This document shows, piece by piece, positions 1-35,280 of a stretch of DNA of 35,280 nt. Source of the DNA: an uncultured Desulfobacterales bacterium (GTDB lineage Bacteria; Desulfobacterota; Desulfobacteria; Desulfobacterales; JAFDCJ01); contig CAMYLH010000009.1 of assembly GCA_947259065.1 (NCBI GenBank), positions 1 through 35,280 of the forward strand, in the 5' to 3' direction. The notes under the pieces are model-generated. The model was not told the origin of the DNA and did not search any database. It saw only the letters and a list, made by a program, of their open reading frames with translations. The translations under genes and the position numbers were made by a program. Positions within the stretch are counted from its first letter, which is position 1. The number at the start of each line of letters is the position of its first letter.

Positions 1-2
1 TT

Positions 3-2042
3 TCCTTCGAGTTTTTCAAAAAAAATATGAGCAATATTAGTGGATTGAACGGTGACGTCGCAGTAAATAACTTGGCAATAAACGGCCCATTATTCCGCCC
101 CATGAATTGGCGTTTCCAAACTCGCGGTGTAGTCAACAAACTAATCTTAACCTCAGAAATGCTAACCAATGCCTTGCAGATCAACCGGGGGCACTTCACA
201 TGGCAGGGGACTAAGATCACTTTCAGTGGTGTGGATGCCTCCCTGGGAAAATCGTCCATGCAAAGGGTGGCCGGCGATGTTAACTGGACGAAAGCGCCGG
301 TGTTCTCAACCCGATCGGGCCGGGCCTTGTTCCACCTTGAAGATATAAGCCCGTTAATCTTTTCTTCTAAAAACATGCCGACAGTCCTCGACCGGTTTAA
401 ACCCATAAGCGGCTCACTGGCTTTTAAAGGCATGACGGCCAGTGGCCCTATTTCGAAACCATCGTTTGGACAAGTGTCATTTTCCGCTGACGTCGAGCAG
501 ATCATGCTTCACTCCAAAGGATTACCGGGCCCTTTGCGTGTTGACCAAGGTAAAATCTCATGGGGCAAGAACCGGTTCGTCTTAAAAGAGATCGATGCCT
601 CATTGGCAAACTCCACGATTTCCCGATTTTCTGCCGGCTTTGATCTCGGGAAATCGCCCACCTTTGAGGTTCATTCCCAATCCATGGTGCTCGTCGCGGA
701 TCAAGTCTATCCCTGGTTGTTGTCTTTTAACAAAACTGACACCTTTTTTGAGGATTTTTCAATAACCCAAGGAAAGCTTTATCTATCAGGTATAGACCTG
801 ACAGGTCCCTTGCTTTTACCGGCCCGGTGGCATTACGCTTTGATCGGCAACATGAAAGACCTTGTCCTCATTTCGGATGCCTTGGGAGATCCGGTAAAGG
901 TCAACAACGGTTCATTTCAACTGACCACTGACACCACCCCGCAAGTTGCCCGCAACAGGGTCCGGATGAATGCAATGGATTTAACCTGGGGGGAAAATTC
1001 TCTGACACTGACTGGAGAAATGGTGTTACAAAAAAATAAGACCTTGCTGGACCTGATCCTCACCGCAGACGCCATTGACTGGGATCAGGTTAATCGCATT
1101 TTCGATTATGCAGAAAAAAAGAGTAACGTGCCGGACAACCGTCTCAATAAATGGGATTTGCAGGGAATCATTAAAGTTCAGGCCGATCTCTTTAACTATG
1201 AACCGTATTCCGTGAGCCCCCTGAAAGCCGATGTCTCATTTGAACCGGACCATGTGGCGATTACTGTCAATGAAGCGGTTTTGTGCAGCATATCCTTTCA
1301 AGGCCGGCTGAAGGTTAAAGCGCAGACACTGGAAATATTTCTGGTCCCTACCGCCGTGAATCAAATGCTCGCCCCTGCCGCTTCCTGCTTTGCCAATCAA
1401 AAGAATTTGGCAGAGGGTACGTTTGATTTAAATGGTCAGCTCTTATCAAAAAGCAAACCGGATGAATTCTTACGGTCCATGACCGGAGAGATGACATTCA
1501 CCGCCGAGAAGGGTCGAATTTATCGGTTTGGTCTCCTGGCTAAGATTCTTTCGATTTTAAATGTTACCGAAATTTACCGCGGAGAAGTCCCGGACCTGAT
1601 CGGTGAGGGTTTTGCTTACAATAAAATAACGATCAGTGCGGACCTTGAAGGCGGCAAACTTATCATGCAAGAATGTGCCATCGATGGCGTGTCAATGGGA
1701 ATTGCCTGCGAAGGCAACATCGACCTTTCCGAAAAAAAGATGGATCTTACGGTCTTGGTCGCGCCTTTAAAAACTGTGGATCGCATCGTGAAATTTTTGC
1801 CTTTGATCGGGCATATTTTAGGTGGCACACTGATTTCAATTCCCTTCAGCGCCAAAGGGGATTTAGCAGACCCCTACGTCATACCCCTTCATCCTGCGGC
1901 GGTTGGCTCCGGCGTGCTGGGCATTCTGGAACGAACCTTAAAACTTCCGATCACCATCATACAGCCTGTATTTTCTTCAGGGAAAACTGAAAAAAAAGAA
2001 CAGAACGCAGATGATAAGCCGGAATCATCCGGAGTTCCTTGA
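3..2042 (+). CDS. AsmA-like C-terminal region protein (envelope biogenesis type), probably 5' truncated by window edge
   Basis: ORF open to the window start (codons in frame from position 3 with no stop before the ATG at 27); repetitive beta-rich sequence and C-terminal block GRIYRFGLLAKILSILNVTEIYRGEVPDL...GTLISIPFSAKGDLADPYVIPLHPAAVGSGVLGILERTLKLP typical of AsmA-like C-terminal domains. Confidence 0.75.
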   Translation, partial: SFEFFKKNMSNISGLNGDVAVNNLAINGPLFRPMNWRFQTRGVVNKLILTSEMLTNALQINRGHFTWQGTKITFSGVDASLGKSSMQRVAGDVNWTKAPVFSTRSGRALFHLEDISPLIFSSKNMPTVLDRFKPISGSLAFKGMTASGPISKPSFGQVSFSADVEQIMLHSKGLPGPLRVDQGKISWGKNRFVLKEIDASLANSTISRFSAGFDLGKSPTFEVHSQSMVLVADQVYPWLLSFNKTDTFFEDFSITQGKLYLSGIDLTGPLLLPARWHYALIGNMKDLVLISDALGDPVKVNNGSFQLTTDTTPQVARNRVRMNAMDLTWGENSLTLTGEMVLQKNKTLLDLILTADAIDWDQVNRIFDYAEKKSNVPDNRLNKWDLQGIIKVQADLFNYEPYSVSPLKADVSFEPDHVAITVNEAVLCSISFQGRLKVKAQTLEIFLVPTAVNQMLAPAASCFANQKNLAEGTFDLNGQLLSKSKPDEFLRSMTGEMTFTAEKGRIYRFGLLAKILSILNVTEIYRGEVPDLIGEGFAYNKITISADLEGGKLIMQECAIDGVSMGIACEGNIDLSEKKMDLTVLVAPLKTVDRIVKFLPLIGHILGGTLISIPFSAKGDLADPYVIPLHPAAVGSGVLGILERTLKLPITIIQPVFSSGKTEKKEQNADDKPESSGVP

Positions 2043-2156
2043 CTTTTCCCTGTTTATACTCATATTTTAGGAGCTTAGCCACTAAGACGCGAAAGCACAA
2101 AACAAGTAAATATTCAATCATTTAAAAAATAACTGAATCTGCAAAGGAGGTCCATC

Positions 2157-2378
2157 ATGGCATATACATGTAAAAATTGTGGGGCGCTGGCGAATGAGCC
2201 GGGTCATTTATGTAATCCTTGTGGCGATGCAAAAAAATGCAGCTTCTGCGGTACCCCGGAGGTTGAGGCCGCTCACATGTGTAAAGACAAACTGGCCTCG
2301 ATGAAATATGTTTGTGACGGTTGTGGCCGTGTCGCCATGGAAGAGAACCATCTGTGCAAACCCTCACCCATAGGTTGA
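2157..2378 (+). CDS. small Cys/His-rich putative zinc-binding protein, three CxxC-X8-HxC modules
   Basis: 73 aa; strong SD AAAGGAGG at 2144-2151; modules CKNCGALANEPGHLC, CSFCGTPEVEAAHMC, CDGCGRVAMEENHLC; followed by a good intrinsic terminator. Confidence 0.85.
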   Translation: MAYTCKNCGALANEPGHLCNPCGDAKKCSFCGTPEVEAAHMCKDKLASMKYVCDGCGRVAMEENHLCKPSPIG

Positions 2379-2404
2379 CAATTACAGACCATATATTGTA
2401 GACA

Positions 2405-2431
2405 GCGGCAGTCATCTGCCGCTTTTTTTTT
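2405..2431 (+). terminator. rho-independent terminator of the zinc-module gene
   Basis: perfect 7-bp stem GCGGCAG/CTGCCGC, TCAT loop, followed by 9 T. Confidence 0.9.
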
Positions 2432-2468
2432 GAGGTTGATAAATATATGATGTTGCTCTGAATACTTA

Positions 2469-3476
2469 GTGGGAATGGATAATAAAATGGAATCTATCCG
2501 CATATTGGGCACAGGTTCTTATTTACCGCCAACGATATTAACGAATTATGATCTTGAAAAAAGTGGGCTCGACACGACCCATGAATGGATTGTTCAACGC
2601 ACCGGTATCAGCGAAAGAAGGATCGCCGAGGCCGGTGAAACGGCTTCCGATCTGGCTTACCAGGCATCTATGAGAGCCCTTGAAATGGCTGGTATGGCCT
2701 CTGAAGAGATGGATCTGATTATCGTGGCCACGATCACACCGGACACCTGCTGTCCTTCGGCTGCCAACTGGTTGCAGGCCAAGCTGAATGCCCCCCGGGC
2801 GGTGACATTTGATGTGACCGCAGCCTGTTCCGGATTTATCTTTGGCTTAAATGTCGCCGAGCAATATTTAAAGAATAAAACTTATAAAAATGTTTTGGTA
2901 GTGGCCGCTGAAATCATGTCCCGTACCCTCAATTGGAAGGATCGTGCCACCTGTATTCTTTGGGGTGATGGGGCCGGAGCCGCTGTCCTCAGCCAGGGCG
3001 GCAACTCCCATGAAATCCTGTCTACTCATATACACACCGACGGCGCCAAAGGCCAGGATTTGTTAATGCCGGGCGGTGGTTCAAAGACCACGCCCATAAG
3101 TCATGAAAGCGTGGACAAGGGGTTGCATTACCTCAACATGATTGAAGCCAACCTGAGTTTCCGGGTGGCCGTCAGGCGCTTTATCGAGTCCATCAAAGAA
3201 CCGATCGAATACAATCATCTTAAGCTGGAAGACATCAACTGGATCATACCGCACCAGGCCAATGTTCGTATGTTTAAAAACATTGCAAAATCTTTAAAAA
3301 TTCCATTCAAGAAATTTTATTTGACCCTGCAAAAATACGGCAACATCTCCTCGGCATCCTGTGCCATCTCTCTGGATGAGGCAGTACGCGACGGCAGCAT
3401 TCAACCCGGCAATCTGGTTTGTATGCCGGTGTTCGGGGGCGGGTTGACCTGGGGCAGCGCCCTGATCAGGTGGTAA
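2469..3476 (+). CDS. 3-oxoacyl-ACP synthase III family protein (FabH-like)
   Basis: KAS III motifs: active-site Cys in VTAACSGF, IPHQANVRM His, YGNISSAS Asn, GGGLTWGSALIRW C-terminus; GTG start at 2469 or internal ATG at 2475/2487. Confidence 0.9.
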   Translation: MGMDNKMESIRILGTGSYLPPTILTNYDLEKSGLDTTHEWIVQRTGISERRIAEAGETASDLAYQASMRALEMAGMASEEMDLIIVATITPDTCCPSAANWLQAKLNAPRAVTFDVTAACSGFIFGLNVAEQYLKNKTYKNVLVVAAEIMSRTLNWKDRATCILWGDGAGAAVLSQGGNSHEILSTHIHTDGAKGQDLLMPGGGSKTTPISHESVDKGLHYLNMIEANLSFRVAVRRFIESIKEPIEYNHLKLEDINWIIPHQANVRMFKNIAKSLKIPFKKFYLTLQKYGNISSASCAISLDEAVRDGSIQPGNLVCMPVFGGGLTWGSALIRW

Positions 3477-3530
3477 CGGTAGAACCCTTTAAATTCTAAC
3501 CGGCATAGCCGGTGGCTTATGAATTGAGTT
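3477..3530. repeat. dispersed hairpin repeat, copy 1
   Basis: cggtagaaccctttaaattctaaccggcatagccggtggcttatgaattgagtt; near-identical to 5465-5518 and 17399-17450. Confidence 0.9.
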
Positions 3531-3640
3531 AATCCTGGATTGGTGAAAATTACCCGCAACGTGTCCTCTAATTTTATTCCCATCTGCGGATATCCGTTTT
3601 CAGGTTTTAGCTCTGCTGCTGGCCGTTGCAACCTGAAATC

Positions 3641-5242
3641 TTAATGACGCTTCTTCACCAGCCGATTTACCAACTCCTTGATTTCTTTTATTTTTAAACC
3701 ATAACCGGCACCCAGCAAAATTAACAAAAAAATCGCACCGGTTAGAGCACACATCATCAAGCTTCCCTTAAACGTAGTGGAGTCAATCCAATCTAACACC
3801 ACAGATTTAAACCACATCAAAAAAATTCCCGTCAGCGCGGCAAATCCTATCATCTTTATATAAAAGGAATATACCTTGCGGCTTCCTGTGTTGTTGCTCC
3901 GTTTATTCCATAGTACATATAAAACGGTAACCTGAAAGATACCAGACAGTGAAATCGCCAGAGCGACGCCATTGGTACCCATTACATTTAAACCCATCAT
4001 ATACAAAGGGATACTCAGCAAAACCGCAATTGTTCCGTAAATTGCCGGAAAAAGCGTGTCCTGTGCGGCATAATATGCTCGGGGTACAATCGTGTTGGCG
4101 GCGAAGCCAAAGGCACCAACCAAAAGAAAAATTAAGACAGCAGCGAGATGATCGGTAGCGGCGGCATCAAACTTTCCTCGCTGGAAAAGGATCAGAACAA
4201 CCTCATGTCTGAGAACCATCAGCAACACCGAAAACGGGATAACCAATGACAAGTACCGCAGGGTATTATTTAGCAACTGATTCATTTCATGCATTTTGTT
4301 TTCAGCGACCAAGCGAGCCATAAATGGATAGGAAGCCACACCCACGGCTTGACCAAAAAACGCAACCAGCAGCATCATGGTCCTCAATCCGTACTCCAAA
4401 TCTGCAATACTCCCGGGTGGTAGATATGACCCAAAAAAGAGCTTAAAAATCTCCATCGAAAAAAACATGGTAAGACCGAACATCAGGGGTAAGGTCAACA
4501 TTACGTATTTTTTCAGATCAGGATGTTTGAAATCAAAAGTCATAGTCAATTTCATACCAACTCTTCGAGCACCCCAATACTGGACTGCAAAATTACCGGT
4601 AAATGCGCCTGCCAGAACCCCCCATGAAAAGCCTTCCATACCGAAGCGAGAGCTCAAAAAAAGTCCTCCGGCAATAATTCCCAGATTATACAAGATCGGT
4701 GCCAAGGCCGGTATTAAAAATTTCTCCTTGGCAAACTGAACCGCCATAAAAAGCCCGCCGGTAAAAAAGAAAAACTGGGCCGGTATAATGATACGCGTCA
4801 TCCGGATGACATCTTCTCTGAAAACCGGATCCGGGCGACCCCGCGCAACCACAGCCACAAGTTCAGGAGCAAATATATATGCAATACCGATAAACAACAA
4901 AAGCAGACTTCCAAACCCGGTCAACACAATAGAAAAGACTCGCCATCCTTCAGTTTCCTGGTTTTCTGCCAAATAACGGGAGAAAATCGGAATGAAGGTG
5001 ATGGAAAGAAACCCGCTGGCAACCATATGGTTTAATATTTCAGGGATAAAAAAAGCCACCTGATAGGCGTCAACTTCTCCGCTGCGTCCTCCGACATAGG
5101 CAATGACCATCAGCCGGAAAAACCCGAAGAGACGGCTTAAAAAAACCGAAGCCATCATAATGACGGCGGCAATTCCGACTTTTCTATATAAAGAACTCGG
5201 CATGGGCACGGTTGTGGTTCGTAATGTGCAATCCTGGAGCAC
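3641..5242 (-). CDS. murJ: murein biosynthesis integral membrane protein MurJ (MviN family lipid II flippase)
   Basis: multi-TM MOP-family protein; ASVFLSRLFGFFRLMVIAYVGGRSGEVDAYQVAFFIPEILNHMVASGFLSITFIPIFSRYL N-terminus typical of MurJ; real start may be the internal Met near 5203. Confidence 0.9.
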   Translation of the reverse strand: MLQDCTLRTTTVPMPSSLYRKVGIAAVIMMASVFLSRLFGFFRLMVIAYVGGRSGEVDAYQVAFFIPEILNHMVASGFLSITFIPIFSRYLAENQETEGWRVFSIVLTGFGSLLLLFIGIAYIFAPELVAVVARGRPDPVFREDVIRMTRIIIPAQFFFFTGGLFMAVQFAKEKFLIPALAPILYNLGIIAGGLFLSSRFGMEGFSWGVLAGAFTGNFAVQYWGARRVGMKLTMTFDFKHPDLKKYVMLTLPLMFGLTMFFSMEIFKLFFGSYLPPGSIADLEYGLRTMMLLVAFFGQAVGVASYPFMARLVAENKMHEMNQLLNNTLRYLSLVIPFSVLLMVLRHEVVLILFQRGKFDAAATDHLAAVLIFLLVGAFGFAANTIVPRAYYAAQDTLFPAIYGTIAVLLSIPLYMMGLNVMGTNGVALAISLSGIFQVTVLYVLWNKRSNNTGSRKVYSFYIKMIGFAALTGIFLMWFKSVVLDWIDSTTFKGSLMMCALTGAIFLLILLGAGYGLKIKEIKELVNRLVKKRH

Positions 5243-5464
5243 AGTCCAGGTTACTGATTAACTTTTTAAATTTGGTCTGCCTTATCAAAAAGTGACCGAG
5301 AAGGCAAAGGATTAGGAAAATGTTTTGATCATTGGAATTTCGAATTTTGATGCTATTTATAATTTGAGTATTGTGATTTGGAATTTTAGTGCACTATCCG
5401 GTAAAGTAAATCGCCTCTAACTGAATCAATCAGCTTTGCACCATGAAGCATGCCCTCGCTGTAT

Positions 5465-5518
5465 CGGTAGAACCTTTTAAATTCTCACCGGCATCGCCGG
5501 TGGCTTATGAATTGAGTT
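5465..5518. repeat. dispersed hairpin repeat, copy 2
   Basis: cggtagaaccttttaaattctcaccggcatcgccggtggcttatgaattgagtt; similarity to copy 3 extends upstream (gcatgccctcgc.gta) to about 5438. Confidence 0.9.
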
Positions 5519-5622
5519 AGAGTTGACGATGACCTTCTCCTGAAGACAAAGCTCTGCCTTGACACGAGCGAGGATTTTATTTATGATTGGAAAACCTTAA
5601 AAACCGAGCTCTCCGATAAACC

Positions 5623-7113
5623 ATGCCGGGCAAACAATACATCCCACAGAAATTCACCGCACTGCTGATATACGGCCGCCCGCCCCTTGTGTTCGGCGGA
5701 ATGTTGTGTGCCATTGCCGTTATGTGGACACGCAGCCCGGTATTGTACATCCTGGGGGTCGTCTTCTTGTTTGTTTCAATGACCTTCGATCTCGTGGACG
5801 GATGGTTTGCCGCGCGCTTTCATCCCCATCCCGTCATGGCAAATCTCGCTGACCGTATTATGGACAAAGTGGTTTGTTCGATCATTTTTCCCCTGGTTGC
5901 CGTCGGCACCATGTGGCGCATCCATATGATTGCACCGGATATTAACAGGGCGGAACTGTTACACGCGATTCTGGTGATGATATTAACGGTAACCGTGCTG
6001 ATTCGCGACAACTTTGCTAATTTTATGCGCGGTTTTGCGATCCGCAGCGATCAAGATCCCGAAGACAGCGAATTTACCCGGTTGAGAACCATCGTCTCGG
6101 CCCCGGTTGGAGCGCTTCTTTACGCCTATGCCTTTTATGTTCCTGAAGGGCCGCAAACCCGTATTTACTCATCAATTTCATGGTTTGGGAATCTACCGTT
6201 ACGGGGTCTGTTTTTCATTGAAATTATTTTTCTGGTCATCAATCTGGGCTCCATTGCCCTGTATTGCCGAAAATACGGCAGCCTTTGCTTGGACGAGCTC
6301 TGCCTGGGCAACGAACGACTTCGCCGCCGAATTTTAGCCTTTTTTCCCAATGCACTGACGGTCATGAATGCCATGATGGGGTTGCTGGCGGTATTTTTTG
6401 CATACCAGGGACGGATACGGGAGGCTTATTTGTTCTTAATCGGTGCCGCCATGTTCGACAAGCTCGATGGCGCCCTGGCGCGCAAACTGGGCCTGACCGA
6501 GCCGCTGCCCGTGGAAAATGAGCAGACCCACAATATCAGTCTGGGGGGGATTTTGGATGACATTGCCGATTTGGTCAGTTTCTGCATTGCGCCCGCCTGG
6601 ATTTTTTATGTCGTCCTTTCGGCATTCTCAGACCCCATCGTCCAGAAAATTCCCCTGGCTCTAATCGCCTGGGGATATGCCTCTCTGGGGCTCGTTCGGC
6701 TGATTTATTTTACCTTGGATAAAAATCCAATTCCGGGATTTTTCAAAGGCATGCCGACGCCGGCCGCTGCCATGCTGACCGTGGCGCCCCTGATCATTTT
6801 TGCGCAGGCCGTTAGCGAGGCCTCCCCATGGGCTCAGTTCTGGGGCATTTTCTGTTGCGCAATGATGATATTTACGGCGATCTTAATGAATTTTTATCCC
6901 ATTCGCTATCTGCACCTGGGACGATTCATGAGCCGACATCCCTGGTTTACCCGCCTGTCGTTATTGTTGTTTGTCTCCGTGTTCACACCTTATTTCGGTC
7001 ACGTCGCTGTTCTTTATATGTTCCTGTACACACTCTCGCCTTTCATTACCTGGCGAATCGACCCGCAGGTAGCCGCCCGCGAAAACCGCACCAAAACCGC
7101 CGGGGTGCACTAA
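5623..7113 (+). CDS. tandem-domain CDP-alcohol phosphatidyltransferase family membrane protein
   Basis: two CDP-AP-like motifs: divergent DLVDGWFAARFHPHPVMANLADRIMDKVV and PssA-like DKLDGALARKLG...LGGILDDIADLVSFCIAPAW; multi-TM. Confidence 0.8.
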   Translation: MPGKQYIPQKFTALLIYGRPPLVFGGMLCAIAVMWTRSPVLYILGVVFLFVSMTFDLVDGWFAARFHPHPVMANLADRIMDKVVCSIIFPLVAVGTMWRIHMIAPDINRAELLHAILVMILTVTVLIRDNFANFMRGFAIRSDQDPEDSEFTRLRTIVSAPVGALLYAYAFYVPEGPQTRIYSSISWFGNLPLRGLFFIEIIFLVINLGSIALYCRKYGSLCLDELCLGNERLRRRILAFFPNALTVMNAMMGLLAVFFAYQGRIREAYLFLIGAAMFDKLDGALARKLGLTEPLPVENEQTHNISLGGILDDIADLVSFCIAPAWIFYVVLSAFSDPIVQKIPLALIAWGYASLGLVRLIYFTLDKNPIPGFFKGMPTPAAAMLTVAPLIIFAQAVSEASPWAQFWGIFCCAMMIFTAILMNFYPIRYLHLGRFMSRHPWFTRLSLLLFVSVFTPYFGHVAVLYMFLYTLSPFITWRIDPQVAARENRTKTAGVH

Positions 7114-7114
7114 T

Positions 7115-8563
7115 TTAGAAGTTAAAAAAGACACCATCATCCTTCACCGCCACGGGTTCAGGCTCCGCCCAACCGCCACCCAGTGCACGGTGAAGCGCAA
7201 CCCGGTTTCTCATAATTGCCAGATCAACAAGGGCCAGACTGTCTTCCGCCTGAAAGCGCGTAATCTGTGCGTTGAGCACGTCCAGATAGATGACAAGGCC
7301 ACGGATATAGCGATCCTCGGCCACCTGCTGGGTCGCACGGGCCTCCTCAAGAAATTTCAGCTCCCGCTGCCGACGTTCAAGTTGCTGTTTGCGGGTCAGC
7401 AGTGCTCTTTCTACTTCGCCAAACGCAGCCAGCACAGTTTGCACATATTCGGCAACCCCCTGCTGATATCTGGCCTCCGCCGCCCGCTGTCCAGCTTTGA
7501 GCCTGCCGGCATCAAAAACAGGCTGGACAAGGCCGGTCGTCAGGTTCCAGATGATATTTTCTGACCGCAGGAGCTTATTTAAGTCCTCGCTGGTCCAACC
7601 ATATCCACCGGTCAAGGTAATGGTGGGAAGGCGCGCCGCTTTAGCCACACCGACACGTTCGTTCAAGGCCTTTAACTGTTCCTCGGCAGCTCTGATGTCA
7701 GGCCGTCGCATCAGCAAATCGGAGGGAAGCCCCGGTGGCACCGACGCCAGCCGTTGGTAATAATCTTCCGGTTGCAGACGCTTCGGTCGGGTTACTGGAT
7801 ATCGTCCTCTCAAGACGGACAGCTCTTGCTGAATGATGCCCATCTCCTGTTCAAATTGGGGAACGAGGGTTTGCGCCTGGGCTAAAACGCGTCTGGCCTG
7901 CCGCACATCCAGGACAGACGTCAAACCGCGCTCGTAGCGTGTTTCAACAAATTGCAGACTGAGACGAAACGCTTCAATACTCTGTGCGGCAATCTGCAGC
8001 CGCCTTTCCAATGCCTCCATTTCCAGATAAAGGGTAATCGCTTCAGCGACGACGCTCTGGGCCAGGGTTCGCCGCGCCTCTTCCTCCTGTAATATATCCT
8101 CCCAGGCAGCTCGGGAAGCTTTCGCCAGCCGGCTCCAGAGGTCCACCTCGAAGGAGGCCGGCGCCGACAGGTCATAGGTATCGACGATAGTGCCTGATTG
8201 AGACCCTCCGCCTGCGATCTGTCGCCGATCCTTGGTACCGGAAATCCCTACGCTGGGGAATCGATCGGACCGAACCTGGACATAACGGGCGCGGGCTTCT
8301 AAAACTCGTGCGGCTGCCCGCTTGATGTCCCAGTTATGTTTAAGGACCTCGTCGACCAACTGGTCGAGCTCCGAATCGCCGAAAACCTCCCACCAGCGAT
8401 CCCCGGCCTCTATCAACTCGGTTTCAGTCGGCGCATACTCGTATGATTTCGGCGTCTCAAATCCCAGTCCCGGCTGTGAATAATCGGGCCCCAGATTGAT
8501 GCAGCCATATAGAATAAAGATAATAGCCACTGCCGAAACGCCCCACCTAATTTTATACCTCAC
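7115..8563 (-). CDS. RND efflux system outer membrane lipoprotein (NodT/OprM-type, TolC superfamily)
   Basis: GVAKAARLPTITLTGGYGW, GLPSDLLMRRPDIRAAEEQL, TSVLDVRQARRVLAQAQTLV are typical OMF motifs; lipobox ILYGC; GTG at 8563 preceded by GAGGAGG SD, so the 8677 ORF start is likely over-extended. Confidence 0.88.
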   Translation of the reverse strand: MRYKIRWGVSAVAIIFILYGCINLGPDYSQPGLGFETPKSYEYAPTETELIEAGDRWWEVFGDSELDQLVDEVLKHNWDIKRAAARVLEARARYVQVRSDRFPSVGISGTKDRRQIAGGGSQSGTIVDTYDLSAPASFEVDLWSRLAKASRAAWEDILQEEEARRTLAQSVVAEAITLYLEMEALERRLQIAAQSIEAFRLSLQFVETRYERGLTSVLDVRQARRVLAQAQTLVPQFEQEMGIIQQELSVLRGRYPVTRPKRLQPEDYYQRLASVPPGLPSDLLMRRPDIRAAEEQLKALNERVGVAKAARLPTITLTGGYGWTSEDLNKLLRSENIIWNLTTGLVQPVFDAGRLKAGQRAAEARYQQGVAEYVQTVLAAFGEVERALLTRKQQLERRQRELKFLEEARATQQVAEDRYIRGLVIYLDVLNAQITRFQAEDSLALVDLAIMRNRVALHRALGGGWAEPEPVAVKDDGVFFNF

Positions 8564-8685
8564 TTGCTGCCTCCTCTCTGTCGGCACGTATGCTGTTAAG
8601 GGAAAATTCAACCATGTGGCCAATTCATTTTTGTTTAGACTTGCTTTTTTCTCTCTTTGCCATGTGGTAGACCTCATGAGGATTC

Positions 8686-8719
8686 AAACGTTCGTATTAA
8701 TCGACCGTTTAGATGTCAA
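8686..8719 (-). promoter_or_regulatory. putative promoter with overlapping operator-like palindrome for the OMF gene
   Basis: minus strand: consensus -35 TTGACA (8714-8719), 17-nt spacer, TACGAA as weak -10 (8691-8696); imperfect 25-bp inverted repeat AAACGTTCGTATTAATCGACCGTTT at 8686-8710 (9 of 12 arm positions pair). Confidence 0.5.
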
Positions 8720-9041
8720 GCGAAATTTTTCATGGACAAATAAGGCAATCGGGATTAATTTGAACTTAAATTACAATATCCCATGATATCCAACACTATT
8801 GCCCTTGCAAGTTCGTTAAATATAGATTAATTAGGAATCATTACTAACTAAACAATTTAGAAATTTGATCCGGTTGACGCCAGGAAACACAAAGTCAATT
8901 TGCGTCATTGAGTATTCACGCGATGATGTGGCCATGATAGCTCGCTGAACCTGTCGGCATACTGGCGGGAATGAAATCTTGGAAGGTTGGTTTATTGATA
9001 TTGATTAAAATTGAACCGGTATCTGTTGGCAGGAAATCTGG

Positions 9042-12000
9042 ATGACTGAAAAACTGAAAGCATTGGGTCTATGTCTGGGTGCATCGACGCTGTCCATCGT
9101 TCAACTGGAACTGGACCGAAGTCTGAACTTGAATCAACCCGGGCGTTCAAATCCACGAGTATTAGATTATTCCCTCTATACCCATGAGGGAGATCCTAAA
9201 CAATCCTTGCTGGATGCATTCGCCCGGCTTGACTTGGAATCATTCGATAAAATTGCGGCCACCGGGAGAAAATTTCGTAAATTTGTCAACCTGTCGTCTA
9301 TTCCCGAGCCGGAAGCCGTCGAGCAGGCCTACGCATATGTTAAGCCTTCGGATGTGGACTGCCCGGCAGTGGTCTCGGCCGGTGGGGAAACCTTTATGGT
9401 TTATGCCCTCGATCGCTCGGGTCGCATTGCCAACGTCATCACCGGAAACAAGTGCGCCTCGGGAACCGGTGAATTCTTTCTGCAGCAACTGCGCCGAATG
9501 GATGTCTCGCTGGATGAGGCCGCCAAATGGGCGGGCGTCGAAAATGCCCACCAAGTGTCCGGCCGCTGCTCGGTGTTCTGCAAATCAGACTGCACCCACG
9601 CCACCAACAAGGGGATTCCCAAATCCCAGGTCACGGCCGGCCTCTGCAAAATGATGGCAAATAAAATCTTGGAACTCCTGAAGAAGGTCGATCGAAAAAA
9701 TATTATGGTGGTCGGTGGTACGGCCCAAAACCAAGTGATGATCGAGTACCTTCAACACGAGATCCCCGGACTGGTGGTACCACCCGAGGCCCCTTATTTT
9801 GAGGCGTTGGGAGCTGCGCTCTGGGCCCTGGAAAACAAAACTGCCCCCTATCCGGGCCGATCCAACTTGCTATTGACCGAAGTTGCCACATTTGCCAGCC
9901 TGCCTCCTTTACACAATTTTGCAGACCAGGTAGAATTCAAAACCATCGAGAGCGGACGTATTCAAACTGCAGACATATGCATCCTGGGGCTCGACGTCGG
10001 TTCCACCACCACCAAAGCAGTCTTGATGCGAGAATCAGATGACGCCATGCTGGCCTCCGTATACCTGCGGACCAACGGCGATCCAGTCGGTGCCTCCCGC
10101 AAATGCTATCACGCCATCCTCGAGCAGGTGCGGCAATATGTTGATCCATCACAAATTTTCATTTCCGGTTTGGGAGTTACCGGCTCCGGCAGGCAGATTG
10201 CCGGGCTGCATGCATTAACCGATGGCGTCATCAATGAAATCATCGCACATGCGACGGCTGCCGTATATTTTGATCCCAAAGTGGATACGATTTTTGAAAT
10301 CGGGGGACAGGATGCAAAGTATACTTACATTACCAACGCGGTGCCTTCCGATTATGCCATGAACGAAGCTTGCTCTGCCGGCACCGGATCGTTTCTGGAA
10401 GAATCGGCCCTGGAAACCCTGGGCGTCAAAATGGAGGACATTGCCGATATCGCGGTAAGGGGAAGACGTCCTCCCAATTTTAATGACCAGTGCGCGGCCT
10501 TTATTGCCTCGGACATCAAAAACGCCATTCATGAAAATGTTGCCCACGAAGACATCGTCGCCGGTCTGGTGTACTCCATTTGCATGAACTATTCGAATCG
10601 AGTCAAAGGCAACCGACCGGTGGGTGAGAAGGTATTCATGCAGGGAGGTGTTTGTTATAACAAAGCAGTACCGCTAGCGATGGCTTCTCTGGTGGGCAAA
10701 CCGATCATCGTACCGCCGGAACCCGGGTTGATGGGTGCTTTCGGTGTCGCCCTAGAAGTTAAAAACCGCATTGAAAACGGTTTGCTGACAGCAGGAAACT
10801 TCGATCTCCAAGCCCTTGCCAACCGTGAAGTGGTCTACAAAAAACCCTTTATCTGTGCCGGCGGAAAAGAAAAATGCGATCGGCGCTGCGACATAGCGAT
10901 GATCGAGATTGAAGGCAAGAAACACCCTTTTGGCGGCGCCTGCAACCGCTACTACAATTTGCGACACAAAGTCCGCTATGACATTCAAAAATTGGATCTG
11001 GTGCGCCTGCGCCAGGATCTCATTTTCAATAAATACGGTGCCCGTCTGGCCCGGGACAACGGCGTTCAACGGCGAGGCACTGTCGGCTTTAATCGCAGCT
11101 TTCTGATCAATTCGTATTACCCGCTGTATTCCAATTTTTTTACCGAGCTAGGCTATGACATCGTTATGCCCGACAGCCCTTCCCAGGAAGGTATCGACCG
11201 GCAAAACGCCTCTTTTTGCTACCCGGTGGAACTGACCCATGGATTTTTTTACGCCCTGCTGTCATCGGACAGTCTTCCGGATTATATTTTTTTGCCTCAT
11301 TTTAAAGCAATCCCGGTTGAAAACGACACAGATTCAAGTGAACAGTCTCAGGTATGCCCCCTGGTTCAAGGCGAAACGTTTTATCTGCAGACGACATTTC
11401 GCAGTGAGATCGATCAACTCGCTCGGAAAGGCACCCGGCTTTTAACGCCGCTTATCGATCTGTCCGCGGATTTGGATAATGCCAGAAAACCGTTGGTGAA
11501 AGCAGCCGTTCAAATAGGGATCCATCGCAAAGAAGCCACACGTGCCTTCGACAAAGCCGTCCGCCGGCAAAAAAACTGCCTGGCGGAAATGAAGGCCATT
11601 GGTCGGCAGACGCTTGCACAACTGGAAACCGAACCGGATAAATTTGCTGTGGTTATTTTTGCCCGCCCCTATAACGGCTTCGTCGAAGAAGCGCACAAGG
11701 GTATCCCTCATAAATTCGCTTCAAGAGGCATATTGGCCATCCCGCTTGATTTTCTTGAAATGGAACAAGAGCGTTCCAAACGACATATGTACTGGGGAAT
11801 GGGGAAGCTCATTATGAAGGCCGGCCGCCAGGTTGAACGGCACCCGCAACTGTTCGGGACCTATATCACAAACTTTTCCTGTGGACCGGATTCGTTCGTG
11901 GTTGGATATTTTCGGGATCTAATGGGCCGCAAACCTTCGTTAACTTTAGAACTTGACAACCACACGGCAGATGCCGGTCTGGAAACCCGGGTGGAAGCAT

Positions 12001-13424
12001 TTCTGGACATCGTCCATGCCTACCGCCAATTGGTGGCCCAAAAGCAAATTGATACCAGAAAGAAGACTTTCAAACCGGCCCGGACCGTCATAAACAACGG
12101 CTCTGCCAGCGTCATTTCCTCCCACGGTGAGATACTGCCGATGACCGATCCCAGGGTGACCATGCTGCTGCCTTCCATGGGCAAGTATGGGTCCGAAGCA
12201 TTTGCCGCAGTTCTGCGTGGATACGGTTTCAATGCCATTGCGCATCGGCCTTCCGACGAAGCCGTCTTAAAACTGGGTCGCGCTAACACCACCTGCAAGG
12301 AATGCCTGCCGCTGATTCTCACCACCGGCACCCTGCTCAGCTACATCGGCAACGGCAAACGCGATGACGAGGTTCTGGTGTATTTTTTTGCCACCGGTTC
12401 CGGACCCTGCCGTTTCGGCCAGTATTATATTTTCATGGAAGATCTGGTTAAAAGGCTCGAGATACCGGATGTGGCCCTGTTTGCCCTGTCTTCGGAGAAC
12501 TCCTATGTCGGTATGGGCGAAGATTTTGAACGCAGGGGGTGGTGGGCGGTCATCATATCGGATGTGATCGAAGACATCCGCTCCATGCTATTGACCAATG
12601 CCAAAGACACCGCAAAGGCTATGGCGGTGTATGATGAAGAATGGCAAAAAATATTAAAAGAAATGGAAACCGGAGATTACGGTGATCTGGAGCAGCAACT
12701 TAATCAAAGCGCCAGGCGCTTTCGGGGTATTGCCCTGGAGCGGTCGCCGCAAAGCGTGCCCGTCATTACCCTGGCCGGTGAAATCTTTGTACGCCGGGAT
12801 GCCTTATCCCGGCAGTATTTAACCGAACGCCTGGCACAGATGGGGTTTGCCACGGTTTGCTCCCCTGTAGCCGAATGGGTTCTGTACTGCAATTACATGG
12901 TAGACGCCGGCCTGAATCCCGAAGACATGACCTTTTTGGAAAAAGTAAAATTTAAAATCCGCAATAAGTTCCAGGCCCGTTATGAGAAGCGCATCAAAGC
13001 CATATTGTCGTCTTCGGGCCTGGTGCAGGCAGAACCCCTCGACATGGACACAATCATTGACAATGCCACGCCTTACATCTCCAGAGATCTTGCCGGGGAA
13101 GCCATCCTGACCGTCGGCGGTGCCTTGACGGAGGTGGTATCCCATTCATGCGGTGTGATTGCCATCGGCCCCTTCGGTTGCATGCCCAACCGGCTGTCGG
13201 AATCCATCCTTAACGAAACCATGAACAGCAAAGATAAAATCGCCACCGACCCCAACAACACGCAGCTTCGCAGTGTGCTGAGCGATATCGATGAACTGCC
13301 GTTTCTGGCCATAGAAAGCGACGGCTCGCCCTTTCCCCAGCTTATCAATGCCAAGCTGGAAACTTTCTGTATGCGGGCGGAAAGACTTCATCAGCGCATC
13401 ATGGCGGCCAATAACCGGCACTGA
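9042..13424 (+). CDS. 2-hydroxyacyl-CoA dehydratase activase-like fusion (BcrAD/BadFG ATPase x2 + DUF2229-like + HgdB-like region)
   Basis: second ATPase LGLDVGSTTTKAVLM, ACSAGTGSFLEE, QCAAFIASDI; first repeat KCASGTGEFFLQQL, GRCSVFCKSDC; C-terminal GEIFVRRDALSRQYLTERLAQMGF and GVIAIGPFGCMPNRLSESI resembling HgdB-type dehydratase component. Confidence 0.88.
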   Translation: MTEKLKALGLCLGASTLSIVQLELDRSLNLNQPGRSNPRVLDYSLYTHEGDPKQSLLDAFARLDLESFDKIAATGRKFRKFVNLSSIPEPEAVEQAYAYVKPSDVDCPAVVSAGGETFMVYALDRSGRIANVITGNKCASGTGEFFLQQLRRMDVSLDEAAKWAGVENAHQVSGRCSVFCKSDCTHATNKGIPKSQVTAGLCKMMANKILELLKKVDRKNIMVVGGTAQNQVMIEYLQHEIPGLVVPPEAPYFEALGAALWALENKTAPYPGRSNLLLTEVATFASLPPLHNFADQVEFKTIESGRIQTADICILGLDVGSTTTKAVLMRESDDAMLASVYLRTNGDPVGASRKCYHAILEQVRQYVDPSQIFISGLGVTGSGRQIAGLHALTDGVINEIIAHATAAVYFDPKVDTIFEIGGQDAKYTYITNAVPSDYAMNEACSAGTGSFLEESALETLGVKMEDIADIAVRGRRPPNFNDQCAAFIASDIKNAIHENVAHEDIVAGLVYSICMNYSNRVKGNRPVGEKVFMQGGVCYNKAVPLAMASLVGKPIIVPPEPGLMGAFGVALEVKNRIENGLLTAGNFDLQALANREVVYKKPFICAGGKEKCDRRCDIAMIEIEGKKHPFGGACNRYYNLRHKVRYDIQKLDLVRLRQDLIFNKYGARLARDNGVQRRGTVGFNRSFLINSYYPLYSNFFTELGYDIVMPDSPSQEGIDRQNASFCYPVELTHGFFYALLSSDSLPDYIFLPHFKAIPVENDTDSSEQSQVCPLVQGETFYLQTTFRSEIDQLARKGTRLLTPLIDLSADLDNARKPLVKAAVQIGIHRKEATRAFDKAVRRQKNCLAEMKAIGRQTLAQLETEPDKFAVVIFARPYNGFVEEAHKGIPHKFASRGILAIPLDFLEMEQERSKRHMYWGMGKLIMKAGRQVERHPQLFGTYITNFSCGPDSFVVGYFRDLMGRKPSLTLELDNHTADAGLETRVEAFLDIVHAYRQLVAQKQIDTRKKTFKPARTVINNGSASVISSHGEILPMTDPRVTMLLPSMGKYGSEAFAAVLRGYGFNAIAHRPSDEAVLKLGRANTTCKECLPLILTTGTLLSYIGNGKRDDEVLVYFFATGSGPCRFGQYYIFMEDLVKRLEIPDVALFALSSENSYVGMGEDFERRGWWAVIISDVIEDIRSMLLTNAKDTAKAMAVYDEEWQKILKEMETGDYGDLEQQLNQSARRFRGIALERSPQSVPVITLAGEIFVRRDALSRQYLTERLAQMGFATVCSPVAEWVLYCNYMVDAGLNPEDMTFLEKVKFKIRNKFQARYEKRIKAILSSSGLVQAEPLDMDTIIDNATPYISRDLAGEAILTVGGALTEVVSHSCGVIAIGPFGCMPNRLSESILNETMNSKDKIATDPNNTQLRSVLSDIDELPFLAIESDGSPFPQLINAKLETFCMRAERLHQRIMAANNRH

Positions 13425-13646
13425 AACGCTAAGCCCAATTGGAAATCAGCGACCTCCAGCAAAACTGGGGGTATGAGGATGGCCCCTGGAAGGTGCCGGG
13501 CCACCTGCTGGTGACCGCTGCTTTGTAATAAGTTATTGTTTAATCGTTTCAGAAAAACAAAATCCACTCAATACTCTCATCTAAAGATAGAATGCCTTCA
13601 TTAGTCAATCTTCAATCGAAAATAGTCATTTCTAGGAGGTATTACC

Positions 13647-14984
13647 TTGGAATCTAACAAAAAAACGGTTTGGGGTTGGGTGATCTATGATTGGGCCAAT
13701 TCTGCCTTTGCCACCACTGTCATGGCCGGTTTTTTTCCGATCTTCTTCAAGCAGTATTGGAGTTCCGGGGTTGACGTCAATATGAGCACGGCCCAGCTGG
13801 GTTTCGGCAATTCACTGGCCAGTTTGTTTGTCGCCCTGATGGCACCGTTTTTAGGAGCCATTGCCGATAAGGGCTCAACCAAGAAAAAATTTCTGCTCTT
13901 TTTTGCATATCTGGGTGTTTTAATGACTGCCGGTTTATTCCTGATTCACAAAGGTCAATGGGCCATGGCCATTTTCGTCTATGTCATGGGAGTTATCGGA
14001 TTTTCCGGGGCCAATGTTTTCTATGACGCCATTTTGCCGGGTATCGCCGGTGAAGATAAAATCGATTTTGTTTCCAGTTTAGGCTTCTCGATGGGTTACC
14101 TGGGAGGCGGCCTGCTCTTTCTCCTCAACGTGCTGATGACCCTGATGCCGCAAAAATTCGGACTGCCGGATGCGGCCGCCGCGGTGCGGTTTTCTTTTTT
14201 GTCCGTGGCCTTATGGTGGGGTCTGTTCACCCTGTTTACGATTGCGTGGGTGCCGGAAGATAAATCGGCTGCAAAAGTAAAAAAAGGTGAAAGTCTCGTC
14301 ACGGCCGGTATTCAGCAACTGGTGAATACATTCAAAAAAATCCGCCATTTAAAAACCGTATTTATATTCTTGTTGGCATACTGGTTTTACATAGACGGCG
14401 TGGATACCATTATCCGCATGGCCGTCGACTACGGCCTGTCGCTGGGATTTGAGTCCAATGATTTAATTGTGGCACTTTTGCTTGTGCAATTTATCGGCTT
14501 TCCGGCCGCCCTGGGATTCGGCAAGCTGGGAGAACGCTGGGGAGTTCGTAAAGCCATCTATCTGGCCATCGGCATTTACATGGGCATCACGGTTTGGGGC
14601 ACTATGATGACACGCAAGGAAGAGTTTTACGTTCTGGCCGCCGGCATCGGTTTGGTCCAGGGAGGCATCCAGGCCCTCAGCCGATCATATTACTCCCGTT
14701 TGATCCCCAAAAATCAGGCGGCGGAATACTATGGGTTTTATAACATGCTGGGTAAATTTGCCGCCATCATCGGACCGGCCCTGATGGGCATTGTCGGTAT
14801 CTTCGTTCGTCGAATCCTAATGCCGCCCTCCCCTACCGCCGAGCAATTGATATCCGTCGGAAAGGTTGCATCCCGCTGGAGTATTGGCTCTATTCTGATT
14901 CTCTTTATTATCGGCGTGGTTCTTTTTTACTTCGTCGATGAAAAAAAAGGAAAGGAGCAGGCCAAGTATTTAGCAGACAACTAG
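13647..14984 (+). CDS. MFS transporter, UMF1/Atg22-like family
   Basis: WGWVIYDWANSAFATTVMAGFFPIFFKQYW N-terminus and GGIQALSRSYYSRLIPKNQAAEYYGFYNMLGKFAAIIGPALMG; TTG start with AGGAGG SD. Confidence 0.88.
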   Translation: MESNKKTVWGWVIYDWANSAFATTVMAGFFPIFFKQYWSSGVDVNMSTAQLGFGNSLASLFVALMAPFLGAIADKGSTKKKFLLFFAYLGVLMTAGLFLIHKGQWAMAIFVYVMGVIGFSGANVFYDAILPGIAGEDKIDFVSSLGFSMGYLGGGLLFLLNVLMTLMPQKFGLPDAAAAVRFSFLSVALWWGLFTLFTIAWVPEDKSAAKVKKGESLVTAGIQQLVNTFKKIRHLKTVFIFLLAYWFYIDGVDTIIRMAVDYGLSLGFESNDLIVALLLVQFIGFPAALGFGKLGERWGVRKAIYLAIGIYMGITVWGTMMTRKEEFYVLAAGIGLVQGGIQALSRSYYSRLIPKNQAAEYYGFYNMLGKFAAIIGPALMGIVGIFVRRILMPPSPTAEQLISVGKVASRWSIGSILILFIIGVVLFYFVDEKKGKEQAKYLADN

Positions 14985-15040
14985 CTCACATTGCCCCAGC
15001 AGGCCAAGTATTTAGCAGACAACTAGCTCACATTGCCCCA
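14957..15040. repeat. exact 42-bp tandem duplication spanning the MFS stop codon
   Basis: unit gcaggccaagtatttagcagacaactagctcacattgcccca at 14957-14998 and 14999-15040, identical. Confidence 0.97.
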
Positions 15041-15226
15041 AGGCTGCGGAAGCAACAGTGCCTTAAATAGGGCAAAACCGAGCGGATCGTTTGAATTCAC
15101 CAAAATCAATTTTCACAACTGGAAAAGATCCTCATGGATATTGATATATTTTCTACTCAGTGGTACGGTTCAACATGCGTTTATTCATCATCCTGCTGAA
15201 AATGAAACCGACTCACATCCTACATT

Positions 15227-16057
15227 ATGGATCGCTCGCAATCAAAACAATTACTATTAATTGCAGACGCTAATCCGGATAATGTTAACGTCCTGAAGAC
15301 GATGCTCGCTCCTGATTATGATATCAGAGTCGCCGCTGACGAAGAGGAAGCGATCAGGCTGGCCTCATCTGCGGATACCCCCGGATTAATCCTATTAAAC
15401 AACATGATTCCGGCTGCAGATAGATATGAGGTCTGCCGAAAGCTAAAAGCCGACAAAACCACTAAGGATATCCCGATTATCCTCCTTTCTGAGCCGACCA
15501 CGGAAGACACCGAAGCAAAGGGATTTGAACTAGGCGCTGCGGACTACATTACAAAGCCTTTTAAGAGATCCGTGGTCAATGCCAGGGTTCGGACCCAATT
15601 AGAGCTGAAGCGTTATCGGGACAATCTAGAAAATAGAGTAAAAAAGCGGGTGAACGAGCTTCATGATGAAATTCAGGAACGCAGAGATGTTGAAGATACA
15701 TATCGTGCTCTTGTCGAGCACGCCAGGGACGGAATTACAATCATCCAAGATTTTAAAGTCAGATATGCAAATCCCGCGTTTTGCAAGATGATCGGTTTTT
15801 CTGAGAAAGAACTTATCGGCGCGCACCTTAAAAAATTCATTTCCGAGGAAGAATTTATCAAAAATACGACACGATATTCCAACAGGATCGCAGGCCTGAA
15901 TTTACCCCGCATATATAAATCTAAGGTGATTCATTCAGACGGATCGGCCATTGATGTCGAGCTCAATGTTTGCGTTGTACCGTATGGAAGATCACTTGCC
16001 GCCCTGGTAATTATTCGTGATATCCGCGAAGAGGAAGCCTGGAAATATTGTATATGA
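15227..16057 (+). CDS. receiver-like domain plus PAS domain protein (no kinase or output domain seen)
   Basis: LLIADANPDNVNVLKTMLAPDYDIRVAADEEEAIRLA...LELGAADYITKPF receiver fold; PAS YRALVEHARDGITIIQDFKVRYANPAFCKMIGFSEKELIG. Confidence 0.85.
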   Translation: MDRSQSKQLLLIADANPDNVNVLKTMLAPDYDIRVAADEEEAIRLASSADTPGLILLNNMIPAADRYEVCRKLKADKTTKDIPIILLSEPTTEDTEAKGFELGAADYITKPFKRSVVNARVRTQLELKRYRDNLENRVKKRVNELHDEIQERRDVEDTYRALVEHARDGITIIQDFKVRYANPAFCKMIGFSEKELIGAHLKKFISEEEFIKNTTRYSNRIAGLNLPRIYKSKVIHSDGSAIDVELNVCVVPYGRSLAALVIIRDIREEEAWKYCI

Positions 16058-16134
16058 CGGTGAATAAATACAAACTTCAGGGCGGCCTGTTTGTCCCTAG
16101 TTAGGATGACTTCAATTTAGCGCACGGAAAAGAC

Positions 16135-16158
16135 AGGCGTCAGCCCGAAACGCCTTTT
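16135..16158 (+). terminator. possible weak intrinsic terminator after receiver-PAS gene
   Basis: AGGCGT/ACGCCT 6-bp stem followed by TTTT. Confidence 0.35.
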
Positions 16159-16198
16159 AAGAACATCATCAATGGTTCTCTCCTTTTTGACCTGCCTG

Positions 16199-17080
16199 CT
16201 ATTGCTCCCGCTTTAAGGTGTTGTACAAATCGAACGCTTTTTCCGGTGTCTCGTTTTCGTGAACAATGGCTTTCACCGCCTGGATCATGGCGACCGGAGA
16301 TTCAGACTGAAAGATATTGCGGCCCATATCGACACCGGAAGCTCCCTGTTGAACTGCATTGTAAGCCATCTTCAATGCATCCTTTTCCGGGATCTTTTTG
16401 CCGCCTGCCATGACGATGGGCACCGGACAGGAAGCCGTAACCGTCTCAAATCCTTCTTCGATGTAGTAGGATTTTACGTAGTGAGCGCCCAGTTCGGCAC
16501 ATATGCGGGTTGCCAAACGGAAATAACGTGCATCCCGCGCCATGTCTTTACCGACAGCCGTTACCGCCAGCGTCGGGATACCGTAACGAGTCCCCTGGTC
16601 CACCATCCTGGTCATATTGATGATAGACTGCCGTTCATATTCACCGCCGATGAATACCTGCACGGCCATGGCAGATACGTTCATCCGAATGGAATCCTCA
16701 ATACCAACTGCAATTTCTTCATTGGAAAGCTCTTTCAATATGCTGGTCCCACCCGATACCCGCATGACGATCGATTGGGAAATCGATGGGGGCACAATTG
16801 TTCTGAGGATGCCGCGGGTCAGCATCAGGGTGTCCGCATACGGTACCAAGGGCATGATGTTGAGATCGATCCTTTCAAGGCCGGTGGTGGGCCCCTGAAA
16901 ATAGCCATGATCGATGGCGAGCATGACCGTTCGCCCGGATTTGGGATTGAAGATGCGGCCAAGTCGATTTTTCATACCCCAATCCAGAGAATTGGATCCT
17001 TTTAGGAAGAACCCTTCCGTTTTTTGGGGAGTATCCGTGTAGTACTTTTTCCCTTCTTTCAATTCATCAACATCAGGCAT
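16199..17080 (-). CDS. class I aldolase family protein, LsrF-like (3-hydroxy-5-phosphonooxypentane-2,4-dione thiolase / DeoC-FbaB superfamily)
   Basis: [68 protein letters not shown] at 17080 preceded by AAAGGAGG SD, so the 17143 start is over-extended. Confidence 0.85.
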
Positions 17081-17398
17081 CGTTTGTCCTCCTTTTTTCG
17101 GTATTGATATTTTATTTAAGCAGATCAATTCTAATATAGTCATCAGATGACGAATTCGGCAATAATAATTTCGACAGGCAACCGATTGGTATGAAAATAA
17201 ACTTGTCCTGGTGTTTCGGCATGCTGCGCTTGTATCTGGCCAGGCATTCGGATATGATTGATCCGATGAACGACTATGACTGTCAGGGATTCAACCCGAT
17301 GCAGATCCCCTGCTGGGACAAATGATTTTACCTGATCAATAAAGGGCGGCGGCCGGCATCGATCGAGTTTGCACCCATCACGCATGCCCTCGCGGTAA

Positions 17399-17476
17399 CG
17401 GTAGAACCCTTTAAATTCTCACCGGCATAGCCGGTGGCTTATGAATTGAGCATAGCCGGTGGCTTATGAATTGAGT
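17399..17476. repeat. dispersed hairpin repeat, copy 3, with internal 25-bp tandem duplication
   Basis: cggtagaaccctttaaattctcaccggcatagccggtggcttatgaattgag followed by a second catagccggtggcttatgaattgag (17426-17450 = 17451-17475). Confidence 0.92.
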
Positions 17477-17520
17477 CATGGCGTGTTGGCCTAACGAAAA
17501 CAAAAGGGACTTATTTTTTA

Positions 17521-18285
17521 ATGACGAATTCCATGCTAATATTTGACTTTGACGGTGTATTATTGGATTCCGTGCGGGAGGTCGCAGTAACTGCCTACAA
17601 CACACTAAATCCCGCAATCGCTACCCGGCTGAATCAGATCCCCCGGGCTGGCCTTCAGTCGTTTCTAGGAAACCGGTTTCATGTCCAGCCGATCGGCGAT
17701 GCGCCGGTGCTCATGAAGTGGTGCCTTGAGATCGGAGAATCCGACCCTGATAAACTGTTGACTCCCAGAGAATACAACGAAATCATACAACAGGTAGATG
17801 AACCGGTAGCCGCACGAACATTCCGGTTCTTTGAAATGCGCAACCGATTTAAAACTAAAGATATAGAAGCGTGGATGGCACTCAATGCGCCGGTTCAACC
17901 CCTCTGGCGCATCATGATTGAAAATCCGATCGAAAACCTCGTTTTGCTGACGAATAAAAACTGTGAAGCAACCATCACTCTCAGCAACCATTTTGGCCTT
18001 AAGATCAGCGATGAAAATGTCTATTCGGGAGATAATGGCACCACCAAAATCGAAAATATGACGCAGATCATGCAGCGGTTCAGGAAGCCGGCTTATGCGT
18101 TCATCGATGATTCTGTTAAAAACCTGCGCGAAATCGACGAACACTTTAATCAGAAAGAAAAAGCAATTTCACTCATTTTTGCAACCTGGGGCTACACCGG
18201 ACCGGATGACGCCCGGGCGGCACGGGATTTTGGATATCAGGTCGCGTCCATTGATGAATTTGCAAAATCAATGCTGGCAATGTGA
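17521..18285 (+). CDS. HAD superfamily hydrolase
   Basis: MLIFDFDGVLLDS motif I, LVLLTNKN motif II, FIDDSVKNLREI motif IV. Confidence 0.8.
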   Translation: MTNSMLIFDFDGVLLDSVREVAVTAYNTLNPAIATRLNQIPRAGLQSFLGNRFHVQPIGDAPVLMKWCLEIGESDPDKLLTPREYNEIIQQVDEPVAARTFRFFEMRNRFKTKDIEAWMALNAPVQPLWRIMIENPIENLVLLTNKNCEATITLSNHFGLKISDENVYSGDNGTTKIENMTQIMQRFRKPAYAFIDDSVKNLREIDEHFNQKEKAISLIFATWGYTGPDDARAARDFGYQVASIDEFAKSMLAM

Positions 18286-18337
18286 ATGATGAGGGCACCG
18301 AAATTAGAATTGACCCCGGTTGAACGGAATATTTTAA

Positions 18338-19165
18338 TCACACTTTCTCACAAGCGGCGCCTCTGGCTAGTCTATTTACGATCCTTTGCAGCTCTCCGGC
18401 ATTATTGGAAAAAATCCATTCAACACCCCGGTTGATCTCCCGGAACAGGCAGTTTCTTGACGCGGGATATCCGGTGCCCACACCTTGTCCTTTTTTACGA
18501 TGCTTTGCTAATTTTTCACTATTTAATAGGAGATAGTGCCCGGCGACGCCGCAGAGATCCTTTTCTAAAGCCATCTCACTGAGTTGATCCATGTTCAGTG
18601 TTGCAATGGGGATTAGCGTGGAGGCCGGCACGAAAGTGATCAGATCGAACATTTGGGGCGTAAGGGACATCAGATGGTAGTCCATGCGCGGTTCAAGGGA
18701 AGAAAAACAATCCTTGAAAATATTATTCTGACGTTCAGGATCCGGATAGGTTTCGGCTTTTATTTCGATCATCAAATGCAGCTTTTTACCATATCTTCCA
18801 ATTACTTGCGCGAGTGATGGAACCGCTCGACACCGTGATTTCAACTCGTCTCGGGTCACTTCGCCGATCGATAAATCAATTCCGAATACCCGCTTGAGGT
18901 CCGGATCATGAATGATCACTGGGTGAAGGTCCTTTGTCCAGCGGACGTCAAATTCAATTCCCCATATACCTTTCTCAAAAGCCAGGTCGAAGGCTTCGAT
19001 GGTATTTTCATAAATCCTGCTGTTGTCGTGCTCGCCGCGATGAGATACGATTTTGCAAGCCTTTAACCGGTCATAGCCTGGAAATGGTTGCGGCCATAGC
19101 CTAAAGAAAAAATCAATGCAGTTAATCAGCACGCTTTCGAAAATCTTGGGGAGTTCTGTTATCAT
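18338..19165 (-). CDS. glycerophosphodiester phosphodiesterase family protein
   Basis: IVSHRGEHDN...ENTIEAFDLAFEKGIWGIEFDVRWTKDLHPVIIHDPDLKRVFG. Confidence 0.88.
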   Translation of the reverse strand: MITELPKIFESVLINCIDFFFRLWPQPFPGYDRLKACKIVSHRGEHDNSRIYENTIEAFDLAFEKGIWGIEFDVRWTKDLHPVIIHDPDLKRVFGIDLSIGEVTRDELKSRCRAVPSLAQVIGRYGKKLHLMIEIKAETYPDPERQNNIFKDCFSSLEPRMDYHLMSLTPQMFDLITFVPASTLIPIATLNMDQLSEMALEKDLCGVAGHYLLLNSEKLAKHRKKGQGVGTGYPASRNCLFREINRGVEWIFSNNAGELQRIVNRLARGAACEKV

Positions 19166-19372
19166 ACAACCACAACTTGTAAATCTGCCGCAAATGCTAA
19201 TTATTAATTCGTAACGATATCAAGATTTTCAATTTTTGTGTTTTCGTGGTAAAAAATCCCCGGAACCGTTAAATTTACCTAACAATTAAACGTCTAGTTC
19301 GTGATATCCAAAGACCTATACAACACCGATGAAATCGGCGCAAGTATGTTCCGGCTTGAGGTGAGGTGAATC

Positions 19373-21269
19373 ATGCGAAATGGTCGTAAATCGGAGTGGC
19401 AAAATAAAATTGTAAATCCGGCGCAGGTAATGAAAAAGCTCGAACCCGGAATGAGTATCTTCCTTGGCACCGGCGTCGGTGAGCCCAGAACGCTGGTTAA
19501 ACACCTGATGTCTACCGATTCGGCCCATCTTAAGGATCTCGAATTGATCCAGCTGGTTAGTCTTGGGGATGCCATATCCGTGGAAGCATTAAACACCAAT
19601 GCCTACCGGCTGAAAACGTTCTTTTCAGGTTGGGTAGCCGGTGAGGCCATCACGGCCGGACAGGTGGATTTGATCCCGAGCAGTTTTTCCCGGATTCCCA
19701 AATATATCGAATCCGGAAGAATCCGGATTGATGTGGCGTTTATCCAGATTACACCGCCCGACGAAGCCGGATATTGCAGCCTCGGTGTGGCAGTCGATGT
19801 TTCGCGCCAGGCCATGGAACAGGCATCTTTGGTCGTCGGCGAAATCAACTTCGATATTCCGACGACTTTCGGTGATACATTTGTTCATGTGTCGGATTTT
19901 GATTATCTTGTCCGTTCCACCGAAAAGCCGATCTATTTTTGCCGCTGGCCGGTGGACGACATTTTTGACCAGGTAGCAGCCAACGTAGCTTCCGTTATTG
20001 AAGACGGCAGTTGTCTTGCTTTTTCGCCCGGCCCTTTGTTCGAAGCTTTGAGCCGGCATTTGGTACGCAAACAAAACCTTGGTATCCACACGCCTTTTTT
20101 CACTGATGCGGTAATGGATATCGTCAAAAGTGGCGCCGCTACCAACCGGCAAAAGAAAATTTTCAGAGGTAAATCCTTGACCTCCTATGCCTTTGGCACG
20201 CCGGATTTGATGACCTGGCTGAACCGCAACCCCCTGGTGGAATTTCAGGGTATCGACAAAGTGTTTACTCCGGCTCAGATCGGCCAGAATCCCGGCTTTG
20301 TCGCCGTGCTGCCGGCACGCAAGGTGGGGCCGCATTGCACTGCATTTTGGCAAAGGCAACGTAACAGCCGGCCCGGGTGACATTATCGACCTTTTTCATG
20401 GAGCCGAGTTGTCCCGAGGAGGAATGACTATTTTTGGTTTGCCGAGCCGGAATCGAGACCACAAACCGAATATCCTGATTTCCGTTGAGGATTTTCCCAA
20501 TCAATTGAGCCTTCGCGAATCAGTGGATATGGTCATTTCCGAATACGGCGTTGCCAGCCTGAGCGGACGCACGGTGCGGGAACGCGCCCAGGCTTTAATT
20601 GAAATCGCACATCCGGATGACCGCTTAAACCTTGTACATCAGGCCAAAAAAGAAAAGATCATTTATCCAGACCAAATTTTTCTGGCAGAATCCGCTCACC
20701 TCTATCCGGCAGAAATTAACGTCCAGCATACCTTCAAGGGCGATTTGAAGGTGCGCTTCCGGGCCATTAAACCTTCCGACGAGGAAGAAATGCGCCGCCT
20801 TTTTTATCGGTTCTCCGACCAATCGGTTTATTACCGGTATTTTGCCCCCATAAAGACGATGCCCCATTCAAAGATGCAGGGCTATGTCAATATTGATTTC
20901 AGCCGGGCAATGTCTATTGTCGGTGTCGTCGGGGAGCCCGGTCAGGGCCATATCATTGCGGAAGCCAGATTTATAAAGGATCAGAAGCGCCCTCTGGCAG
21001 ATGTTGCATTTGTAGTGGATGAACAATACCAGGGTAAGGGCATCGCGACATATTTATATAGAATGCTAATCCGGCTGGCCAAAGATCGGGGAATCCAGGG
21101 ACTAACGGCCGACGTCTTGGCCTCAAACATAGGCATGATGAAAGTCTTCGAGAAAGGAGAAACTACGGTCACGGCCAAGTTAGACTGTGGAGTATACCAC
21201 TTGAGCATTCCCCTTGATGCCGAACAATCAGCTATCAAACCCGGGTTGAGTGATTTTAGCCGAAAATAA
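19373..21269 (+). pseudogene. acetyl-CoA hydrolase/transferase - GNAT acetyltransferase fusion, split by an apparent frameshift
   Basis: ORF 19373-20380 gives the N-terminal CoA-transferase part up to FVAVLPARKV; ORF from 20298 continues in the +1 frame with GRIALHFGKGNVTAGPGDIIDLFHGAELSRGGMTIFGLPSRNRD... then GNAT VRFRAIKPSDEEEMRRLFYRFSDQSVYYRYF. Junction near 20328. Confidence 0.85.
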
Positions 21270-21271
21270 AC

Positions 21272-21375
21272 TACCCCACTGCAAGCAACGGGGTATCAAT
21301 CGGAAAATTTTAGTCGCGCCCCAAGGGGCGGGGAATTAAACCCTCGTCCGCCGCGGATTAAACCCAACCCGAGGG
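21272..21375. repeat. composite palindromic intergenic element
   Basis: TACCCCactgcaagcaacGGGGTA (21272-21295), perfect CGCCCCAAGGGGCG (21317-21330), CCCTCG/CGAGGG (21341-21346 / 21370-21375), direct repeat ATTAAACCC (21335, 21357). Confidence 0.65.
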
Positions 21376-21411
21376 CATTACGCCTCTTATAATTGGAGAC
21401 ATTAAAAAAAA

Positions 21412-22212
21412 ATGGGCCGATCAGCACAGCATATTAAACGTAAAGTCCAGGTCAACGTTCCCTTTAGAATGCTCTATGATACCTATCTGGACCGATTTCT
21501 AAAATATGCTTTGAACCCGGAAATCGGTATCGATGCGGCGGCTCTGGATCGTTTTGACTTTGCAGATTTCAAACGCATCGGCAAAATATTGCATGATCAC
21601 TCGCTTTCCGTCACCCTCCACGGCCCGTTCATCGATCTGTCGGCCGGATCCACCGATCCGGCAGTAAGGGCCCTGACCCGAAATCGCTTCGAACAGTTAC
21701 TGAAACTGGTGCCCGTCTTCAAACCCATAACGGTCGTCTGCCATGCGGGTTATGATTGGAAACGCTATGGCTATTTCAAGGCGCAATGGATAGAAAATTG
21801 CCTGGAAACCTGGTCATGGCTTGCAAACGGTTTAAATGAGATGGGAGCCGGATTGATGCTCGAAAATGTATATGAGAAGGATCCCCAGAATATACGCGTC
21901 CTCCTTGATCGCCTTAAAAACCTCAATGTCGGCTTTTGCCTGGACTGCGGCCATTTATCCGCATTCGGAAACTCCGATCTTAAGGGATGGCTGCAGTCGC
22001 TAGGCCCGTATATCAGACAACTTCATCTTCATGACAACCACGGCAGCAATGATGAGCATCTGGCAATAGGGCTTGGAACCATCGAATTTAAACTCTTGTT
22101 CAACTATTTGAAGTCAAATAATATTTCGCCCCCTATAATCACCCTCGAACCCCACCGGGAAGAAGATTTGTGGCCAAGTTTAGAGTATCTCGCAGGGATA
22201 TGGCCCTGGTAG
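21412..22212 (+). CDS. sugar phosphate isomerase/epimerase-like TIM-barrel protein (AP endonuclease family 2 / xylose isomerase-like)
   Basis: SVTLHGPFIDLSAGSTDPAVR, VVCHAGYDW, MLENVYEKDP, FCLDCGHLSAFG, QLHLHDNHGSNDEHLAIGLGTIEF, ITLEPHREED metal-site pattern. Confidence 0.8.
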   Translation: MGRSAQHIKRKVQVNVPFRMLYDTYLDRFLKYALNPEIGIDAAALDRFDFADFKRIGKILHDHSLSVTLHGPFIDLSAGSTDPAVRALTRNRFEQLLKLVPVFKPITVVCHAGYDWKRYGYFKAQWIENCLETWSWLANGLNEMGAGLMLENVYEKDPQNIRVLLDRLKNLNVGFCLDCGHLSAFGNSDLKGWLQSLGPYIRQLHLHDNHGSNDEHLAIGLGTIEFKLLFNYLKSNNISPPIITLEPHREEDLWPSLEYLAGIWPW

Positions 22213-22345
22213 ATGACGACAACCGAAGTCCTGGCAGTCGGAGAATCAGCGACGTTATAATGACAAAAATTGAGCATGGAATGACGATCATCCATTTTAA
22301 CTGATACATATTCAGATCTTTTTCTATCGTTTCCATAACCTCCTG

Positions 22346-23998
22346 TTGTTAATAATATCAACTTATCAGCATTTTTATTGCACGATTCCGGTTAAAATTC
22401 TCGAATCCCTTGAATTCTTGGAATCTATTGCAGGGAAATATTCACTAAAGCTGGGCCAAAAAATGCCGATAAAAACCGTATATCGTTGTGCTGATCCATC
22501 TAATTCAAACCAACTTCAGGTAGAGATCATGACAGAAATAAATCGGGAAGAAAAAGACTCGAACGCAATATCCGCGGATGTTCCACTGGAAGCAAAAACC
22601 ATGGTCATGTCCCGCACAGAGGAAAAAATAATCGGACCTCGGCTGGTCTGCACAACAGCCTCGGGCGAAAGTAGAATCTACCCGCTCAAGGAAACCAAGC
22701 TTGTCATCGGGCGCTCTGTGGAGGCCGATATCAATCTGCTTGATCCTTTGATCTCCCGTAAGCACTGTGTGATTGAAAACACGCAAGACGGATTTATCCT
22801 TAGAAATGTAAGCACAACTAACCCGCTGTTATTAAATGATAAACCAGTAACCGAAAAACGACTTTACACCGGAGATCAAATAAGGATCGGTTCTGCGACG
22901 CTGGCATTTATTTCAGATCGAGCCCAGGATGAAAAAAAACTGGATACCAAAATGCTATCCCAGGCTAAAAATTCGAGATGGGGTATGTGGTTTGTCGTAT
23001 CTTTGCTGATTATTTTGGTGGGATATTTATCTTATTTTAAGGCCTATACGCCCTTAAAAGTCAACTGGGCGCTATCCGCCGTTTCCAAACAGATCAAATT
23101 GGGAAAATACCTGTCGGCACAAAATTCCCTAAAACATCTATTAGACCTGAATCTATCTGCGGAGCACAGGGACCAGGCGAAGGAACTTCTGACTGAGTCA
23201 ACCCTGGCCATTATTCAGCAAAGGGCTCAAACCGAAGACCTCCATGCGGTGATTGAATATTTGAAGACATACCTGGTGGAATATGGTGCCGGCAAAGAAT
23301 CGGAAGTTCTCTGGGATCGGCTGGATTATTATCGTTTAACACAGGCACAACGTCTTGAATTGGCCACGGACTTCCAGCCGGCCCTAAGGCAATATGCATC
23401 CATTAAAGAAGACAGCATTTATTTCGAAGAAGCACACAAGGCCATAGGGCGAATTTGGTTGGCCCACCAGAAACGACCTCGTAAAGATCAAACACTGGCA
23501 CAGCTTTTAAAGGAGGCTGAAACCCATTTTCGAGCTCAGCGTTATCTCAAACCGGTGAATCAAAATGCCTATCTTCTCTATCAAGCTGCCCTGACACTGG
23601 AACCCGGAAATGGGCTGGCGCTGAAACGCATCGGCCAGATGAAGTCTTTTTACCGTGAAAACGGTGAAAAGTATTTTTTACAAGGAAATTGGCCTCGGGC
23701 TCTATCTTATTTTGAACGCTATTATTTGATCGATACCGAGACCAAAGAAATAAATCATAAAATGATAATTTGCCGGGAAAAATTGACAGAGGCCAGGGTG
23801 TTGAACCAAGAAGCCGGGTCTGCTAAAACTTCATCAGAAAAAATGGTGAAGGGAAAAAAGAATAACCATCTTGAGCAGACCGAAAAGAAGGAAGAAATCA
23901 AGCGGTTGTTGGAAGAGTCGGGGACCGAAAGTACCTGGATCATGAAATACCTTTTCGAGGACCAGCAGGGTGAAATCGAATCCGAAAAACCCTGGTGA
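22346..23998 (+). CDS. FHA domain protein with one TM helix and a TPR-like C-terminal region
   Basis: FHA core LVIGRSVEADINLLDPLISRKHCVIENTQDGFILRNVSTTNPLLLNDKPV; TM WFVVSLLIILVGYLSYF; alpha-helical TPR-like repeats after it; true start possibly ATG at 22529. Confidence 0.85.
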   Translation: MLIISTYQHFYCTIPVKILESLEFLESIAGKYSLKLGQKMPIKTVYRCADPSNSNQLQVEIMTEINREEKDSNAISADVPLEAKTMVMSRTEEKIIGPRLVCTTASGESRIYPLKETKLVIGRSVEADINLLDPLISRKHCVIENTQDGFILRNVSTTNPLLLNDKPVTEKRLYTGDQIRIGSATLAFISDRAQDEKKLDTKMLSQAKNSRWGMWFVVSLLIILVGYLSYFKAYTPLKVNWALSAVSKQIKLGKYLSAQNSLKHLLDLNLSAEHRDQAKELLTESTLAIIQQRAQTEDLHAVIEYLKTYLVEYGAGKESEVLWDRLDYYRLTQAQRLELATDFQPALRQYASIKEDSIYFEEAHKAIGRIWLAHQKRPRKDQTLAQLLKEAETHFRAQRYLKPVNQNAYLLYQAALTLEPGNGLALKRIGQMKSFYRENGEKYFLQGNWPRALSYFERYYLIDTETKEINHKMIICREKLTEARVLNQEAGSAKTSSEKMVKGKKNNHLEQTEKKEEIKRLLEESGTESTWIMKYLFEDQQGEIESEKPW

Positions 23999-24010
23999 TT
24001 CAAGGCTTGA

Positions 24011-25525
24011 ATGAAAAACGTTATTTTCGCAGTAATATTAGGCTTATTTATTCTCACGGGGAACACATCCTGTATGCTTCGGATGCTCCAACCTCCGCCT
24101 GCCCCGGCAGTACTTGAGGAAGATCAGCTTCCAACCAAAATCGCTATATTACCCTTTGATAACCAAACAGCCAATCCTGAAGCCGGTGACCTTGTCCGCA
24201 AGATGTTTTATAATTTTTTCAGTTCATTGAATTACCTGGACCTTGAGCCGTATGTCATCGACGATAACCTGAAAATCAATCATCTATATGCCGAAATAAT
24301 CGCCGGGGAAGATATTTCGCCGCAAAAACTGGGCCAGTTGCTGGGAGTGGATGCCGTTATTTACGGAGAGGTTCTCAGTCTGGGTAAAACGTATGCCCTC
24401 TTATATTCCGACAATCAGGCCGGACTCAAAGCACGGATGGTTCGATGCAATTCGGGTCAGGTACTGTGGCAGCTCAAACACACCATCCATTTAGAGGAAG
24501 GGGATTTGCCCATAAGCCCCATCGGGTTGGCGACGACTGTCGTCAAAACTGCTATCAGTCATCACCAGGCCTCTCATATGAAAGCAGCTGCTGAGTTGTG
24601 CATGCAGATGGTCGCGACAATCCCGAACCCGCCCGCGGTCAGCGAGGCGCCGCCTAAAATTCAAGCCCTGGTTCATAACGGCGCCGGCAAGCTGGTTCAA
24701 CCGGGGGAATATCTGAAAGTGGCAATGATCGGCGAAGAAAACCAAATCGCCAGCTGGAGCGTTCCGCCACTTATCGAGAGCCTCCCCATGAAAGAGAAAC
24801 GGCCGGGTGTCTACATCGGCGCCTATCGCATTAAAGACCGGGATCGATTGCCCCATGGTCGAATGGTTGGATATCTCAGGGCAGAATCAGGTGTGGGCAG
24901 CCAATGGATAGATACCCTGGGTCCGGTCAAGATCGGTAAACCCACTGTGCTGCCGGCCGTGATAACCACCGATTATGTGTTGGATATCGAAAAAAGCCCG
25001 TATCTTGTCAAAGATGCGTTGGTGGTTAAACCCGATGCCAAGCTCACCATAAATGCGGGAACGGTGATATGGTTTAACAGCCTTGGAATGATTGTGAAAG
25101 GTGAATTACAAATTTTAGGGACCAGAGATGATCCGGTCCGTTTGTCCAGTCTGAGCATGACAAGCTGGAAAGGCATCATTTTGGACCGCAGCCAATCCGA
25201 TAATAAAATCAGCTTTTGCACGATATCCAATGCAGAATTTGGCTTCAGAGCGTCTCATTCAAATATCTCCATTCATAACAGCCGGTTTCAGGACAATGAC
25301 TGGGGCATCGCAATGGAAGAATGCAAGGCTGAGATTTTAAACAGTTTAGTTCGAACATCGACAAAATCAGGGATTGCAGCCCGCAAGACTCAGCTTTTGA
25401 TCAAGGGTTCCATTATTACAGAAAACAGTTCCGGAGGGATTTTACTGGAAAACAGCCAGGTCCGAATCGCGCAGAATAATATACTGAACAATGGCGGCTG
25501 GGAGATCAAAGTTCTCGACGGCTAA
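24011..25525 (+). CDS. putative lipoprotein: GNA1162/CsgG-like N-terminal domain plus right-handed beta-helix C-terminal domain
   Basis: signal MKNVIFAVILGLFILTGNTSC; KIAILPFDNQTANPEAGDLVRKMFYNFF, LGVDAVIYGEVLSLG; C-terminal GTVIWFNSLGMIVKGELQILGTRDDPVRLSS and repeated N-S-x beta-helix rungs; may continue in another frame to 25613. Confidence 0.75.
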   Translation: MKNVIFAVILGLFILTGNTSCMLRMLQPPPAPAVLEEDQLPTKIAILPFDNQTANPEAGDLVRKMFYNFFSSLNYLDLEPYVIDDNLKINHLYAEIIAGEDISPQKLGQLLGVDAVIYGEVLSLGKTYALLYSDNQAGLKARMVRCNSGQVLWQLKHTIHLEEGDLPISPIGLATTVVKTAISHHQASHMKAAAELCMQMVATIPNPPAVSEAPPKIQALVHNGAGKLVQPGEYLKVAMIGEENQIASWSVPPLIESLPMKEKRPGVYIGAYRIKDRDRLPHGRMVGYLRAESGVGSQWIDTLGPVKIGKPTVLPAVITTDYVLDIEKSPYLVKDALVVKPDAKLTINAGTVIWFNSLGMIVKGELQILGTRDDPVRLSSLSMTSWKGIILDRSQSDNKISFCTISNAEFGFRASHSNISIHNSRFQDNDWGIAMEECKAEILNSLVRTSTKSGIAARKTQLLIKGSIITENSSGGILLENSQVRIAQNNILNNGGWEIKVLDG

Positions 25526-25596
25526 TGAAATTCCCGCCGGAAATAAGATCATCGGCCCCGTCGCCATTCAACCGACTTTAAAAGAACCGATTGAGT

Positions 25597-26067
25597 TTAA
25601 GATTTTGGAATGATATGTTTCTCCAACCAAGCGTCCAGATCCTTGAGCACCCGTCTTCGCTGATCCTTAGCTTCATTGTAGATCTCGTGATACAGTCCAT
25701 CATAGACATGCAGGGTTTTGTCATCGAGGTTCAGTACTTTATAAAATTTTAAGGAGAAGCGGGCACTCACCAAATGATCGTCACCAGCCACCTGCAGCAA
25801 AATCGGAAGCGTCAAACCTGAAGCCTGTGCATGCACGGTTTCCATAGCGGCTAATAATTCGGTGAATAAGCGCGCGCTGACACGGTCGTGCACCCGGGGG
25901 TCGCTTTCATAGGCACTGACCACCTTCGGATCGTGACTGACTTTGCTGGCATCCAGTCCATTTCCCATGGTCAATCCCGGCCAGATGGCGGACATCAATG
26001 ATCCAAGTACCCTTTTTACACTGGGAATTTCAATAACCATTCCAAGAGCAGGCGATGAGGCAATCAC
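25597..26067 (-). pseudogene. N-terminally truncated alpha/beta hydrolase (monoacylglycerol lipase / serine aminopeptidase S33-like)
   Basis: starts mid-domain at GVIASSPALG; catalytic Asp (VAGDDHLVS) and His (GLYHEIYNE) present but the nucleophile-containing N-terminal half absent; in-frame stop just upstream (..TAA ATT AAG CAG GAT TTT TTT GAC GGG GTG ATT). Confidence 0.75.
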
Positions 26068-26097
26068 CCCGTCAAAAAATCCTGCTTAATTTAGGGC

Positions 26098-27801
26098 TTA
26101 GTTGTTATTCGGGTTCTCTCTCCCCAGAGCCTTGTAACACTCGGCCGCAAAATGCACCGCCTCTTTTACATCCTGAAATCCAAGGAAATGGGACAAAGCA
26201 TTCTCAAATTCTCCCAGGTTCATCAGGCTGACTCCCATACAAATGTTAAGCTGGGGATCTTCCGGAAAATGGGATAGTCCTTGGGACAGGATATGACATG
26301 ATTCACGGTAGGCGCCCTTTTTCTGGGACAAAATACCGAGTCCCAGATATGCCCTGGCATTGGGATAATACGTCAATGAGCGCCGGTACAATTTTTCAGC
26401 AATGCTGTCTTTGTGTCTTATGGCACCGATTTGGCTATAATCGCCATGATTGAAAGTCATGGCAAGCCTGGAACAAAAACTCGCGTGCAACGGATAGAGG
26501 TCTTCTCTGTCTATTAACTGAAGTGCTTCAGCAAATTCTGGAAGTTTTTCATAAAAAGCCGATCTCAAATTTTGTCCGAAATCGAGTATCATTTCCTGCG
26601 TTAAATCTGGATCGGTCTCAAAATACATGATGTCTTCCGTCCGATTTAGCCAGATATCATCGGTAACCCCCAGACGATGTTTGAAATCCTCATAAAGCCG
26701 GGTTCCCGGGAAAATGTCGAGAATATAGAAAATGGCGCTCAGCGGTTTGATATCTTCGATCAGCGCAATGGTTTCATCTATAGTTTTTCGACTTTCCTGC
26801 GGACAACCGTAAATGAAGTAGGCGCGTGCCATGATACCGTAGTATTGGGTCAGGGAAAAGGCATTTTGGATCTTGGCATTGGTGATTTTTTTTTGAAGAA
26901 ACTTTCTTATTTTTTCCGATCCGCTTTCGACGCCGTAGCTGATCTGAATACAGCCGGCTTTTCTCATCCAGTAAAGGATCTCTTCGCTGACATAATCCAC
27001 GCGGGATATGGCGTTCCAGGTGATATCCAGCTCTTTTTCAATAATTCTTTTACATATATCAATCACCCGTTTCTTGTCGATCGTAAAGGTGTCATCTGAA
27101 AAATAAAAAAAACGGGAGCCTTTTCGATACAGCCGTTCGATTTGATTAACAAAGTAGTCAGCTGAGTGAAAGCGGACATGGCTTCCCCAAAATTGGGGAG
27201 ATCCGCAAAAATTACATTTTCCGGCACAACCACGAGTCAACGACAGGTGCTGATATGAAAAATATTTGGCAGGAACGGGCAAATCATCAAGGCAGCCGAT
27301 GGCTTCGGCTGCCTGCGTCCGGACGGCCTGGCCGTCTTTTCGAAACGCAATTCCATTAATGGTCTCAAGCCCCTGGGTACGATCGGACTCAATGTAATGA
27401 ATTAAATTTAAAAATGTGTACTCCCCCTCGCCGATGACCACATAATCAATCTCGCGAAAATGGGTTAGAAAATGGTCCCATAAAAATGTGGCCCCAATGC
27501 CGCCGAACACGATGGTTGCGCGGGGGTCGATCTGTTTGGCAATTCTGGCAATTTCGATGCCGCCCCAGCGGTTGGCATGCAGGATGGAAAAGCCGATCAC
27601 ATCAGGCTTTTCCGCCTTCAGCACCTCACTGATTTTATGGGGCCTCGTATTGATGTTGTGCCAGTTTAAAATCTCGACATCATATTGATGTTCCTTCAAA
27701 ACAGAGGCCACATAATACACCCCCAGCGGCACGGCCCGCACATCTTCGGCCGTACGCACCCGGTTTTCGAGAAAATAGGGATATACCAGCAGGATTTTCA
27801 T
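26098..27801 (-). CDS. B12-binding-like domain radical SAM protein with C-terminal TPR
   Basis: MKILLVYPYF start at 27801; CAGKCNFC (CxxxCxxC) cluster motif; VFGGIGATF and VIGEGEYTFLNL; TPR-like C-terminus AYLGLGILSQKKGAYRESCHILSQGL. Confidence 0.88.
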   Translation of the reverse strand: MKILLVYPYFLENRVRTAEDVRAVPLGVYYVASVLKEHQYDVEILNWHNINTRPHKISEVLKAEKPDVIGFSILHANRWGGIEIARIAKQIDPRATIVFGGIGATFLWDHFLTHFREIDYVVIGEGEYTFLNLIHYIESDRTQGLETINGIAFRKDGQAVRTQAAEAIGCLDDLPVPAKYFSYQHLSLTRGCAGKCNFCGSPQFWGSHVRFHSADYFVNQIERLYRKGSRFFYFSDDTFTIDKKRVIDICKRIIEKELDITWNAISRVDYVSEEILYWMRKAGCIQISYGVESGSEKIRKFLQKKITNAKIQNAFSLTQYYGIMARAYFIYGCPQESRKTIDETIALIEDIKPLSAIFYILDIFPGTRLYEDFKHRLGVTDDIWLNRTEDIMYFETDPDLTQEMILDFGQNLRSAFYEKLPEFAEALQLIDREDLYPLHASFCSRLAMTFNHGDYSQIGAIRHKDSIAEKLYRRSLTYYPNARAYLGLGILSQKKGAYRESCHILSQGLSHFPEDPQLNICMGVSLMNLGEFENALSHFLGFQDVKEAVHFAAECYKALGRENPNNN

Positions 27802-28177
27802 AACAAAAAATTTGGCATTTGAACGCCTGTCTGTCAAGGGTCTGATATTGAATTTAAGATGCAGCGTAACATAATCTCCATTTTTCAGTGAGATAATTCT
27901 TCAGATTGGCTTTACAAATAAGACATCGGCGGTTTTGTAGATGTCACAGGTGCGTCGTTACCGGTTATTTGATGTAGAACGATGGCGCTGGCTTTTCAGG
28001 TCGGATTCTGTTACTGTGCCCGCCATTGTATTTATTAAATAAATAGCCTATACATTTAATGGACGTCGAGTTTAATAAAATCAACAATCAAAACAAATTC
28101 AACCAGTTAAGAAATTCCTGGATTTTATCGGGGATTCTGATGCCTAAAATCAGAAAGGGATAATTCATAATATCAGT

Positions 28178-29674
28178 ATGAAAAACGACGCAATCCTCAT
28201 CAAGGCCGTGGCCTTCCATCTCGAAGGCACGCTGATGAATCCGAATATTCATGATGCAACAGCGATAAAAGCCCCAACTGCCAACCTCGCTGCCGAAGCA
28301 GTTTTAGGGTACCTGCGGTCGAAGAACATTCGTCTGGCTATCATCAGCGACGATAGCCTTACGTCCGTTCAAAATAGGCTGGCCAATGTATCCACCCTCA
28401 GCATCTCGGATTTCGATACAATCATAAGCCGGGAAGACCTTCATGCTCACGACCCGGATATCAATGCGGTGGCGCTGGCGGCGCAAAAAATGAAACTATC
28501 GGTGCGTCATGTGATCGCCGTGGCAGCGGACCCTGCGATTCTGCGAGATGCTCGTAAGGTCGGGGCTCTGACCGTGTATTTAGACCCATCAGCACCATCT
28601 GAGAAGATCCGGGTGGATACCGACTTCCAATTGTCACGGCTAACCGAGCTTAAAAACATCGTGCGCCAGGGCATACCTTTGCCCCCCGGAAAACTGCCGA
28701 ATGATCTTCTGCGCGAATATTTAAATCAATTTGTTTTTGATGATCCCTCAATACTTATAAATCCGGGGGTTGGAGAGGACACGGCGGCAGTAAACGTCGT
28801 TTCTGAAGAAGTGTTGGTGCTCAAATCGGATCCCATCACCTTTGCAACGGATTCCATCGGCCAATATGCCGTATTGGTCAATGCCAATGACATTGCAACG
28901 TCAGGGGCGAAACCCCGCTGGCTCCTTACCACGCTGTTGTTCCCATGTGGTGCCACCCCGTATGAAATTCGCAACGTTATAAATGAACTGAAAGCATTCT
29001 GCCGGCAGTGGGATATCACACTTTGCGGCGGTCACACCGAAATTACCGACGCCGTTACCCGGCCGGTGGTAACCGGGATGATGGCGGGAACCGTCGCCAA
29101 AAGTGACTTGATCGATAAACGCAACATGGCACCCGGAGACCGTGTATTGCTGACCAAAGGTGTCGCGGTCGAGGGAACAGCGATCATTGCCAGGGAATTT
29201 GGTGAACGTTTGAAGAATCTCGGCATGACCGATTCTGAAATTGATTCAGGCCGCCAATTTCTGGCGCGTATCAGTATCATCACAGAAGCCCGTATTGCCG
29301 CTGAATCCAGGACGGTCAGCGCCATGCATGATGTCACCGAAGGCGGGCTTGCCACTGCAGCAGAAGAGTTGAGTATCGCCGGCGGATATCGAATTAAAAT
29401 TGATATGGATACCATTCCCGTCTTTTCCGAAACCCGCAAAGTTTGCCGATTGTTGGGTATCGATCCGCTGGGCCTGATCGGTTCCGGCAGTTTATTGATC
29501 TGTTGCCGTCAGACCGGCAGTGAATCACTGATATCGGCAATTCGCAGGGCCGGCATCGATGTGACCTGTATTGGCGAAGTTCAGGAGGAAGGACAGGGAA
29601 TTAGCGCACTGAAAAAAGCGCAACCGACCCAATGGCCCCAGTTTGAGGTAGATGAAATTACGCGGCTTTTTTAA
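28178..29674 (+). CDS. degenerate HAD-like domain fused to AIR synthase-related (PurM/HypE/ThiL-like) protein
   Basis: N-terminal VAFHLEGTLMNP resembling HAD motif I; C-terminal GVGEDTAAVNVV, GQYAVLVNANDIATSGAKPRWLLTTLLFP, LCGGHTEITDAV, MHDVTEGGLATAAEE. Confidence 0.85.
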   Translation: MKNDAILIKAVAFHLEGTLMNPNIHDATAIKAPTANLAAEAVLGYLRSKNIRLAIISDDSLTSVQNRLANVSTLSISDFDTIISREDLHAHDPDINAVALAAQKMKLSVRHVIAVAADPAILRDARKVGALTVYLDPSAPSEKIRVDTDFQLSRLTELKNIVRQGIPLPPGKLPNDLLREYLNQFVFDDPSILINPGVGEDTAAVNVVSEEVLVLKSDPITFATDSIGQYAVLVNANDIATSGAKPRWLLTTLLFPCGATPYEIRNVINELKAFCRQWDITLCGGHTEITDAVTRPVVTGMMAGTVAKSDLIDKRNMAPGDRVLLTKGVAVEGTAIIAREFGERLKNLGMTDSEIDSGRQFLARISIITEARIAAESRTVSAMHDVTEGGLATAAEELSIAGGYRIKIDMDTIPVFSETRKVCRLLGIDPLGLIGSGSLLICCRQTGSESLISAIRRAGIDVTCIGEVQEEGQGISALKKAQPTQWPQFEVDEITRLF

Positions 29675-29760
29675 AGGATGGCGCAGAAATTGGGGAGCGT
29701 CAGTAAATTGAGCTGTTTGGTTTTTTTCAACCCTGAACGCTGAACCTTGAACCCCTCAAC

Positions 29761-30414
29761 CTATATCCTGATGCCTCGGCCAAAAACTTCGAAGGCAAGC
29801 TCAAGTGTCTGTTTGAGATAATCCTTTTCCTCATTGATAAGCCTTTTGCTGGTCAACCAGAGCACGACACCGGAAAATAAGGACCAGAATGTATCGGCCA
29901 GGGCGATCGGGTGACGGTCAATAAAAAGGCCTTGATCGACGCCGTCTTGGAAGATTTTAGCAATCGAACCCAGGGATTTGCGGGATAAATTCTTAATCTC
30001 GGTCATCAACTGAGGTGATAAATTCTTTAACGTCTCGCTCGATTGAAGGTGAAACATATTGATGATGATAAGCGGATCAAACTCGTAGACGTCGTACATG
30101 GCGTCCATCAGGGCTTTTAATTTTTCCTCAGGACCGGCGTCTTTCTCATCGTTGACGTGCTCAACTCGAATAAGAAGATATTGCAGTATCCTGAGAGAAA
30201 GGGAGGCGTAAAGCTCCTCTTTGTTCTTAAAGTATAGGTATAATGTGCCGGGGCTGAGTTCTGCTTCCTGGGCGATATCTTCCATGGTTGCTTTACTAAA
30301 GCCCTTATCTGAAAATACCCGCTTAGCGGCAACCATAATCTGCTGACGCCGTCGCTCCTTTTCTCTTTCCTTGCGCTCTTGGATTCCCATTATACCTGTG
30401 CCCTCTCTGAACAA
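29761..30414 (-). CDS. TetR/AcrR family transcriptional regulator
   Basis: HTH RRQQIMVAAKRVFSDKGFSKATMEDIAQEAELSPGTLYLYFKNKEELYASL; start may be internal Met at 30390. Confidence 0.92.
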   Translation of the reverse strand: MFREGTGIMGIQERKEREKERRRQQIMVAAKRVFSDKGFSKATMEDIAQEAELSPGTLYLYFKNKEELYASLSLRILQYLLIRVEHVNDEKDAGPEEKLKALMDAMYDVYEFDPLIIINMFHLQSSETLKNLSPQLMTEIKNLSRKSLGSIAKIFQDGVDQGLFIDRHPIALADTFWSLFSGVVLWLTSKRLINEEKDYLKQTLELAFEVFGRGIRI

Positions 30415-30475
30415 GGTTTATTTTTAATATATACTATTATTTTATTATACTTATTTTTTCAAGAAAAATATTCCG

Positions 30476-30597
30476 CATTCCCAATTCCGAATTCAAATCC
30501 CTCTGCCCGACCATTCCGCATTCCCTCCGGGGCGTAGGCCCCTATGGCCCCTACGGGCCGGAGGCCACATTCCCAATTCCGAATTCAAATCCCTCTG
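30476..30597. repeat. 30-bp direct repeats flanking a GC-rich imperfect palindrome
   Basis: cattcccaattccgaattcaaatccctctg at 30476-30505 and 30568-30597 (identical); 39-nt imperfect palindrome ctccggggcgtaggcccctatggcccctacgggccggag at 30525-30563. Confidence 0.9.
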
Positions 30598-30669
30598 TCA
30601 TCTGTCATCTGCCCTCTGCCATCTGCCATCTGTCATCTGTTATCTGTCCTCAGTCATCTGTTATCTGCC
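30593..30669. repeat. 7-bp tandem repeat array, 11 units
   Basis: ctctgtc atctgtc atctgcc ctctgcc atctgcc atctgtc atctgtt atctgtc ctcagtc atctgtt atctgcc. Confidence 0.95.
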
Positions 30670-30673
30670 TTCA

Positions 30674-32668
30674 TCACCCAATGTAAACCACGATTTGGTC
30701 TTCCCTGGCCCTGACATTTTGGATGGTCACCTGAATAAGATCTTCGGGCTTTAAAACAAAACCACCGGATATGGGAAGATCGCATTCAACCATATAGTTG
30801 GATAGGAGAATCTGATAATTATTTCGCATTTTTTTCAAAACAATCGCTTCTTCTTTGTCGCCGATGCATTGTTCGAGGTATTTCAAAAGCCAGAACCTGT
30901 GTCGACCAGATTGTATCCGTGACACATTTTGCATGGGCACTCCGAGCCATTGGATTAGCCGGTCCATTTCTTCAGAAGTGTAAGGTTGCTCTAAACCGAG
31001 GGCCGCACGGATCTGCCGCTGGGTAACCAGATCGAAATATTTACGGATCGGCGACGTCGCCGTCACATAAGCATCCAGCCCCAGACCGGAGTGTTTGTCC
31101 GCATGCTGACTCAAAACAAATCGGCTCAAAAATCTTCGCTGCATCCAGTTCTGATACAAGGTTCCCTCATCTCCCCTGTAAAGACGTTCCCTGGGCGCGG
31201 GCTGGGTTCTGAAAATAGCCGGCATGTCATTATCTGCCAGGTATCTGGCCGAAAGCCAGTTGGCTAAAATCATGAGTTCTGCGACAAGCATTCTACCGGG
31301 ACTTTCACGATTGATCTTATTGACGGAAATGGTGCCGTCATCAGCCAGCCACACATTGATTTCCGGCACGGAAATCTGCACGGCACCGGCATCCAGCCGC
31401 CTCTGCCTGAATTTTTGTGCAATTTCTCGCAGAATCATCACATCCTGGTTTTGATCGGCTGCCAGATTGACGTCATAATAGGTGAGCTGGTGTTTGATAT
31501 TGATCAAACTCGGCAGGATTTCATAGTCAATAATTTCCAGTGAGTGGCTCAGATTCACCATCGTACTAATGGCAGGGCGCAATTCGCCGGCCTTCAGGCT
31601 GCATAAACCTTCGGAAAGCTCGGTCGGCAGCATGGATATTTTTTGATCGGGCATATAAATCGAACTACCCCGGGAAAGTGCTTCCTGATCGACCACATCG
31701 CCCTTGTGAACATAATGGCCGACATCAACGATATGGATGCCGAGACGGTAATGATCTCCCACCCTTTCGATGCTGATGGCATCGTCAAAATCAAGGGTGG
31801 ATTGTCCGTCGATAGTCATCAGGGGCAGCGCGGTCAGATCCCTTCGTATCCGATCACCGGAAAAATCCTGAACGGAAAAGGCGAGCTTGCGCGCAGTGCT
31901 CAGAATATCATCGGAAAACACAGTTGAAATCTCATAGCGCAGCAAGTCGATATTTTCGTTCTCATCAAAAACCTTGAGCTTCACAAGAAGTTGAAAAAGC
32001 CCCGTTGTCCCCTCCAGACCTGCTTTGCTGATCATGGCCCGGGCCAATGCGTCCTCTTGGCTGTCCTCGCCAAAAAGAAAATAAGACTTCAATATGCCAA
32101 TTATTTCTTGGGTATCATCCTCTTTAACATCGACAGGCGGCGGCATGTCGTTTAACAGGCGCTTCAACACATCACCACCGAACTCGGCAATCCTGCTTTT
32201 GCGTTCCTCTTCCTGCCGCTGGGCAACTATCCGCGCAACCTTCTCAGCGGAATTGGGAAAAAATTTATCAAGGTTGAATTTAAAGTACAGCCTGTCATCA
32301 AAAAAGGCCCGGATGATGGCCGACTCATGATCACCCGAAGGACTGTCCGGAAAACAAAACTCCGTCATGGTTTCCAAATCGATCCACACCTGCTCCGTAT
32401 TTAATACTTCCCACAGGTCTTTGACGTCCACCTGGCGGATCAGCGCTTTGCGTTTATCGGCAACCCCCTTTAACGTGCTCACCATGTTGTCGCGGCTTAC
32501 GGACATATCAATACGAGCTTTATCCTCATGCAGCAGCCGGCCGGCTGAAAGTTTGACCTCGCGATTATTTTCAGTCAACAGTCTCAACCGTGTATTTTTT
32601 ACTTCCAGGATAACCGCGCACATGATTTTTTGACGATCGATATATTCAACAATGCTCCCTAATTCCAT
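30674..32668 (-). CDS. RNase II/R family ribonuclease (RNB catalytic domain)
   Basis: LMTIDGQSTLDFDDAISIERVGDHYRLGIHIVDVGHYVHKGDVVDQEALSRGSSIYMPDQKISMLPTELSEGLCSL; FRTQPAPRE; DAYVTATSPIRKYFDLVTQRQI. Confidence 0.92.
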   Translation of the reverse strand: MELGSIVEYIDRQKIMCAVILEVKNTRLRLLTENNREVKLSAGRLLHEDKARIDMSVSRDNMVSTLKGVADKRKALIRQVDVKDLWEVLNTEQVWIDLETMTEFCFPDSPSGDHESAIIRAFFDDRLYFKFNLDKFFPNSAEKVARIVAQRQEEERKSRIAEFGGDVLKRLLNDMPPPVDVKEDDTQEIIGILKSYFLFGEDSQEDALARAMISKAGLEGTTGLFQLLVKLKVFDENENIDLLRYEISTVFSDDILSTARKLAFSVQDFSGDRIRRDLTALPLMTIDGQSTLDFDDAISIERVGDHYRLGIHIVDVGHYVHKGDVVDQEALSRGSSIYMPDQKISMLPTELSEGLCSLKAGELRPAISTMVNLSHSLEIIDYEILPSLINIKHQLTYYDVNLAADQNQDVMILREIAQKFRQRRLDAGAVQISVPEINVWLADDGTISVNKINRESPGRMLVAELMILANWLSARYLADNDMPAIFRTQPAPRERLYRGDEGTLYQNWMQRRFLSRFVLSQHADKHSGLGLDAYVTATSPIRKYFDLVTQRQIRAALGLEQPYTSEEMDRLIQWLGVPMQNVSRIQSGRHRFWLLKYLEQCIGDKEEAIVLKKMRNNYQILLSNYMVECDLPISGGFVLKPEDLIQVTIQNVRAREDQIVVYIG

Positions 32669-32837
32669 AGTGATTAAAATAACAAGCTGTCATAACAAAG
32701 TCAATGATTCAAGATCAGCCACTGTGCCCTGCTTAAATTACTTGCAGTTATTTATTACTGCACTTATATTGAGTAACCGGCCGACAGAGACCATTGAGCC
32801 TGTAGCCGCAACGAGCAACCAGCGACCTGCAACCGGC

Positions 32838-34598
32838 ATGATGAAGGCTTCAGATCTGATAAAACCTTATTTTATCGAAAATCGCGCGAAAATTTTAATC
32901 GGGCTGCTCAGCCTGATCATCGTCGATTTGCTCCAGCTTTTTATACCCCGCATCATCAAACGGGTGGTCGATGATCTGACGGCATTCGAGTTAGATGGAT
33001 GGCAGCTGCTATCCTATTCACTTTTCATGATTGGTATCGCCATTTTTATCGGCGTCTTTCGCTATATCTGGCGTCGCTGCCTTTTAGGTACTGCCAGGCG
33101 AATCGAAGAGGGACTGAGAAACATGCTGTTTGGCCACCTTCAATGCCTCTCCGCCGCCTATTTCGATGGCATAAAGACCGGCGATCTGATGGCCCATGCC
33201 ACCAATGATATTCAACAAATCCGAATGGCCACCGGCATGGGAATGGTGGCTTTAAATGATGCCATCGTTCTGGGGTTGGCCTCCATCGGTTTCATGGCCT
33301 ACATCAATGTCACGCTTACCGCTTTTGTCCTCATCCCCATGCCCCTGATCGTTGTCAGTACCCGCTTTTTCAGCAGAAAGATGCATCACCGCTATCAGAC
33401 AGTCCAGGCCGCTTTTTCAGATCTCACCGAAGTGATCCGGGAGCGCTTTGCGGGTATTCGCATTATCAAAGCGCATCACCGCAAAGAAGAGGAAGCCGCC
33501 CGGGTGGAAGCCGCATCCAGGAACTATGTCGACATGAACCTCAGATTGGTCAAAATTATCGGCTCCTTTTTTCCAATGATGCTTCTTTTTTCCAATTTGA
33601 GTCTGGCCATCGTTCTTTATCTTGGTGGTCGCAAAACCATCATGCAAGACATTACAGCGGGAGATTTCGTGGCTTTCATCAGTTATCTGGGGCTGCTGAC
33701 CTGGCCGATGATGGCCCTAGGCTGGGTAACCAATCTCATCCAGCGAGGTCGGGCTTCATTGGACCGTATCAATAAAATTTTGCAAACCGTCCCTGAAATC
33801 AGAGACAGTCAAGATGCCGTAACGATTGAAAACGTTCAGGGACAAATTGTTTTTGATAATGTTTCCTTCCGGTATGATAGCGAGCCGTACCAGGAAAAAA
33901 AAGCGACGCTTTCCAAAATCCATTTACATATCGAACCGGGGATGGTGCTGGGCGTTGTCGGCCCTCCCGGTAGCGGTAAATCGACACTTATAAGTCTTAT
34001 TCCAAGACTCTATAACATCCACCGGGGACGAATTCTGTTGGATGGACATGATATTCGCACTCTGAAAATACAAAGCCTGAGATCGCAAATCTCTTTTATT
34101 CCCCAGGAGCCGTTTCTATTTGCCGCAACCATTCGAGAAAACATTACCTTCGGTGATCGACAAATCCCCGAAGACCGTCTTAAAAAAGCCCTCAGAGACG
34201 CTGCCCTGTATGATACAGTTAAAGGCTTTGCGGACGGCTTGGAAACCGTGGTAGGCGAAAAAGGCGTCATTCTATCCGGCGGACAAAAACAGCGCATTGC
34301 CCTCGCCCGCTGCCTGCTGCGGGATAATGCCATTCTGATTCTGGACGATCCTATCAGCCAGGTCGATCTGGAAACCGGCACGACGATCATCAATACGATC
34401 AGGAAATTGGCAGGGCAAAAGACCATCATCATTGTCTCCCATCGTCTTTCCGCCGTCAGTTACGCCGACCGCATCATCACCCTGGATCTGGGACATATTA
34501 CCGAAAGCGGCACCCACCAGCAGTTGCTGGACTCAGACAAATACTACGCCAAAACCTATCATTTGCAGGAAATTGAAGAGGACCTGGATGCAGCATGA
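32838..34598 (+). CDS. ABC transporter ATP-binding/permease subunit, degenerate-site half of a heterodimeric exporter
   Basis: TM domain plus NBD with Walker A GPPGSGKST, LSGGQKQR, Walker B ILILDDPISQVD, VSHRLSAV; ATG at 32838 or 32841 likelier than 32652. Confidence 0.9.
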   Translation: MMKASDLIKPYFIENRAKILIGLLSLIIVDLLQLFIPRIIKRVVDDLTAFELDGWQLLSYSLFMIGIAIFIGVFRYIWRRCLLGTARRIEEGLRNMLFGHLQCLSAAYFDGIKTGDLMAHATNDIQQIRMATGMGMVALNDAIVLGLASIGFMAYINVTLTAFVLIPMPLIVVSTRFFSRKMHHRYQTVQAAFSDLTEVIRERFAGIRIIKAHHRKEEEAARVEAASRNYVDMNLRLVKIIGSFFPMMLLFSNLSLAIVLYLGGRKTIMQDITAGDFVAFISYLGLLTWPMMALGWVTNLIQRGRASLDRINKILQTVPEIRDSQDAVTIENVQGQIVFDNVSFRYDSEPYQEKKATLSKIHLHIEPGMVLGVVGPPGSGKSTLISLIPRLYNIHRGRILLDGHDIRTLKIQSLRSQISFIPQEPFLFAATIRENITFGDRQIPEDRLKKALRDAALYDTVKGFADGLETVVGEKGVILSGGQKQRIALARCLLRDNAILILDDPISQVDLETGTTIINTIRKLAGQKTIIIVSHRLSAVSYADRIITLDLGHITESGTHQQLLDSDKYYAKTYHLQEIEEDLDAA

Positions 34599-35280
34599 TC
34601 ATGGATATTTTGAAGAATCCAAATTGGGCAAGACCTATGATGTAAAGCTGTTGAAAAGGCTTTATCCGTTTACCCGACCTTACCGGCTCTTGCTTTTCGG
34701 GTCCATTGCTCTGGTGCTTTTGATCGCCGGCCTGGATCTGGCCCTTCCCTATGTTACCAAGATTGCCATCGACCACTATATCGTGCCGACGACGGATGTG
34801 GTCGCTGTTGACAGCGCCGCTGAAAATATAACCAAAGAGAGAGTCATCCGGGTGAATCTAGCGGATCCCCAAAAGCGGGCACTGATCGATGCATACAAGG
34901 AACTCTTTAAAATTGAAGGAAACACGGCCCTAATTTCATACCGCAAGCTTTCCGGGATAAAAAAAACGGACCTGGCCGTGCTGCGCGAAAATGATATAAA
35001 TGGAATTACGGTTATTTCAGCTGTTTTCATAGCCTTGATAATCATCAATTTCATTTTGAGTTTCTTCCAGAAAATGATCATGGAATATACCGGTCTCATG
35101 ATCATGCACGATTTGCGCATGAAGCTGTTTGTCCATATCCAGAATCTGGCCATCGCCTTTTTCACCCGCAACCCGGTGGGAAGACTGGTGACCAGGACGA
35201 CCAACGACATCCAAAACATGCATGAACTGTTCACCTCGGTCATTTCCATGATCTTCAAAGATCTTTTTTTGCTTGGCGGC
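34588..35280 (+). CDS. ABC transporter permease/ATP-binding partner subunit, 3' truncated by window end
   Basis: ATG at 34588 overlaps upstream stop; MQHDHGYFEESKLGKTYDVKLLKRLYPFTRPYRLLLFGSIALVLLIAGLDLALPYVTKIAIDHYIVP...MHDLRMKLFVHIQNLAIAFFTRNPVGRLVTRTTNDIQNMHELF; open to the window end. Confidence 0.9.
   Translation, partial: MQHDHGYFEESKLGKTYDVKLLKRLYPFTRPYRLLLFGSIALVLLIAGLDLALPYVTKIAIDHYIVPTTDVVAVDSAAENITKERVIRVNLADPQKRALIDAYKELFKIEGNTALISYRKLSGIKKTDLAVLRENDINGITVISAVFIALIIINFILSFFQKMIMEYTGLMIMHDLRMKLFVHIQNLAIAFFTRNPVGRLVTRTTNDIQNMHELFTSVISMIFKDLFLLGG

Follow-up and report, generated by a model that had tools for sequence, protein, structure and literature searches.

Two adjacent genes in the 35,280-nucleotide stretch of DNA analysed here (the window), from a Desulfosarcina-like bacterium, encode proteins that we read, with a probability of about one half, as a trans-envelope couple for phosphothreonine signalling, derived from a T6SS-associated accessory module and operating today without the injection machine. 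Gene 1 (22529..23998, + strand) encodes an FHA-TM-TPR inner-membrane protein of 489 amino acids. Gene 2 (24011..25525, +) encodes a lipoprotein, 504 amino acids long here and about 545 in relatives, in which Pfam, alignment and an AlphaFold2 model distinguish GNA1162-like, Ig-like and beta-helix parts. The genes lie on the same strand with 12 bp between them, as the initial annotation had recorded. Paralogues of the pair are linked to kinase and phosphatase genes and to T6SS islands; the window pair accordingly has the look of a secretion-linked signalling module that has come to stand alone.

Domain structure of gene 1

The listed open reading frame begins with TTG at 22346, but the start of gene 1 is most likely the ATG at 22529, 183 bp further in, because same-genus relatives begin there and AGGTAGAG precedes that ATG. 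An FHA domain at residues 38-128 (22640..22912, +) is apparent from Pfam (PF00498, scoring 56 bits where the cut-off is 20.7), alignment, AlphaFold2 model and fold search alike. The residues that mark a phosphothreonine reader (G-R, S-R-x-H and N) are all in place, with G61-R62, S76-R77-x-H79 and N98/N103 invariant in each of the 15 aligned gene 1 sequences. Many relatives of gene 1 possess an extra N-terminal FHA domain, absent from the window's genus, in which the SRxH histidine has been lost. Since the contact residues have stayed invariant while this extra domain degenerated, selection would seem to maintain a phosphothreonine reader, and we infer that phosphothreonine is the ligand.

The FHA domain is followed by a single TM helix at residues 152-170 (22982..23038, +), identified by hydropathy and contained in a modelled helix spanning 151-190. 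Basic residues are found just ahead of it, on the FHA side, and the predicted topology is N-in/C-out; because of their position, the TPR part and the C-terminal motif should be periplasmic. The AlphaFold2 model (mean pLDDT 72) comprises an FHA sandwich, the TM helix and a helical solenoid reaching to approximately residue 430, with a low-confidence linker between the solenoid and the C-terminal motif. The solenoid (residues 182-430; 23072..23818, +), predicted to be periplasmic, is TPR-like according to the model, a weak TPR_9 match and a TPR structure among the fold matches. Searching the PDB with the gene 1 protein yielded FHA and TPR matches only, including the FHA structures of YscD/PscD. 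The FHA domain, one TM helix and TPR-like region of the initial annotation are thus borne out. The charged tail described there is also present, but it is not merely charged: few stretches of the protein are as strongly conserved as its last ~35 residues. These residues contain the motif RLLEESGTESxWIMxYLFE...PW (residues 453-489; 23885..23995, +), whose form LLEESGxESxWIMxYLFE gave significant matches only within the gene 1 family when 292 genomes of the order were searched. Docking to the lipoprotein, if it occurs, would most plausibly involve this motif. A strict link between motif and lipoprotein, in keeping with a remote relative (L090) that has neither, was rejected: another remote protein (L110) ends in ETASWFSTYL with no lipoprotein gene adjacent, so the link is suggestive only.

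Assignment of gene 1 to named FHA families was tried and rejected in three cases. TagH (TIGR03354) scored 38.4 bits against a cut-off of 120.25 and gliding GltG (NF033760) 30.5 against 650, each over the FHA part only, and the alignment with EspA was likewise limited to the FHA part and far below cut-off.

Domain structure of gene 2

The lipoprotein begins with a signal peptide (24011..24073, +) ending in Cys21 (TSC), which closes a hydrophobic N-terminus, is invariant in 15 sequences and is the predicted site of lipidation, as befits a GNA1162 lipoprotein. The domain that follows (residues 41-196; 24131..24598, +) scores 54.5 bits for the GNA1162-like family PF05643, whose cut-off is 25.9, and belongs to that family. 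The GNA1162 crystal structure, 4HRV, was matched by this domain at sequence level and again in a fold search with the gene 2 model (E 2e-6). In the AlphaFold2 model (mean pLDDT 74) the GNA1162-like part is succeeded by an Ig-like beta domain (residues 215-310; 24653..24940, +), with strands mostly at high confidence and matches to Ig-like folds, and by a right-handed beta-helix (residues 315-504; 24953..25522, +), with pLDDT mostly 80-95 and a match to PF13229 (Beta_helix) above its cut-off. The beta-helix of the initial annotation is therefore upheld. Of its CsgG/GNA1162-like domain the GNA1162 half stands and the CsgG half falls, no CsgG match having been obtained for gene 2 at E up to 0.1 in the Pfam profile search.

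The window copy of gene 2 stops about 40 residues before the end of its relatives, with two stops after DG, while the relatives' lipoproteins continue through a conserved NWWG stretch. Sequence and alignment with relatives reveal an out-of-frame remnant of the C-terminus, NEIPAGNKIIGPVAIQPTLKEPIEFKILE, at 25524..25613 (+). Two neighbouring genes are likely to be frameshifted as well. An acetyl-CoA hydrolase/GNAT gene at 19373-21269 is split between two overlapping frames, where relatives have one ORF of ~590-630 amino acids (L063, L032), and a hydrolase ORF of 156 amino acids near the pair (25597-26067) has about half the length of its relatives (286-313 amino acids; L031, L032). Because of these two genes, and of the fragmentation of the genome (929 contigs, 80% complete), sequencing or assembly indels are as likely as true decay of gene 2. 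Unless a sequencing error accounts for the break, truncation of its lipoprotein may leave the window copy impaired.

Conservation and linkage of the pair

Of the 292 genomes surveyed in the order, 12 have a strong match to gene 1, defined over its TM-TPR part at E below 1e-100, and 13 a strong match to the lipoprotein. Gene 2 accompanies gene 1 in 12 of 12 genomes; in the only one of the 13 that lacks gene 1 (G183), the lipoprotein gene lies at the edge of a contig. Whenever a genome has both in complete form, they are neighbours in identical order, and this in several genomic contexts. The main locus, a conserved housekeeping one common to two families, lies upstream of radical SAM, SelD and RNase R genes. 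Elsewhere the pair adjoins a dynamin-like gene (L034, L036) or sits in islands; in L034 a kinase-trypsin-TPR gene follows. Named records among the relatives with the pair are assigned to Desulfobacterales, one of them to a Desulfosarcina sp., and more remote relatives occur in other families of the phylum. The neighbourhood is thus conserved beyond the window genome; lack of such conservation was what the initial annotation had named as a refutation of its reading. Promoter and terminator scans of the window locus gave results at chance level.

Two further observations concern individual loci. In three genomes from a single family (L035 2471-3349; L037 6044-6862; L038 13109-13924), a small second GNA1162-like lipoprotein gene lies a short way upstream of the pair and is transcribed divergently from it. 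A pair closely similar to the G172 island copy is present (L062 8295-11167) in a record labelled Candidatus Aminicenantes (CP070750.1), through either horizontal transfer or mixed assembly.

Kinase, phosphatase and T6SS context

The Ser/Thr kinase partners anticipated in the initial annotation were found beside paralogous copies. In G172 (CP070746.1) a second pair has Ser/Thr kinase and PP2C genes ahead of it and co-directional (L040 4729-10536), the whole forming an operon kinase-PP2C-FHA/TPR-lipoprotein. In G145 a second lipoprotein gene adjoins PP2C and double-FHA genes, and the remote relative in G560 (L090) is placed among two kinase genes, one PP2C gene and one double-FHA gene. Kinase, PP2C and FHA genes thus share an operon or island in the paralogues of G172 and G151 and at the remote L090 locus, but not at the window locus: the window genome encodes kinases and PP2C, and no kinase or phosphatase gene lies next to its pair. 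The G151 operon (L111 9954-11971) has the same gene order and is decayed, its kinase and PP2C (93% and 85% identical, respectively, to those of G172) being better preserved than the pair, both genes of which follow as fragments. A separate GNA1162/beta-helix gene adjoins one that combines subtilase and Ser/Thr kinase domains in a single chain (L050 11524-14781).

Some relatives are linked to T6SS. One contig (L061) has a full T6SS, encoding TssK, TssL, TssM, TssA, TssB, TssC, Hcp, ClpV, VgrG, DUF2169, pentapeptide, DUF3540 and PAAR-like proteins; the T6SS genes are followed by an FHA-transglycosylase gene and then by the pair, with a lipoprotein 43% identical. In the G172 island, DUF2169-pentapeptide, DUF3540, TssB-TssC fusion, FHA-cyclase and double-FHA genes are found near the paralogue; DUF2169 genes reportedly co-occur strictly with T6SS spike genes (PMC11883445). 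In a further lineage (L091) the pair occurs with a TssBC-like gene and an FHA-histidine-kinase gene. The pair of the window lies away from any T6SS locus, and neither TssC nor TssK was found in its 80% complete genome, leading us to set aside a T6SS there. TssK was also missing from 11 of the 13 genomes with the pair, including G200 (95% complete), G028 (97%) and G088 (97%), and the TssC search agreed, except for a partial match in G116. The idea that the pair lies outside any known secretion locus consequently holds for the window copy and fails for the paralogues and deepest relatives; as these are in T6SS islands, the module is not without known context.

A tree of the lipoproteins, rooted with CHASE2-linked and other distant lipoproteins and having long branches, has L061 and L091 branching earliest, the island copies next and the core copies last, the clade of the latter having support of only 80/79. 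Because copies from T6SS islands branch deepest, an origin of the module together with such islands is the simplest reading, and descent probably ran from T6SS island to stand-alone pair.

Some features of the islands deserve mention in their own right. The FHA-transglycosylase of L061 (6817-8289), immediately before the pair, is a fusion of FHA and lytic transglycosylase (SLT) domains. In L071 (15507-17078) TssB-like and TssC-like sheath domains (PF05591 + PF05943) occur in one protein, and similarly divergent TssC matches of about 500-580 amino acids recur in some 20 of the order's genomes, frequently alongside a normal TssC. A protein of ~260 amino acids recurs in T6SS islands (L071 12672-13448; L073 12019-12801; L091 2922-3704); its L071 and L073 copies have no Pfam match, and its gene directly follows the lipoprotein gene in L073 and L091.

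Proposed mechanism and alternatives

In the signalling couple that we favour, the cytosolic FHA domain of gene 1 would read phosphothreonine. The protein would span the inner membrane once, exposing the TPR solenoid and conserved C-terminal peptide to the periplasm, where they may engage the GNA1162/beta-helix lipoprotein anchored in the outer membrane. Hanks-type kinase and PP2C activity in the cytosol would in this way be tied to what state something at the outer membrane is in, or how it is assembled. The signal might run as in the T6SS pathway, with TagQ at its head, or inside-out, the data being compatible with either. In the window lineage the module would act alone, in genomes without T6SS. 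The initial annotation had suggested such a link between phosphothreonine signalling inside and a lipoprotein of the envelope, and as a reading it finds support here; contact between the two proteins, and the output, are what we infer in it. The proposal that the pair is a stand-alone phosphothreonine relay, departed from T6SS and coupling cytosolic Ser/Thr kinases to the lipoprotein through a TPR bridge and docking peptide, is a tentative one, plausible at somewhat less than even odds.

Alternatively, the FHA domain could be purely structural, of the T3SS YscD or gliding GltG type, and the pair a static bridge between inner and outer membranes for the assembly of an envelope machine. Gene 1 matches PF16697 (Yop-YscD_cpl) above cut-off, resembles GltG weakly and retrieved the YscD/PscD structures mentioned above, and a GNA1162-type fold is also seen in PelC and LpoB, which are outer-membrane lipoproteins. 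However, a structural FHA domain would not need the phosphothreonine-binding residues that are invariant here, the degenerated domain is the extra N-terminal one of the relatives rather than the reader, paralogues adjoin kinase and PP2C genes, and the GltG score of 30 compares with a cut-off of 650. We consider a static bridge unlikely, if still to be reckoned with. It is distinctly unlikely that the pair serves a T6SS encoded elsewhere in the same organism and missed through genome incompleteness: the island locations of paralogues and remote relatives and the 80% completeness of the window genome would allow it, but the lack of TssC and TssK in that genome, and of TssK in 11 of the 13 with the pair, G200, G028 and G088 included, argues otherwise. 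There is a slim chance that the lipoprotein forms a pore or surface fibre, as in CsgG/curli or in PelC-like exopolysaccharide export, with the FHA protein regulating it from the inner membrane; PelC-like folds do appear in the fold search of gene 2, against which stand the missing CsgG family match and the finding that no conserved polysaccharide synthase or fibre subunit gene lies beside the pair at the main locus. Slimmer still is the chance that the genes are neighbours by descent and functionally independent, since the two have remained neighbours at several loci unrelated to one another and in islands of differing kinds, even though further neighbours are also conserved at the main locus.

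The signalling couple offers a route, open to testing, by which the outer membrane could sense threonine phosphorylation in the cytosol, a process seldom followed from molecule to molecule in bacteria. It also suggests that the regulatory part of a T6SS island may split off from the weapon and be retained for housekeeping; if the stand-alone relay is real, a T6SS kinase module is in use without an injection machine. The poorly understood GNA1162 lipoprotein family gains a possible partner and context.

Comparison with known systems

We found no paper in the open-licence literature that joins GNA1162/DUF799 to FHA or T6SS. Among the closest known systems is the T6SS threonine-phosphorylation pathway, in which PpkA phosphorylates Fha1, described as cytoplasmic, PppA reverses this and the outer-membrane TagQ heads the signal (PMC10482370). 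The paralogue islands share with this pathway (PpkA, PppA, Fha1, TagQRST) a Hanks kinase, PP2C, FHA and an outer-membrane lipoprotein. They differ in that the FHA of gene 1 is fused to TM and TPR parts, unlike cytoplasmic Fha1, and in that the lipoprotein is of GNA1162/beta-helix type; moreover, the window pair lies outside any T6SS. TagH/VI_FHA (TIGR03354) is likewise an FHA protein tied to T6SS, but gene 1 aligns with it over the FHA part only. The FHA - TM - periplasmic layout recalls inner-membrane scaffolds of the YscD/GltG type, whereas gene 1 has no family-level match to these beyond the FHA fold.

The N-terminal domain of gene 2 resembles Neisseria GNA1162 (PF05643, 4HRV) by both sequence and fold; unlike that protein, gene 2 adds Ig-like and beta-helix domains and has an FHA partner. 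The CHASE2-linked lipoproteins (L043, L046, L049) also combine GNA1162 and beta-helix parts, at about 30-37% identity, but are about 900 amino acids long and have CHASE2 rather than FHA-TM-TPR as partner. Their genes lie near those for a CHASE2 protein, a CHASE2-cyclase or both, and in L043 and L046 a CHASE2 gene immediately precedes the lipoprotein gene. The GNA1162/beta-helix type of lipoprotein thus seems to pair with another inner-membrane partner, CHASE2.
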